A stretch of DNA of 58,876 nucleotides from Acidimicrobiales bacterium (GTDB taxonomy: Bacteria; Actinomycetota; Acidimicrobiia; Acidimicrobiales; JAVJTC01), in NCBI GenBank assembly GCA_040219085.1, contig JAVJTC010000013.1:1-58876 (forward strand), in the 5' to 3' direction. A model generated the notes under the pieces. The model did no database searches. It worked only from the letters and a program-made list of their open reading frames with translations, and was not told the DNA's origin. Positions 1 to 58,876 of this stretch are shown here, piece after piece. Made by a program: the position numbers and the translations under genes. Numbering within the stretch: position 1 is the stretch's first letter; the number at the start of each line of letters is the position of its first letter.

Positions 1-650
1 CCACAGAAGAGCCAACCGAAGAGTCCACACCGACAGCCACAGAAGAGCCAACCGAAGAGTCCACACCGACAGCCACAGAAGAGCCAACCGAAGAGTCCAC
101 ACCGACAGCCACAGAAGAGCCAACCGAAGAGTCCACACCGACACCGACCGAGGAACCCACCCCCGAACCGGGAAGCCGCGAGAACCCGTTTCCTGTCGGC
201 GAGCCGGTCACCTTCACGGTCGACTTCTTCGGCGACCTCGACAACTCCGTTTGGACCCTCACCGTCACAGCTCCCGGCTCAGATATCTCTGGGGCGATCG
301 CTGCTGAGAACCAGTTCAACGACCCGCCGCCAGAGGGAACCGTCTTCTACGGGATCCCGATTTCGCTGACACTGGAATCGGGCGACAAGGAGCCCCTAAG
401 CCCCGGATTCGGGATCGAGTTCGAGTATTTCGGCGCTGAGACCTTGGCGATCATCGACTTCGGGATTGATACATCCTGCGGCGTCGAGCCTGACCCATTC
501 GAGGGGTTCGACGAGGTATTCGCAGGCGGGACCCTCACGGGCACGATCTGCTACGCCACCCCCATTGATGACGTCGAAGCTGGCGTGTTGCTCACCCTGG
601 ACTCCAACGAGGGCGACCGGCTCTTCCTGGCCAGCACGGAGGACGGCTAG
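1..650 (+). CDS. Repeat-stalk secreted/lipoprotein-like protein, 3' part only
   Basis: The frame is open from base 3 to the TAG at 648-650, so 215 C-terminal residues are visible and the start lies left of the window. The first ~55 residues are a Thr/Glu/Pro/Ser stalk made of a 12-residue repeat of the type TATEEPTEESTP. The rest is a compact beta-rich domain of about 150 residues containing NQFNDPPPEG, a motif seen in DUF4352 (telokin-like) proteins of Gram-positives, and two cysteines that could form a disulfide. Such proteins are normally lipoproteins or wall-exposed proteins with a flexible linker. DUF4352 membership is inferred from that motif only; function is unknown. It lies inside the left-hand island. 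Confidence 0.75.
   Translation, partial: TEEPTEESTPTATEEPTEESTPTATEEPTEESTPTATEEPTEESTPTPTEEPTPEPGSRENPFPVGEPVTFTVDFFGDLDNSVWTLTVTAPGSDISGAIAAENQFNDPPPEGTVFYGIPISLTLESGDKEPLSPGFGIEFEYFGAETLAIIDFGIDTSCGVEPDPFEGFDEVFAGGTLTGTICYATPIDDVEAGVLLTLDSNEGDRLFLASTEDG
3..146 (+). repeat. 36-bp tandem repeat, four copies visible
   Basis: A 36-bp unit repeats at 3-38, 39-74, 75-110 and 111-146. The first three are identical and the fourth differs only near its end. The array is in frame (12 residues per unit), encodes the acidic Thr/Pro stalk, and continues beyond the left edge. Such arrays expand and contract by slippage. There are no unique spacers, so it is not CRISPR. Confidence 0.95.
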
Positions 651-726
651 CGACGCGGTTCACCCTCACGCCGCCGGTGAGCGTCCCAACAGTCGGGCTC
701 ACCCGTCATTGATCTTCCCAGCACGG

Positions 727-758
727 GGCCGCGCATCACCCTGCGGTGTTGCGCGGCC
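727..758 (+). terminator. Strong hairpin after the first CDS
   Basis: GGCCGCGCA at 727-735 pairs perfectly with TGCGCGGCC at 750-758, with an inner CACC/GGTG stem and a 4-base loop. It lies 77 bases after the stop codon, and a short T-run follows at about 768-770. A rho-independent or structured 3' end for the upstream gene is the simplest reading. Confidence 0.6.
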
Positions 759-1347
759 TCGCGATCCTTTGCAGGCAACCGAAGTGAAAGCAGGCCGTCT
801 CCTGGTGGCCGGTTTCCCAGATAGAGGCGAGTGACGTCGTAGCGGTCGCGCCGAACTCGTAGCTGCTGTTCGCGGGGGCGTGTTCGTGCAGGTCGCCCTC
901 AGCCTCCAACTAGCGCTGACACTCCAAGGGTCGGCGCAGATCGAGCGTTGCGACTCCTGCGGACGGCCCATGTGCTCGGATCGTCACAGGGCCGGTGTGT
1001 CCAACGGTGGACTCTGCCATCTGAAAGCACGATGGGCTTTTCGGACAACACCTGGGACTGGACCTAGAGCGTGATCGTCGCCGCTGCGATTCATGGCGCT
1101 GCACGCCGCCTAGAGGATCCTTCCATCCTGACAGCCGACAAGATCCCCGCGGGAGCCCTGCCCTTCGGGCGTGGGCCTGAAACAACTACCGGAACAACGT
1201 CAGCTGACGAGCGAGGAGCCCACCGCGGCCTCGCCGGACCTTGAAGACCCCCGGGGCGCTGCGCTGTGGAGGGGTTGGCTCCGAGCACCAGTCGGTTCGC
1301 CTGGCAACCACAGACGGCGTTCTCGAACACTCGAACTCGAGCGCGTC
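759..1347. other. No convincing gene
   Basis: About 590 bases with only short overlapping frames that have no RBS or family likeness. On the + strand near 944-1020 a frame spells CDSCGRPMC with later Cys/His, reminiscent of a zinc-ribbon module, but it has no clear start and a non-protein-like remainder. It may be a decayed gene remnant. I see no tRNA or other RNA here. Confidence 0.4.
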
Positions 1348-1920
1348 TTAGAACTGGATCGGAGCCTCGGGGGGGCGCTGGGGGTCGTCCTCGGATTGGA
1401 CTCCGCCGTCGCTGACGTGTGCCGTCCAGGCCCGGCCGTCGAAGTAGCGCAACTCGTGTCGCTCGTATGGGTCGGAGTGCCATCCGGGGGCAGCAGTTGG
1501 CTCCTCGGGCTCCGCTGGCTCGACAGTTGGCGATGATTCAGGTTCCTCGACCGACACCTCAGTCGGTGCCTGCCCGTGGACGAGGTAATGCTCGATGTAG
1601 TCCCTGATCGCGTAGGCGTCCTCAGCCTGAAAAGTCGTGAACATGATGCTGTTCTCGTCCTTGGTAGCCGAGAAAATTCCGCTCTTGTTGTCGGTACCGC
1701 CACCATGGCTGAACTGGATGTACCCGTTGGTCAGACCTGGCTTCTTGAGCTGAACCGAGGTGATCTGCTTGATCGGGATCCGCTTCTCACCCTTGAGACC
1801 GTGCGAGAACTTGGCGTTGAGGCCACGGCGGTGGATCGTGACGAAGTGATCGTCGACCGCCAGCTGCCCACCGATGCCTTTTAGTGTCAGGCGTCCCGTG
1901 ATCTTGCGCATCTTGCCCAC
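1348..1920 (-). CDS. DUF4429-like + DUF2510 protein
   Basis: 190 residues from the GTG at 1920, chosen because GGAGG sits 5 bases upstream; an earlier in-frame GTG at 1980 lacks this. The N-terminal ~110 residues (RLTLKGIGGQLAVDDHFVTI, later IPIKQITSVQLKKPGLTNGY) have the pattern of DUF4429/bacterial PH-like domains: a beta sheet with a final helix. A Pro/Glu-rich linker follows, then a DUF2510 motif (PGWHSDPYERHELRYFDG) at about residues 143-170, usually a peripheral or linker module in actinobacterial membrane-associated proteins. No membrane span or signal peptide is seen. Function is unknown. It lies in the left island, transcribed away from the tRNA fragment. Confidence 0.75.
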   Translation of the reverse strand: MGKMRKITGRLTLKGIGGQLAVDDHFVTIHRRGLNAKFSHGLKGEKRIPIKQITSVQLKKPGLTNGYIQFSHGGGTDNKSGIFSATKDENSIMFTTFQAEDAYAIRDYIEHYLVHGQAPTEVSVEEPESSPTVEPAEPEEPTAAPGWHSDPYERHELRYFDGRAWTAHVSDGGVQSEDDPQRPPEAPIQF

Positions 1921-2050
1921 TGGCGCCTCCAGCCGGGTTCGTCGATGTCGTGAGGCCGTTGCGCGAGTGTCGACCTGCACCCACTTTCGGATAGTAGGCC
2001 AGTTGGCGAAGCGGCATCAGCGCCGGCGCTGTCGAAGTGAATCTGATCGG

Positions 2051-2100
2051 GTCAGGGAGCCATGTGAGGAGCCAACGACCGCACGGGTCCACGGACGCTG
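2051..2100 (+). repeat. Diverged copy of the integrase-arm-like segment at 3380-3425
   Basis: This stretch matches 3380-3425: two adjacent GGGAGCCA/GAGGAGCCA units, then CAACGACC, then CACGGACG in the same order and spacing. The copy at 3380 has perfect tandem 12-mers; this one is degenerate. It lies between the DUF2510 gene and the nuclease gene. Confidence 0.6.
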
Positions 2101-2204
2101 CGGGCGCCGGCATGAAGATGTAAGTCACATGTACCCACGGACGTCCGCGGGTGCTGGCGGACGGCGTGGTGTTGGATGAGCTGGGACGGATCAACCGTGA
2201 CTCA

Positions 2205-3284
2205 TCACTGCGCCTCGGCCATGTCGAATGGGATCTCGAGAGCGGAGATGAGTTGATCCAGCACGCCGGGGTCGGTCAGGTCTGCGATAGGGATGCCCGG
2301 CCGCTTCCGGTAGTCGGCCTCGGCGACGCCGACGACGTGCGGCGCGAGAACGTCAATGCCCCGGAGGCGCTCCAGAAGTGCATTCTGGACATCTCGTCCA
2401 AGGCGCACCAGATACTCGAAGTTGACGCTGATCGTCACGGTCTTCGCACCCCAGATTGAGAACGGCTGGCTCTTCGGGTCCTCGATGATTGCCGTGATCG
2501 AGGGGTCGTTTCCCCGGCCGAGGTAATAGCGATCCACCCGGGGACCGAAGTGGTTAAGAATGCGCGTGACGACGGCTCCGTGCTCCGGGTCGACCTGGGT
2601 GGCTCTTTCGATGACGTCGTCCTTTGTCCACCGATTCGTATCTCTCGGCCGCTTCTGTCGAGCGAGTTCGACGCCGTAGACCCGAGGCACCATGACTTCG
2701 ACTTCGCCTTCGGCGGCGTAGCGCATCTCCAACGCCACCACGGTGGTGTCCGATGTCGTATGCCGACTGAGATACTCCACGATTCGTTGGAGTTCCCTGT
2801 CGATCCGGTCCACCGCCAGGACGAGCCTGAAGGCCCCCTTCTGGAGGTTCGAGGCGACAGCATCGAGGAACTCCGCCTCGTTCAGATCCGGCGACGTCGA
2901 CGCCGCTGACTCTGCGAGGCCGACGTCAGAACGCTGACGCCATGCCCGGTCGAACTCTTCGAAGGTCGCTCCCTCGAGTCCCGACGCGTAGGCAAGGACC
3001 TGGCCGACGATCGTTCGGCGAATCTCAGAGTTCTTGGCCAGTTTGCACTCGCAGAGCGTGATGTCTCCGTCTGCACTGACCGCGACGACATCGACCGAGC
3101 CCGTCTCGGGCACGTGCAACTCGGACACGGCTACGGTGAACTCGTCCACCTCGGGCAACAACGATGGCTGAGCGACGAGCAAGGCCTGGAGATGGGCCTC
3201 GTCGAGATAGTGCACGACATCAGGCGCACGCCACGGCCCCTCTCCGTGTCGGAGCAGAATGCCGGGTCCATCGTTCTGTGACAT
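2205..3284 (-). CDS. NucS/DUF91-like PD-(D/E)XK nuclease
   Basis: 359 residues; ATG at 3284 with GGAGG 5 bases upstream. At about residues 63-110 there is a nuclease core: SVDVVAVS followed by DITLCECKLAKN, i.e. an Asp strand then E-C-K, and a helix with Q (IVGQVLAYASGL). This is the PD-(D/E)XK arrangement of NucS/RecB-type nucleases, with predicted Mg2+ ligands D64 and E79 and K81 (numbering approximate). The middle and C-terminal parts are alpha/beta with no recognised domain. In the island it could act in DNA repair, element maintenance or defence; no partner methylase or helicase is beside it. The fold call is good, the role is inference. Confidence 0.75.
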   Translation of the reverse strand: MSQNDGPGILLRHGEGPWRAPDVVHYLDEAHLQALLVAQPSLLPEVDEFTVAVSELHVPETGSVDVVAVSADGDITLCECKLAKNSEIRRTIVGQVLAYASGLEGATFEEFDRAWRQRSDVGLAESAASTSPDLNEAEFLDAVASNLQKGAFRLVLAVDRIDRELQRIVEYLSRHTTSDTTVVALEMRYAAEGEVEVMVPRVYGVELARQKRPRDTNRWTKDDVIERATQVDPEHGAVVTRILNHFGPRVDRYYLGRGNDPSITAIIEDPKSQPFSIWGAKTVTISVNFEYLVRLGRDVQNALLERLRGIDVLAPHVVGVAEADYRKRPGIPIADLTDPGVLDQLISALEIPFDMAEAQ

Positions 3285-3379
3285 GAGAACCTCCGGCCGA
3301 CCAGGGTGCCATCAATCACCTGAGTAGGAGTCGACCGTTCGGCCCCTGCCCTGGTTCCAGACCGACGACTGTGCGGAAC

Positions 3380-3403
3380 GTGGGGAGCCAAGTGGGGAGC
3401 CAA
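3380..3403 (+). repeat. Tandem 12-bp repeats, probable integrase arm-type sites
   Basis: GTGGGGAGCCAA occurs perfectly twice in tandem (3380-3391 and 3392-3403), about one helical turn apart and roughly 105 bases from the tRNA fragment core. Paired phased repeats next to a tRNA-derived core are what tyrosine integrases use as arm sites. No integrase gene is visible on this side, so the assignment is inference. Confidence 0.5.
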
Positions 3404-3508
3404 CGACCACACACGTTCACGGACGTCGGCGGACGCTGACGGATAGAACCCCAGGTCAGCGATACATCGGCGCACCTGGGCGAACACCCACGAACGGAAT
3501 GGCCTTAG

Positions 3509-3550
3509 ATGGCATGCAAGAGGTCGTGGGTTCGATTCCCATCAGCTCCA
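3509..3550 (+). other. Displaced 3' half of tRNA-Ala(GGC): attachment-site remnant
   Basis: From 3509 the sequence folds as the 3' part of a tRNA: anticodon loop ATGGCAT with GGC at 3511-3513, 3' anticodon strand GCAAG, variable loop AGGTC, T-arm GTGGG/TTCGATT/CCCAT, acceptor strand CAGCTCC and discriminator A at 3550. The acceptor would pair with GGGGCTG, including the G3:U70 identity pair of tRNA-Ala, but no such 5' half exists upstream, and the 5' anticodon strand position (CTTAG) does not pair with GCAAG. It is therefore a fragment left when an element integrated into the tRNA 3' end; the intact tRNA should lie at the far (left) end of the element. Confidence 0.8.
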
Positions 3551-3556
3551 CTTCGA

Positions 3557-3581
3557 TCGCCCGGGCCGCAGGTCCGGGCGA
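3557..3581 (+). terminator. Hairpin behind the tRNA-Ala fragment
   Basis: TCGCCCGG (3557-3564) pairs perfectly with CCGGGCGA (3574-3581) across a 9-base loop, 6 bases after the tRNA 3' end. It is likely the original terminator of the tRNA-Ala gene, supporting the view that chromosome to the right of 3509 is native. Confidence 0.55.
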
Positions 3582-3673
3582 CGTCGCGTCCCGGGCCCTG
3601 CGCGCCGCCGCCGGCGCGCCGACGTGAATCCCTCACCGCTCCCACGACGGCGCGTGAATCGCGTCGTCCGCAG

Positions 3674-4549
3674 TCAACGACGTACTTCGCCGATCGCCGC
3701 CTCATCGGAGCGCGACTCACGGCGACGGCGCACCTTGATGCTGATCTCCCCGTCGACGCTGTCCACCGAGACATGTGCGCCGAACCAGCGGGTCAGGATC
3801 GGCTCGGTCATCACGGTCGCGACATCGCCGACCGCGGCGACGCGGCCGTCGACGATCAGAACGACCTCCTCGGCGAACTGGGCGGCGAGGTCGAGGTCGT
3901 GCATCGTCGTCACGATGGTGAGGCCGCGTTCGACGCGGATCTCGTCGAGTAGTTCGAGGACCTCGATCTGGTGTCCGACGTCGAGGGAGGAGGTCGGCTC
4001 GTCGAGCAACAGCACCGGCGACTCCTGGGCCACCGCTCGTGCCACGACGACCCGCTGGCGTTCACCGCCCGAGAGCGTGTCCACCGTCCGGTCGGCGAAG
4101 CCCTCGAGCTCGAGGCGCTGCAGCACCGCCCACACCAGGCGTTCGTCCTCACCCGTCGCGGCGAACCCGAAACCCTGATGCGGGGCGCGCCCGAGCATCA
4201 CGTAGTCCAACACCCCCAGGCCGGGCGGCACGACGGGGTCCTGGGGCACGAATCCCACCAACCGCGCCCGGGCCCGGGGCGACAGGACCCCGGCCGACAC
4301 GGCGTCAGATCCCACTGTCACCACGCCCGAGTGGTCGACGAGACCGGCCAGTGCGCGCAGCAACGTCGTCTTCCCCGCGCCGTTGGGGCCGATGATGCCG
4401 AGCCACCTGCCCGGGGCGACGTCCAGGTCGAGCCCGCGCAGGACCTCCACACCGTCGAAGCCGACCTCGAGACCCCGACACGAGACGCCGACGTCGCGGC
4501 GGGGATGCTCGACCGGGCGCCCGATGCGACGACGCGCGGACCGGATCAC
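3674..4549 (-). CDS. btuD: Cobalamin ABC transporter, ATP-binding subunit
   Basis: 291 residues from the GTG at 4549, which overlaps the stop of the permease gene (GTGA, translational coupling). Walker A GPNGAGKTT lies at about residues 54-62, signature LSGGERQRV at about 160, Walker B VLLLDEPTS directly after, and the H-loop in TTMHDLDLA. The length suits the BtuD/FhuC/FepC family that powers BtuC-type permeases. The family covers both B12 and siderophore importers; the cobalamin riboswitch upstream of this three-gene operon points to cobalamin or a corrinoid. It is the last gene of the operon, immediately inside the core side of the tRNA-Ala junction. Confidence 0.9.
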   Translation of the reverse strand: MIRSARRRIGRPVEHPRRDVGVSCRGLEVGFDGVEVLRGLDLDVAPGRWLGIIGPNGAGKTTLLRALAGLVDHSGVVTVGSDAVSAGVLSPRARARLVGFVPQDPVVPPGLGVLDYVMLGRAPHQGFGFAATGEDERLVWAVLQRLELEGFADRTVDTLSGGERQRVVVARAVAQESPVLLLDEPTSSLDVGHQIEVLELLDEIRVERGLTIVTTMHDLDLAAQFAEEVVLIVDGRVAAVGDVATVMTEPILTRWFGAHVSVDSVDGEISIKVRRRRESRSDEAAIGEVRR

Positions 4550-5613
4550 GTGAGCTGCCTCGATCGCGAGGTGAGGATGAACAGGAAGAACGGAGCTCCG
4601 AAGAACGCTGTCACCACACCGATCGGAAGCTCTGCCGGCGATTCGACGGTGCGGGCCAGCAGATCGGTCAGGACGAGGAAGGCACCACCGAACAGCAGCG
4701 ACAGCGGGACGACGACACGGTTGGAGACGCCGAAGACGAGACGCACCGCGTGCGGGACGATGAGACCGACGAAACCTATGAGGCCACTGACAGCGACCGC
4801 GGCAGCGGCCCCCAACGACGCTGCGACCGCCACGATCGTTCTGACCCGCGCGGGGCGCAACCCGAGGCTCGCCGCCTCGTCATCGCCGACTGCGAGGACG
4901 TCGAGGTGCCCACGGAACGCGAACATCACGGCGATCGAGACGGCCGCGTAGGGCAGCAGGATCGCGACCTCACCCCAACCCGACGTCGCGAGCCGCCCGA
5001 GGATCCACGTGTAGACCTGTCGCAGCGTTTCGGAGTCCCGCTGTTGCACATAGGTCTGAAGTGACGTGAAGAACGCCGTGACGGCCACCCCGGCGAGTAC
5101 CAGCGCCGCAGGTGACCCGTAGCGACCCCCGCCCGATCCGAGCGCAAGGGTCGCGAGCATCGCCACGATCGCCCCACCGAACGCGGCGAGCGGGACCGGA
5201 TCGAATGCGCCCACTGCGTCCCCGGCACCGGCCACGATTGCGATCGTGGCCCCGAGACCGGCTCCAGCCGCGACGCCGAGCAGATAGGGATCGACGAGCG
5301 GGTTGCGGAACGCTCCCTGGAACGTGGCCCCGGACATCGCGAGCAGGCCACCGACGAGCAGGCCGAGCGTGACCCGGGGAAGCCGCAGCTCGCGGATGAT
5401 GACGGCGTCGGTGCGCGAGAGACCCGAGTCCACGTGGATCCCGGGGATCATGTCGATCAGTTCGGCTGCGGTCCTCAACGGATTGATCGCGACCGGCCCG
5501 ATCGCCACGCCGACCACGCCCGCGACCGCCACGCTCGCGACCGCCACGATGACTGGTCCCGCCCGCAGGCGCGTCGGCGCGGTCGGCGCGGTCGTCGCGG
5601 TCGTCGCGGTCAC
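4546..5613 (-). CDS. btuC: Cobalamin ABC transporter, FecCD/BtuC permease
   Basis: 355 residues from the GTG at 5613, three bases after the binding-protein stop. It has about ten hydrophobic segments and typical FecCD blocks: LRLPRVTLGLLVGGLLAMSG near residues 75-95, SGATFQGAFRNPLVDPYLLG, and the C-terminal GLIGFVGLIVPHAVRLVFG loop that contacts the ATPase. A Thr/Ala-rich cytoplasmic N-terminus precedes the first span. It forms the inner-membrane channel with the neighbouring ATPase. Substrate specificity is inferred from the riboswitch. Confidence 0.9.
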   Translation of the reverse strand: MTATTATTAPTAPTRLRAGPVIVAVASVAVAGVVGVAIGPVAINPLRTAAELIDMIPGIHVDSGLSRTDAVIIRELRLPRVTLGLLVGGLLAMSGATFQGAFRNPLVDPYLLGVAAGAGLGATIAIVAGAGDAVGAFDPVPLAAFGGAIVAMLATLALGSGGGRYGSPAALVLAGVAVTAFFTSLQTYVQQRDSETLRQVYTWILGRLATSGWGEVAILLPYAAVSIAVMFAFRGHLDVLAVGDDEAASLGLRPARVRTIVAVAASLGAAAAVAVSGLIGFVGLIVPHAVRLVFGVSNRVVVPLSLLFGGAFLVLTDLLARTVESPAELPIGVVTAFFGAPFFLFILTSRSRQLT

Positions 5614-5616
5614 GAC

Positions 5617-6687
5617 TCAGCGTGCCCCGACCGTGAGTTCTGCGGTTTCGTCCACGACGGCCGCGAGGAAGTCCACAACCCGGGGACCCCACCGCGACGC
5701 CAGGCTGTCGTCGATCGCCAGGATCCGTCCCGCGCCGACCGCTGACAACACATCCCAGCCCGGGCGCGCCGCCACCGTGTCGGCGCTCTGACCGCAACAC
5801 ACCGTGTCGGCCAGGACGATGACGTCGGGATCGGCGTCGAGGATGAATTCCTCGGAGAGCTGGGGGAACCCGCTCGCCGCGCCATCGGCCGCGTCGGCGA
5901 TGCTCTCCATACCCGCGAGGGCGAGGACCTCGCCGGCGAACGTGCCCGTGGTCACCGTGTAGAGCGTCGGATCCAGCTCGAAGTAGTAGGTGAGCGGCTC
6001 AGGCCGTTCGGGCACCATCGCGGCGAGTTCGGCGATGTCGGACTGCATCGAGGCGACCAGCGCCGTCGCCTCGGCCAGATGTCCGGTGGCCGCGCCGAGT
6101 TGCTCGATCTGAGAGTAGGCATCGCTGAGGCCGAGCGCCGAAGGCTGCAACAGCGCCGGCACCCCCAGGGCGTCGAGGCCGCTGATCAGCTCGCCGGGAT
6201 CGAACGTGATCACGACGAGGTCGGGGTCGAACTGGGCGAGCGACTCGATGTTCGGGTCGAAGCCGCTGAGGTCTGTCGTCGGCGCCTCAGCCGGGAAGTC
6301 CGAGGCTGAGTCGACCGCCACGACACGGTCACCTGCTCCGATCGCGAAGAGGATCTCGGTCGCGACCGGTGACAGGGACACGATCCGTTGCGGACGCGTC
6401 GCGACGGTCACCTCACCGTTGGCCGCTGTGACGGTGACCGGGAAGGCGGCGCCGTCGTCCGTGTTCGTCGTCGGCTCAGGCGTCTGCTCGGGCGTCGAGT
6501 CCGGCTGGGAGACGGTGGGCTCCGGCGTCGGGGACGAAGGGCCCTCCGTGGGCGTGGCCTCCGCGGTCGGGGTCGGGTCGGACCCGGTCCCGAGGGTCTC
6601 GTCGGGCCCGTCGCTGCCACAGGCAGAGGCGACGAGAGCGAGAACGATCAGCACCGTCACGACGACGGCCCGGGTTGGCGATGGCAT
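5617..6687 (-). CDS. btuF: Cobalamin-binding lipoprotein (BtuF-like)
   Basis: 356 residues; ATG at 6687 with GGAGG 8 bases upstream. The signal peptide ends in lipobox LVASAC, so Cys23 should be lipidated. A long Thr/Pro/Glu linker (about residues 25-75) leads to a periplasmic-binding-protein type III domain: RPQRIVSLSPVATEILFAIG, DLVVITF, and FPQLSEEFILDADPDVIV. It captures substrate outside the cell and delivers it to the permease. First gene of the operon and directly preceded by the cobalamin riboswitch, which makes corrinoid the best substrate guess over Fe-siderophores. Confidence 0.88.
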   Translation of the reverse strand: MPSPTRAVVVTVLIVLALVASACGSDGPDETLGTGSDPTPTAEATPTEGPSSPTPEPTVSQPDSTPEQTPEPTTNTDDGAAFPVTVTAANGEVTVATRPQRIVSLSPVATEILFAIGAGDRVVAVDSASDFPAEAPTTDLSGFDPNIESLAQFDPDLVVITFDPGELISGLDALGVPALLQPSALGLSDAYSQIEQLGAATGHLAEATALVASMQSDIAELAAMVPERPEPLTYYFELDPTLYTVTTGTFAGEVLALAGMESIADAADGAASGFPQLSEEFILDADPDVIVLADTVCCGQSADTVAARPGWDVLSAVGAGRILAIDDSLASRWGPRVVDFLAAVVDETAELTVGAR

Positions 6688-6707
6688 GGTGTTCCTCCTG
6701 TCGTCGA

Positions 6708-6880
6708 GGTTTCGGGCGCTCGATCGACAGGGAGCCTGCCGGCCGAGCCGGCCCCTCCTCGAGGGCTACTGGCTCGCGCCGGTTACGGAACTCGACCGGA
6801 CTCGTCCCCGATCTCACTCGGGGCTTCACCGTTGCGGGACAGTGCCGGGTTCTCACCGGACTTCGGTCTCCGTGACCGGA
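6708..6880 (-). promoter_or_regulatory. Cobalamin riboswitch
   Basis: On the minus strand, 6831-6863 reads CCGGTGAGAACCCGGCAC then TGTCCCGCAACGGTGA, matching the conserved core of cobalamin riboswitches (GGTGNNAATCC, then CTGTCCCGCAACTGT). Several flanking stems and a GC-rich hairpin follow near 6735-6755 before the btuF RBS. By family knowledge, B12 binding should lower expression of the transporter. The exact edges are estimated. Confidence 0.85.
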
Positions 6881-6887
6881 AAGGGCA

Positions 6888-6916
6888 AGGCTACACGAAG
6901 CCGTCCCGTGGCGTCA
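6888..6916 (-). promoter_or_regulatory. Promoter of the btuFCD operon
   Basis: -35 TGACGC (6916-6911), 17-base spacer, -10 TAGCCT (6893-6888). Transcription would start at about 6881, just before the riboswitch core. Confidence 0.5.
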
Positions 6917-7002
6917 GAGGCCGCGGACCGCCTGCGCGCCATCGGAGATCATCCAGTGAAACCGGTATTAAAGGTCCAACGTAGACCGACCGATGAAGAA
7001 CC

Positions 7003-7599
7003 ATGATGTCGGGGAGAACGTCATCGCAACCGGTCCACCGTGTCCCTCCGGTCCACCGACTGGGCCCGATGCTCGCGCGTGCCAGAGAGCGGCAGGGCGC
7101 GTCCCTGGCTGACGTGGCGACCCGGACGGACTGGACGTTCACCCCCACCGTGCTGCGGATGATCGAAGGGGGTGGCTACCGGATCCCGTCCGAACAGGTC
7201 CAGACGCTGCTCGCGGGTTACGAGGTCACGCCCGATGACCTGCTCCCCGAGCGCGACGTCCTCGAGTTGAACCTGACCAGGTGCTGGATGGCGTCAGGCG
7301 GGGTGATCCACCGATTCGCCGAGCGTCTGTCGATCGACGACATCCTGAGCGAGTACCTCACCTTCATCCGATCCATGCGGGCGATGTCAGCCGATGCCGC
7401 AATCCCCCCGGAGTCGCTGCGCCACGAGGACGTCGCCGTGCTGGCCCACAGCCTGCGACTCGAGGCCCAGGCCGTGCGCCACCGGCTGGTGGCGCTGCTG
7501 GACCCGGCCACGTCACAGGCACGAGACGCCATCGTGCGTCGCGCCGCGCAACAGCGAGCGCTCGGGCGTCGACTCAAGGAGATGGCCGACAGGGCCTGA
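7003..7599 (+). CDS. XRE-like helix-turn-helix regulator
   Basis: 198 residues; adjacent ATGs at 7003 and 7006, either could be used. Residues ~20-70 (LGPMLARARERQGASLADVA ... VLRMIEGGGYRIPSEQVQTL) follow the five-helix XRE/Cro pattern and are followed by DLLPERDVLELN. The C-terminal half is an all-helical Arg/Ala-rich domain with no recognised ligand site, ending RRLKEMADRA. It is transcribed divergently from the cobalamin operon. This style of protein is common in Acidimicrobiia as small cytosolic regulators; the target is unknown. Confidence 0.75.
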   Translation: MMSGRTSSQPVHRVPPVHRLGPMLARARERQGASLADVATRTDWTFTPTVLRMIEGGGYRIPSEQVQTLLAGYEVTPDDLLPERDVLELNLTRCWMASGGVIHRFAERLSIDDILSEYLTFIRSMRAMSADAAIPPESLRHEDVAVLAHSLRLEAQAVRHRLVALLDPATSQARDAIVRRAAQQRALGRRLKEMADRA

Positions 7600-7626
7600 C
7601 CGCGTAACGCGGCGACCCTGGCGCGC

Positions 7627-8007
7627 TCAGGTGGGTTCGAGCGGCTTCCACTCCACGACCGGCCGGTCGCTCCAGAGTTTCTCGAGCTGATAGTGGCTGC
7701 GCGCGGCAGCGGCGAAAACGTGAACGACGAGGGACCCGTAGTCGATGAGGACCCATTCGAGCCCGTCGAGCCCCTCCACGCGGGGCGCCGTGGGCCCACC
7801 GGCGGCCGCCACACCCTCCTGAACCGCCTCGGCTATGGCGCGGACCTGACGGGAGTTGCCGCCCGAGGTGATGATGAACAGGTCGCAGATCGCAAGGACG
7901 TCCCCGACGTCGATGATCGTCGTGTCGGCGCCCAGCTTGGCGTCGGCAGCGCGCGCCGCAGCCACACCCCAGGCGCGGATCTCATCGGTGTTCGTCTGCG
8001 AGCCCAT
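7627..8007 (-). CDS. rsfS: Ribosome silencing factor RsfS
   Basis: 126 residues, the usual length for the Iojap/RsfS family. Diagnostic blocks: DTTIIDVGDVLAICDLFIIT (residues ~29-48), SGGNSRQVRAIAEAV, and DYGSLVVHVF ... YQLEKLWSD. RsfS binds L14 (uL14) of the 50S subunit and blocks subunit joining under nutrient limitation. The ATG shares one base with the stop of the upstream gene (TGATG), so the two are translationally coupled, in the common actinobacterial nadD-lcp-rsfS order. Confidence 0.95.
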   Translation of the reverse strand: MGSQTNTDEIRAWGVAAARAADAKLGADTTIIDVGDVLAICDLFIITSGGNSRQVRAIAEAVQEGVAAAGGPTAPRVEGLDGLEWVLIDYGSLVVHVFAAAARSHYQLEKLWSDRPVVEWKPLEPT

Positions 8008-9257
8008 CAGCCTGCCTCCCCGGCATCAGACCCGACCGTAACCGTGACCGAGACGAACGAGGTCTCCGAATCGGCGGCGAGGGGGACGAACGTGACCGTG
8101 CCCACGCCGAGCGCGGATCGGAACTCCTCGGCGACCTGACGTGCCGCCTCGGTGTGGTACTCGATGGTGGTGGCCACGACATCGAACTCCTCGGCGTTGC
8201 CGAGCACCGACACCTGCGCCCCGGCACGCACGAGAGTGTCCGCGATGGACAACGTCATCGCCTGGTCACCGACGCCGTCGAGAAGACGCACCGTCGGGCG
8301 GCCGCCCGGCTCGGCGGGCAGCGGGAACGGCACGAGGTCGATCGCGAGGTCTCTGACCTCGTCGAGGTCGGCGACCAGCGCACCGTCGCTCTCCGTGGTC
8401 TCGGGAACCAGCACGACATGGGACCCACGGGCGAAGGAACGGAGGAACAGCGGAACACCGACGTCGCCCTCGCCGGGCACGACGTCTGGGCCCACCTCCG
8501 AGAGCGCGTCGAGGTAGACCGACAAGATGGTCCCCTGCCGGATGACGCGCGCCTGGGCGGGGTCGCCCGGCGACTCCCACGCCAGTACGGCCGCCACGTC
8601 CGCGGCGGCGACCTCGACGTCCCCGGCCGGATAGACGACCGTCCCGTCCTCGGCAACGAGGTCCGTAGCGAGGCTGACGGTGAGCGGGGCCACGGGCGCG
8701 AAGAGGGCCTCCCACTGGCGGGCGTCGATCACAGCGACGTCCCCGAAGCCGATGTCGAGGGTGGCGGCGACCGTCGGCGCCAGCGAGTCGAGTCCCTCCT
8801 CGGCGTAGAGGTCCGCGAAGGTGCGCCCGTCCAGGTCCGATGTGGTGGCGCGGGCGGGCAGGACACCGATCCCGCCGCCGCCTTCGGGGTCCGCCAGACC
8901 TGCGACCACGAGGCCGATCAGAGCGTCGTCGTCGTCGATGAGGACCCACAGGGCCGACGGTGTCGGTTCGACGAGGACGCGGAATCCCGGCGCAGCGGGG
9001 TCCGTGACGACCCGGACCACGTCGCCTTCGGTGCTGTCGAGGATCGCGTCGCGCCCGATGAGCGCCAACACGACGGTCACGACGGCAAGTAGCACCAGAG
9101 CGAGCGGAAAGCCCCACCGCGCGAGGAGCGCCGAGCGCCGGCCGGGCCTGATGGGACGGGCGGGCGGCGGCGGAGGTGTCTCGTCGTCGGGATCGTCCCC
9201 TGGCGCGTCCACGGCGCTGTCCCGTCCCGGATCGGACGGGTCCGTCTCGGTCAGCAT
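8007..9257 (-). CDS. Membrane-anchored LytR-C-terminal-domain protein, degenerate LCP
   Basis: 416 residues from ATG 9257, which overlaps the last 7 bases of nadD; a longer in-frame GTG start lies wholly inside nadD and is unlikely. A Pro-rich cytoplasmic tail (to ~residue 40) is followed by one membrane span (WGFPLALVLLAVVTVVLAL) and an extracellular region. The region resembles an LCP (LytR-CpsA-Psr) fold in position, but I cannot find the Arg/Asp catalytic motifs that LCP ligases use. The last ~110 residues (TVRLLDGVGDQAMTLSIADT ... VVATTIEY) match the LytR_C domain. It probably plays a structural or regulatory wall role rather than that of an active glycopolymer ligase. Confidence 0.75.
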   Translation of the reverse strand: MLTETDPSDPGRDSAVDAPGDDPDDETPPPPPARPIRPGRRSALLARWGFPLALVLLAVVTVVLALIGRDAILDSTEGDVVRVVTDPAAPGFRVLVEPTPSALWVLIDDDDALIGLVVAGLADPEGGGGIGVLPARATTSDLDGRTFADLYAEEGLDSLAPTVAATLDIGFGDVAVIDARQWEALFAPVAPLTVSLATDLVAEDGTVVYPAGDVEVAAADVAAVLAWESPGDPAQARVIRQGTILSVYLDALSEVGPDVVPGEGDVGVPLFLRSFARGSHVVLVPETTESDGALVADLDEVRDLAIDLVPFPLPAEPGGRPTVRLLDGVGDQAMTLSIADTLVRAGAQVSVLGNAEEFDVVATTIEYHTEAARQVAEEFRSALGVGTVTFVPLAADSETSFVSVTVTVGSDAGEAG

Positions 9258-9853
9258 CGTCGGGCGACACCGTAGAGGCCGTGCTGGTCGATCACGTCGA
9301 GAATGGGACGCGGGATGAGGTAGTCGACCGGTCGACCCGTCGCGAGCCTGTCGCGCAGGTCCGTGCTGGAGACGTCGAGGAGCGGCGACGTGACGGAGAT
9401 CCAACGCCATCCCGGTGGGGGGCGATCCCCTGAGGCCCCGGGCCGGTCGACGACGACGATCGTCGCCATCTGCGCGACCAGCTCGTGGCGCTCCCACCCC
9501 GGCAGCTCCCTGGAGAGGTCACTCCCGACGATCAGGAACAACTCGGCGCCGGGATGGGCCTCACCCACGGCGCGCAGGGTGTCGGCCGTGTAGGTGAGCC
9601 CGCCCCGCTCGATCTCGACGTCGGATGCCTCCAGGCCGTCCACTCCCTCCACGGCCGCACGAACCATCGCGAGCCGGTCCGCGGCCGGGGTTATGGGGCG
9701 CTCGCCCAGCTTCTGCCACGGGGAATTGGCGACGACGAGCTGTACCGTTGTCAGCGCTAGTTCGTAGCGGACGGTTGTCGCCGCGACGAGATGGCCGATA
9801 TGGGGGGGATCGAAGGTTCCACCCAGCAGCCCGATGCGTTCGCCGTGGGACAC
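9251..9853 (-). CDS. nadD: Nicotinate-nucleotide adenylyltransferase
   Basis: 200 residues from GTG 9853. The nucleotidyltransferase motif GGTFDPPHIGHL is at residues 11-22, FLIVGSDLSRELPGWERHEL is in the middle, and the second substrate motif VSSTDLRDRL is near the C-terminus. It converts nicotinate mononucleotide plus ATP to deamido-NAD in the NAD biosynthesis pathway. First gene of the nadD-LytR_C-rsfS unit; the -10 box sits 6 bases before the start, so the mRNA is probably leaderless. Confidence 0.95.
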   Translation of the reverse strand: MSHGERIGLLGGTFDPPHIGHLVAATTVRYELALTTVQLVVANSPWQKLGERPITPAADRLAMVRAAVEGVDGLEASDVEIERGGLTYTADTLRAVGEAHPGAELFLIVGSDLSRELPGWERHELVAQMATIVVVDRPGASGDRPPPGWRWISVTSPLLDVSSTDLRDRLATGRPVDYLIPRPILDVIDQHGLYGVARRC

Positions 9854-9859
9854 GGGCGG

Positions 9860-9865
9860 ATCCTA
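9860..9865 (-). promoter_or_regulatory. -10 box of nadD (leaderless)
   Basis: TAGGAT on the minus strand, exactly 6 bases before the nadD GTG, which puts the transcription start on the start codon. Confidence 0.5.
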
Positions 9866-10176
9866 CCGACCCCGGCCCGGCGAACCCCTTCCGGCGCGCG
9901 GCCCGATTGACTGGACTTCTCGCGCGCTTTTCTCTATTGTTGATCTCTGCCCGGTGACCTCCCCTGCGCAGCAGGGATCTGGGCCGCACGGGACGCCCCG
10001 GCGCCCGAAGCACCATAGAGAGGTCGACCGCTCCCCCCGGCCCGATTCCAACCATGTGTTGGATTCGCGCGGGGTGGGAACGCCCCGGAGGCGGATGGTG
10101 GCGAAGGGAACAATCCCCCGCCCTCAACCGTTGACCCGGACAACCCCCGCCAAGCGACGACGAAGACGACAAACAC
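9866..10176. promoter_or_regulatory. Upstream region of the sigma factor gene
   Basis: About 310 bases between divergent nadD and the sigma gene. TTGACT at 9907-9912 and TATTGT at 9935-9940 look like core promoter hexamers, but their 22-base spacing is too long to accept as one pair. TTGACC recurs close to the sigma start. No ORF or RNA gene is supported; a long 5' leader for the sigma mRNA is possible. Confidence 0.3.
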
Positions 10177-11007
10177 ATGAGCGATTCAGTAGGTCAGTAC
10201 CTCAACGAGATCGGCCTCGTGCCTCTCCTCACCGCTGCCGAGGAGCGTGAGCTCTCGCAGATCATCGAGAAGGGCCGCGATGCGGCTGAGGCCAAGGAGG
10301 CGGGCGAGAAGGGCCGTCACCTCGACCGCGCGGTCCGTGAGGCCGCCCGGGCGAAGGACCGCTTCATCCGTGCCAACCTGCGCCTCGTCGTGAGCGTCGC
10401 CCGCCGTTACCCCCTCCCCCCCGGGATGGAGCTCCTGGACCTGATCCAGGAGGGCAACCTCGGCCTCGAGCACGCCGTCGACAAGTTCGACTGGCGCAAG
10501 GGCTTCAAGTTCTCCACCTACGCCACGTTCTGGATCCGCCAGGCCATCGGCCGCGCGTTGGACCAGAAGGCGAGCCTCGTGCGTCTTCCCGGTGACCGCT
10601 CCGCCAGCCTGCGCGCTGCGCTGCGCCAGGCCTCCGGCGACGGCGACGAGCTCGACGAGGAGCATGCACGGCTCCACCGCCTCACCACGCCCACCTCGCT
10701 GGATCGCACCATCGGTGACGACGACTCCAACGAACTGGTGGACCTTCTTCCGGATTCCAACCCCGGCCCGGAACAGACGGTCATGGAGCGTGCCGAGGAG
10801 GAACTGGTCACCGGTCTCCTCGACGTGCTCGACACACGGGCGCGGTACGCGGTCGAGCAGCGGTTCGGCCTCATCGACGGCCGCAAGCGGTCCTACCGCG
10901 AGGTCGGCGAGGAACTCGGTGTGACCGCCGAGGCCGCACGGCGCCTCGTGAAGCGCGCGGTGAGCACGGTGCGTGAGAACGCACCCGAGCGCATCGACGC
11001 CGCCTGA
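10177..11007 (+). CDS. Sigma-70 family factor (group 2-like)
   Basis: 276 residues. Region 1.2 at the very N-terminus (VGQYLNEIGLVPLLTAAEER), region 2 at about residues 60-130 (RANLRLVVSVARRY, LLDLIQEGNLGLEHAVDKFD, KFSTYATFWIRQAIGRALDQ), regions 3 and 4 after, with the -35-binding HTH in SYREVGEELGVTAEAARRLV near residue 240. It lacks region 1.1 and is shorter than a housekeeping RpoD, so it is best read as an alternative primary-like factor. No anti-sigma gene is adjacent. The start has no clear Shine-Dalgarno. Confidence 0.9.
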   Translation: MSDSVGQYLNEIGLVPLLTAAEERELSQIIEKGRDAAEAKEAGEKGRHLDRAVREAARAKDRFIRANLRLVVSVARRYPLPPGMELLDLIQEGNLGLEHAVDKFDWRKGFKFSTYATFWIRQAIGRALDQKASLVRLPGDRSASLRAALRQASGDGDELDEEHARLHRLTTPTSLDRTIGDDDSNELVDLLPDSNPGPEQTVMERAEEELVTGLLDVLDTRARYAVEQRFGLIDGRKRSYREVGEELGVTAEAARRLVKRAVSTVRENAPERIDAA

Positions 11008-11057
11008 TCCACATCCCGATCATCGCCGTCGGCTCCGGCCCGCGGCGACCACACCGC

Positions 11058-11091
11058 TTCGCCGCCCCGGGTCCACCCGTCGGGCGGCGAA
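11058..11091 (+). terminator. Hairpin between the sigma gene and DAHP synthase
   Basis: TTCGCCGCCC (11058-11067) pairs perfectly with GGGCGGCGAA (11082-11091) over a 14-base loop. There is no T-tract, so it may be a weak terminator of the sigma gene or a structured leader for the gene starting at 11125. Confidence 0.4.
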
Positions 11092-11124
11092 TCGGCTTGT
11101 GACAACCGGAAGGCGTGCACGACC

Positions 11125-12486
11125 ATGTCCGACGTGACCACCGACACGGCGCCCTGGAACCCCGCGAGCTGGCAACGGTTCGAAGTCAGCCAGCAGCCTG
11201 ACTGGCCCGACGGGGCCGACCTCGATCGCGCGCTCAAGACCCTGTCGAGCCTCCCTCCGCTCGTCTTCGCCGGCGAGTGCCGCGCGCTGACCTCTCACCT
11301 GGCGCGGGTCTCGCGGGGCGAGGCCTTCCTCCTCCAGGCCGGAGACTGCGCCGAGTCCTTCGACGCGCTGACCGCTGACGTCATCCGAGACAAGCTCAAG
11401 GTCATCTTGCAGATGGCCGTCGTGTTGACCTACTCGGCGGGCCTCCCGGTCGTGAAGGTGGGTCGCATCGCCGGTCAGTTCGCCAAGCCGCGTTCGTCCG
11501 ATACCGAGACCATCGACGACGTGGAACTGCCGTCGTTCCGCGGCCACATGGTCAACGACGTCGAGTTCACGACGTCGGCCCGCGTGGCGAATCCCGAGCG
11601 CCTTCTGCAGGCGTACCACCAGTCGTCATCCACCCTGAACCTCCTGCGGGCGTTCACGAAGGGCGGGTTCGCAGACCTGTCGCGTGTGCAGGCCTGGAAC
11701 CAGGAGTTCGTCGCCAACTCCCCCGCCGGCCAGCGCTACGCGGACGTCGAGCGGGGAATCGCCGACGCGCTCCGCTTCATGAAGGCCTGCGGTATCGAGA
11801 CCGCGAACGACCCTTCTCTGCACACCGTCGATCTGTTCACCAGCCACGAGGCCCTGATCCTCGGCTACGAGGAGGCGCTCACCCGACGCGACTCACTCAC
11901 CGGCGACTGGTACGACTGCTCGGCGCACATGTTGTGGATCGGCGAGCGGACACGCCAACTGGACGGCGCACACCTCGAGTTCGTCCGGGGAATCGGGAAC
12001 CCACTGGGCTGCAAGCTCGGCCCGACGGCCACACCGGCCGACGCCCTCACCATCTGCGACAAGCTCAACCCCGAGCGCGTCCCGGGACGGCTCACGCTCA
12101 TCTCCCGCATGGGTGCCGACAACGTGGCCGAGAAGCTACCGCCGCTGCTCGAGGCGGTCCGCGATGCGGGTCATCCCGTCGTATGGGCGTGCGATCCGAT
12201 GCACGGCAACACGTTCACCTCCGACACGGGCCGCAAGACACGCCACTTCGAGGACATCCTGCGCGAGATCGAGGGCTACTTCGCCGCTCACGACGCTGCG
12301 GGCACCTGGGCCGGCGGGCTACACGTGGAGTTGACCGGTGACGACGTCACCGAGTGCCTCGGCGGCGGCCAGGACCTGGATCACGCGGATCTCGAGGTGC
12401 GCTACGAGACGGTGTGTGACCCCCGCCTCAACGGCTCGCAGTCGATCGACCTCGCTTTCCGGATCTCGTCGCTGCTCAAGGGCTGA
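11125..12486 (+). CDS. aroG: Class II 3-deoxy-7-phosphoheptulonate (DAHP) synthase
   Basis: 453 residues, typical of the class II (plant/mycobacterial) enzyme. Recognised blocks: FAGECRALTSHLARVSRGEA, LLQAGDCAESF, KVGRIAGQFAKPRS, ECR-type phosphate contacts, WIGERTRQLDGAHLEFVRGI, ISRMGADNVAEKLPPLL, WACDPMHGNTF and LTGDDVTECLGG. The metal site uses Cys, His, Glu and Asp residues in these blocks. It condenses phosphoenolpyruvate and erythrose 4-phosphate, the entry step of aromatic amino-acid synthesis. It stands alone without other aro genes nearby. Confidence 0.95.
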   Translation: MSDVTTDTAPWNPASWQRFEVSQQPDWPDGADLDRALKTLSSLPPLVFAGECRALTSHLARVSRGEAFLLQAGDCAESFDALTADVIRDKLKVILQMAVVLTYSAGLPVVKVGRIAGQFAKPRSSDTETIDDVELPSFRGHMVNDVEFTTSARVANPERLLQAYHQSSSTLNLLRAFTKGGFADLSRVQAWNQEFVANSPAGQRYADVERGIADALRFMKACGIETANDPSLHTVDLFTSHEALILGYEEALTRRDSLTGDWYDCSAHMLWIGERTRQLDGAHLEFVRGIGNPLGCKLGPTATPADALTICDKLNPERVPGRLTLISRMGADNVAEKLPPLLEAVRDAGHPVVWACDPMHGNTFTSDTGRKTRHFEDILREIEGYFAAHDAAGTWAGGLHVELTGDDVTECLGGGQDLDHADLEVRYETVCDPRLNGSQSIDLAFRISSLLKG

Positions 12487-12564
12487 CGTCTCGGGCGCGG
12501 CGACGCGTACCCGGGATCACACTAAACTTCCCAAAAACCATAAAGGACCTTAAAGGGAAGTCAG

Positions 12565-13704
12565 ATGGCCAAGGCCAATCCGTTCTCCCCGACGTTCGGC
12601 GCCTCGCCCCCCGTCCTCGCCGGCCGTGACGACATCCTGACCGACATCGACGATGCGCTCGAGGTCGGTCCGACGCACCCGGACTACACCTCGCTGTTCG
12701 TCGGAGTACGAGGTGCCGGAAAGACGGTGATGCTCAACGCCGTCGAGGACCTGGCTCGTGAGCGTGGTTGGCTGACCATCTCCGAGAACGCATCCCCGAC
12801 GGGACTGCTCGAGCGGATGCTGAGGGCCACCCGTGAGCACATGACGTCGATGCAGGACCCAACGGCGCGTCGACGACTCTCGGGAGTGGCCGCAGCCGGC
12901 TTCGGCGTCGAGTTCGACGTCGTGGACGCAACCGACGAACCCCCGGACCTGCGTCGGTCGCTGACCGCCCTCGGGGACGTACTCGCCGAAAGGGACTCAG
13001 GCCTGATCATCACGGTCGATGAGTTGCAGAGCGGCGATCTCGACGAGTTGCGAGAGTTCGGTGGTGTTCTCCAGCACGTCACCCGGCGGGAACAACGCCC
13101 CATCGCCTTCGCAGGGGCGGGCCTACCCCAGATCGAGGGCACGCTGCTCGCCGATCAGGCGGCCACGTTCCTCCAGCGCTGCTCTCGTCATGACATCGAC
13201 CGACTGGGCGACGAGGCCACGGCGAGGGCGCTGTCGGGGCCGATCGAGGAGCGCGGCGGTCGCATCGACGACGAAAGCCTGTCCAGGGCGGTGGAAGCGA
13301 CTTCCGGCTATGCGTTCATGGTCCAGCTCGTCGGCTTTCACACCTGGAAGGCCGCCGCCGACCCCGTCGCCGGGATCACCCACCAGGAAGTGGAGAAGGG
13401 AATCGCCGAGGCCGAGACCCGTATCGGTCGACTCGTCCTCGCACCCACCTGGCGGACGCTCTCCGACGTCGACCGGCGCTTCCTCATCGCCATGGCCCGT
13501 GATGACGGCGACTCCCACCTCGCTGACATCGCCGCCCGATTGGAAGTGGACGTGGGCTATGCCGGGGTCTACCGCCACCGCCTGCTCGGAGCGGGAATGA
13601 TCGTGGCGACGGGGAGAGGGCGCATCGACTTCGCCCACCATGCGACGAGAGAGTGGCTACGAGACGAGGCGGCCTACGCCGCTGCGAACTTTCCCGACGA
13701 CTGA
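12565..13704 (+). CDS. AAA ATPase with C-terminal winged helix (Orc/archaeal-ATPase-like)
   Basis: 379 residues; ATG 12565 preceded by AAGGGA. Walker A GVRGAGKT at about residues 46-53, Walker B LIITVDELQ at about 150, sensor region FAGAGLPQI (about 190), and a C-terminal ~90 residues (TLSDVDRRFLIAMARDDGDS ... YRHRLLGAGMI) that look like a winged helix. This combination is seen in ORC/Cdc6-like and archaeal-type (AAA_16/ATPase_2) proteins that are widespread in actinobacteria without a clear role. A -10-like TAAACT lies at 12523-12528. Probably DNA- or protein-binding; function unknown. Confidence 0.8.
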   Translation: MAKANPFSPTFGASPPVLAGRDDILTDIDDALEVGPTHPDYTSLFVGVRGAGKTVMLNAVEDLARERGWLTISENASPTGLLERMLRATREHMTSMQDPTARRRLSGVAAAGFGVEFDVVDATDEPPDLRRSLTALGDVLAERDSGLIITVDELQSGDLDELREFGGVLQHVTRREQRPIAFAGAGLPQIEGTLLADQAATFLQRCSRHDIDRLGDEATARALSGPIEERGGRIDDESLSRAVEATSGYAFMVQLVGFHTWKAAADPVAGITHQEVEKGIAEAETRIGRLVLAPTWRTLSDVDRRFLIAMARDDGDSHLADIAARLEVDVGYAGVYRHRLLGAGMIVATGRGRIDFAHHATREWLRDEAAYAAANFPDD

Positions 13705-13711
13705 CCACCTC

Positions 13712-13756
13712 AGGCCCTGTCCAACCCGGACACACAGGCTGGTCAGAGGGCCTTTT
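13712..13756 (+). terminator. Rho-independent terminator after the AAA ATPase
   Basis: AGGCCCT (13712-13718) pairs with AGGGCCT (13747-13753) and runs into TTTT (13753-13756). The loop is long (28 bases). It separates the ATPase gene from the sulfur operon promoter immediately downstream. Confidence 0.6.
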
Positions 13757-13767
13757 CGCGGGTGTTC

Positions 13768-13821
13768 TTGCAAAAGTCGATCGGATTAGTAGAGTTTGAA
13801 CCCAGTAAAGCCGATCGGATT
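13768..13821 (+). promoter_or_regulatory. Sulfite reductase promoter with paired operator-like repeats
   Basis: -35 TTGCAA (13768-13773), 16-base spacer, -10 TAGAGT (13790-13795). A 15-bp repeat AAAG(T/C)CGATCGGATT occurs at 13773-13787, inside the spacer, and again at 13807-13821, just past the expected start site; 14 of 15 bases are identical and the copies are 34 bases apart. Each contains a central CGATCG palindrome. Placement on both sides of the -10 box is what a repressor operator pair would look like. The regulator is not in the window. Confidence 0.6.
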
Positions 13822-13884
13822 CGTCATGATTCATGGCGGTGCGGTCGCGCCGGTCAGACAGGAACCCCCGAGAGGACCGCCCCC

Positions 13885-15672
13885 ATGGTCGACATCGCGA
13901 TCGACGACCACCCGCTCATCGACCCGGACATCGCCGACGACATCGCGAAGTTCGAGGATCAACTCGTCCGGTACCGCTCCGGCGACCTCGCCGAGGACGC
14001 CTTCCGGGTGTTCCGGCTGAACAACGGCATCTACGGCCAGCGTCAGGGCGGCGACAACCAGATGGTCAGGGTGAAGATCCCCGCCGGCATCGTCACCGCC
14101 GCCCAACTCGACCGCCTCGCCGACATCTCGGAGCGCCACAGCCGGGGCTGGGGTCACATCACGACCCGCCAGAACATCCAGTTCCACTTCGTACAGCTGG
14201 ACTCGGTTCCCGACGTGATGCGGGACCTCGCCGAGGTGGGCCTCACCACCCGGGAGGCATGCGGCGACACCGTCCGCAACGTGCAGGGCTGCCATCTCGC
14301 CGGGGCCTGCCCCCACGAGGTTCTCGACATCACGCCCTGGGCCTGGGCGACCTACCGCCACTTCCTGCGCAACCCCCACGCCCAGCGGATGCCCCGCAAG
14401 TTCAAGATCAACTTCTCGGGTTGCGCCACCGACTGCGGCCAGGCGATGTTCAACGACGTCGGCGTCATCGCAACCACGCGCACCCTCGACGACGGCACCG
14501 TCGAGCCCGGCTTCCGGGTCTTCATCGCTGGCGGCCTCGGCGCCACACCGCACCCCGCGCTCGCGCTCGAGGACTTCACCCCCCGCGAGGACCTCCTGCC
14601 GACGATCGAGGCGTGCCTGCGGGTCTTCGACCACAACGGCAACCGGGAGAACAAGCTGCGGGCCCGGATGAAGTGGCTCGTGGACCTCCTCGGCTTCGAG
14701 GAACTCCAGCGCCAGATCTTCAAGGAGCGCCACCTGCTCGTCGCCTCGGCCACCTGGCCCGGCGGCATCCCCGCCGAGGTCCTCGAGGCCGGCGACGCCC
14801 CCGCCGGGCGCCATGCCACCACCGAGGCGACCCCGGTCGGCTCGGGAACCCCGGTCACCCTCGTGCGCCGTGGCGACTACGAGCGGTGGGAGGACGCGAA
14901 CGTCGTGCGTGGCGTCGCCAAGGAGACCGTTTCGGCCTATGCGTGGGCCCGACTCGGCGACATCACCGCCTCGCAGTTCCGTGCGCTCGCTTCGATTCAG
15001 CGCGAGCTGGGCGCCGACGTGCGGGTCACCAACCGTCAGAACCTCGTCTTCCGTGACCTGCGCGAAGATCAGCTGCGGCCCCTCTTCGACCGACTCTCGG
15101 TCATCGGCATGGCCGAGCCAGGTGCCGAGTTGGCACGCGACGTCGTCGCCTGCCCCGGCGCGGACACCTGCAACCTCGCCGTCACCCAGTCCCGCGGCCT
15201 CGCGGACGAGATCGGCACGGCCCTCGAGGCGGCCGGCCTGGCCGACGTCGGCGGCGTCCGCACGAACATCTCCGGCTGCACCAACAGCTGCGGTCAGCAC
15301 CACGCGTCCGACATCGGCTTCTTCGGGGCGGAACGGCGCGCCCACGGTCAGTCCGCACCGGGCTACCAGATGCTGCTCGGCGGCCACGTCGGCGACGCCA
15401 GCATCCAGTTCGGCCAGAAGGCACTGCGGCTCCCGGCTCGCAACGCTCCGACGGCGGCGGTGCGCGTCGTCGGTCGGTTCGCCGCGGAGCGCGAAGCCGG
15501 CGAGGCCTTCCAGGAGTGGCTGGCGCGTGTCGGAGGTGCGGCCGAGGTCGCCCGGGGCCTGAAGGACCTCGACGAGTTCCCCTCCCCCGACAGCGCCCCG
15601 GAGTTCTACACGGACTTCGGCGAGACGGGCCCCTACGAGGTCCTGGTGGGCGATTCGGAGTGCGCCACGTGA
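13885..15672 (+). CDS. sir: Nitrite/sulfite reductase (siroheme, Fe4S4)
   Basis: 595 residues; ATG 13885 with AGAGGA 8 bases upstream. It has the twofold repeat of NiR/SiR ferredoxin-half and siroheme-Fe4S4 domains. The classical cluster ligands are C423-x5-C429 and C465-x3-C469 (CPGADTC, SGCTNSCGQ). Unusually, the first half also carries a full quartet, C136-x5-C142 (CHLAGAC) and C180-x3-C184 (CATDCG). It reduces sulfite to sulfide (or nitrite to ammonia) by six electrons. Overlap with cysH directly downstream argues for sulfite in assimilatory sulfur metabolism. Confidence 0.9.
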   Translation: MVDIAIDDHPLIDPDIADDIAKFEDQLVRYRSGDLAEDAFRVFRLNNGIYGQRQGGDNQMVRVKIPAGIVTAAQLDRLADISERHSRGWGHITTRQNIQFHFVQLDSVPDVMRDLAEVGLTTREACGDTVRNVQGCHLAGACPHEVLDITPWAWATYRHFLRNPHAQRMPRKFKINFSGCATDCGQAMFNDVGVIATTRTLDDGTVEPGFRVFIAGGLGATPHPALALEDFTPREDLLPTIEACLRVFDHNGNRENKLRARMKWLVDLLGFEELQRQIFKERHLLVASATWPGGIPAEVLEAGDAPAGRHATTEATPVGSGTPVTLVRRGDYERWEDANVVRGVAKETVSAYAWARLGDITASQFRALASIQRELGADVRVTNRQNLVFRDLREDQLRPLFDRLSVIGMAEPGAELARDVVACPGADTCNLAVTQSRGLADEIGTALEAAGLADVGGVRTNISGCTNSCGQHHASDIGFFGAERRAHGQSAPGYQMLLGGHVGDASIQFGQKALRLPARNAPTAAVRVVGRFAAEREAGEAFQEWLARVGGAAEVARGLKDLDEFPSPDSAPEFYTDFGETGPYEVLVGDSECAT

Positions 15673-16358
15673 CGCCACTCACGATCCGCAACGACACGCA
15701 CGAGCGCCTGCGCGACGCGGACCTCGCCGCACTGTCGTCGAGTTTCGAGTCGGCGTCGGCCACCGAGATCATCGAGTGGGCCGCCGACCGGTTCGCCCCG
15801 CACCTGTCGCTCGCGGCGTCGATGACCGATGCCGTCCTCATCGACCTGGCCGTGAAGGTCGATCCCGGCGTCGAGGTCGTGTTCATCGACACCGGGTACC
15901 ACTTCCCCGAGACGCTCGACACCCTCGAACGGGTCCGGCGCGGATACGGACTCAACCTCAAGATCATGACGGTCCCCCGTCATGACGAACAGCTGTGGCA
16001 GGCGGATCCCGTGAACTGCTGCTCGGCCGTCAAGGTCGGCCAGCTCGACAGGGCCCTCGCGGGTCGTCAGGCGTGGATGAGCGGACTGCGACGTGCGGAG
16101 TCGGAGACCCGCGCCGACGCGCCGATCATCAGCCGCGACCTGCGGGGGCTCATCAAGGTCAACCCGCTCGCCAACTGGTCAGACGAGATGGTCGACGCGT
16201 ACATCGCCGAGAACGACATCGTCGTGAACCCTCTGCTGCGACGCGGCTACCTCTCCATCGGCTGCATGCCGTGCACCCGACCCGTGCGCAACGGTGAGGA
16301 CGCTCGCTCAGGTCGCTGGTCCGGCATGGCGAAGACGGAGTGCGGTCTGCACCTCTGA
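15669..16358 (+). CDS. cysH: Adenylyl-sulfate/PAPS reductase
   Basis: 229 residues from the GTG at 15669, overlapping the reductase stop as GTGA. N-terminal PP-loop-type fold with SLAASMTDAVLIDL and EVVFIDTGYHFPETL. It has two Cys pairs, C117-C118 and C199-x2-C202, the signature of the Fe4S4-containing enzymes that prefer adenylyl-sulfate (APS), and the catalytic C225 in TECGLH near the C-terminus. It reduces activated sulfate to sulfite using thioredoxin, feeding the sulfite reductase in the same operon. Sulfate adenylyltransferase genes are not in the window. Confidence 0.95.
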   Translation: MTPLTIRNDTHERLRDADLAALSSSFESASATEIIEWAADRFAPHLSLAASMTDAVLIDLAVKVDPGVEVVFIDTGYHFPETLDTLERVRRGYGLNLKIMTVPRHDEQLWQADPVNCCSAVKVGQLDRALAGRQAWMSGLRRAESETRADAPIISRDLRGLIKVNPLANWSDEMVDAYIAENDIVVNPLLRRGYLSIGCMPCTRPVRNGEDARSGRWSGMAKTECGLHL

Positions 16359-16370
16359 GCCGGTGAGCGA

Positions 16371-17840
16371 TCAGCCCGACGCTGTGGAGTTGGTCCCACC
16401 ACACCAGCGTTCGAGGTCGTCGAGCGAACACCGCTTCGGGGTGATCACCAACAGGACGTCCGCGGCGGCGAGCTCACTGAGGCCTGCGGCGACGATCGTC
16501 TCGCCACCGCGCCTGATCACTGCCACTCGAGCACCCCCCGGCGGGGGAGACTCTCGCAGGGTGACCCCGACGAGTGCGGAGTCGGCCGGGATGGTGACCT
16601 CGACGAGGTCCGCATCGAGCGCGTCGATGGGGACGATCTCCGGTCGAACCGCCACGGGCCCGTCGGCCTCGACCTCGAGGCGCCGTGCCAGCAGCCCGAC
16701 GGTCGGACCTTGAACCGCAACCGACACCACGACCACCACGAAGGTCACATCGAAGATGAGGGCACCGTCGGGGTGACCGGCGGTGAACGGGATGGTGGCG
16801 AGCACGACGGGAACCGCCCCGCGCAGACCCGCCCACGAGATGACGGCCATCCTGCGCAGAGGTGTCCTCGACCACGCCAGGACCGACACGACAGCGAGGG
16901 GTCTGGCGACTACGACCAACGCGAGCGCGAGCACGACCGAGGACCCGATGTTGTTCGCGAGGTCACTCGGGAACACGAGGATGCCCAGAAGGAGGAACAA
17001 CACGCCCTGGGCCGTGGCGGCGAGCCCCTCGTGGAAGTAGAGCATCCCCCTCGACGAGCGCTCCGCGCTCGCGACGACCACTCCCGTGAGATAGACCGCG
17101 AGGAACCCGGAACCCCCGACGACGGCAGCGGTCCCGTAAGAGAGGGCTGCGATGGCGAGCGTGATCACACCCAGAGACGACACTGCGGGCCCCGTCAGGC
17201 GGCCGATCAGCACGCGGGCGAACCAACCGACACCGACACCGACGATCAGCCCGAGCCCGAGCTGTGCGACGAGAAACCCGACCCAGTCCCACGCCGAGGG
17301 GTCCCCGCGCCAGACTTCGACCATGCCCACCGTCAACAGGACGGCGACCGGGTCGTTCATCCCGGACTCCAGCTGGAGAAGGCGACGACTACCCGTCGGC
17401 AGCGATTCGGAGCGCAGCGCGGCAAACACCGCGGCCGCGTCGGTGGAGGCGACGACCGAGCCGAGCAGCAGCGCCGTGGTCGGGTCCTTTCCGACCAGGA
17501 GCCACGCCGCCACCGCGACCACCCCGGCCGTGATCACGACGCCGACGGTTGCGAGGAAGGCGGCGGGAACCCCTGCGGAACGGAAGGCCGCCCGATCGGT
17601 GCCGAGCCCACCCTCGAAGAGGATGACCACGAGCGCGACGGTCGCGATGTTCTGCGCGAGCTCCGCGTCGTCGAAACGGACGAGCGCGAGACCCTCGTCC
17701 GCGACCAGCATCCCGAGACCTAGGAACAACAACAGACTCGGAATGCGGAAGCGGGCTGCGAGGCCGCTCGCTATCACTCCGATGAACAGCAGTCCCCCGG
17801 CGATCAGAACGCCGACGTCGACCGGGAATCCCGAGGTCAC
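16371..17840 (-). CDS. CPA1 cation/proton antiporter with C-terminal TrkA_C (NhaP2-like)
   Basis: 489 residues from GTG 17840. About 12 membrane segments; the conserved carrier motif VASTDAAAVFAALR lies in the first third, then QLESGMNDPVAVLLT, typical of NhaP2/CvrA potassium-proton antiporters. The last ~90 residues (VEVTIPADSALVGVTLRES ... DVLLVITPKR) form an RCK_C/TrkA_C ligand-binding domain that usually gates transport. No ATG/GTG/TTG start lies in frame between the predicted transcription start and GTG 17840. The start overlaps the stop of a small leader ORF by four bases, which suggests coupled translation. Confidence 0.88.
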   Translation of the reverse strand: MTSGFPVDVGVLIAGGLLFIGVIASGLAARFRIPSLLLFLGLGMLVADEGLALVRFDDAELAQNIATVALVVILFEGGLGTDRAAFRSAGVPAAFLATVGVVITAGVVAVAAWLLVGKDPTTALLLGSVVASTDAAAVFAALRSESLPTGSRRLLQLESGMNDPVAVLLTVGMVEVWRGDPSAWDWVGFLVAQLGLGLIVGVGVGWFARVLIGRLTGPAVSSLGVITLAIAALSYGTAAVVGGSGFLAVYLTGVVVASAERSSRGMLYFHEGLAATAQGVLFLLLGILVFPSDLANNIGSSVVLALALVVVARPLAVVSVLAWSRTPLRRMAVISWAGLRGAVPVVLATIPFTAGHPDGALIFDVTFVVVVVSVAVQGPTVGLLARRLEVEADGPVAVRPEIVPIDALDADLVEVTIPADSALVGVTLRESPPPGGARVAVIRRGGETIVAAGLSELAAADVLLVITPKRCSLDDLERWCGGTNSTASG

Positions 17841-17893
17841 ACCGACCCGACCCGCAGCGAACAGGACCGGGTCCGGTACGGCAAGGCCGACAT
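17837..17893 (-). CDS. 18-residue leader ORF overlapping the antiporter start
   Basis: ATG 17893 to TGA 17837 encodes MSALPYRTRSCSLRVGSV. A -10 box TACATT lies 6 bases before the ATG, so the ORF would begin at the mRNA 5' end. Its last bases GTGTGA contain the antiporter GTG, giving a GTGA overlap. The peptide itself resembles nothing known; the arrangement fits a leader that controls antiporter translation. Chance occurrence of a short frame is the alternative. Confidence 0.45.
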   Translation of the reverse strand: MSALPYRTRSCSLRVGSV

Positions 17894-17899
17894 GGCGAC

Positions 17900-17905
17900 A
17901 ATGTA
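17900..17905 (-). promoter_or_regulatory. -10 box of the antiporter transcript
   Basis: TACATT on the minus strand, 6 bases before the leader ORF ATG. No good -35 hexamer is seen. Confidence 0.45.
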
Positions 17906-17964
17906 ACCTGCCCGGAACCTCCCGAAACGGGCCGATCGCAAGGCGCGAGGGCGCTCTCGCCCCG

Positions 17965-17970
17965 TATCGT
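17965..17970 (+). promoter_or_regulatory. -10 box of the RskA-like gene (leaderless)
   Basis: TATCGT, exactly 6 bases before the GTG at 17977; same geometry as nadD and others here. Confidence 0.45.
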
Positions 17971-17976
17971 CGTCGC

Positions 17977-18429
17977 GTGTCTCTGAAGGTCGCAGCGCTG
18001 GCCGCGCTCCTGTGCGCTGCTGCGCTCGCTGTCCCCATCGTCGTCGCGCTCGTGGCCGACGACGCTCCCGACATCGAGATCCTCGACGCGGCACCCCTCG
18101 AATCACCCGACGGGAACGGCGCAGGCGGTCGGGTCGAACTGATCACGGTCGACGGGCAACCCGAACTCAAGGTCGATCTGGCCGAGACGACGGTCCCGGC
18201 TGGCACGTTTCTCGAGGTCTGGCTCGTCGAAACCGACCGGGCCGTTGCCGACGCACCGGGCCAGTCACTCGGCCCGGTGCGCGATCAGGGACGCAACGTC
18301 CTGCCGACGGGCGTCGACCTGGACCGGTTCGCGACGGTCCTCGTGACCGCCGAACCCCTCGACGGCGACCCGGTCCGCTCCGGAGATGTCGTCTACGCCG
18401 CGACCTTCGACGTCACCACCCCCCGGTGA
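17977..18429 (+). CDS. Stand-alone RskA-type anti-sigma ectodomain protein
   Basis: 150 residues from GTG 17977. One N-terminal hydrophobic segment (residues ~4-25) then an extracellular beta domain with TTVPAGTFLEVWLVETD, the block that characterises the C-terminal domain of RskA/anti-sigma-K proteins, and GVDLDRFATVLVTAEPLDGD. The usual cytoplasmic zinc-binding anti-sigma domain is missing, and no sigma factor gene is adjacent. It may be a membrane-anchored sensor domain or an adapted periplasmic protein. Divergent from the antiporter leader, from which it is separated by 83 bases. Confidence 0.7.
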   Translation: MSLKVAALAALLCAAALAVPIVVALVADDAPDIEILDAAPLESPDGNGAGGRVELITVDGQPELKVDLAETTVPAGTFLEVWLVETDRAVADAPGQSLGPVRDQGRNVLPTGVDLDRFATVLVTAEPLDGDPVRSGDVVYAATFDVTTPR

Positions 18430-18444
18430 CGCCCGAGCCCGTCC

Positions 18445-19941
18445 TCAGACGAGCGTCTCGACGAAGGCTTCGAGTTGACGCAGGCTGCGTACCTCGTGGA
18501 CACCGTCGCAGTGCACGGCGTAGTCGCCGATGATCGAGTCGCCGGTGTCCCAGTAGGACCTCGGCTCGGGATTCAACCAGACCACCCGGCGGGCCTTCTT
18601 CTCGATCTCCTTGACCACCCACGCCGCTGACGCGTGGTAGTTGTTGCGGGCGTCGCCGAGGATCATGACCGTCGTCTTGGGCCCGACACCGCTGCCGTAA
18701 CGCTCCCAGAAGATCTCGAAGGCGTGGCCGTAGTCGGAATGGCCGTCCACCCAGACGACGTCGGCCTCGGTGTTCACGCGATGGACGGCCTCACCGATGT
18801 CGTCGGCATGCTCGAACATCTCGGTGACCTCGTCGATCCCGTCGATGAACACGAACGACCGGACCTTCGAGAACTGGTTCGAGATGGCATAGACGAGGTG
18901 CAGGGTGAACCGGGCGAACGCCGCGACCGACCCCGACACGTCGGCGATCACCATGATCTCGGGCTTCGACGGCTTCGGGTAGCGGAACTTGGGCTCCGCG
19001 GGGACGCCGCCGTAGCTCAGCGAGTGGCGCACCGTACTGCGGAAATCGAGCGGCCCCCGTCGCCCGTGACGTCGCTTGCGGCTCAGCCGGGCGGCCAGCT
19101 TGCGGGTCAGCGGGTCGATCGCGCGGCGCAACTGCATCATCTCTTCGCGCGAGGCGTGCATGAAGTCCACGTCCTCGGGTAGGGGCTTCCGCAACGTCTT
19201 GGCCATGGCCTCGACCCCGCGGTCGGCAACGAGCCGGCGCCTGATCTCCGCCTCGATCTCCTTCTTCAACTTCTCGATGCGGTCCTCGAACTCGTCGCGC
19301 TCGAGGCGCTCCTCGAGTCGGCTCAACGGTTCCGGGCTGTCGTCGCGAACCTGGTCCATGAGCTTGTCGAGCATGGCGTCGAGCTCGAGGTTCCGCAGGG
19401 TGCGGTACAGGTAGTAGGTGCCGCCGACCGGTCGACCGGGCTCCATGCCCGCGTAGCGCTGCACCGACTGGCGGGCCAGCGCGCGCATCAGGGCCTGGTC
19501 GCCCTTCAACAGCGCCTGGTAGAGCCGCTCGGCCATCTCGTGGGGGTCACCCTCGGAGCCGCCGCCCCCTCCCCCGCCACGCTCCCCCGGCGCCGCGGGG
19601 AGATCGAGGAGGTCCGCGAGGTCCACGTCGTCGGCCCAGGCCCCGTCTTCGCCGACCTCGTACTCGCGGCCGCGCATCGAGAAGTACACCTCGAACACGG
19701 TCTCGAACGCCCGCCAGTGCGCGTGGTTCTTGATGAGGGTGGCCCCGAGCGCGTACTTGAACGCATCACGGTCGGCGAGGGGGATGTGGGTGACCGCCTC
19801 CATCGCGTCGAGATTCTCGGTGAGGCTGACCGGCAGCCCCGCAGCCCGCAGCTCGCGGATGAACCCGCCGAGCAGGTCCAAGAGCGGCGTCTCGGCGCCG
19901 TCACCGGCACCCGTGGCCACGGAGGTGTCCGCGTCGCTCAC
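18445..19941 (-). CDS. VWA domain protein, CoxE family
   Basis: 498 residues from GTG 19941, 10 bases after the moxR stop; an earlier in-frame start would overlap moxR further. The N-terminal ~330 residues are helical and charged with a Gly-rich loop near 130-140. The C-terminal VWA domain starts at EIMVIADVSGSVAAFARFTL (MIDAS D-x-S-x-S, with the family's D-V-S-G-S) and continues through DGHSDYGHAFEIFWER. CoxE/VWA proteins act with MoxR ATPases as metal-cofactor insertion or protein-remodelling chaperones. The client is unknown; no CO dehydrogenase genes are present here. Confidence 0.88.
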   Translation of the reverse strand: MSDADTSVATGAGDGAETPLLDLLGGFIRELRAAGLPVSLTENLDAMEAVTHIPLADRDAFKYALGATLIKNHAHWRAFETVFEVYFSMRGREYEVGEDGAWADDVDLADLLDLPAAPGERGGGGGGGSEGDPHEMAERLYQALLKGDQALMRALARQSVQRYAGMEPGRPVGGTYYLYRTLRNLELDAMLDKLMDQVRDDSPEPLSRLEERLERDEFEDRIEKLKKEIEAEIRRRLVADRGVEAMAKTLRKPLPEDVDFMHASREEMMQLRRAIDPLTRKLAARLSRKRRHGRRGPLDFRSTVRHSLSYGGVPAEPKFRYPKPSKPEIMVIADVSGSVAAFARFTLHLVYAISNQFSKVRSFVFIDGIDEVTEMFEHADDIGEAVHRVNTEADVVWVDGHSDYGHAFEIFWERYGSGVGPKTTVMILGDARNNYHASAAWVVKEIEKKARRVVWLNPEPRSYWDTGDSIIGDYAVHCDGVHEVRSLRQLEAFVETLV

Positions 19942-19951
19942 CAGGCAGACC

Positions 19952-20854
19952 TCAGCTCGGGGAGTCCGCGGCGTCGGCGAACGTGTCGTCGTTCGTGGCG
20001 AACTCCTTGACCGCACGTTCGATGTCGGCGCGGTACTTCAGGAGGATGTTCACGGTGTCGTTGGCGGTCTGCGCATCCACGGTGCTGACACCGAGCAGCA
20101 CCAGCGTGCGGGCCCAGTCGAGGGTCTCGGAGACCGACGGTGCCTTCTTGAGCTCGAGTTGGCGGATGGAACGCACAATGCGGGCCACCTGGTCGGCGAG
20201 GCTCTCGGAGATTCCGGGCACCTTCCTGAGCACGATCTCCCGCTCGCGCTCCAGATCCGGGTAGTCGATGTGGAGGTAGAGGCAACGCCGCTTCAGCGCC
20301 TCGGAGAGCTCACGGGTGTTGTTCGACGTGAGGAAGACGAGCGGGATCTGGTTGGCCGTGACCGTGCCCAGTTCCGGAACGCTGACCTGGTAGTCCGACA
20401 GGACCTCGAGGAGCAGCGCCTCGGTCTCCACCTCCACGCGGTCGACCTCGTCGATCAGCAACACCACCGGGTCTTCGGCCCGGATCGCCTCGAGCAGGGG
20501 GCGGGTGAGCAGGAAGTCCTCGGAGAAGATGTCCTCTTCGATCTCGCTCCAGGACCGCTCCGCCTCGCGCTCGGACTGGATGCGCAGGAGTTGCTTCTTG
20601 TAGTTCCACTCGTACAGCGCCTTGGACTCGTCGAGCCCCTCGTAACACTGGAGACGGATGAGCCGCGCCCCGGTGAGCTCGGCGACCGACTTGGCGAGCT
20701 GGGTCTTGCCGGTACCCGCCGGGCCCTCGACGAGCACGGGCTTACCGAGCCTGTCTGCGAGATGCACGACGCCGGCGATGCCCGCGTCTGCGAGATAGTT
20801 GACGCCCGCCAGTCCCTCGCGGACGGCCGCGACGCTCTCGAATCGATGATCCAT
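19952..20854 (-). CDS. MoxR-family AAA ATPase
   Basis: 300 residues from ATG 20854; a TTG at 20863 is possible, but the -10 box overlaps it. Walker A GPAGTGKTQ at about residues 45-53, Walker B VVLLIDEVDR near 125, sensor LTSNNTRELSEALKRRCL with the arginine finger region, and a helical lid domain. MoxR ATPases pair with VWA proteins to remodel or load metals into client enzymes. The CoxE-like VWA gene follows by 10 bases, so the two form an operon. Confidence 0.92.
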   Translation of the reverse strand: MDHRFESVAAVREGLAGVNYLADAGIAGVVHLADRLGKPVLVEGPAGTGKTQLAKSVAELTGARLIRLQCYEGLDESKALYEWNYKKQLLRIQSEREAERSWSEIEEDIFSEDFLLTRPLLEAIRAEDPVVLLIDEVDRVEVETEALLLEVLSDYQVSVPELGTVTANQIPLVFLTSNNTRELSEALKRRCLYLHIDYPDLEREREIVLRKVPGISESLADQVARIVRSIRQLELKKAPSVSETLDWARTLVLLGVSTVDAQTANDTVNILLKYRADIERAVKEFATNDDTFADAADSPS

Positions 20855-20861
20855 GCCCGCC

Positions 20862-20867
20862 AACCTA
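20862..20867 (-). promoter_or_regulatory. -10 box of moxR (leaderless)
   Basis: TAGGTT on the minus strand, 7 bases before ATG 20854. Confidence 0.45.
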
Positions 20868-20885
20868 GGGGGCCGACCCGCCGAT

Positions 20886-20910
20886 TCCCCAGCCGGTTCC
20901 CGCCTGGGGA
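20886..20910 (-). terminator. Hairpin between proA and moxR
   Basis: TCCCCAG (20886-20892) pairs with CTGGGGA (20904-20910) over an 11-base loop, just past the proA stop. No T-tract; a weak terminator at best. Confidence 0.35.
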
Positions 20911-20920
20911 GACGACGATC

Positions 20921-22204
20921 TCAGATGCGGATCTGACCGTCGCCGGTGACGACGTACTTCGTCGTGGTCAGCTGGGTCAGCCCCATGGGCCCCCGAGCGT
21001 GCAGCTTCTGGATAGAGATGCCGATCTCCGCGCCGAAACCGAACTCCTCGCCGTCCACGAACCGTGTGGACGCGTTGACGAGGACGGCGGCCGCGTCGAC
21101 CTCGCGGGTGAACCGGTTGGCCGCACCGATGTCGGAGGTGACGATCGCCTCGGAGTGCCCGGAGCTGGTCGCGTTGACGTGCGCGATGGCCTCGTCGAGG
21201 TCGTCGACGACGCGCACCGACATCTTGAGGTCCAGGTACTCGGTGGACCAGTCCTCCTCGGTGGCCTCGCCCACGCCGGCGACGATGCGCCGTGTCATGG
21301 CATCGCCGACCAGCGACACGCCTTCGAGCGCCGCCACCGCACGCGGCAGGAACCGCTCGGCGACGGCGCGGTGCACCACGAGCGACTCGGCAGCGTTGCA
21401 CACCGACGGGCGCTGCATCTTGGCGTTGACCAGGATCCGCTCGGCCATGTCGAGATCCGCCGACGCGTCCACGTAGACGTGGCAGTTGCCGTCGCCATCG
21501 ATGATGGTGGGGACGGTGGCGTTCGCCTTCACCGAGGCGATCAGCTTTCGACCTCCCCGTGGGATCAGACAGTCGATGTGGTTCGACAGCTGCATGAACT
21601 CGACGGCCGCCGAATGGCGGGTGTCCTCCACGAGCAGAAGTGAGTCCTCGGGCAGACCCGCCGACGCGAAGGCCTCACGCAGGACCGCCGCGATCGCGAT
21701 GTTCGAGTTGATCGCCGACCCGGAGCCGCGCAGGAAGGCGACATTGCCGGACTTGAGGCACAGACCGGCGGCGTCGGAGGTGACGTTCGGGCGGCTCTCG
21801 TAGATGATCGCGACCACTCCGAGGGGCACCCGGACCTGACGGATCTCGAGCCCGTTGGGTCGCACCCAGCCGGCGACGATCTCTCCGACCGGGTCCGCGA
21901 GTCCGGCGACCTGTCGCAGCCCGGCGGCCATTGCGGCAACCCTCGCGTCGCTGAGGCGGAGCCGGTCCACCAGGGCCTCGGGCACGCCGTTGACGGCTGC
22001 GGCGGTGATGTCGGCCTCGTTGGCGGCCACGAGACCGTCACGCCGGGATTCGAGCAGGTCGGCGGCCCGACGCAGGGCATCGTCCTTGCGCGCCGTGGAG
22101 GCCTGGGCGAGCGCCGGCGCCGCAGCTTTCGCCCGCTCACCAAGGGCCAGCATCGCGGCGCGGGTGCGGCCGCCTTCGTCGAGTCCGTTCCCGTCTGCAT
22201 TCAC
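20921..22204 (-). CDS. proA: Glutamate-5-semialdehyde dehydrogenase
   Basis: 427 residues from GTG 22204, supported by a -10 box 7 bases upstream; a Met at residue 18 would give a 410-residue form. Aldehyde-dehydrogenase superfamily: VPLGVVAIIYESRPNVTSDA, the NADPH-binding GSGSAINSN region, and catalytic Cys in QRPSVCNAAE (about residue 265). It reduces gamma-glutamyl phosphate to glutamate semialdehyde in proline synthesis. The partner kinase gene proB lies 1.8 kb away beyond murJ on the same strand, a split arrangement. Confidence 0.95.
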   Translation of the reverse strand: MNADGNGLDEGGRTRAAMLALGERAKAAAPALAQASTARKDDALRRAADLLESRRDGLVAANEADITAAAVNGVPEALVDRLRLSDARVAAMAAGLRQVAGLADPVGEIVAGWVRPNGLEIRQVRVPLGVVAIIYESRPNVTSDAAGLCLKSGNVAFLRGSGSAINSNIAIAAVLREAFASAGLPEDSLLLVEDTRHSAAVEFMQLSNHIDCLIPRGGRKLIASVKANATVPTIIDGDGNCHVYVDASADLDMAERILVNAKMQRPSVCNAAESLVVHRAVAERFLPRAVAALEGVSLVGDAMTRRIVAGVGEATEEDWSTEYLDLKMSVRVVDDLDEAIAHVNATSSGHSEAIVTSDIGAANRFTREVDAAAVLVNASTRFVDGEEFGFGAEIGISIQKLHARGPMGLTQLTTTKYVVTGDGQIRI

Positions 22205-22211
22205 GTCAGCG

Positions 22212-22247
22212 AGGGTACCGGGACCGGGCCGGACGAACCGATACTCT
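22212..22247. promoter_or_regulatory. Divergent promoters of proA and murJ
   Basis: Minus strand: TACCCT at 22217-22212, 7 bases before the proA GTG. Plus strand: TACTCT at 22242-22247, about 24 bases before the murJ ATG. The two promoters sit back to back in the 67-base gap. Confidence 0.45.
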
Positions 22248-22271
22248 TTCGACGCCTCCTGGGGGCTCTCG

Positions 22272-23972
22272 ATGACGACGACATCCGATGCTCCGGGGCC
22301 GTCCGGGGCCCGCCGCCGCTCCCGCCTCAGCGGGCGCAACGCCGTGCTCGTCGGCGCGGGAATCATGGTGTCGCGCCTGGCCGGACTCGGCCGCGAGGTC
22401 CTCATCGGCCGCACACTCGGAGCGCGCTCCGCCGAGGCCGACGCGTTCGGCGCCGCCCTTCGGATTCCCCAGGTCATCCAGAACCTGCTCGGCGAAGGGG
22501 CCCTGTCCGCCTCGTTCATCCCCGTTTACTCACGGCTGCTCGACGAGGGGGACGAACGCGAGGCGAGCCGTGTCGCCGGCGCAGTGCTGGGCCTGCTGGC
22601 GTTCCTGACCGGCCTGCTCGTCCTCGTCGCCGTCGTCCTGGCCCGCCCGCTCACCGCCGTACTCACTTTCGGCTTCGAGGGCGAGAAGTTCGACCTGACC
22701 GTTGCGCTCACGCGGATCATGGCGGGCGGTATCGGCTTCATCGTCCTCGGCGCGTGGTGCCTCGGGGTCCTCAACGCGCACCGCCGCTTCTTCTTGTCCT
22801 ACGTCGCTCCGGCGCTGTGGAACATCGTGATCATCGGTGCGCTCGTCACCGGATCGGTGCAGGGCTGGAGCCTCGGCGACATCGCCCGCGCCGCCGCATG
22901 GGGCGTGTTCTTCGGCGGCCTGGCCCAGTTCGTCGTGCAGATCCCCTCGGTCATCAAGCTCGTGCCACGCCTGCGACCGAGCCTGAACAGGGGACATCCC
23001 GGCGTCGTCGAGGTGACCCGGCGCTTCGGCCCGGCCGTCGCGGGGCGCGGCGTCGTCACGTTGTCGAGCTACGTGGACCTGCTGCTCGCGTCCTTTCTGG
23101 CCACCGGAGCCGTCGCCACCCTCGACCGGGTCCAGGTGCTGTACCTCCTGCCGATCAGCGTCTTCGCCCTCTCCATCGCCGCGGCCGATCTCCCCGAGTT
23201 GTCCCGGGAGCTCGGACAGTCGGCGCTGATGACACGGCGCCTCGCCATCGGCGCCGAGCGGGTCGCCCTCTTCCTCGTTTTCTCGGCGGTGGCATTCGTC
23301 TTCGGTGGGCGCCTCATCGTGTCCGCCCTCTTCGAGAACGGGGAGGAGTTCCTGCGCGACGACGCCATCGTCGCGTGGGTCGTCCTGGCCACCTACAGCC
23401 TGGGGCTGGTGCCGTCGGGACTCTCGCGCCTGCTGCAGAACGCGTGCTACGTGGTGGGCGACGTTTCCGGGCCGGCCCGGATCGCCGCGTTCCGGGTGGC
23501 CTTCGCCGCCGGCGCCGGGCTCGTGTTGATGTTCCAGTTCGATCGCTTCGCCGTCATCGGCAGCGACCTGCTGAGCGTGGGAGACCTCCCGGCCTTCGGA
23601 CCGGTCGCCTCGGAGGCCCGCAGTTCGGGCGACTTCGCCCGACTGGGTGCTGTCGGCCTCGCCGTCGGGTCGATGCTGGGGGCCTGGATCGAGCTGTCCA
23701 TGCTCCAGGCCCGCCTTCGGCGCCACATCGGACACGCCGCCCCGTTCCGACGGGCGCTGACGAGGCTCCTGCCGGCCACAGCGGCAGCCACCGTGACGAT
23801 GATCGTGCTCGGCGCGCTCGTCTGGAGCGCACCGGCCCTGCTCGCCACCGTCGTCGCGGTCGGTGCTGCGGGCGTCGTCTTCCTCATAGTGGCGAACAAG
23901 GCCGGCAACATCGCCGCACGATCACTGCTGCGTCCGCTGCGCCGCGTCCTGTGGGGTCAGCCGCTGCGCTGA
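22272..23972 (+). CDS. murJ: Lipid II flippase MurJ (MviN)
   Basis: 566 residues from ATG 22272, with GGGGG 6 bases upstream. About 14 membrane segments. MurJ hallmarks: GIMVSRLAGLGREVLIGRTL near residues 30-50, GALSASFIPVYSRLL, AHRRFFLSYVAPALWNIVII and SVFALSIAAADLPELSRE. It flips lipid II across the membrane for peptidoglycan synthesis. It lacks the long C-terminal pseudokinase extension found in mycobacterial MviN. It is inserted between proA and proB, reading opposite to both. Confidence 0.93.
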   Translation: MTTTSDAPGPSGARRRSRLSGRNAVLVGAGIMVSRLAGLGREVLIGRTLGARSAEADAFGAALRIPQVIQNLLGEGALSASFIPVYSRLLDEGDEREASRVAGAVLGLLAFLTGLLVLVAVVLARPLTAVLTFGFEGEKFDLTVALTRIMAGGIGFIVLGAWCLGVLNAHRRFFLSYVAPALWNIVIIGALVTGSVQGWSLGDIARAAAWGVFFGGLAQFVVQIPSVIKLVPRLRPSLNRGHPGVVEVTRRFGPAVAGRGVVTLSSYVDLLLASFLATGAVATLDRVQVLYLLPISVFALSIAAADLPELSRELGQSALMTRRLAIGAERVALFLVFSAVAFVFGGRLIVSALFENGEEFLRDDAIVAWVVLATYSLGLVPSGLSRLLQNACYVVGDVSGPARIAAFRVAFAAGAGLVLMFQFDRFAVIGSDLLSVGDLPAFGPVASEARSSGDFARLGAVGLAVGSMLGAWIELSMLQARLRRHIGHAAPFRRALTRLLPATAAATVTMIVLGALVWSAPALLATVVAVGAAGVVFLIVANKAGNIAARSLLRPLRRVLWGQPLR

Positions 23973-24006
23973 GCTCCGACGCGGAGTTCCCGTCCCGTCG
24001 TCCTGC

Positions 24007-25086
24007 TCAGGGCAGGACGACGAGGTCGTCGCGGTGGATCACCTCGTCGGGCAGGAGGTTCTCGTCGCTGTGCTGCCCGGCGATGGCGCGCATCTCGACG
24101 GACGTGACCGCGACGAGACCCTTAGCGAAGACCGACCCGTCGGGGCCGACCACCTCCACTGCGTCGCCGACCCCGAAGTCACCTTCGACGGAGGTGACAC
24201 CCACCGGCAACAGGGACGTGCCGCGTTCGACCAGTGCCCGGCGCGCTCCGGCATCGACTGCCACCCGGCCCGCGGCGCGCACGGCGAAGGCGATCCACAG
24301 CCTGCGCGCCGGAAGCTGGGCGGCCCGCGCCCGCACCGTCGTTCCCACATCGTCGCGGCCGGTGACGGCGTCCACCAGGACGTTCGGCCGGTCCGCCGCT
24401 GCGATGACGGTCGTCACCCCGGACCACGAGGCGATCTTGGCGGCCGACAGTTTCGAGGCCATTCCGCCCGATCCGAGCCGTGAACCACCGCCGGCCACGG
24501 CCTCCAACTGGTCGTCCACCTCGGCGATCTCGGCGATCAACGACGCGTCGGGGTCGCGGCGGGGGTCCACGGTGAACACACCGGCCATGTCGGTCAGCAG
24601 GACCAGCATCTCGGCACCGACGAGGTGCGCCAACAGCGCAGCGATCCTGTCGTTGTCACCGAAGCGGATGGCATCGTCGGCGACGGCGTCGTTCTCGTTG
24701 ATGATCGGCACGACCCCGAGTTCCAGAAGTCGCTCGAGGGTGCCCCGCGCCCGCAGGTACCGGGCGCGGTCGAAGAAGTCGTCAGGTGCCAACAGGACCT
24801 GACCACCGACGATGCCGTGGCCTCCCAGAACCTCGTCGTAGACACCCATCAGGTGGCTCTGCCCGACGGCGGAGAGGGCCTGGAGGGTGACAGGGTCCTC
24901 AGGACGTTCGGTCATGGCGAGACGGGGCATGCCGGCGGCGATCGCGCCGGAGGTGACGAGGACGACCGTGTGACCCAGGGCACGTACGGCGGCCACCTGT
25001 GCACCGAGCCTGGCGATGGCGGAACGGTCCACCTCGCCGTGATCGTCGGTGAGGGACGTGGTTCCGATCTTCGCGACGACGATCAT
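24007..25086 (-). CDS. proB: Glutamate 5-kinase
   Basis: 359 residues; ATG 25086 overlaps the obgE stop by four bases (ATGA). N-terminal kinase domain: VVAKIGTTSLTD, VTSGAIAAGMPRLAM, VVPIINENDAVADDAIRFGDND and GSGGMASKLSAAKIASW. C-terminal PUA domain from about residue 270 (GTSLLPVGVTSVEGDFGVGD). It makes gamma-glutamyl phosphate, the first step of proline synthesis; the order obgE-proB is common in actinobacteria. Confidence 0.96.
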   Translation of the reverse strand: MIVVAKIGTTSLTDDHGEVDRSAIARLGAQVAAVRALGHTVVLVTSGAIAAGMPRLAMTERPEDPVTLQALSAVGQSHLMGVYDEVLGGHGIVGGQVLLAPDDFFDRARYLRARGTLERLLELGVVPIINENDAVADDAIRFGDNDRIAALLAHLVGAEMLVLLTDMAGVFTVDPRRDPDASLIAEIAEVDDQLEAVAGGGSRLGSGGMASKLSAAKIASWSGVTTVIAAADRPNVLVDAVTGRDDVGTTVRARAAQLPARRLWIAFAVRAAGRVAVDAGARRALVERGTSLLPVGVTSVEGDFGVGDAVEVVGPDGSVFAKGLVAVTSVEMRAIAGQHSDENLLPDEVIHRDDLVVLP

Positions 25087-26378
25087 GAGCCGACCTCGTC
25101 GCTGTCGAGATCACCGCCGAGCCCGTCGACGAGGTCGTCGTCGGCCCAGGTGAACTCGAAGGCGCCGATGCGGACGGTCTCGCCGTGGCGGGCGCCCGCC
25201 CGCTCGAGACGCTTGTCCACGCCGAGGGACTTCAGGCGCTTCTGCGCGTAGGCGAGCGCTTCGGGGTTGGTGAGGTCCGAGAGAGCGACCGCGCGGGCTG
25301 CGGCGCGTCCACGTACGAGCCAGGCGCCGTCGAGGTCACGCTCGACGGTCACGTCGTCGTCACCGACGGGCCGGTGCACGACAGGGGCCGATGTCGGCGT
25401 CTCGTCGCTGCGTCGGCTCTCGCCGACGGCCCTGGCCATCGCGCCGACCAGGTCGTCGAGGCCCTGACCGGTCACCGCGCTGATCTCGAGGTGATCGGGC
25501 GCCACGGTCGTGACGGCCACGTCGGCGCGGGACCCCACCACGATCCGGGGTCGATCCAACAGCTCGGCACGGTACGAGCCGAGCTCGTCGAGCAGGACCG
25601 AGAGCTGGTGGGCCGGTTCTGCACCGTCGACCGGCGCCAGGTCGATCATCACCACGAGGACACGGGCGCGCTCGACGTGGCGCAGGAACTGGTGACCGAG
25701 GCCCCGCCCCTGCGCGGCGCCCTCGATCAGTCCGGGAATGTCCGCGACGATGATGCTGGTGTCGGCGTCGACGGTCACGACTCCGAGGTTCGGCTCGAGG
25801 GTGGTGAACGGATAGTCCGCGATCTTCGGCTTGGCCGCGGAGATCCGCGAGATCAGGGTGGACTTGCCCGCGTTGGGGAAACCGACGAGTGCCACGTCCG
25901 CCAGGAGCTTGAGCTCGAGCGTGAGCCACCGCTCTTCTCCGTGCTCTCCCTGCTCGGCGAAGGAGGGGGCCCGGTGCCGGTTCGAGAGGAACCGCGCGTT
26001 GCCCCGCCCACCGTCTCCGGCGTGGGCGGCGAGCCAGCGGTCGCCGTGAGCGGTGAGGTCGGCGACGACCGGGCCGTCCTTGAGCCGGACAGAGGTGCCG
26101 ACGGGAACCTTCACGACGAGGTCGTCGCCCGACGACCCGTGCTTGCGCTTGCTCGAACCGTGGGTGCCGCTGTCGGCCCGGCGGTGCGGGTGGTCACGGA
26201 ACGCGAGCAGCGACGCCACGTTGTGGTCCGCCTCGAGCCAGACGTGGCCACCGTTGCCGCCGTCGCCGCCGTCGGGGCCACCCCGCGCGACGTGGGCCTC
26301 ACGGCGGAAGGACACGCAGCCCGCTCCCCCGTCGCCTCCCCTCACGTTGAGGTCGCACTCGTCGACGAACTGTGACAC
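25083..26378 (-). CDS. obgE: GTPase Obg (CgtA)
   Basis: 431 residues from GTG 26378, chosen because the Obg fold starts at once (QFVDECDLNVRGGDGGAGCV) and GGGAG is just upstream. Glycine-rich Obg domain (residues ~2-157), G domain with G1 GFPNAGKST, G2/switch at DYPFTT, G3 DIPGLIEGAA, and a C-terminal OCT domain (about residues 345-425). It binds the 50S subunit and links ribosome assembly to growth state. It is usually transcribed with rplU-rpmA; here dgt lies between, on the other strand. Confidence 0.96.
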   Translation of the reverse strand: MSQFVDECDLNVRGGDGGAGCVSFRREAHVARGGPDGGDGGNGGHVWLEADHNVASLLAFRDHPHRRADSGTHGSSKRKHGSSGDDLVVKVPVGTSVRLKDGPVVADLTAHGDRWLAAHAGDGGRGNARFLSNRHRAPSFAEQGEHGEERWLTLELKLLADVALVGFPNAGKSTLISRISAAKPKIADYPFTTLEPNLGVVTVDADTSIIVADIPGLIEGAAQGRGLGHQFLRHVERARVLVVMIDLAPVDGAEPAHQLSVLLDELGSYRAELLDRPRIVVGSRADVAVTTVAPDHLEISAVTGQGLDDLVGAMARAVGESRRSDETPTSAPVVHRPVGDDDVTVERDLDGAWLVRGRAAARAVALSDLTNPEALAYAQKRLKSLGVDKRLERAGARHGETVRIGAFEFTWADDDLVDGLGGDLDSDEVGS

Positions 26379-26386
26379 GGCTCCCG

Positions 26387-26392
26387 AGCCTA
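26387..26392 (-). promoter_or_regulatory. -10 box of obgE-proB
   Basis: TAGGCT on the minus strand, 8 bases before the obgE GTG; the mRNA would have almost no leader. Confidence 0.4.
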
Positions 26393-26471
26393 CGAGAACA
26401 CCGGGCCCACGCCCCCCGGCGGCCTGTGGCGCGGCATCACCGGCGGGCCCTGCGACGGCGTCGGTAGCTCC

Positions 26472-26477
26472 TAACCT
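26472..26477 (+). promoter_or_regulatory. -10 box of dgt (leaderless)
   Basis: TAACCT, 7 bases before ATG 26485. It faces the obgE promoter across the intergenic gap. Confidence 0.45.
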
Positions 26478-26484
26478 TGCGGGC

Positions 26485-27588
26485 ATGGACGACGCCGCGA
26501 TACCGCCGCGACACCGCAGCCGCATCGATCCGACGACGGGGTTCGCTGTCGCCCACGACGCCATGGCCGTCGGCGACGGGCCGACACCCCCGCCGAGTCG
26601 CGAGGCTCGCGAGGAACTCGAGGACGGCCTCCTGGCCCGTCACGCCACCCGGGCGGTGGGCGCCGGTGACAGGGCTCTCCCTGAGGAACCCGATGCCCTG
26701 CGGACCTGTTTCGAGCGCGACCTGGACCGGATCCAGCACAGTCGGCCGTTCCGGCGCCTCGCCGGAAAATGCCAGGTGGTGATCGCCCCCGACGACGACC
26801 ACCTCCGCACGCGCCTCACCCACGCGATCGAGGTCGCCCAGGTGGCCGTGTCGATCGCTCGTCCACTTGGACTCAACGTGGCGCTCACGGCAGCCGCGGC
26901 ACTGGCCCACGACTGTGGACACGGCCCCGCCGGCCACGCGTCCGAAGAGGCCCTCAGTCCCTTCGTCGAGGGCGGCTACCACCACGCGGTGTACGGCGCC
27001 GACGTGATCCTGGAGCCGTTGAACCTCTGCGCCCAGACCCTCGACGCGGTCCGCAACCACTCGTGGAACCGGCCGACACCGGCGACGCCGGAGGGTGAGG
27101 TGGTCGCCTGGGCGGACCGCATCGCGTACTGCTGTCACGACTTCGAGGACGCCGTCGACGCCGCGATCGTCACCCCCGCCGACCTCCCCGACATGGTGAG
27201 CGACACGGTCGGGCGGGACCGGCGCAGCCAACTCGGGGGATTCATCACGGCGATGGTCGACGCCGTCTCGTCCACCGGACGGGTGACGATGCGCCCCGCG
27301 GAGGCCGAGGCGCTCGGCGCGTTCCGCGCGTTCAACTACGAGAACATCTACCTGCGACCCGAGTCACGCCGTCAGGCGGAACTCGTTATCTCGATGCTGC
27401 GCCAACTGGTGGAGTGGCTGGCCACCGAGCCTGCTGCCATCGGAACGGGTTCGGTGCACCCACCCTCGAGCGATGGAGCCGTGGCGGACGCCGTCCGGTA
27501 CGTGAGCGGGATGACCGACAGGTTCGCGATGCGCCTCGCCACGGAGAACCTCGGGTGGCGCCACGACGACCTGCCCGTCACCATCTGA
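26485..27588 (+). CDS. dgt: dGTPase-like HD-domain triphosphohydrolase
   Basis: 367 residues from ATG 26485. HD-domain metal motif: RTRLTHAIEVAQVAVSIA, then LAHDCGHGPAGHASEEAL (His-Asp pair), with Asp in WADRIAYCCHDFEDAVDA. A short N-terminal extension (to about residue 60) is not part of the domain. Family members cleave dNTPs to the nucleoside and triphosphate. The last codons and stop are duplicated just downstream (see repeat). Confidence 0.92.
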   Translation: MDDAAIPPRHRSRIDPTTGFAVAHDAMAVGDGPTPPPSREAREELEDGLLARHATRAVGAGDRALPEEPDALRTCFERDLDRIQHSRPFRRLAGKCQVVIAPDDDHLRTRLTHAIEVAQVAVSIARPLGLNVALTAAAALAHDCGHGPAGHASEEALSPFVEGGYHHAVYGADVILEPLNLCAQTLDAVRNHSWNRPTPATPEGEVVAWADRIAYCCHDFEDAVDAAIVTPADLPDMVSDTVGRDRRSQLGGFITAMVDAVSSTGRVTMRPAEAEALGAFRAFNYENIYLRPESRRQAELVISMLRQLVEWLATEPAAIGTGSVHPPSSDGAVADAVRYVSGMTDRFAMRLATENLGWRHDDLPVTI

Positions 27589-27627
27589 GACGCACCGGCT
27601 ATCCCGACCTGCCCGTCACCATCTGAG
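27567..27627 (+). repeat. 23-bp direct repeat at the dgt stop
   Basis: A 23-bp sequence ending in ATCTGAG occurs at 27567-27589 (the last codons of dgt) and again at 27605-27627, 38 bases later. It copies the coding end and stop into the intergenic gap before the convergent rpmA, a recent small duplication. Confidence 0.85.
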
Positions 27628-27651
27628 GCCGACGGGCGGCCCGATCCGTGA

Positions 27652-27909
27652 CTACTCGGTGTCGGGGAGGACGTCGACGAGCTTGCGCCCGCGACGCGAA
27701 CCGAACTTGATCTTGCCGTCGCTCTTGGCGAACAGCGTGTCGTCGCCACCGCGTCCGACGTTCTCGCCGGGGTGGATGCGGGTTCCCCGCTGGCGCACGA
27801 TGATGGATCCGGCGGTCACGTGCGTGCCGTCGTAGACCTTCACGCCGAGGCGCTGCGCCTGTGAGTCACGCCCGTTGCGGGTTGAGCCTGCGCCCTTGGT
27901 CTTCGACAT
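27652..27909 (-). CDS. rpmA: 50S ribosomal protein L27 (bL27)
   Basis: 85 residues from ATG 27909, normal length. Starts [20 protein letters not shown] and contains [20 protein letters not shown] and [18 protein letters not shown]. The N-terminus reaches the peptidyl-transferase centre. Four bases separate it from the rplU stop, so the two are one transcription unit. Confidence 0.97.
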
Positions 27910-27913
27910 GTCG

Positions 27914-28225
27914 TCAGCCCCTGGTGATGCCGGTGATCTCGAGCCGCGCGTACGTCTGGCGGTGACCCCACCGACGGCGCTGGTTCGACTTGTTCTTGTA
28001 CGTGAAGCCGTTGATCTTCGGGCCCCGCACCTCGTCGAGCACGGTGGCGGTGACCGACGAGCCGGCGAGTTGGTCCGGGGTGGCGAGCACGGTGTCGTCG
28101 TCGACGAGCAGAACCGGCGACAGTTCCACCGTCGAGCCGACGTCGACGCCGAGAAGTTCGACGTCGACCGTCTCGCCCTCGGCGACGCGGTACTGCTTTC
28201 CACCTGATGAGATCACGGCATACAT
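27914..28225 (-). CDS. rplU: 50S ribosomal protein L21 (bL21)
   Basis: 103 residues, full length. [20 protein letters not shown] at the N-terminus and [20 protein letters not shown] near the C-terminus are diagnostic. Structural protein binding 23S rRNA. Expressed with rpmA from a promoter directly upstream. Confidence 0.97.
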
Positions 28226-28234
28226 GGCTTCACC

Positions 28235-28263
28235 ACGCTACAAGTCGGGGGGGCGGTGACCAA
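28235..28263 (-). promoter_or_regulatory. Promoter of rplU-rpmA
   Basis: -35 TTGGTC (28263-28258), 17-base spacer, -10 TAGCGT (28240-28235), 9 bases before the rplU ATG. Confidence 0.5.
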
Positions 28264-28302
28264 CCTCACGGACCCACGGGTTCTACGGGACGTCATGGGG
28301 GG

Positions 28303-30108
<1,806 letters not shown>

Positions 30109-30123
30109 CTGAAAGTTCCCTTC

Positions 30124-30906
30124 TCATGTCGCGCAGAGCTCTCCGCGCGTCGTTTGTGGCGCGTGGGACTGCCCACGCGCTGCGACGGGGGCGCTGTCGA
30201 GAGGTTCGACCCGCTCGCCGTCGACGTTGATCCACTGGTGCAACCTTCGGACCCTGCGCACCACGAGTCCCGGCCGCACACCGGCGAGCAGGTCCGTGGG
30301 CCGCAATGCCCGGGGCTTCGTTCCTAGTTCGGTGACGAGGGTGGGCCCGGTCTCGCCGGGCTCTCCCGAAACGATGTCACCCACCATCGGGCGGACGTCG
30401 TCGATGACGTCGCGCCCCTTTCTCTTTCGTGTGATCTCGATCGTGTCCGCGTCGAGGATCTCCGTGCGGAGTGCGTCCATGTCCGCGGGGCCCGTGGGGA
30501 CCTCGCTGGACGCGGCGTCGATCTCGACGAACCACGTGCAACTGGTGACGGCTTCCTGCAGCGACATCGACGACCGTGGGATCTCCCACACCGCGATGGT
30601 GTCCATCCCGACGGGAAGGCACTGCGACAGCGCCGCCGTGTCGACGATCTCCGCCGGATCCTCGAAGTCGGCGTCCACGTCGACGTCGAGGTACTCCGAC
30701 GCCGACTCGAAGCTGGTGGGCAGTGCGAGGCCGAACGACAGGCGCGGCCGCGGCGAGAAACCCTGGCTGTAACTCACGGGGACCTCTGCTCGGCGTAGGG
30801 CCCGTTCCCAGATCCGGGCGAGGTCACGGTGGCTGGTGAAGCGGATCTTGCCCGTCTTGGAGTACGCGATCCGGATGCGCCCGGCGGGCGTGTCGGCGTT
30901 GGTCAC
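30124..30906 (-). CDS. TIGR03936-type radical-SAM-associated protein (DUF2344)
   Basis: 260 residues from GTG 30906, overlapping the stop of the radical SAM gene (GTGA). Family blocks RIRIAYSKTGKIRFTSHRDL at the start and VPVSYSQGFSPRPRLSFG near residue 45. In many bacteria this small protein is the partner of, or fused to, the TIGR03960 radical SAM enzyme, and both lie beside rng, as here. Thought to act on RNA or a ribosome-related target; the true substrate is unknown. Confidence 0.88.
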   Translation of the reverse strand: MTNADTPAGRIRIAYSKTGKIRFTSHRDLARIWERALRRAEVPVSYSQGFSPRPRLSFGLALPTSFESASEYLDVDVDADFEDPAEIVDTAALSQCLPVGMDTIAVWEIPRSSMSLQEAVTSCTWFVEIDAASSEVPTGPADMDALRTEILDADTIEITRKRKGRDVIDDVRPMVGDIVSGEPGETGPTLVTELGTKPRALRPTDLLAGVRPGLVVRRVRRLHQWINVDGERVEPLDSAPVAARGQSHAPQTTRGELCAT

Positions 30907-32843
30907 GGCCGGACTCCGAGCGAAACGCGCACCTCGTGTCCCGTACTGAGGTCCTGGCCCGTTCCCTGGCTTCCGCCGGCCGGCGGCGTCGCCGAGGCGA
31001 CGATGTGTTCGATGCCGTAGCCGGTGCAGGCGCCGCAGTCGTAGCACGGCGTCCAGCGGCAGTCCTCGAGGCCGAGGCCCTCGAGGGCGTCGCGCCAGTC
31101 CTGCCAGAGGAAGTCCTTGTGCAGACCTGCGGAGATGTGATCCCAGGGAAGGACCTCGTCGAGGGTGCGGTGGCGGTGGGCGTACCAGTCCGGGTCGAGT
31201 CCGTGCCGGGCCATGGACTCGGTCCAGCGTCCGAGGTCGAAGTGCTCGGACCACTCCTGGAACGTTCCGCCGGCGCGCCATACGTCTTCGATGACGGGAC
31301 CGAGGCGGCGGTCGCCGCGCGACATGATTCCCTCGGCGAGAGTGGCGGCCGGATCGTGCCACTTGAGGCGCACGCTGCGGTCACGCCGGAGGTCGTCGCG
31401 CAGCAGCGAGATCTTGCGGTTCAGTTCGGTCACCGTGTTCTGACCGAACCACTGGAACGGGGTGAACGGCTTGGGGACGAATCCCCCGACCGACACCGTC
31501 ACCGATGCCCCGTTGTTGTAGCGGCGGCCGATCTCGACGCAGTTGCGGCCGAGTTCGGCGATGGCCGCGGTGTCCTCGTCGGTCTCGGTGGGCAGCCCGG
31601 TGAGGAAGTAGAGCTTCATGCGCCGCCAGCCCTGGCTGTAGGCCGACTCGACGGCGGCGTAGAGGTCCTCCGCCGTGATCAACTTGTTGATGACCTGACG
31701 CAGGCGCCACGAACCCGCCTCGGGCGCGAAGGTGAGACCGGTGCGGCGCGCCCGTTGGATCTCGGTGGCGATGCCGACGGTGAAGGCGTCGACGCGCAGG
31801 CTGGGAAGCGACACGGACACCCGGCCACACATCGACGGGTCGTCCACCGTGGAGGCGACCACGTCGCCGATCCCGGAGTAGTCGGCCGTCGACAGCGAGG
31901 TCAGGGCGACCTCGTCGTAACCGGTACGGCGGAGCCCGTCGCTGATCATCTGGCGGACCTGATCGGAGGGACGCTCGCGCACCGGTCGGGTGATCATGCC
32001 CGCCTGACAGAAGCGGCAACCCCGGGTACACCCACGGAAGACCTCCACGTTCAGCCGGTCGTGGACGACCTCGGTGAGCGGGACGAGCTGGTTGCGCGGG
32101 TAGGGCCACTCGGCGAGATCGGCCACGGTGCGCTTCTCGACCGTGGCGGGCACGTCGCTGTAGCGGGGCTCGACCGAGACGAGGTCTGCGCCGTCGTAGG
32201 TGACCTCGTACATCGACGGGACGTAGACGCCCGGCACCGATGCGAGTTCACGCAGAACGGCGTGACGGGATCCCCGGGGGCGGCCGTCGCGCTTCCAGCG
32301 GTGCAGGACGTCGGTGATGTCCCCGACGACCTCCTCGCCGTCACCGATGACGAAGAAGTCGACGAAATCGGCCAGGGGCTCGGGGTTGTAGGTGCAGTGC
32401 CCACCCGCGGCGATCAGCGGGTGTGCCTCGGTGCGGTCGGCCGAGCGCACCGGTGCTCCCGACAGATCGACGAGATTCAGGACGTTCGTGTAGACGAGTT
32501 CCGCGGAGAGGTTGAAGGCGACCACGTCGAACTCGGAGGCGGGCCGGTGGGTGTCGACCGAGAACAGCGGCATCCGGCGGCTGCGCAGCTGGGCTTCGAG
32601 GTCGGTCCAGGGCGCGTAGGAGCGCTCCGCCTCTGCGTCGGAGCGTTCGTTCAGGATTTCGTAGAGGATCTGGAGCCCTTGGTTCGGCAAGCCGATCTCG
32701 TAGGTGTCGGGGTAGCAGAGCAGCCATGCGACCGAGTCTGGGTCGTGGGGTGGCCGTTGCGCCCCGTCCTCGCACCCGATGTAGCGGGCGGGTTTCTCGA
32801 CTTCGCTGAGCAACGGCTCCAGCTGGGGCCAGAGCGAGCTCAT
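30903..32843 (-). CDS. TIGR03960-family B12-binding-like radical SAM protein
   Basis: 646 residues from ATG 32843 (MSSLWPQLEPLL), the start that matches family N-termini; a 20-residue longer GTG form is less likely. The N-terminal ~200 residues resemble a cobalamin-binding fold (LLCYPDTYEIGLPNQGLQIL, AGGHCTYNPEPLADFVDFFV). The radical SAM motif is CTRGCRFCQAG at about residues 270-280, and a Cys cluster CRWTPCYDCGACTG lies near the C-terminus. Forms a unit with the DUF2344 gene and rng. Substrate unknown. Confidence 0.9.
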   Translation of the reverse strand: MSSLWPQLEPLLSEVEKPARYIGCEDGAQRPPHDPDSVAWLLCYPDTYEIGLPNQGLQILYEILNERSDAEAERSYAPWTDLEAQLRSRRMPLFSVDTHRPASEFDVVAFNLSAELVYTNVLNLVDLSGAPVRSADRTEAHPLIAAGGHCTYNPEPLADFVDFFVIGDGEEVVGDITDVLHRWKRDGRPRGSRHAVLRELASVPGVYVPSMYEVTYDGADLVSVEPRYSDVPATVEKRTVADLAEWPYPRNQLVPLTEVVHDRLNVEVFRGCTRGCRFCQAGMITRPVRERPSDQVRQMISDGLRRTGYDEVALTSLSTADYSGIGDVVASTVDDPSMCGRVSVSLPSLRVDAFTVGIATEIQRARRTGLTFAPEAGSWRLRQVINKLITAEDLYAAVESAYSQGWRRMKLYFLTGLPTETDEDTAAIAELGRNCVEIGRRYNNGASVTVSVGGFVPKPFTPFQWFGQNTVTELNRKISLLRDDLRRDRSVRLKWHDPAATLAEGIMSRGDRRLGPVIEDVWRAGGTFQEWSEHFDLGRWTESMARHGLDPDWYAHRHRTLDEVLPWDHISAGLHKDFLWQDWRDALEGLGLEDCRWTPCYDCGACTGYGIEHIVASATPPAGGSQGTGQDLSTGHEVRVSLGVRP

Positions 32844-32903
32844 TACGAGGGTGATGGTACCCGCTGCGGGCTCGCCGGACGCGATCCCTCCCCGTGGGGT
32901 CAC

Positions 32904-34073
32904 TCAATGGGTGGCGGCGACCCCGTACCGGCGCATGTGGACGCTCACCACGATGCCGATCGACAGGAGCGTCGTGAGGGCGGAGGATCCGCCGTAGGAC
33001 ACCAGCGGCAACGGGATACCCGTGACGGGCATGATGCCCATGGTCATCCCCGCCGCCTGGAACAGCTGGAACAACACCATGGTGAAGACGCCGACGGCGA
33101 GCAGCGAACCGAACAGGTCGCCCGCGATCCGAGCGGTGCGGTAGAGCCGCCACAGCAGCAGAGCGAACAGTCCGAGTAGCACCGCCGCACCGACGAAGCC
33201 GAGTTCCTCACCGACCACGGTGAAGATGAAGTCCGTCTGTTGCTCGGGTACCAGACCGCCCCGGGTCTGGCTGCCCTGCCCGTAGCCCTGCCCCCACAGA
33301 CCGCCGTTGCCGATGGCGATCTGGGCCTGCTCGAGGTTGTAGCGGGCCGCCTCGGACGCCCCGTCGGGGTCGATGAACACCAGCAGGCGGTCCCGCTGGT
33401 ACTCCGCGAGCAGCGACGAGCCGAGCAGGCTCGCCACGCCGAGCGCGCCGGTGGTGGTCAACAGCAGCAGGTCGCGGATGCGGATTCCGGCGACGATCAG
33501 CATCCCCGCGGTGATCGACGACATCACGAGGACCGTGCCGACGTCGGGCTGGCCCAGGATCAGCATCAGCGGAACGCCCGCGAGGCCCAGGGCCCCGAGG
33601 GTCTGTCCGAAGGTGAGTCGGCCGCCGTAGCGCGACAGGAATGCGGCGAGACCGATGATCAGGCCGAGCTTGGCGAACTCCGAGGGCTGGAGCTGCAGAG
33701 ACCCGAACTCGAACCACGACTGAGCCTGGTTCCGCTCGACCCCCAGTGGCGAGAGCACCGCGAGCAGCAACAGGACCGACCCGCCGTAGACGACGGGCGC
33801 GAGTGGCCTCAGGTGGCGGTAGTCGAACGCCGCCGCACCCACCATCAACCCCACACCCAGCACGACGAACAGCGTCTGACGCTGGAGGAAGAACGTGTCG
33901 AAGCTCTCCGGGTCCGCACCGCGGGTGGCGGAATAGATCACCGCGATGCCGAGCGCGGCGATGGCCATCGCGGCGAGCACGACGACGATGTCGACGTGCC
34001 ACCACGGAGCGAGCGGGTCGGTGCGCGGGTTGAGGCGGCGGTACTCACGTCGGTTCGAGGTCGCGACCGCCAT
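32904..34073 (-). CDS. rodA: Rod shape glycosyltransferase RodA (SEDS)
   Basis: 389 residues from ATG 34073, sharing one base with the mrdA stop (TGATG). Ten or so spans; SEDS signatures RNQAQSWFEFGSLQLQPSEF and PVTGIPLPLVSYGGSS are clear. It polymerises lipid II glycan strands with PBP2 in the elongasome. Last gene of the mre-mrd operon. Confidence 0.95.
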   Translation of the reverse strand: MAVATSNRREYRRLNPRTDPLAPWWHVDIVVVLAAMAIAALGIAVIYSATRGADPESFDTFFLQRQTLFVVLGVGLMVGAAAFDYRHLRPLAPVVYGGSVLLLLAVLSPLGVERNQAQSWFEFGSLQLQPSEFAKLGLIIGLAAFLSRYGGRLTFGQTLGALGLAGVPLMLILGQPDVGTVLVMSSITAGMLIVAGIRIRDLLLLTTTGALGVASLLGSSLLAEYQRDRLLVFIDPDGASEAARYNLEQAQIAIGNGGLWGQGYGQGSQTRGGLVPEQQTDFIFTVVGEELGFVGAAVLLGLFALLLWRLYRTARIAGDLFGSLLAVGVFTMVLFQLFQAAGMTMGIMPVTGIPLPLVSYGGSSALTTLLSIGIVVSVHMRRYGVAATH

Positions 34074-36163
34074 CAGGAACTTCCCTCCGCGGCAGCGGCA
34101 TCCGGTTGGTCCGGAGCGTTCGCCGCGGCGAGCGCCTCGGCCCGCAGGCGCGCCCGTTCGGCGAGGGTGAGCGCCTCGGGGATCGAGTCCGTCGCGATGG
34201 CCTCGAACACGTTGCGCGTCATGGGTGCGGCGGCCTCCGAGCCGAATCCGGACTCCTCCATCACGACCGCCATCGCGTACCGGGCGTCCTCCACCGGCCC
34301 GAACGCTGCGAACAGCGAGAAGTCGGCGAGTGGCGGAACCTCGGCGGTTCCGGTCTTGCCGGCCACGGAGAACGACGCGAACGGGAATCCCTCGAAGACA
34401 TCGAAGGCCGTTCCCTTCCGGAAGGCCCCGGTCCCCTCGTTGAACTGCACGGCACCGACGAGTCCCTCGACGATCGGATCGCGGATCTCGTCGGGCATCC
34501 ACAGCTCGCCGAGCACCCGCGGTCCGTAGCTGCGGACCTCCTCGGAGCTCAGAGGGTCCACGACCGCCACGGCGATGTTCGGCGAGTAGAGCGTGCCCCC
34601 GTTCGCCAGGGCCGCATAGGAGTTGACCAGCTGCAGAGGCGTGACCCGCACGTCGCCCTGTCCGATCGAGAGGTTGATCGTGTCACCTGTAAGCCACTGC
34701 GAACGCGGGAACGCGTCGGGGTTCTCCAGGCTGCGCTGCTCGAACGACTCCGGATCGAGGATCAGTCCGGGCGACTCGAACGGCAGCGCCACGCCGGTAC
34801 GGGCGCCGTACCCGAACGCCCGGGCCGCCTCGGCGATGTCCTCGTCCTGATAGCCGGAGCGGATCGAGAACTGCTCGGCGAGCCGGTAGTAGTAGACGTC
34901 GCTCGAGACGGCCAGCGCGAGTCTCAGGTCCACGTCGCCGCTGGGCGCCTCACCGGCGTTGGTGAAGGTGCACTGGGACTCCTCACCCTGGCAGCTGTCC
35001 AGCGTGTAGAAGCCGGGGTCGGGTGTGAACTGGTTCACGTCGAGGAAGCCCCGGGGGCCCAGCAGGCCCGTGTCGATCGCCGCGTAGGAGGTGATGAGCT
35101 TGAACGTGGAGGCCGCGGCGTAGGTGCCCTGGATGGCCCGGTTGTTGAGCGGGAAGTCGTTGTCGGGGTCGTTGAGTTCGTCGAAGGCGTCCTGACTGAT
35201 ACCGCCGACGAACTCGGCGGGATCGAAGGTGGGGTACGACGCCATGGCCAGGATGTCGCCGTTGGAGGGGTCGAGCACCACCGCGGCGCCGGCGGGCGCG
35301 GCGAGCGTGCGGAACCCGATCTCGTAGCTCTGATCCTGTTCGAGCCGGCGCGCCGCGAGGGTCGAGGCCAGCTCGTCCTCCACGAGAGCCTGCAGGTCGA
35401 TGTCGATGGACAGGACCACGTCGTTCCCCGGTCGGGGGGGCACGTACGCCTCGGCGACCTCGCGGATGACGTCGCCACGCGCATCGACCTCGATACGACG
35501 CTGGCCGGGCGTGCCCCGGAGGAACTCCTCGAAGGCCGCCTCGACGCCGGCCTTGCCGATCTCGTCGTCGAGGCGGTAGCCGCCGTCGCGGTCCGCGCGG
35601 GCGAGGTACTCCTCCTCGGTGATCGGTCCGACGTAGCCCAGGACGTGGGCCGCGGTGCTCCCGTAGGGGTACTCACGGACGGTGCGGCGCACGAGCGAGA
35701 CGCCGGGGAACTGCTCAGGCCGTTCGGCGAGGAACACGGTCAGGAGTTCGTCGACGTCGGTTGCGAGGACGATCTCGTCGAAGGGGCGCACCTCGGCGAC
35801 ATCGAGGCGTTCTGCGATCTCGGCGGCCTTCGTGAGGCTCCCGGTGGCCGACAGTTCCGTCGCGAGGCGCAGCGAGAAGGCCGCCCGGTCGGTGTCCGAG
35901 AAGCCCTCCGTGAGCACCAGGCCGTCCATCACGACGACGTTCACCTCCCGGTTGCCGACGAGCACGCGTCCCTGTGAGTCGAGAATGCGCCCCCGGGGCG
36001 CGGGCTCGAAGACGGTGCGGACCGAGTTGGCGGTCGCCTGGAGCTGGAACTCCTGTTCGGTCAGGACCTGCAGGAACCACAACCGTGCGAAGAGCGCGCC
36101 GAAGAGCCCGAGCGCGACCACGCCGAGGAGCGTGATCCGGGCGGTCGGCGTGTCACTGTTCAC
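34073..36163 (-). CDS. mrdA: Penicillin-binding protein 2
   Basis: 696 residues from GTG 36163. One N-terminal span (LLGVVALGLFGALFARLWFL), a dimerisation domain with PAPRGRILDSQGRVL, and a transpeptidase domain with S-x-x-K in AASTFKLI, SSD in place of S-x-N, and KTGT in AGKTGTAEVP. Cross-links new peptidoglycan together with RodA during side-wall growth. The C-terminal ~45 residues are Ala-rich and outside the domain. Confidence 0.95.
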   Translation of the reverse strand: MNSDTPTARITLLGVVALGLFGALFARLWFLQVLTEQEFQLQATANSVRTVFEPAPRGRILDSQGRVLVGNREVNVVVMDGLVLTEGFSDTDRAAFSLRLATELSATGSLTKAAEIAERLDVAEVRPFDEIVLATDVDELLTVFLAERPEQFPGVSLVRRTVREYPYGSTAAHVLGYVGPITEEEYLARADRDGGYRLDDEIGKAGVEAAFEEFLRGTPGQRRIEVDARGDVIREVAEAYVPPRPGNDVVLSIDIDLQALVEDELASTLAARRLEQDQSYEIGFRTLAAPAGAAVVLDPSNGDILAMASYPTFDPAEFVGGISQDAFDELNDPDNDFPLNNRAIQGTYAAASTFKLITSYAAIDTGLLGPRGFLDVNQFTPDPGFYTLDSCQGEESQCTFTNAGEAPSGDVDLRLALAVSSDVYYYRLAEQFSIRSGYQDEDIAEAARAFGYGARTGVALPFESPGLILDPESFEQRSLENPDAFPRSQWLTGDTINLSIGQGDVRVTPLQLVNSYAALANGGTLYSPNIAVAVVDPLSSEEVRSYGPRVLGELWMPDEIRDPIVEGLVGAVQFNEGTGAFRKGTAFDVFEGFPFASFSVAGKTGTAEVPPLADFSLFAAFGPVEDARYAMAVVMEESGFGSEAAAPMTRNVFEAIATDSIPEALTLAERARLRAEALAAANAPDQPDAAAAEGSS

Positions 36164-36205
36164 GTGGGCGCGTGGGGGCCGGGGAAGGGTCGCATCGTCG
36201 ACTGA

Positions 36206-36745
36206 TCAGTTCAGCACCCGATCGACCCGCAGTGGGCGCGGTGCGTCCTCGGCGGCCCGCCAGACCCACGCAATGACCCTCACGACCAACGGTGCGAGGA
36301 CCGCGTTGTACAGGACCGTGACGCCGAGAACGTCAGGGAGATCCGACAGTAGGTGCTTCTGGCCGAGCAGTTCGCCCACCAGGACGTAGCCGGTGACACC
36401 GAACGCCGTTCCCCCGGCTGCGAACACACCGGAGATCCACCACGCGGGCCGCACGAGGGTGTTCTCGACCTGGCCCACGAGGTAGCCCGTGATGCAGTAG
36501 ACGAGGGCGCTCAGCCCGAAGGGGGTGGGGAGGAACAGGTCGAAGGTCAGCCCGGCGGCGAACCCCATGGCGGCACCCCGGTCCGGGCCCGCCGTCAGCC
36601 CGGCAGCGACAGCGATGAGCACGAACGGGTCCGGCGCGACGTCGAAGACCCGCAGCTCGACGAACAGTTCGGTGTGCACGATGGCCACCGTGAAGATGAC
36701 GAGCGCCGCCCGGAGCACGACGAGGGGATGCACGTGGATGTTCAC
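36206..36745 (-). CDS. mreD: Rod shape-determining protein MreD
   Basis: 179 residues from GTG 36745, one base after the mreC stop. Five hydrophobic segments, with the family-like AAGLTAGPDRGAAMGFAAGL and TPFGLSALVYCITGYLVGQ. Small membrane partner of MreC/MreB. The call rests on hydropathy plus position in the mreB-C-D-mrdA-rodA order. Confidence 0.9.
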   Translation of the reverse strand: MNIHVHPLVVLRAALVIFTVAIVHTELFVELRVFDVAPDPFVLIAVAAGLTAGPDRGAAMGFAAGLTFDLFLPTPFGLSALVYCITGYLVGQVENTLVRPAWWISGVFAAGGTAFGVTGYVLVGELLGQKHLLSDLPDVLGVTVLYNAVLAPLVVRVIAWVWRAAEDAPRPLRVDRVLN

Positions 36746-36746
36746 G

Positions 36747-37577
36747 TCACTCGGTCTCGTAGAGGAGGATCGAGACCAGGGAAAGGTTCTCCACGTCGGC
36801 GGTGGGCAGGACCGAGATGATCCGCTCGAGGGTTCCCTCGTCCACCGTGACATCGCTGACGATGCCGACGGGCACACCCGCGGGGTACACGGAACGCTCC
36901 AGCCCGGACGTCTCGACGAGGTCGCCGACCACGACCTCCTCGGCCGCCTCGAGACCCTCGGTGATCAACAACGGCTGGTTCTCGCCGGTGCCACGCGCGA
37001 GCGCGACGTCGTCGATGCCGACGACCCTGATGCCGAGTTGGAAGTCCGGCTCGGTGATCAGCTGGATGCGGGCCTGGTCACCGTCGACCTCGCTGACCCT
37101 GCCGACGAGGCCGAGGTCGGTCACCGCCGGCATCCCGACCGCGATGCCGCTGTCGGAACCCTTGTCGAGGACGATCGTGAAGTCGTCGAAGTTGGTCACC
37201 GAGCCGACCACCTGGGCGGTGACCTTCGGGATGTCGGCCACGTACTCGATCTCGAGCTGCGCGAGCGCCTCGGTGAGGCGCGCCGAGGCGGACTCGTCGG
37301 CGAGCGCCTGGCCCTGCAGCGCCTCGAGCTCGAGGCGGAGTCTCTCGTTCTCGGATGCCAGGTCGTCGTACTCGGTGATGGAACTCCACGCGTCGCCCAC
37401 GGGCGAGAAGACACCGTCTGCCGCGTCCTGGACCGGCGAGAAGACGCTGCGGATCGACGACTGGGCACTCTCGAGCGGCCCGAAGTCCCGGAAGTCCAGC
37501 GTCAACAGGAAGATCGACGTGATGATCAGAAGGACGATGGTGGCGCGGGAACGCCCCGTGCGGTTGGCGACGGCCAT
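36747..37577 (-). CDS. mreC: Rod shape-determining protein MreC
   Basis: 276 residues from ATG 37577. N-terminal span (ATIVLLIITSIFLLTLDF), a coiled-coil (EYDDLASENERLRLELEALQ, about residues 68-110), and the two beta-barrel domains with DSGIAVGMPAVTDLGLVGRV. Extracellular scaffold linking MreB to the wall synthases. Confidence 0.95.
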   Translation of the reverse strand: MAVANRTGRSRATIVLLIITSIFLLTLDFRDFGPLESAQSSIRSVFSPVQDAADGVFSPVGDAWSSITEYDDLASENERLRLELEALQGQALADESASARLTEALAQLEIEYVADIPKVTAQVVGSVTNFDDFTIVLDKGSDSGIAVGMPAVTDLGLVGRVSEVDGDQARIQLITEPDFQLGIRVVGIDDVALARGTGENQPLLITEGLEAAEEVVVGDLVETSGLERSVYPAGVPVGIVSDVTVDEGTLERIISVLPTADVENLSLVSILLYETE

Positions 37578-37591
37578 CGCCGGCCTGCGGG

Positions 37592-38635
37592 CTAGCTGTC
37601 CCCGTCAGAGAACAGGACGCCACGCAGCGCCTCGAACTCTTCGAGGGACTGACCCGAACCGAGTGCCACGGCGTACAGGGGGTCGGGCGCGACGATGATG
37701 GGCATACCGGTCTCGTGCTCGAGGCGTTGGGGGAGGCCGGTGAGCAGAGCTCCGCCGCCCGCGAGGCAGATGCCGCGCTCCATGATGTCGGCGGCGAGCT
37801 CGGGCGGCGTCTTGTCGAGGGTCACCTTCACGGCGTCCACTATGGCAGCGACCGGTTCCTCGATGGCTTCGCGGATCTCGGTGGTCGAGGTCACGATCGT
37901 CTTCGGGAGCCCCGAGACGAGGTCACGACCGCGGAGCTCGGCGTAGAGCTCCTCTTCGAGTTCCCACGCGGAAGCCAACGCCAACTTGACCTCCTCCGCG
38001 GTGCGCTCACCGAGGGCGAGGCTGTACTCCTTCTTGATGAACTGGACGATGGCGTCGTCGAGTTCGTCGCCGCCGACACGCACGGACTGGCTGGCGACCA
38101 CCCCGCCGAGGGAGATGACGGCGACCTCGGTCGTACCACCACCGATGTCGACGATCATGTTGCCCGAGGGCTCCTGGACGGGCAGGCCCGCCCCGATGGC
38201 GGCGGCCATGGGCTCTTCGATGATGTAGGCCGGCTTGCGGGCGCCCGCGTACTCGGCGGCCTCCTGCACGGCACGCTGTTCGACGCCGGTGATTCCCGAC
38301 GGCACGCAGATCACCATGCGGGGCTTGGCGAAACGGCTGTGGTGGACCTTCTGGATGAAGTACCGCAGCATCTTCTCGCAGACGTCGAAGTCTGCGATGA
38401 CACCGTCCTTGAGCGGACGGATGGCACGGATGTGATCCGGGGTCCGGCCGATCATCCGCTTGGCTTCGACGCCGACTGCCAGCGGACGCCCGTCACGGAC
38501 GTTCACGGCGACCACGGACGGCTCGTCGAGAACGATGCCCTCCCCCCGGACGTACACGAGCGTGTTGGCGGTCCCTAGGTCCACGGCCATGTCGCGGCCC
38601 ATGAAGGAACCCATGTTGCGCAATAGGCTCGCCAT
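37592..38635 (-). CDS. mreB: Actin-like rod shape protein MreB
   Basis: 347 residues from ATG 38635 (MASLLRNMG), with GGGGAGAGCG upstream; a longer start at 38656 lacks an RBS. Actin-fold motifs: AVDLGTANTLVYVRG (phosphate 1), IVDIGGGTTEVAVISLGG (phosphate 2), CLAGGGALLTGLPQRL (adenosine). Organises side-wall synthesis; first gene of the operon. Confidence 0.96.
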   Translation of the reverse strand: MASLLRNMGSFMGRDMAVDLGTANTLVYVRGEGIVLDEPSVVAVNVRDGRPLAVGVEAKRMIGRTPDHIRAIRPLKDGVIADFDVCEKMLRYFIQKVHHSRFAKPRMVICVPSGITGVEQRAVQEAAEYAGARKPAYIIEEPMAAAIGAGLPVQEPSGNMIVDIGGGTTEVAVISLGGVVASQSVRVGGDELDDAIVQFIKKEYSLALGERTAEEVKLALASAWELEEELYAELRGRDLVSGLPKTIVTSTTEIREAIEEPVAAIVDAVKVTLDKTPPELAADIMERGICLAGGGALLTGLPQRLEHETGMPIIVAPDPLYAVALGSGQSLEEFEALRGVLFSDGDS

Positions 38636-38747
38636 GTCGTCTCGCTCTCCCCACACTGTCGGAGGGTCGATTCGGCGTCCGCTACGCCCGGACCGGAGGT
38701 GCAGAGGTTTCCCGTGCGCGCACGGCCCCTCCTCCGATATCCGCGCG

Positions 38748-38753
38748 AGTGTA
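38748..38753 (-). promoter_or_regulatory. Candidate promoter of the mre operon
   Basis: -10 TACACT on the minus strand about 112 bases before the mreB ATG, with TGACGA-like bases upstream. This would give a leader of about 105 bases. The gap between mreB and ndk (38636-38841) holds no other gene. Confidence 0.35.
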
Positions 38754-38841
38754 GACCCGCATCGTCACGGATTCGCAATGGTCCACGCGCCGGGTGCGCT
38801 GTCGAGCGCTACTGCGGGGCGGCGACAGGCGGTCCCGGGCC

Positions 38842-39252
38842 TCAGACGAGGTCGGGGAAAAAGAGTCGGATCTCACGGGCGGCGGACTCCGGGCCGTCGC
38901 TGCCGTGGACGAGGTTCTCGGTCATCACGGTGCCGAAGTCGCCGCGGATGGTCCCCGGAGGTGCCGTCGCGGGGTTCGTCGGACCCATCAGCGTCCGCAC
39001 GATCTCCCAGGTGTCATCAGGTCCCTGTAGGACCATCGCCACCGACGGGCTCCGGCCGATGAACTCGACGAGGTCGTCGTAGAAGCCCTTGCCGACGTGC
39101 TCCTCGTAGTGCCGCGAGGCGAGGTCCGCGTCAATCGTGACCATGCGCATGGCGACGATCCGCAGCCCCTTCGATTCGAAGCGGGCGGTGATTTCTCCGA
39201 CGAGGCCACGTTCGACGGCGTCGGGCTTTGCGAGTACGAGGGTCCTGTTCAT
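38842..39252 (-). CDS. ndk: Nucleoside diphosphate kinase
   Basis: 136 residues, normal length. MNRTLVLAKPDAVERGLVGE at the start; catalytic His in the NFVHGSDGPESAAREI block (here NLVHGSD). Balances NTP/dNTP pools. A -10-like TAGGGT lies 9 bases before the ATG. folC ends 84 bases upstream. Confidence 0.96.
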   Translation of the reverse strand: MNRTLVLAKPDAVERGLVGEITARFESKGLRIVAMRMVTIDADLASRHYEEHVGKGFYDDLVEFIGRSPSVAMVLQGPDDTWEIVRTLMGPTNPATAPPGTIRGDFGTVMTENLVHGSDGPESAAREIRLFFPDLV

Positions 39253-39335
39253 CGGGGCGGAACCCTACCCCGACCCGCTGCCGGCGACGACACCGTCGGA
39301 CCTGTTTCGGCGCCCGTGGCAGCCCGCCACGAAGC

Positions 39336-40646
39336 TCAGTCGGCGCTCAGGGCGTCCACGACGCCCCGCAGGGACATCCGCGCCGCGCCGGCCACGTACA
39401 TGGAGCCAGCGATGAACACGACATCTCCCGGTCCGCTCAGTGCGAGCGCCCGGTCCACGGCCTCCGGGACCGAGGCGATCACCTCGACGTCGACACCGTC
39501 GGCCGCAGCCTTCGCGATCTCTGTCGCCGCCAGACCGCGGGGCGACGGCGCCGTGGTGGCAATCACGAGTTCGGCCGATGACGCCCCCAGCGATTCGAGC
39601 ATGGCGACCGGATCGCGCTCGGTGGTCATCCCGACGACGAGCGTGGTCCGTCCCGTCGCGGAGAAGTCGGTTGCGAGCGTCTCGGCCGCGGCCGCTGCGC
39701 CGTCGGGGTTGTGGGCTGCGTCGATGACGACGAGCGGCTCGTGTCCGACGACCTCGAATCGACCGTGCAGATTCGCGCCACCGAACGCCTCGGTGACGAG
39801 GTCCTCGCCGGGGAGGGCGCCGAGTAGTGCCTCGGCCGCGACGAGCGCCGCCGCGGCGTTGTCGCCCTGCCAGGCGCCGTGCATCGAGACGAAGACCTCG
39901 TCGATCGCTCCCAGGGGCGTGCGGATGTCCACCAGCCGACCGCCGACGGCCAACTCGTTGCGGTCACAGCCCCAGTCCCGGCCCCGCAACAGGAGCTCGG
40001 CGTGTTCGGTGTCGGCGAACACCTCCACCACCTCGGGGTTGGTGTCACCCAGCACGACGATGCTGTCGGGTTCGACGATCCCGGACTTCTCCCAGGCGAT
40101 GGCCCGCCGCCACCCGGGGGCGCCGTCCGTGTGGTCGCGGGCGATGTTGGTGCACACTGCGACGTCGGCGTGCACGACGTTGGTCGCGTCGTAGCGGCCG
40201 AGCTTGCCGACCTCCACGACGGCGACGTCGACAGCCGCGTCGGCGAAGTAACGCAGCGCGGCGGCCGTCAACAGCTCGAACCACGACGGCGTGTCGGAGA
40301 GGTGCGCCTCGACGACACGGAGGTGGTCGAGGGTGTCGGCCAGGACGTCGTGGTCGATCGCCTCACCGTCCACCCGGATCCGCTCGCTGACGTGTTCGAG
40401 GTGGGGACTGGCGTATGTGCCGACCCGTAGGCCCGAGGCGGTCAGCAGGCGCGTGATGAGGTGAGAGGTGGAGCCCTTGCCGTTCGTGCCGGTCACGTGC
40501 ACGACGCGGTAGTCGCCCTGGGGGTCGCCGAGGAGTTCGACGAGGCGACGCATCCGCTCGAGGCTCAGCCCTTCGACCTTCCCGGCCGTGGCCTCGAGGT
40601 TGATGTGGGTGTCGAGCCACGCGAGCGCGTGATCGAGTGGTGGCAC
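39336..40646 (-). CDS. folC: Bifunctional folylpolyglutamate/dihydrofolate synthase
   Basis: 436 residues from GTG 40646, 13 bases after the clpX stop; longer in-frame starts lie inside clpX. Mur-ligase fold: P-loop VTGTNGKGSTSHLITRLL, GTYASPHLEHVSERIRV, HAAHNPDG (here VIDAAHNPDGAAAAA). Adds glutamates to folates and may also make dihydrofolate. Confidence 0.93.
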   Translation of the reverse strand: MPPLDHALAWLDTHINLEATAGKVEGLSLERMRRLVELLGDPQGDYRVVHVTGTNGKGSTSHLITRLLTASGLRVGTYASPHLEHVSERIRVDGEAIDHDVLADTLDHLRVVEAHLSDTPSWFELLTAAALRYFADAAVDVAVVEVGKLGRYDATNVVHADVAVCTNIARDHTDGAPGWRRAIAWEKSGIVEPDSIVVLGDTNPEVVEVFADTEHAELLLRGRDWGCDRNELAVGGRLVDIRTPLGAIDEVFVSMHGAWQGDNAAAALVAAEALLGALPGEDLVTEAFGGANLHGRFEVVGHEPLVVIDAAHNPDGAAAAAETLATDFSATGRTTLVVGMTTERDPVAMLESLGASSAELVIATTAPSPRGLAATEIAKAAADGVDVEVIASVPEAVDRALALSGPGDVVFIAGSMYVAGAARMSLRGVVDALSAD

Positions 40647-40659
40647 CGGGGCGGCGGGG

Positions 40660-41931
<1,272 letters not shown>

Positions 41932-41961
41932 GTCAGGTCCGTCTCCCCCGTGTCGTCCGGT

Positions 41962-42597
41962 TCAGCTGACCGCGGAAATGGGGCCGGAGGTGTCGGCGGA
42001 ATCGCGGGTGCTGATGACCTCGTCGATGATGCCGTACTCCTTGGCCTCCGCCGCTGTCATGACGTAGTCGCGGTCGGTGTCCTTTTCGATGCGCTCCAGG
42101 GGTTGGCCCGTGTGGTGGGAGAGGAGCTCTTCGAGTTGCTTCTTCAACCGCTGGATCTCCCTGGATGCGATCTCGAGGTCCGACACCTGACCCTGGGCCC
42201 CGGCGTAGGGCTGGTGGATCAGCACACGTGAGTGTGGCAGAGCGAGACGCTTGCCCGGTGTACCCGCCGCGAGCAGCACCGCTGCGGCCGACGCGGCCTG
42301 GCCGAAGCACAACGTGACGATGTCGGGCTTGATGTACTGCATCGTGTCGTAGATGGCGAACAGCGCGTTGATGTCGCCGCCCGGCGAGTTGATGTAAAGC
42401 GAGATGTCCTTGTCGGGGTTCTCGGACTCGAGGTGCAGGAACTGCGCCGAGATGAGGTTGGCGATGGTGTCGTCGATGGGCGTGCCGAGGAAGATGATGT
42501 TCTCCTTCAGCAGCCGCGAGTAGAGATCGAAGGCCCGCTCGCCGCGGTTCGTCTGCTCGACGACCGTGGGAACGAGGTAGTTCCAGGCCTGCGTCAC
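41962..42597 (-). CDS. clpP: ATP-dependent Clp protease proteolytic subunit ClpP
   Basis: 211 residues from GTG 42597, overlapping the tig stop (GTGA). Serine protease: [20 protein letters not shown], nucleophile Ser in [16 protein letters not shown], His in [14 protein letters not shown], and Asp in [20 protein letters not shown]. The residue after the catalytic Ser is Ala-Ala-Ala rather than the common Met-Gly-Ala. No second clpP copy is next to it, although actinobacteria often have two. Confidence 0.95.
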
Positions 42598-44063
42598 GCT
42601 TGCTCCTTGTCCTCGCCGCCAGAGGCGGATGATTCGTCGTCGGCGTCGTCTTCGTCGTCAGTATCGATGGTGTCGTCGGTGTCACCGTCGTCCAACACCG
42701 CCGAGGCCTCGTCGTGTTCCCCTGTTTCGTCCGCGTCGTCTTCGTCCTCGTCGGGGACGAGGTCGGCACGGTCGATGGGCTGACCCTCGTGGTCCACGAT
42801 CTCGCTCGACTCGACGAGCATGTCGAGGGCGAGCCGCTTGCGGACGTCGATGCGGATGTCGCCGAGGCGGTCGCCCTCCTCGAGGGCTTCACGGACGGCA
42901 TCGGCAGGCTGGCCGAACTGCTCGGCGAGCTTGGCGATCTCGGCGTCGATCTCTTCGTCACCGACCTCGATCCCCTCGGCGAGGGCGACCGCGCGCAGGG
43001 CGAGGTCCACCTTCACCGCTGTGGTGGCCCCCTCTCGCATGTCCTCGACCATCTTCTGAGGGTCCTGACCCGTCATCTGGAAGTACTGCTCCATCTCCAT
43101 CCCGGCGGAGCGCAGGCGCATGGCGAGGTCCTGGATGCGGTTCTGGATCTCGGCGTCGACCATGGCCTTGGGCGGCTCCTCGGGCACGAGCTGGGCCAGC
43201 GCCTCGGCGACCTTGCCGCGCAGCTGATCCTCGGCACCGGCGACCTTCTGAGCCCGCAGGTCACGGCGGGTGGACGCACGGAAGTCCTCGATGGTCGCGA
43301 ACTCGGTGAAGCCGGCGACGAACTCGTCGTCGGCGTCGGGGAGGACCCGCTCCTGCACCTCTTTGACGAGGATGCGGAAGTCGATCTCGTCGTCGACGTT
43401 CTCGTCGGGGTGGGCCGCGGTGAACTCGAAGATGTCGCCGGGCTTGGCGCCGCGCAGGTTCTTGTCGATTTCGGGGATTGCCCCGTCTTCGGTGATCTCG
43501 TAGGCGTAGTCGTCGGCGGTGAGGCCGTCGACCTCTTCGCCGTCGATGGTGCCGGCGATGTCGACGGTCACGTGGTCGCCGTTCATCGCGGGACGGTCGA
43601 CCGGTGCGAGCTCCGAATGCTGCGCGCGGAGGCGTTCGACGGCCTGCTCCACCTCTTCGTCGGTGGGGACGGGCGAGTCGATCTCGACGCGCAGCCCGTT
43701 GTAGCCGGCCACGAGGATCTCGGGCCGGATCTCCACGACGGCGTCGAAGACGATCGGGCCCTCTTCGGCGCCCTCGGTGATGTCGATCTCGGGCGGGGCG
43801 ATCGCGTCCACGTCGTGTTCACGGATGGCCCGGGCGTAGGCGTCGGGAATGGCGTCCTGCAGCGCCTGGGAGCGCGCGTAGCCGCTGCCCATCCTGGCCT
43901 CGAGCACGCGACGCGGGGCCTTGCCGGGGCGGAACCCGGGGAGTCTCACCTCCCGCGCGATCTTCCGGTAGGCATCGTTGAGAGCTGTTTCGAACTCGTC
44001 GTCGTCGATGCCGATGCTGAGCTTGACCTTGTTGCCCTCGAGGGGCTCGACGGAAGTCTTCAT
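42594..44063 (-). CDS. tig: Trigger factor
   Basis: 489 residues from ATG 44063. Ribosome-binding signature [17 protein letters not shown] near residue 45, PPIase domain in the middle (about 155-245), and a helical C-terminal domain. The last ~80 residues are an unusually acidic Asp/Glu tail ([15 protein letters not shown] and more). Binds nascent chains at the ribosome exit. First gene of the tig-clpP-clpX-folC string. Confidence 0.96.
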
Positions 44064-44072
44064 CGGCCCATG

Positions 44073-44078
44073 AGTGTA
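44073..44078 (-). promoter_or_regulatory. -10 box of tig
   Basis: TACACT on the minus strand, 9 bases before the tig ATG; leader of only 2-3 bases expected. Confidence 0.4.
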
Positions 44079-44146
44079 CGGGCTGGGTCGCGCTGTGCCC
44101 CGGGCTGTTCCGGCTCGGGTCTTGTCTGGGTAACGTTGTGGGTTCT

Positions 44147-44218
44147 GCGGGTGTAGTTCAACGGCCAGAACCTCAGCCTTCCAAGCTGATGATGCCGGTT
44201 CGATTCCGGTCACCCGCT
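44147..44218 (+). tRNA. tRNA-Gly (anticodon TCC)
   Basis: Acceptor GCGGGTG/CACCCGC, D-arm with GTTCAACGGCCAGAAC, anticodon loop TTCCAAG (TCC), T-arm CCGGT/TTCGATT/CCGG-type, discriminator T at 44218 and encoded CCA at 44219-44221. A -10-like TAACGT lies at 44131-44136. Accessory DNA starts directly behind it, so its 3' end is the likely integration site of the right-hand island. Confidence 0.95.
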
Positions 44219-44221
44219 CCA

Positions 44222-44337
44222 TTGAGAGGGCAGCGTTGTCGCAGGTCAGAGGCGATTTTCGCTGCACGGCGAATCTCACGCCGCCTCACCAGATCTCCCC
44301 CGATCTGGCGTGAGTCGCGGACCAGACGCGGACCAGG
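44222..44337 (+). other. Putative attachment-site flank behind tRNA-Gly
   Basis: CTCACGCC (44274-44281) pairs with GGCGTGAG (44307-44314), with an inner CCAGATC/GATCTGG pair. An 11-bp unit CGCGGACCAG(A/G) is tandemly repeated at 44316-44326 and 44327-44337. A 15-bp sequence TCGCAGGTCAGAGGC at 44239-44253 recurs at 45307-45321. Phased tandem repeats next to a tRNA 3' end resemble integrase arm sites. Confidence 0.4.
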
Positions 44338-44383
44338 GCCGACCCTCCGAGGTGCGGGCTGCAAGGGAGCGAGGAGAAAGGTT

Positions 44384-45250
44384 GTGACCGATGCCGCGTC
44401 ACGAGATGATCAGTTCTTCAAGTTCCTGCCGGGACCATCCGCACGAGAGACCGAGGAACAGGTTGCCGGGTACATCGAGCTGACCCTCGAACACGTCGAC
44501 GGTCGATTGCTTGGTCCGCGAACCCGGTGCGATGCCGCGACGCCCGACGCGTTGCGTGTCGACTTCACCTATGAGTCGACGGATCAACCGGTCGCGTTGG
44601 AGGTCACTTCGCTAACGCTGCCAGCGGCGGCAGCCTTCGCCGCCGAGCTGAGGAAGTTCGGAAGCGCACTCGACGAGAAAGCTCGTCGCAACGCGTTCGA
44701 GGGCTGGCACATCGGGATCCGGCAGGGCTCCGACCTCGCAGCCCTAGGCAGACCATTGGAGGACTTCCTCCGAAGTCAGTCGAGCCGTGATGCACCGGCG
44801 CTGTTCTCAACTCGGGAGGCACCCACAGATCTGGATGCGACAAGCCTGTCGCTTCTATCCGATGCGCTCGACCTCGGCCTCGAACTCGCGCTTCGCTTCG
44901 ACCAGCCGGGCATAACCGTCGAGCCTCCGATCTCCCAGACTGGCACGGTCGGCGGCTTCCACGTGCCGTTGAGAGCTGCGCTCAACGAGAATGCCGAGAA
45001 GCTCCGCGAGGCCCGACCCCGGGAGACACACCTCGTCGTGTGGCCGGGACGAAGCGTCAGTGCAGACCCTTCTCAGACACCGCCTCCGAGGCTGCCCGAC
45101 TCGGTTGACGTCCTCTGGGTGATGCTGGACTACTACGACGCAAAGTGCACCTACCGGCTCTGGCGAACGGCACAATCCGACTCACGTTGGGAGCTGCTTC
45201 ACCACCCTCTCGGTGAGCCTCGTCAGTTCCATCCCGCGCGTGAGGATTAG
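44384..45250 (+). CDS. Hypothetical protein, possible PD-(D/E)XK-like fold
   Basis: 288 residues from GTG 44384, with GAGGAG 7 bases upstream. Near residues 52-75 the pattern LRVDFTYESTDQPVALEVTS places an Asp on one strand and Glu-Val-Thr on the next, as in restriction-like nucleases where the Lys is replaced. A long helix with EKARRNAFEGWHIGIRQG follows, and the C-terminal third is alpha/beta (VDVLWVMLDYY). I do not recognise a named family. First gene of the island, flanked by the direct repeats at 44239 and 45307. Nuclease fold is a guess. Confidence 0.6.
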   Translation: MTDAASRDDQFFKFLPGPSARETEEQVAGYIELTLEHVDGRLLGPRTRCDAATPDALRVDFTYESTDQPVALEVTSLTLPAAAAFAAELRKFGSALDEKARRNAFEGWHIGIRQGSDLAALGRPLEDFLRSQSSRDAPALFSTREAPTDLDATSLSLLSDALDLGLELALRFDQPGITVEPPISQTGTVGGFHVPLRAALNENAEKLREARPRETHLVVWPGRSVSADPSQTPPPRLPDSVDVLWVMLDYYDAKCTYRLWRTAQSDSRWELLHHPLGEPRQFHPARED

Positions 45251-45454
45251 AAGTCCGTCCGATCCCAGATCAGCCCGTATCGCAGCGTGTACCCGTGTCG
45301 GCAAACTCGCAGGTCAGAGGCCCCCATCGGGCGGCAACCGTGACATCCCGTCGCACCGCGTGATCACGCGTCTGTGACCAACCTGTGACCAGCAGCCAGC
45401 TACCTGCCGCTCCGCCCCTCGCGGAGGCGTGCACCAAGCAGCCACAATGGACGC
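45251..45454. other. Intergenic stretch with phased repeats and a leaderless promoter
   Basis: No ORF. Contains the second copy of TCGCAGGTCAGAGGC (45307-45321) and an 11-base-phased pair of CTGTGACCA (45372-45380, 45383-45391). The -10-like CACAAT at 45443-45448 is 6 bases before the next GTG. Confidence 0.5.
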
Positions 45455-45877
45455 GTGGTCCGCAACCGTGCTCCCCGAACCTGGGATGACGGCTTCGATC
45501 GCCCTCCATGGTCGCCGCTGGCGTTCACGGTGGCGGTTCTCGCAGTCTGCGTCGTACTCGTCGGCGTGCTCATCTGGTGGTGGCTACCTGACCTGCCGGG
45601 CTCGGGCCGTACTCGATTCGTCAACGAGACTGACGTCACCATCTCCCTTCGGGAGTACAACAGCTTCGGAGACGGTCCGACCGAACAGCAGACCCTCGCG
45701 CCCGGCATCGAGATCGAGTGGAATTGCAGAGCCGAGTACGGGCTCGAACTCGTCCGGCCTGACGGTTCGACGGTGCTCGTCCCCGACTCGTGGTGCTCCC
45801 AGAGCCGGGTTGACATCGGACCGTGCTGGACCGAGCACGTTGAAGAAGGAGCGCAGCCCTGCCGCGGCGAGCAGTGA
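45455..45877 (+). CDS. Small single-span membrane protein
   Basis: 140 residues from GTG 45455. Arg/Pro-rich N-terminus, one span at about residues 22-44 (LAFTVAVLAVCVVLVGVLIW), and an extracellular domain of about 95 residues with four cysteines (WNCRAEY, DSWCSQ, GPCWTE, QPCRGE) that could form two disulfides. Unknown function. CACAAT 6 bases upstream of the start suggests a leaderless mRNA. Confidence 0.65.
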   Translation: MVRNRAPRTWDDGFDRPPWSPLAFTVAVLAVCVVLVGVLIWWWLPDLPGSGRTRFVNETDVTISLREYNSFGDGPTEQQTLAPGIEIEWNCRAEYGLELVRPDGSTVLVPDSWCSQSRVDIGPCWTEHVEEGAQPCRGEQ

Positions 45878-46008
45878 GGGCGATGCTTCTTCGGCCCAGA
45901 GCCCGCGCAACGTCGAGGGACTCACCCCGACCCGGGAACACCACCATCGGCAGTCGTCGTTTCGCTCTGGTTTTCGGCCTCTCGCGGCCTCATCGCGGCC
46001 TGAGACCT

Positions 46009-46329
46009 CTAGTCGAACTGCGTCGCACCGACCCACGCCTCGAATCCGAGGGTTACGACCGTCAAGGCCACGACACCGATCATCAACCCGCGGACCGGCC
46101 GGTTCCGAAACCACCGCCACACCACCCAACCCCAACCTGCCGCCGCGGGGAGCGTCACGAGCGGTGCAGCAGGGAGACAGTCACCACCCGCCGCGTGCCG
46201 ACACTCCAACCAGATCGAGAGCGCGGACAACACGAACCACGTGACGAAGGCAGCCGACGCGGGTCCGCCCACGGGTGGCGGGTCGAACTGCCCCTCTTCG
46301 GGCGCAGCGCGATCTGGCGCACGGGTCAC
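46009..46329 (-). CDS. Three-span small membrane protein
   Basis: 106 residues from GTG 46329, overlapping the stop of the upstream nuclease-like gene (GTGA). Hydrophobic stretches at about residues 25-42, 52-70 and 80-100. No family recognised. The tight coupling to the PD-(D/E)XK-like gene is the only hint of function. Confidence 0.6.
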   Translation of the reverse strand: MTRAPDRAAPEEGQFDPPPVGGPASAAFVTWFVLSALSIWLECRHAAGGDCLPAAPLVTLPAAAGWGWVVWRWFRNRPVRGLMIGVVALTVVTLGFEAWVGATQFD

Positions 46330-47738
46330 GGTGACCCGAGGTCCCAGTAGCTGCTCGTAGACGGCCGTGGAGCCTCCGCGACATCTCCGGGGGCTTCGTC
46401 GGGGTCCGGGGTGCCGGTGGGGGTGTCGTCGTCAGCGCGGGCGTCGGGTTCGGGGATGGGCTTCGGGCGTGTGATCCTGGGAGCGGGCGGCGTCCAGGGG
46501 GTGAGGTTCTGGACGACGGTGCCGTAGAAGTCGGTGATGAGGTCGAGGACCGAGTCGATGAATCCGGCGGTCTTCTTGCCGGTCTTGCGGGCGACACCCA
46601 TCTCGCGGGTCAACACGAGGCGGAACCGGTGCGGTTCCTTCTTGTCGTCGCCGATCAACAGGTCCTTGTCGTAGCGGGCGTCGGCGAGAGTCGCGGTGTG
46701 GGGGGTGCGGGCGTTCTTCGGGTAGGCCTCGATGACGAGGCGGCCGTCGACGTCTCCGAGCTGGTTGATCAGCCACGAGCAGCGACCGCGTGCCCCCTTG
46801 TCGCTGGGGGCGTCGACGTCGACCGCGGCGGAGATGCGCCGTGCGCGCAGGTCTGCGGCGAGGTGAAGGTCCCCGACGGTGTTGGGGATCCGCAGGCCGC
46901 CGTCGAGGGTCCCCGCGCCGCACAGGGCCTCGACGAGGTGGGTCATGCGCCGTGTGGGGTTGTCACGTTCGGCGCGGGACAGGGTCGGGGTGACGTCGTC
47001 GCCGATCTCCGAACCGAGGCGCAGCGCGGCGAACCGCAGGAGCTGGTCCCAGCGGGCGGCGACGTCGAGAACGGCCTCGTCGTTCTTGCGGAGGTTGTCG
47101 TCGCGGGCCGCGTCGCGGACTGCGACCCAGTGCGGTCCCATGTCGTCGAAGGCCATCGCCCCCGACGCGGGGTGTTCGAGGTAGCGGATCAACTCGCCGA
47201 GGATCCACGCCTGATCAGGGTCGTCGACGCCCTGGTGGACCTTCACCATCACCGCTGTCGCCAACACCGCGGTCCACGACAGGTGATGCACCGACACCTT
47301 CGAGTTGGAACGAACCTTCAACCCCGCAGTGGGGTGCACTCCCGGAGCCGGGGAAATCTCGTTCGAGATCGTCACGACCGTGTCGAAGCCGTGTTCGCGG
47401 GCGATGTCCCAGTAGGCGTTGATCTGGTCGGTGTCCAAGGTGTTCTCGCCGGTCTTCACCTCGACCAGCGCCACCCACGCCTTGTTCCCGTAGGTGACCC
47501 GCACGAGCCCGTCAGGGCGCACCGTCGACTTCCCCACCGCGAACGGCACCTCGATGAAGCACTCGACCGTCGCCCGCTGCGCCTTCGACGCGCCCAGCGG
47601 CGAGAACACCTCAACCGAGAACGCCCGCACCGCCTCCACCACCGCCAACAACGCCGAGGTCGCCCGCCGCTCCGCCTCGATCGCGGAGCCGATCCCGCTC
47701 GTCGGAATCAACCGTGCCCGCTGCCACGTCGCCGCCAT
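46326..47738 (-). CDS. PD-(D/E)XK-like protein, actinobacterial stress-response-type family
   Basis: 470 residues from ATG 47738 (MAATWQRARLIPTSGI), with GGGGAGG 8 bases upstream; a TTG nine codons earlier is possible. Residues ~70-110 read RPDGLVRVTYGNKAWVALVE then VKTGENTLDTDQINAYWDIA: Asp strand, E-V-K strand, and a Gln helix, the core of PD-(D/E)XK nucleases. The remainder is alpha/beta with a Pro-rich acidic tail (from about 420). Similar long proteins occur widely in actinobacteria without an assigned role; nuclease activity is inference. Confidence 0.7.
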   Translation of the reverse strand: MAATWQRARLIPTSGIGSAIEAERRATSALLAVVEAVRAFSVEVFSPLGASKAQRATVECFIEVPFAVGKSTVRPDGLVRVTYGNKAWVALVEVKTGENTLDTDQINAYWDIAREHGFDTVVTISNEISPAPGVHPTAGLKVRSNSKVSVHHLSWTAVLATAVMVKVHQGVDDPDQAWILGELIRYLEHPASGAMAFDDMGPHWVAVRDAARDDNLRKNDEAVLDVAARWDQLLRFAALRLGSEIGDDVTPTLSRAERDNPTRRMTHLVEALCGAGTLDGGLRIPNTVGDLHLAADLRARRISAAVDVDAPSDKGARGRCSWLINQLGDVDGRLVIEAYPKNARTPHTATLADARYDKDLLIGDDKKEPHRFRLVLTREMGVARKTGKKTAGFIDSVLDLITDFYGTVVQNLTPWTPPAPRITRPKPIPEPDARADDDTPTGTPDPDEAPGDVAEAPRPSTSSYWDLGSP

Positions 47739-47872
47739 CGCCTTCGCCTCCCCGTCGCCGGACAACTGACAGTAGTAGGACGACTCCGGTACGTCACCGG
47801 CTGCGGCTTCTAGGGTGGTCGGTCACGACGGCCGTGCGGGACGGCCTGCCATGAGTATGCGGAGGACGGCGG

Positions 47873-48400
47873 TTGGACACCGAGACGATCATCACCGCCG
47901 CCGCCACCCTCGTCGTGGGCGTCGTGGTGGGCTACTTCGTGCGCTCCTTCGAGTTCCGCCGGGACCGCCGCCTCGACACCTACGACAGCCTCGTCAGTGC
48001 CTTCCTGGCCGTGTGTGCTGCCGGGGCGGGCCTGCAGTCGGCCGCGCTCGCGCTCGGCGACCGGGTACGCGACACCCGAGAGGACGACCGCCTCCGTCAC
48101 CTGTGGGGACAGTGGGATGAGCGCCTCCGTGGGTACGAAGCGGCCCGCGGCCGTGTCCTGCTCGTCGCTACCGACGCCACCCTCGGCGAGGCGGAGCGCC
48201 TAGACGACTACATCCGGGCGAACCTGCGCAACGTCCCACCCCTACACCCGAACGCGCCCCCAGCCGAGTGGGGACCCGAGGCCCGGCAGAGCCCCCGGAA
48301 GGTCGAGGAGCAGGCCCACCCCGAAGCGGCACGGTTCGCCGACGTCGCCCGGCGCGAGATCGTGCCGCAGCGTTGGAGATTGCGGCGGAGATCCCGGTGA
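47873..48400 (+). CDS. Membrane-anchored coiled-coil-like small protein
   Basis: 175 residues from TTG 47873, which has GGAGG 7 bases upstream. One N-terminal span (IITAAATLVVGVVVGYFVRS), then a charged helical body rich in Arg (RRDRRLDTYDSLVSAFLAVC, EDDRLRHLWGQWDERLRGYE). Ends in a basic tail. No recognised family. Divergent from the PD-(D/E)XK-like gene. Confidence 0.6.
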   Translation: MDTETIITAAATLVVGVVVGYFVRSFEFRRDRRLDTYDSLVSAFLAVCAAGAGLQSAALALGDRVRDTREDDRLRHLWGQWDERLRGYEAARGRVLLVATDATLGEAERLDDYIRANLRNVPPLHPNAPPAEWGPEARQSPRKVEEQAHPEAARFADVARREIVPQRWRLRRRSR

Positions 48401-48579
48401 CGGTGCCGGGCGTACCTAAGCTCCGGTTCCTTTGGGCAGCCCGGCGTCGGCGGACCCGCTCCCCTCCTCCGGACCGCACGTTGCATGGGGTCCACGGCCT
48501 GTCAACGCGGTGCATGGGTCGGACGGGCCACACCGTTCATCCGAGTGTCATCGTGAGGCCCGCCAGAGGAGACACGCAC
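48401..48579. other. Short gap, no gene
   Basis: Between convergent genes; I see no strong hairpin or ORF. Confidence 0.4.
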
Positions 48580-49296
48580 TCAGCAGGATGTGGCACCGAC
48601 TGAACTTACGCTTATCGGTAGGTCGATCTCTCGGCCTGCCACCTCGGGGCGCAGTTGTCCTTTGGCGTCAAGATACGAACTCACACCCTCGGCAGCGAGG
48701 GCGCGGGCGAATAGCCAAGTCCGTAGGGGACCACGTTGTGGGTCCGTAGGCCCACAAACATGACCATGGGCAACTGTATGGACGTCTGGGTTAAAGGGCT
48801 CCCGAAGTGCGATATGAACGAGCTCCACAAGGCCCGATGCCGTTGGCGTCGCGATCTCTAAGATGCCGCTGGCGTGAGGATCGTTGTCATCCACATGCGG
48901 CCCCAGGGTCACGCGCCACAAGATCGTAACCTCGGGGGGAGAAAGGGCAGAACTAGGTGATGCTGCGGGCTCCTCCCCAACCGAATCGCGGTCCGTATCG
49001 TTCCGGTCGTCACACATGACAAATAGTGAAACAATGTGCCTGGGCAATCGTCCCGAACCAGATGTGAAAGCACCGGCGCTTGCTACGAACCGCCAAGCCT
49101 TCCAGACCATAGATGCCCCAGTAGCAAGGGTGAGAAGAACGCCCACTCCGCCAAGAATGAGGGCGAGGTCTCCAAGGCCTGAGTAGCGAGCCCGCGCGAC
49201 AACCGCGATAAGGGCTAGGCTTAACAAGCCCGTCAGACGAATCACCGGTGGCCTACAAACCGACCACGCTATGGGAAGCATCGCGCAGGTGACCAT
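48580..49296 (-). CDS. Hypothetical membrane protein with foreign codon usage
   Basis: 238 residues from ATG 49296. Two hydrophobic segments near the N-terminus (about residues 20-36 and 42-62) followed by a soluble domain with LFVMCDDRNDTDRD and VTILWRVTLGP. Many codons end in A or T, unlike the core genes, and the surrounding DNA is visibly less GC-rich. No Shine-Dalgarno at the start. Function unknown. Confidence 0.5.
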   Translation of the reverse strand: MVTCAMLPIAWSVCRPPVIRLTGLLSLALIAVVARARYSGLGDLALILGGVGVLLTLATGASMVWKAWRFVASAGAFTSGSGRLPRHIVSLFVMCDDRNDTDRDSVGEEPAASPSSALSPPEVTILWRVTLGPHVDDNDPHASGILEIATPTASGLVELVHIALREPFNPDVHTVAHGHVCGPTDPQRGPLRTWLFARALAAEGVSSYLDAKGQLRPEVAGREIDLPISVSSVGATSC

Positions 49297-49520
49297 GTGC
49301 TCGAATTTGGAGTTCCAGGAGGAGTAGGGACGCCACCGGTGGCGTCATCTGCCAAGCAAAACGTTAGTATATCGATCGCCAGACTTCCTGCCGCAGAATA
49401 GGCAGATACAGCATCGTCAAAGAAGAAACCCCCGCGCGCGCTCGTCACCGATCTAGTTCCGTTTAGATTACGGTCCGGCTGGATCCCAGTAACGCCCACC
49501 AGTACATCCAGTCCCCCCAC
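49269..49520 (-). CDS. Possible small protein overlapping the next gene start
   Basis: 83 residues from GTG 49520, overlapping the ATG of the following gene by 28 bases. Middle part VGGLDVLVGVTGIQPDRNLN and FFFDDAVSAYSAAGSLAIDI looks protein-like, with AT-ending codons as in its neighbour. The start is unsupported and lies only 7 bases from a divergent ATG, so it could be spurious. Confidence 0.25.
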   Translation of the reverse strand: MGGLDVLVGVTGIQPDRNLNGTRSVTSARGGFFFDDAVSAYSAAGSLAIDILTFCLADDATGGVPTPPGTPNSSTWSPARCFP

Positions 49521-49527
49521 CGACGAT

Positions 49528-49692
49528 ATGTCCCTTCCTGGCTGTGGCGACGAGGTAGAGGAGATCTGGCTGGTCCTGGGCGTCGTTGGCGTGGCCATCA
49601 GGGTCGGGGGCGTTGCAGGCGTTCTCATCGGTGTGGTGGTGGTCGTGGGCTGGGGGAGCCTCGCCGCTCTCGTCTGGACCTCCCGGCGCTGA
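49528..49692 (+). CDS. 54-residue membrane microprotein
   Basis: ATG 49528 to TGA 49692. An acidic N-terminus (MSLPGCGDEVEEIW) then one or two hydrophobic stretches (LVLGVVGVAIRVGGVAGVLI, GVVVVVGWGSLAALVW) ending in TSRR. The stop overlaps the next ATG (TGATG), which argues that both are translated. Unknown function. Confidence 0.5.
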   Translation: MSLPGCGDEVEEIWLVLGVVGVAIRVGGVAGVLIGVVVVVGWGSLAALVWTSRR

Positions 49693-50066
49693 TGTCGGGA
49701 CAGTCCCCGGCCCGGCTCATCCAGGCATCGGTTCCAACCGTCGGGGCGGCGCTTCTCGGCGTGGGCGTGAGCACAGAGTCCTTCGCCCTAGGGCTACTTG
49801 CAGGCGTCGCCGAGATCCTCGTCGGTGTGGCGTACGTACGGCTCCGGGGTTGGCTCGCCTCGACGATCGGAGCCACCGGGTTCATCTTCTCGGCGGTCCT
49901 GGGGGTGGGCTGGCTCACCTACGGCGGAGCCGGGGTCGGCGATGACCCTCAGGCGGGTGCGGCGCTAGGGCTCTCAGTGCTGGCATGCGCGGCCCTCTGC
50001 GTCCTCGGCGTGGGACTGGCTGCGTATCTGACCGCGCAGCGGCCTTTTCGGCCATCGGTCCGCTGA
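49692..50066 (+). CDS. Four-span small membrane protein
   Basis: 124 residues from ATG 49692. Hydrophobic segments at about residues 12-28, 30-50, 54-75 and 88-112; a GC-rich coding style like the core. Coupled by TGATG overlap to the preceding microprotein. No family recognised. Confidence 0.55.
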   Translation: MSGQSPARLIQASVPTVGAALLGVGVSTESFALGLLAGVAEILVGVAYVRLRGWLASTIGATGFIFSAVLGVGWLTYGGAGVGDDPQAGAALGLSVLACAALCVLGVGLAAYLTAQRPFRPSVR

Positions 50067-50221
50067 GGGCAGCGGCGATGAGCGCGACTTCATGTCCTCG
50101 GCTCGGGGCTAGCCATGGGCGCTGGCTCTGGTTCAGGTCCGTCGCCCTCCGATGTGTTCCCCTGTGGTTCCTATGGTCGCCGCCACCCTCTGTAGCGGCT
50201 CCCGGACGTCACTTTGACGGA

Positions 50222-50662
50222 TCAGGATGCGACCGTCGCGGAGAGCCCTTCGCGGAGGCGAGTGCGCGAGCTTGATCCTGAGGCGGTCGTCAGGCAAGGA
50301 GCCGACGGGGCCGGGTTCCAGAAGACCCACCAGTAGCCACGCCCTTCGAGGTCAGCTCGCGTGATGTCCTGGCCGGAGATCCTGCCCTTGAACCCGAGAA
50401 CATGGAGCTGGACGACATCGTCATGCACGGAAACCGCTGGCTCGCTGACCGCCGCTCGTCTCACGGCCCGGGCCGCCTGACCCACCGCGAATAGCGCGTA
50501 GAGCCCGACGGCCACGCCCACGAACCAGCGGAGGAGTTCGTCGTCGAAGAGCCCCGATGTGATAGCAGCCATCACGACGACGGCGCCCTGACCGATCGAC
50601 AGAAGCGCGGTCAGCGCGACCCGACCGCGCCGCGGCTGGAACTCAACATGGCGACCGTGCAC
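50222..50662 (-). CDS. Two-span membrane protein with possible PH-like tail
   Basis: 146 residues from GTG 50662 (a GTG twelve codons earlier is possible). Two spans (about residues 15-35 and 42-62), then a basic patch and a beta-like segment EPAVSVHDDVVQLHVLGFKG resembling the bacterial PH-type layout also seen in the gene at 52376. Function unknown. Confidence 0.5.
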   Translation of the reverse strand: MHGRHVEFQPRRGRVALTALLSIGQGAVVVMAAITSGLFDDELLRWFVGVAVGLYALFAVGQAARAVRRAAVSEPAVSVHDDVVQLHVLGFKGRISGQDITRADLEGRGYWWVFWNPAPSAPCLTTASGSSSRTRLREGLSATVAS

Positions 50663-50734
50663 ACAGCCACACTGGCACGGTTCGCCCAAGCAACGCACCG
50701 GGAAGGCGCGACATGAACAGCGTCAACCCTGAGC

Positions 50735-50880
50735 TATCCGAAAGTCCCGCCCCGCACCGATCACCGCCGGTGCTCGCAACTCGCTCGCGACGTCAGGCGC
50801 GACCACGAACGCTTCGATCAGACCCTCTGCCATCGGCTGCGTCCCCGGCCAGCCCGCGGAGCCGCTCATCGCAACTGAGC
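50735..50880 (-). pseudogene. Decayed copy of the HTH gene at 51804
   Basis: On the minus strand a frame reads APDVASELRAPAV and GAGRDFR, matching the C-terminus of the HTH protein at 51804-52145, and at DNA level the run CTCGCAACTCGCTCGCGACG is shared exactly. Upstream of this the likeness fades and the HTH part is gone, so it is a remnant of a duplication. Confidence 0.65.
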
Positions 50881-50995
50881 CCCCAGGGCAGTCCAGTCGC
50901 CCGTGTCGGGCAGGAGCAGCCGCGATCCATGAATGGACTGTGGCCAGCCGCGACGAAGGCAGCTTCGTCGGCGCAAACGAGCAGAACGGCGTGCC

Positions 50996-51196
50996 CTACT
51001 TGCCGCGGTCACTCACGCGTCGAATCACCGAGGTAACTGAAAGCACCACAAACGCACAAGTCCCCATGATGACACCGCCCGCGGGAATAACGATCCATTC
51101 ACCGGTGTCGAGCGCTGCACCAAGGCCCGCTATCAGCCCGACCCCCACAGCAAAGACGCCGAATTCCCAACGATTGGTCGGAGCAAATCGGGTCAA
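50996..51196 (-). CDS. Two-span membrane microprotein
   Basis: 66 residues from TTG 51196, with GAGGAG 8 bases upstream supporting this rare start. Two spans (EFGVFAVGVGLIAGLGAAL and WIVIPAGGVIMGTCAFVVLS) separated by a short polar turn; basic C-terminus (VIRRVSDRGK). Unknown function. Confidence 0.5.
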   Translation of the reverse strand: MTRFAPTNRWEFGVFAVGVGLIAGLGAALDTGEWIVIPAGGVIMGTCAFVVLSVTSVIRRVSDRGK

Positions 51197-51438
51197 AGTT
51201 CCAACTCCTCAGTGAACCGCCCCGTGAACCTCCCGGGTTTCACGCGAGCTTTGGCCTGCGCTGGGTTCGGCAGACACTCGGGCCGCTGGTTTCCAGTCCC
51301 CGTCGGGGGCTCAGGATCAGACACCCGACCTTCCTATCGGTTGCCGCCACCGATAGTGCCCTTCCTACCCTCTCCCGCCAACCGCCCACCCGGCGCCAGC
51401 CTCGCCTTCCCCAGCTCCTCCTGGCAGCATTGCTCCTC

Positions 51439-51684
51439 GTGAGGTTTCAGGCAGACGTCGTCGTGGTCCGATTCGCCCAGGTTGTGCTAGCCGTCGCCGG
51501 AGCCGTTGGAGGTCTCGTTCTCGGGATTTGGCTCCACTGCGACGTGATCGGCGACGCCAACGACCCCGAATGCATCCCAGTCCTGGCGCTGCCCACGATG
51601 GTCGTCGGGATGGCCGCCGGAGCGTTGCTACCCCTCGGCATTCTCAGACTTGCGGGGTGGCGGCAAGATCAGAAGCCTGAGTAG
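51439..51684 (+). CDS. Small two-span membrane protein
   Basis: 81 residues from GTG 51439. Spans at about residues 9-30 and 48-68; two cysteines in the loop (HCDVIGDANDPEC). No family recognised. The preceding gap 51197-51438 holds no gene I can support. Confidence 0.45.
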   Translation: MRFQADVVVVRFAQVVLAVAGAVGGLVLGIWLHCDVIGDANDPECIPVLALPTMVVGMAAGALLPLGILRLAGWRQDQKPE

Positions 51685-51803
51685 GCATACGCCGGGCCAC
51701 GACAGGAGTGGAGGCCCAGCGAACGTCCTGACCGCCTCTCCCACCGCGCCGCTCACCGCCAAAGTCAATCCTCGACTGCTGGTACTTAGATCAGAGACGG
51801 TCA

Positions 51804-52145
51804 TTACCGCGACCGGAAGTCACGCCCCGCATCAATCGCCGCCACCGCTCGCAACTCGCTCGCGACGTCAGGCGCAATACCGAATGCGTCGATCAGACAC
51901 TCGGCCACCGATAGCGACGGCCGCCGTGAGCCGTTCTCCATCGCCCTCAGATGCGACTCAGAGATCCCGACGGCCTCGGCTCCCCGAGCAGTAGTCATGA
52001 GCCCCGCACGTCGCCGCGCAGCCCGCAACTCGCCACCCAGTTCAGGTCCGAGGTGGCCTCGATAGGAGTCCTCGACGGACCTGTCGCGCCATGGGGTGCC
52101 CGAATTCGGCGCCGCGCCATGGCTTGTTGTCGCGAGTCGACCCAC
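51804..52145 (-). CDS. XRE-type helix-turn-helix protein
   Basis: 113 residues from GTG 52145, with AAGGAGG 7 bases upstream. HTH at about residues 35-80: ELRAARRRAGLMTTARGAEA then VGISESHLRAMENGSRRPSL, ending in LIDAFGIAPDVASELRAVAA. A small island regulator; a decayed copy lies 1 kb away at 50735-50880. Divergent from the 52376 gene. Confidence 0.75.
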   Translation of the reverse strand: MGRLATTSHGAAPNSGTPWRDRSVEDSYRGHLGPELGGELRAARRRAGLMTTARGAEAVGISESHLRAMENGSRRPSLSVAECLIDAFGIAPDVASELRAVAAIDAGRDFRSR

Positions 52146-52315
52146 TCTTCGACCTCCTTGTTCACCAGGTCGCCGGAAACCGGACGGGCAAGCTCTGTGA
52201 GCGCCGCAGACCTCGATCGGTGCTGAGAGATCCTATCCGAACGCCTGTTCGGCGCTCAGGAGCCGCTTCTCGCTGGGCTGAGACCCCAGCCCGGCAGGTG
52301 GACGTCAGACCTGAA

Positions 52316-52378
52316 CAGAATCCGCACTACGTCACGCCGCACATGTCGGACTGACACCAGCAGTAACCTGCCAATGTG
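52316..52378 (+). repeat. Promoter-containing repeat, copy A
   Basis: CAGAATCCGCACTA followed 23 bases later by GACTGACACCAGCA recurs at 53023-53070 (copy B). In copy A the -10 TAACCT (52364-52369) lies inside GCAG-TAAC-CTGC, 6 bases before the GTG at 52376. A third, partial version is at 53507-53525. Confidence 0.6.
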
Positions 52379-52990
52379 AACCGTGCGAGGCGGATTCCGA
52401 CTGGAATCGAGGTTCCCAGGCGACCGACCTACCACGCATGGGCCATCGCGCTCTTCGGCATCGTCATGATCCTTGCGACGGCCTGGTGGCTCTCCCCCTC
52501 GTCGGATCAACTCCTGCCCAACCCGCGTGGGCCCGAGACCTACGCCCTCGAATGGAGAGTTGCCCTCCCACTGGGCATCGGCTTCGGAATCATGGCGGGA
52601 TTGATGGCTGTCGGTGGGTTACTCCGACTAGTGAGCGGCGGCCCTGCGCTAGCCCTGCGCGATGGCAGAGTCACGGTCCACACCCCAACTGTCTGCGTGA
52701 CGTTCCCCCTCGTGCGGGTCATTCGCGTAGCGATACTGCCTCGCAAGAGGCTCCTCCGAGAGCCCTTCCTGATCATCTACGTGGCGGGCTGGCCGCGGAA
52801 CTTCGGCCTTGTGCCCCGCCGACGTATCTTCATCGGCGGACACGAGATGGCGTCATCCGTCGAGCAGGTCGCGAACATCCTCGCGAAGGCACGCGATCCC
52901 CTCCCAACCATCTCGACCGATGGAAAGGCCGAGGGCCCACCTCGCCCACGAGCCGGTCGAACCGAAGTCGCTCGCCGCGCCACAGACTGA
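52376..52990 (+). CDS. Two-span membrane protein with PH-like domain
   Basis: 204 residues from GTG 52376. Spans at about residues 22-40 and 65-88, followed by ALALRDGRVTVHTPTVCVTF and LVRVIRVAILPRKRL, a strand-rich block like bacterial PH domains in membrane proteins, and a helix with SSVEQVANILAKA. Ends in a basic tail. Leaderless start. Function unknown. Confidence 0.6.
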   Translation: MNRARRIPTGIEVPRRPTYHAWAIALFGIVMILATAWWLSPSSDQLLPNPRGPETYALEWRVALPLGIGFGIMAGLMAVGGLLRLVSGGPALALRDGRVTVHTPTVCVTFPLVRVIRVAILPRKRLLREPFLIIYVAGWPRNFGLVPRRRIFIGGHEMASSVEQVANILAKARDPLPTISTDGKAEGPPRPRAGRTEVARRATD

Positions 52991-53022
52991 TCACAGGTCA
53001 GCGCAGGACATTCGGTGAAGTG

Positions 53023-53087
53023 CAGAATCCGCACTAGATCGGTCGCTCCCCGTCGACTGACACCAGCACCAGTCCGCCGACGTGGCG
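53023..53087 (+). repeat. Promoter-containing repeat, copy B (decayed)
   Basis: Shares CAGAATCCGCACTA and GACTGACACCAGCA with copy A at the same spacing, but its -10 position reads CAGTCC and only a 39-codon frame follows the GTG at 53082. Probably a decayed upstream region whose gene has been lost. Confidence 0.5.
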
Positions 53088-53189
53088 GCTCTCGCGATCA
53101 CCGCTCCCGTGCCGTTTCTCGGCGTTGACCATTGGCCTCAACACGGCCCAGCAACGCGTATGGCTAACTCAGCTGAGGTGGCAATACCC

Positions 53190-53244
53190 GCAAGATCTTG
53201 CCGAGGTTGACTTCCCCGGGAAGTGAACCTCGGCAGAATCTTGC
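53190..53244. repeat. 55-bp near-perfect palindrome
   Basis: GCAAGAT (53190-53196) pairs with ATCTTGC (53238-53244). Inside, TGCCGAGGTT pairs with AACCTCGGCA and ACTTCCC with GGGAAGT, with a single G-G mismatch and one base at the centre. Could be a bidirectional terminator, a cruciform or a protein-binding site. No coding gene covers it on either strand that I accept. Confidence 0.75.
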
Positions 53245-53371
53245 CATCGACGACCTACGCCGGAATATGGACTCCATGCGAATACCTGCTGGTGGGATTC
53301 TTGGGCGCGGGTCCTGTCCCATCACCTTCCCCCCGGCCCTGCCTGGCTGTGGCCTGCCCATCGGCTGGCCG

Positions 53372-53421
53372 ATAGATGCCTTTGATGCCCACCTAAGAAT
53401 CGGGGCATCTATGGCATCTAT
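53372..53421. repeat. 50-bp palindromic element, copy 1
   Basis: Outer arms ATAGATGCC (53372-53380) and GGCATCTAT (53413-53421); inner arms GATGCCC and GGGGCATC. Identical outer arms and length recur at 55531-55580. Confidence 0.7.
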
Positions 53422-53510
53422 GAGTACGGGCATGGCCGCTCCGGCCCGGGTCGAGTCCTGCTTCGTACCTCGGTAGCGCTTCGCTTCGAGCCGTCGGTGA
53501 AGACCGGCAG

Positions 53511-53516
53511 TAGTCT
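53511..53516 (+). promoter_or_regulatory. -10 box of the 53523 lipoprotein gene
   Basis: TAGTCT inside the inverted repeat GGCAG-TAGT-CTGCC, 6 bases before GTG 53523. A protein bound to the inverted repeat would cover the -10 box. Confidence 0.5.
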
Positions 53517-53522
53517 GCCGAC

Positions 53523-54443
53523 GTGGATCGATGGGCCTGGCGAGTCTCCGAATCCGGGCGGCGTCCCTGGTCGTTGGCGGCGCGGCGTTCAGTAGTCGTG
53601 TTGCTGGCCGCGGTGGTGTTGGGTTCCTGCGGGGGGTCTGGGTCGACTCAGGACGATGGAGAGACGGCCGATCCGAGACCGTCATCAACTGCGACCGAAG
53701 CTCCGGCACCCCCGAGTGCCGGGTCTCCCGGCACCGAGCCGAGCCCGTCGCCGACTCCACCCCCCACTCCTCCCCAGGGGCCTGATGGCACCGCCGGGGA
53801 CGAAACCGCCTGCGAGTTGCTGGTCACGCCCCGGTCTGTACCGATCTCCCAAGACCCGGTCGCACTGGCAGAGGTGATCCAGGTGGCGTTCGTAGGCTCC
53901 CTCGGCGGCGAACCTGCCGAAGTCGTCATCTATCCCGAACCCGGCTCAGAGGGCCAGATCCGAGAAATCATGGATGAGCTGTCCGAGATCGAAGGGGTCA
54001 CCGATATCGAGCTCTTCGAAGTCGACCCGACCATCACAGGGCTGATCGAGACGTCAATCGATGGCACGTTCGGGCCTTACACCGCGGAGTCGATACCCCC
54101 GTCAGTTCGGATGCGCGTGAGCGGCGACGAGGCCTTAGAGCGTGTCCAGTCGAGGTTCGATGACGACCCCGCTGTTCTCGTCGTGGGGGACGACAGGAGT
54201 TCCCCACTCGTCATGTCCGAGGGCCTACGAATAGTCGTGCCCCATTTCGAGGCTGATCTGGACCGACTCGCCACGATCGGACCGGATGAGGTCCGCACGT
54301 CGGCGGCTGAGATCCTGCGGATCCACGAGTTGTACCCATCGGCGTCGGAGGCCGACATCGAGTCGGCTCGCGAGGCCGTCTCAGCTCTGGTGGCCTACGC
54401 CGTTGATCCCTGCGGATTCGTGGCCGACGGCCAGGTCGACTGA
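53523..54443 (+). CDS. Lipoprotein with permease-like FtsX-type extracellular fold (tentative)
   Basis: 306 residues from GTG 53523. The Arg/Trp-rich N-terminus precedes a hydrophobic stretch and lipobox VVLGSC, so Cys36 is probably lipidated. A long Ser/Pro/Thr linker (about 40-95) leads to a domain with QVAFVGSLGGEPAEVVIYPE, EIMDELSEIEGVTDIELFEV and VRMRVSGDEALERVQSRF. The pattern of paired ferredoxin-like units resembles FtsX-type extracellular domains, but this is a visual impression. Three bases from the next gene. Confidence 0.65.
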   Translation: MDRWAWRVSESGRRPWSLAARRSVVVLLAAVVLGSCGGSGSTQDDGETADPRPSSTATEAPAPPSAGSPGTEPSPSPTPPPTPPQGPDGTAGDETACELLVTPRSVPISQDPVALAEVIQVAFVGSLGGEPAEVVIYPEPGSEGQIREIMDELSEIEGVTDIELFEVDPTITGLIETSIDGTFGPYTAESIPPSVRMRVSGDEALERVQSRFDDDPAVLVVGDDRSSPLVMSEGLRIVVPHFEADLDRLATIGPDEVRTSAAEILRIHELYPSASEADIESAREAVSALVAYAVDPCGFVADGQVD

Positions 54444-54446
54444 ACC

Positions 54447-55451
54447 GTGAATCGAGTCGTCGGGTGCGTGTTGTTGGGGCTCGTGACGCTCGCCGCGTGC
54501 GGGTCAGGTTCCAGCAGCGCGGCCGCGGAAGGGTGTTGGGTCCAGGTCTCGTCGCCCGACCTCCGGTTCCCCAACGGGGTCGCCGTCTCACCGGATGCCT
54601 CCGAGAAATGGGTCGTCGATCAGTCCGGTCTCATCTTCCACGAGCGCGGGGGCCAGTGGTTCGAGCCCGGTGTCTGCCCCGGCGAGACCGAGACGTGGTG
54701 GCAGGTCGAGATCCCCTTCGGCGTCGCGATCCGCGACGACGGGATCGCCGCCGTGAGTTCCGCGGTCGACGGAACGATCTGGCTCATATCACCCGAAGAA
54801 GGTGTCGTCGTGACTTTGCCGCTCGATCCCGCCGGTGAGCGCACCAGGACTCCGACACCCCACGACGTGGAGTGGAACAACGAGACGCTGTTGGTCGCCG
54901 ATGTCGCTAACAGCCACGTCCTTTCTGTCAGCCCAGACGGCTCGGTGAGAGTCGAGGCCGGTCGAGACTCGGTGTTCGACGTTGGGCCTCAGCCTCGAAC
55001 AGGCCTGGTCCCCACCACGTCCGACATCGCCTTTCCGTCCGGTATCGACGTCCTGGGCGACGAGGTCGTGATCGCCGAGATGGACGCAGGTCGCCTCGCA
55101 CTGCTCGCCGACGGCACCCTGCGCACCCTCAACCTGACCGAATTCGAGGCGATCGGCGACTGCCTGCGGGACCGTCTCGATGAGGACGTCCCGATCGAGA
55201 AGCCGAGCGCCGTGGAGACCACCAACGACGGGAAGGCCCTGGTCGTGGCTGACAGTCGGATCGGGTCGATCTTGTGGATCGGTGTTGAGGAGTCCTCGAT
55301 CCGCGAAGTCGCTGGCCCGTGCGTGGGCGGCGAGATCTTCGGGGTGCAAGATCTCGATGTCGACTCCGCGGGGAACGTCTACGTCGTCGGAACCGAGCCA
55401 GGCCATCTCCTTCGCATCACCCCGGACGGAACCCGAACGACGGTCGGCTAA
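54447..55451 (+). CDS. Beta-propeller lipoprotein (NHL/SMP-30-like)
   Basis: 334 residues from GTG 54447. Lipobox LVTLAAC gives lipidated Cys18. The body has repeated propeller motifs: RFPNGVAVSPDASEKWVVDQ, IPFGVAIRDDGIAAVSSAVD, DVEWNNETLLVADVANSHVL, SAVETTNDGKALVVADSRIG and VQDLDVDSAGNVYVVGTEPG. Such proteins bind ligands or act as lactonases; no metal site is evident. Forms a two-gene unit with the preceding lipoprotein. Confidence 0.75.
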   Translation: MNRVVGCVLLGLVTLAACGSGSSSAAAEGCWVQVSSPDLRFPNGVAVSPDASEKWVVDQSGLIFHERGGQWFEPGVCPGETETWWQVEIPFGVAIRDDGIAAVSSAVDGTIWLISPEEGVVVTLPLDPAGERTRTPTPHDVEWNNETLLVADVANSHVLSVSPDGSVRVEAGRDSVFDVGPQPRTGLVPTTSDIAFPSGIDVLGDEVVIAEMDAGRLALLADGTLRTLNLTEFEAIGDCLRDRLDEDVPIEKPSAVETTNDGKALVVADSRIGSILWIGVEESSIREVAGPCVGGEIFGVQDLDVDSAGNVYVVGTEPGHLLRITPDGTRTTVG

Positions 55452-55530
55452 GCACCGGTCGTGCGAAGGTCACCTCCGCGCGGCCGAGCCCTCGGCCGAG
55501 ATCGCCACCCTCACCCACTCAGCGCCGCTC

Positions 55531-55580
55531 ATAGATGCCATAGGCGCCCACGTCTGAGCCGGGGCCTCTAAGGCATCTAT
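55531..55580. repeat. 50-bp palindromic element, copy 2
   Basis: Outer arms ATAGATGCC (55531-55539) and GGCATCTAT (55572-55580) as in copy 1; the inner stem differs in sequence but still pairs (AGGC-g-CCC with GGGGCCT). It lies between convergent genes and contains the stop codon of the helicase gene, so a bidirectional terminator is plausible. Confidence 0.7.
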
Positions 55581-56716
55581 GAGGGCTGATCGTCGGACAG
55601 GCGCCATGACCACGATCCGTCGCCCGCGAACCCCTGGCGGCTACTCAGGACCCCGACTCGCTTCTTCGCCGAGTTGAGCTGCTTGTCGGAGAACCCGGCC
55701 TCCCGTCCCCGCCGGAGCATCTCCTTCGCCGGGACCGCCCCCTCGGCCAACTCGGCCCTCAGGAACTCGTCGACCTCGCGGGCCGGGACGTCGTCGGAGC
55801 CGCCCATCAGCGCGTCAGCGTCGAGGTCGACAGCCCCCGCCCACTCGATGCGGCTGCACCCGTGCTCATCGACGGGGACTAAGCGGTAACCGAGCGCAGG
55901 AGGCCGCTCGGCCAGGTTCGACTTCACCGAAGCCAGCACCCGCAGACCCGCGTCGTCGGGGTGATCACCCGCGACGAGGACCGATCTCGCCGCCCCGGCG
56001 ATCCCGATGGACCCGCCACCGCGGTACAGCGCCTTGGGACCTCCGGACTTGTTCAGGTGCCGGAGGGCCAACACAGCCGCGCCCGTCGCGGCTGCCATGT
56101 CGGCGAGGGGACGCAGCCCGGCCCTCACGGCCTGGTCCTTGTGGACGTCGAGGGTCGTGTGGAGGTAGGCGTTCAACACATCAATGATCACAAGGACAGC
56201 TCCAACCTCGTCGACGACGGCCCGGACCTGTTCGACGTGCACGGGAAGGGAAAGCTCGGTGAGCGAGTCGGGCGACTCACCCCTCACGGCCTCGACCACG
56301 TAGACGAGATCCGGGTCACCCCCCGCCGCGTCGACGCGAGGCCGGATCGTGTCAGCGACTCCGTCCTCCGCAGACAGAAGGACCACAGCCGCCGGTTGAC
56401 GGCGTCCATCAACACCGCAGCCCGGCATCACGCCGCCGGTCGTGACACGGGCAGCGATGTCGAGCGCGAGCGTCGACTTCCCCACCCCGGGGTCACCGTC
56501 GAGCATCGTCAGCTTGCCGAACGGCATCCGCCCCGGCCACATCCATCGAACAACTTCGGGCTCCACGTCACCGAGACGAATGACAGACGCGCCCGTCGAC
56601 TGCAAACGCTCATATCGGCACTCTTCGGCCGGTGCGGTCCCCTCGACAGACACCGGGTCGTCGAACCAGGCCTCGGCGGCGGCATCGACCCCGACGTCAC
56701 GCATCGACCGGGTCAC
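55577..56716 (-). CDS. RepA/AAA_25-type hexameric helicase-like ATPase
   Basis: 379 residues from GTG 56716, overlapping the previous stop (GTGA). RecA-like core: Walker A DGDPGVGKSTLALDIA at about residues 73-88, VVLLSAEDGVADTIRPR, Walker B VLVIIDVLNAYLH at about 165, and ALRHLNKSGGPKALYRGGGS with the conserved His/Asn. A C-terminal winged-helix-like part (VDEFLRAELAEGAVPAKEML). This family serves plasmids, phages and integrative elements as the replicative helicase or primase partner. Marks the region as an integrated element. Confidence 0.82.
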   Translation of the reverse strand: MTRSMRDVGVDAAAEAWFDDPVSVEGTAPAEECRYERLQSTGASVIRLGDVEPEVVRWMWPGRMPFGKLTMLDGDPGVGKSTLALDIAARVTTGGVMPGCGVDGRRQPAAVVLLSAEDGVADTIRPRVDAAGGDPDLVYVVEAVRGESPDSLTELSLPVHVEQVRAVVDEVGAVLVIIDVLNAYLHTTLDVHKDQAVRAGLRPLADMAAATGAAVLALRHLNKSGGPKALYRGGGSIGIAGAARSVLVAGDHPDDAGLRVLASVKSNLAERPPALGYRLVPVDEHGCSRIEWAGAVDLDADALMGGSDDVPAREVDEFLRAELAEGAVPAKEMLRRGREAGFSDKQLNSAKKRVGVLSSRQGFAGDGSWSWRLSDDQPS

Positions 56717-57006
56717 GCCGACCTCCCCAGGTTCATCCAGAAGTCGATCGAGTCGACGACCTGCCAGGCCTCAGGACCCAGACGCCTGACGACAGCGCGT
56801 GCAATCTCATCTGTTCGGTCTGTCGTGAAGATGGCGCGCGGGGCGGACTTCTCTGGGATCACCAACGGCGACGCCCGATCACCGAGCATGACTGCCATCT
56901 CACCGGCGATACCAAGAGCCTTCGCGCCAAGGTGAAGCGACAACTGCCGTCCAATCTCGCTTGGAGACCCGGACAGCGTGATTCGTACTGCACTCTTACT
57001 GTACAA
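56713..57006 (-). CDS. Small island protein upstream of the helicase
   Basis: 97 residues from TTG 57006; the start is uncertain because the -10-like TACATT overlaps it. Middle part IGRQLSLHLGAKALGIAGEM and ending RRLGPEAWQVVDSIDFWMNL are helical. No family recognised. Coupled to the helicase gene by a GTGA overlap, so it may be a replication accessory protein. Confidence 0.5.
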   Translation of the reverse strand: MYSKSAVRITLSGSPSEIGRQLSLHLGAKALGIAGEMAVMLGDRASPLVIPEKSAPRAIFTTDRTDEIARAVVRRLGPEAWQVVDSIDFWMNLGRSA

Positions 57007-57024
57007 TGTAGTTACCCCTAACCA

Positions 57025-57053
57025 GGCAGCGGCCCCTACAAGGGGCCGCTGCC
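57025..57053. terminator. Very stable 13-bp hairpin
   Basis: GGCAGCGGCCCCT (57025-57037) and AGGGGCCGCTGCC (57041-57053) pair perfectly around an ACA loop, followed by CGCGTTT on the + strand. It lies immediately upstream of the promoter of the minus-strand small gene, so it may end transcripts of the excisionase-like gene, or be a replication-origin hairpin of the element. Confidence 0.6.
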
Positions 57054-57313
57054 GCGTTTGCTAGTAGGACAAGCAGTTGCGCTGCACAAAGGACGCAAGA
57101 CCCCGCCTCCGGGGACCCGAGGACAACCGGCAGGACACTCTCGAACACTCGGCACCATCAGCTTCTTACCCTCGTCCAGGTGACTCAATGTTTCGGCGGC
57201 CACGCGGTGAACCCGCGCAGCAGAGGTCACCGAGGACCATGGGGCCAATCCAACAGATTGGACTTGCAGCGGTTTGGGTGAAGTCGTCCACCATCGATCC
57301 GAGCCCCTCATCC
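57054..57313. other. Non-coding stretch between helicase operon and excisionase-like gene
   Basis: About 260 bases. One minus-strand frame is open but starts inside the excisionase-like gene and looks like noise. CCAATC/GATTGG at 57243-57259 is a 6-bp inverted repeat. Could hold the element's origin or regulatory sites; nothing firm. Confidence 0.3.
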
Positions 57314-57511
57314 CTACGTAGTCCTTTGCCTCTCCCACGCGACGACCTCGTCAACCGGGAAGAGAAGCCTGCGGCCGATCCTGACGGCACGCGGCGAGTC
57401 GCTCCGGTACCTGAGCATGTAGATGGCGCCACGGGTCGTGTGCCATCGCTCCGCCAGTTGATCAACTGTGAGCAGTGGCGCAGGCCCGCCGCCGCTCGCT
57501 GCGTTAACTGG
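57314..57511 (-). pseudogene. Excisionase/AlpA-like HTH gene without a start codon
   Basis: On the minus strand, from about 57481, LLTVDQLAERWHTTRGAIYM then LRYRSDSPRAVRIGRRLLFP and VDEVVAWERQR, ending at TAG 57316-57314. This is the winged HTH of phage and integrative-element excisionases (about 60 residues). In frame upstream there is no ATG, GTG or TTG before a TGA at about 57580, where the IS element sits. The 5' end was probably cut off by the insertion. Confidence 0.65.
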
Positions 57512-57578
57512 CTCTCCGCGTTGAAGCTGGGGTGGTGATCGACGCCGGGGTTCGGGTTTGAGGGTCCCCGGGCGCGGT

Positions 57579-57635
57579 CAGGGGCCTCGCTATTGATGTT
57601 GCTGTTCGAAGGCACATCAACAGAGGAGGCCCCTG
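57579..57635 (+). promoter_or_regulatory. Hairpin covering the transposase ribosome-binding site
   Basis: CAGGGGCCTC (57579-57588) pairs perfectly with GAGGCCCCTG (57626-57635), and inside it TTGATGT (57593-57599) pairs with ACATCAA (57614-57620). The GGAGG before the ATG at 57636 lies in the 3' arm and would be hidden, a known way for IS elements to limit translation from outside transcripts. Confidence 0.65.
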
Positions 57636-58876
57636 ATGGGGATTGACGATAGCGGCGCTGTGTCGTCGCTTCTGGGACTCGACGGGTTCGTTGTTCGCGC
57701 CCAGGACCACGACGGCGTGCAGTGGTGGATCGCGGTGGAGACGACCGCGACGGTGGTGGGCTGTGAGGGCTGTGGGACCAGGGCGGTGGGTCACGGCCGG
57801 CGGCGGGTGAAGGTGCGGGATCTGCCGATCTGCGGGGAGGCGGTGACGTTGGTGTGGGCCAAGCGGATCTGGCGCTGTCCCGACGGCGACTGTGTCGTGA
57901 AGACGTGGTCGGAGCACTGCGATGAGATCGCTGCGCGGGCGGTGTTGAGCGAACGCGCACGGGGCGAGATCGCCCGCCGTGTCGGCCCGGGCGCCGAGTC
58001 GGTCGCGTCGGTTGCCCGCAGCTTCGGAGTGGGCTGGCACACAGCGATGGACGCGGTCCGCGATCACGGCACACCGAGGGTGAACCACCTGTCGCGCCTC
58101 GGGGCGCCGAGCGCGGTCGGGCTCGATGAGACGTCGTGGCTCGCCGCGACGGCGACCAGGCCGACGCTGTTGGTCACCGGCATCGTCGATCTGGACACGG
58201 GCCGGCTCGTCGACGTGATCGGTGCTCGCAGCGCAGCTGCGGTCGAGGAATGGTTGGCGGCGAAACCGCCCCGCTGGTCCGCCGGGATCGCCCACGCGGT
58301 GATCGACCCCTACCAGCCCTACGCCACCGCCGTCGCCAATCAGTTGCCCGACGCCAGGCTGGTCGTGGACCACTTCCACGTGATCCGCCTCGCCAACGCC
58401 GCGCTCGACGAGGTCCGACGCCGGGTCCAACACGACACCTTGGGCCACCGGGGCCGCTCCGGCGACCCGCTGTATCGGATCCGGCGGCGACTGTTGGTCG
58501 GCCACGAACACCTCAGCGCCGACGGCTTCGACCGGGTCCTCGCCTGGCTCGCTGTGGGCGATCCCGACGGCGAAGTCGCCGTCGCCTACCTCGCCAAGGA
58601 GCTGCTGCGCGAGGTCTACGACACCCACAGTCCCCTCGAGGCCCGGCGGCGCCTCGTCGCGTTCTACAACGCCTGCGACGACGCCGAGGTCCCCGAGCTC
58701 ACCCGGCTCGCCAAGACCATCCGCCGATGGGAACGGCCCCTGCTGCGCTGGCACACCACCGGGTTGACCAACGCCGCCACCGAAGGCCGGAACCTGATCA
58801 TCAAGAACATCAAGCGGCTCGGCTTCGGGTTCCGCAACTTCGAGAACTATCGCCTCCGACTCCTGTTGCGCTGCGG
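57636..58876 (+). CDS. ISL3-family DDE transposase, 3' end missing
   Basis: 413 codons open from ATG 57636 to the window edge. N-terminal zinc-finger part with VVGCEGCGTRA and CPDGDCVVKTWSEHC (about residues 40-100), an HTH (SVASVARSFGVGWHTAMDAV), and the DDE catalytic core: Asp in GLDETSW (about 161), Asp in VIDPYQPY (about 223), and Glu in TEGRNLIIKNIKR (about 383). GGAGG lies 6-10 bases before the ATG. Full-length members are about 430 residues, so little is missing. Confidence 0.92.
   Translation, partial: MGIDDSGAVSSLLGLDGFVVRAQDHDGVQWWIAVETTATVVGCEGCGTRAVGHGRRRVKVRDLPICGEAVTLVWAKRIWRCPDGDCVVKTWSEHCDEIAARAVLSERARGEIARRVGPGAESVASVARSFGVGWHTAMDAVRDHGTPRVNHLSRLGAPSAVGLDETSWLAATATRPTLLVTGIVDLDTGRLVDVIGARSAAAVEEWLAAKPPRWSAGIAHAVIDPYQPYATAVANQLPDARLVVDHFHVIRLANAALDEVRRRVQHDTLGHRGRSGDPLYRIRRRLLVGHEHLSADGFDRVLAWLAVGDPDGEVAVAYLAKELLREVYDTHSPLEARRRLVAFYNACDDAEVPELTRLAKTIRRWERPLLRWHTTGLTNAATEGRNLIIKNIKRLGFGFRNFENYRLRLLLRC

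Follow-up and report, generated by a model that had tools for sequence, protein, structure and literature searches.

An RTGA-coupled small ORF, predicted to be leaderless, ahead of a potassium/proton antiporter gene in Acidimicrobiales

Mycobacteria are known to have leaderless small ORFs coupled to the downstream gene (Shell et al. 2015, PMC4633059), an overrepresented class of 5-50 codons, opening on a 5'-terminal RTG and ending with a TGA placed over the RTG of the next gene. In M. tuberculosis 23 of 220 leaderless small ORFs are RTGA-coupled, and some of the mycobacterial cases keep the architecture only and not the peptide; a peptide-independent delivery of ribosomes has been proposed for them (PMC4633059) and was restated as a possible widespread role in a 2025 review (PMC12548453). 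Coupling has also been studied in overlapping gene pairs of E. coli and Haloferax, 13 of the 14 tested being strictly coupled (Huber et al. 2019, PMC6728339). Two other mycobacterial systems are related: MIRU insertions, which bring in a short ORF with -4 spacing that keeps the gene expressed after insertion at its start (PMC12548453), and polycysteine leaderless small ORFs, which reportedly act as cysteine attenuators (Canestrari et al. 2020, as cited elsewhere).

The arrangement considered here lies ahead of a K+/H+ antiporter gene in a stretch of 58,876 nucleotides from an Acidimicrobiales bacterium (the whole of the DNA analysed, hereafter the window). It shares with the class of Shell et al. 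the size of the ORF, the TGA over the next RTG, an architecture kept while the peptide has diverged and the overrepresentation, its 5'-terminal RTG being predicted; it differs in belonging to Acidimicrobiales, in recurring at the K+/H+ antiporter family and in being known from sequence only. Overlaps of the ATGA/TGATG type are shared with the pairs of Huber et al., in which coupling was usually strict, but the upstream partner here is an 18-codon ORF predicted to be leaderless. The polycysteine attenuators are likewise leaderless short ORFs ahead of a gene, and differ from the present ORF, which has one Cys, a peptide that is not conserved and another class of downstream gene. The likeness to MIRU insertions is one of principle only, and no repeat element was identified at the antiporter locus. 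The initial annotation had called the design uncommon, a view that does not agree with a class described in mycobacteria and recurring in the source genome; judged by its sequence, the arrangement appears to be a member of that known class, now in Acidimicrobiales, and is not unprecedented. In the limited literature collection consulted, no relevant paper was found that deals with leaderless translation of Acidimicrobiia or with upstream ORFs of antiporters.

Antiporter start and small ORF in the window

The antiporter gene (17840-16371, minus strand) encodes a CPA1-type potassium/proton antiporter of 489 aa with Na_H_Exchanger and TrkA_C domains (PF00999 and PF02080), which scores 459.6 bits against NCBIfam NF003716 (PRK05326), above the curated cut-off of 355. 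It had been stated that no other start is available in its frame. This does not hold as worded, the frame being open upstream of 17840 with in-frame ATG/GTG codons at 18038 and further up, although the choice of 17840 itself stands. The farther starts lie upstream of the -10 box and inside the divergent gene, the codon-usage score is 145 for 17840 versus 125 for 18038, and six homologues (54-74% identity) begin at the residue of GTG 17840, with N-termini MSSGFSVD, MNAGFSVD, MSAGFAVD, VNTGFSVD, MNSSFPVD and MHSTFPVD compared to VTSGFPVD here. On these grounds the predicted antiporter start, GTG 17840, can be considered secure.

The small ORF, the -10 box and the antiporter gene are all on the minus strand. 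The box, TACATT (17905-17900), is separated by the 6-nt spacer GTCGCC from an ATG (17893-17891) that opens the predicted leaderless small ORF, MSALPYRTRSCSLRVGSV (17893-17837), the 18 codons of which are in a different frame from the antiporter and fall in the size range of the mycobacterial class. Its TGA (17839-17837) overlaps the antiporter GTG in a GTGA (17840-17837), the TGA-on-RTG overlap typical of that class. The box 6 nt before the ATG and the 18-codon ORF with its overlapping stop were thus confirmed as first described.

The 6-nt spacing of TACATT is the dominant one in the source genome (peak 6-9 nt), and this box is the sole TANNNT on the minus strand within 17979-17840. Also, the 28 nt immediately 5' of GTG 17840 contain no A, so that no -10 box is possible at leaderless distance from the GTG itself. 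These observations speak against a 5' end elsewhere, that is, an upstream promoter and a conventional leader, with the small ORF not leaderless or not translated. Such an arrangement would be compatible with the lack of a recognisable -35-like hexamer for TACATT and with the low score of its inner positions against the leaderless -10 set of the genome, yet a single TANNNT in 140 nt, at just this spacing, makes it improbable.

GTG 17840 has no GGAGG-like Shine-Dalgarno (SD) sequence, and its SD duplex is -5.3, the medians being -5.0 in operonic genes and -3.0 at control positions. A hairpin is predicted inside the small ORF (17878-17840, minus strand), its 3' arm extending to the initial G of the antiporter GTG. 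An equally good fold was obtained with 8 of 200 shuffled sequences, and over 120 nt the folding does not exceed that of shuffled sequences (z 0.16). The cost of opening the start region is 25.0 kcal/mol, at about the 99th percentile of the starts of the same genome. Start closure differs marginally between small-ORF and direct antiporter loci (p 0.05, or 0.09 without the window) and is not unusual at the other coupled genes of the source genome. RNA structure as a general basis of coupling was rejected, being suggestive in the window, marginal in the relatives and absent at the other coupled genes.

On the plus strand, a divergent gene with a weak RskA_C domain (17977-18429) is also predicted to be leaderless, its GTG following the box TATCGT (17965-17970) by 6 nt, and ~80 bp separate the two predicted leaderless starts, which point in opposite directions. 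This RskA_C-type gene is a neighbour and not part of the small-ORF device. Elsewhere in the window, a direct repeat, CGATCGGATT (GTCGATCGGATTAGT ... GCCGATCGGATTCGT; 13775-13825, plus strand), possibly a regulator site, lies upstream of a nitrite/sulfite reductase-type gene (13885) that is followed by a PAPS-reductase-family gene. A polycysteine small ORF was looked for upstream of the reductase-type gene and none was found. A tRNA-Gly gene (44147-44221) is followed by a gene-sparse stretch to 58876 that encodes one AAA_25 ATPase (55580-56716) along with several proteins for which Pfam gave no match; the segment 44147-58876 looks like a putative integrated element beside a tRNA gene.

Leaderless starts and coupled small ORFs in the source genome

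The source genome was sampled over 1.12 Mb including the window, yielding 894 genes from a simple codon-usage caller, of which the 567 preceded by 40 bp or more of free DNA were analysed for upstream signals. Starts predicted to be leaderless are abundant in this genome. Distances from TANNNT to the start form a sharp peak, with 41, 20, 28 and 12 genes at 6, 7, 8 and 9 nt, no other spacing shown having more than 8, and 103 of the 567 genes carry a TANNNT 5-9 nt before the start. The same peak is present in the relative G133 (complete genome, 0.8 Mb sampled).

Twenty-five leaderless-candidate small ORFs were found near gene starts, 7 of them stopping exactly in RTGA register, while other stops within 12 nt of the gene start are single cases at -6 and -10. 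The coupled pattern, defined as TANNNT-(5-8)-RTG, the RTG being the start of an ORF with its stop in the RTGA of the gene, occurs in 7 of the 567 genes; 100 dinucleotide shuffles, in which only the upstream DNA was shuffled and start codons were kept fixed, gave a mean of 1.3 and never more than 5. The overrepresentation that marks the mycobacterial class is therefore present in the source genome, with a possible chance share of about one fifth (1.3 of 7) among the candidates. In G133, 3 coupled small ORFs were recovered versus 0.8 expected, which agrees in direction and is weak when taken alone.

Besides the antiporter, six genes of the source genome show the pattern (L081 9737, L084 11557, L089 13796, L110 6622, L079 7984, L092 8581), their leaderless-candidate small ORFs having 6-59 codons and ending on RTGA. 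Putative products among the six, judged from protein sequence, include a ribonucleotide reductase and glutamate-synthase-like, acyltransferase and siderophore-interacting-type proteins.

Antiporter loci of Acidimicrobiales relatives

Among 31 antiporter loci, whose starts were in part chosen by eye in the relatives, 8 carry a coupled leaderless small ORF at the antiporter start when the -10 pattern is relaxed (mean of the shuffles 0.76), and 5 do so with strict TANNNT (mean of the shuffles 0.10); neither count was reached in any of 300 shuffles. What recurs at the coupled loci is the -10 spacing of 6-7 nt together with the stop/start overlap, the small ORFs themselves ranging from 7 to 27 codons. 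At 68% identity, L051 has CACGAT, 27 codons and an ATGA overlap, and L004 AACAAT, 26 codons and GTGA. GTGA is also seen in L053 (TACTCT, 9 codons), L069 (TAGTCT, 12 codons) and L070 (TAGCCT, 16 codons), TGATG in L009 (CACAAT, 7 codons), and in L068 (TATCTT, 21 codons) the stop lies 4 nt inside the antiporter. The small ORF with its RTGA coupling to the antiporter is thus supported, at the level of prediction, as a real and recurrent leaderless arrangement. Several of these -10 boxes are weak (CACGAT, AACAAT, CACAAT), and L004 and L009 contain SD-like GGGAGG/GGGAG, from which their antiporters may possibly initiate independently.

The latter observation bears on the alternative that the small ORF of the window is translated but incidental, the antiporter initiating alone at GTG 17840 through a weak SD-like or non-SD start and the overlap being a by-product of a common motif. 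RTGA is indeed found at the start of 197 of the 567 genes, the SD duplex of the antiporter is ordinary for the genome, and clear SD-like sequences are present in these relatives. The start codons were, however, held constant in the shuffles that yielded 1.3 coupled genes, the antiporter loci likewise exceed their shuffles, and GTG 17840 abuts a hairpin and is among the costliest starts to open (about the 99th percentile), so that this explanation is considered unlikely.

Conservation of the ORF and its overlap across related genomes had been proposed as a check, and relatives without the ORF as refuting the idea. The coupled layout does recur, but the peptides have diverged and the closest relatives have no small ORF, the antiporter itself being predicted to be leaderless there. 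In the nearest, Ilumatobacter nonamiensis (74%), the antiporter ATG is preceded at 9 nt by TAGGTT, and in L129 and L130 (54-59%) at 5 nt by TACTGT and TAGAAT, in all three without a small ORF. TACCCT and TACGCT precede the antiporter GTG by 6-7 nt in L054 and L007, and in L052, the tree neighbour of the window antiporter, the gene seems, by eye, to follow an upstream gene. Mapped on a tree of 34 antiporter sequences, presence of the small ORF requires 6 changes, at least 5 of them forced by well-supported branches. No further genome was found in the family of the source genome; a search of the families of the nearest matches added 5 loci, one of which (L128) equals L032 in 5' sequence.

An alignment of seven small-ORF peptides has no invariant column. 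The GC3 of the small ORF is 0.94 in the window versus 0.50-0.87 elsewhere, and the latter values reveal no general selection on the peptide. This bears on a regulatory leader peptide or attenuator, in which the speed or stalling of small-ORF translation would sense ions or an amino acid and set antiporter translation. The position of the small ORF and its strong predicted hairpin would suit such a device, which has a reported mycobacterial precedent in the polycysteine attenuators (Canestrari et al. 2020, as cited elsewhere) and could account for an excess at one gene family (see below). It is nevertheless highly improbable given a peptide that is not conserved, with a single Cys and no codon run, the lack of the ORF in the closest relatives, and a leader in which neither a terminator or attenuator nor an Rfam or riboswitch match was found. 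A riboswitch or terminator-attenuated leader was rejected on the last two counts, and a polycysteine attenuator because MSALPYRTRSCSLRVGSV has one Cys and no consecutive Cys codons and is not conserved. Ion-homeostasis control, as suggested by the initial annotation, was not borne out, and ion-responsive or peptide-sensing control by the small ORF appears unsupported.

When a single strict rule was applied, coupling was scored at 4 of 36 antiporter loci, or at 3 of 35 with the window set aside, the background in two genome samples being 10 of 978 genes (9 of 977 without the window). The difference with the window excluded is significant (Fisher p 0.007), but the rule accepted any in-frame start in a range for the antiporter, which biases toward matches, and the apparent enrichment at this family is therefore treated as a lead and not as a result. 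In a control family, proA, 0 of 30 loci are coupled and 29 of 30 have TANNNT directly before an in-frame start; the difference in coupling between antiporter and proA is not significant alone (p 0.24). A putative glutamate-5-semialdehyde dehydrogenase (proA-type) gene is also present in the window (20921-22204, minus strand). In the Acidimicrobiales proA-type loci (L173-L202) the TANNNT of those 29 lies 5-9 nt before the start, a strikingly conserved predicted leaderless start, which implies that the longer upstream starts are wrong.

Proposed role of the small ORF

The preferred reading, with a probability of about 0.7, is that the small ORF acts as a non-specific, RTGA-coupled ribosome-delivery ORF for the antiporter. 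Recurrence of the -10 spacing and overlap without conservation of the peptide fits ribosome delivery and not a sensing peptide. The antiporter mRNA would begin at A17893 or no more than two bases from it, and a 70S ribosome would initiate on its 5'-terminal AUG, translate 18 codons of which the amino-acid identity is irrelevant, melt the hairpin abutting the antiporter start, terminate at the UGA inside GUGA, and then presumably re-initiate on, or be handed over to, GUG 17840. With a hairpin at the GTG and a high opening cost, small-ORF translation would also clear the start site, and such melting is possibly needed for the antiporter to start. The small ORF would be an adaptor, by which a gene ~50 nt downstream of the transcription start site gains the common leaderless entry of the lineage. 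The constant element would be a -10 box with the first translated codon ~6 nt on: an antiporter whose own start codon takes this position would be directly leaderless, and where the start is farther down, a small ORF would bridge the gap and end on it.

Dependence of antiporter translation on the small ORF, as initially predicted, is plausible given the lack of a strong SD, the closed hairpin at the start and the mostly strict coupling of overlaps elsewhere, its degree being a matter of inference. A stronger version, in which the small ORF has been repeatedly selected as a gate in this antiporter family, the structure-locked antiporter start being opened only by a leaderless-entry 70S ribosome, so that K+/H+ antiport follows leaderless-favouring conditions, is quite doubtful.

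Annotation may miss such small ORFs and misplace starts. The arrangement would extend the mycobacterial class to Acidimicrobiales, and the antiporters, predicted to be either directly leaderless or bridged by a small ORF, would form a natural orthologue series on which the idea of ribosome delivery can be tested.
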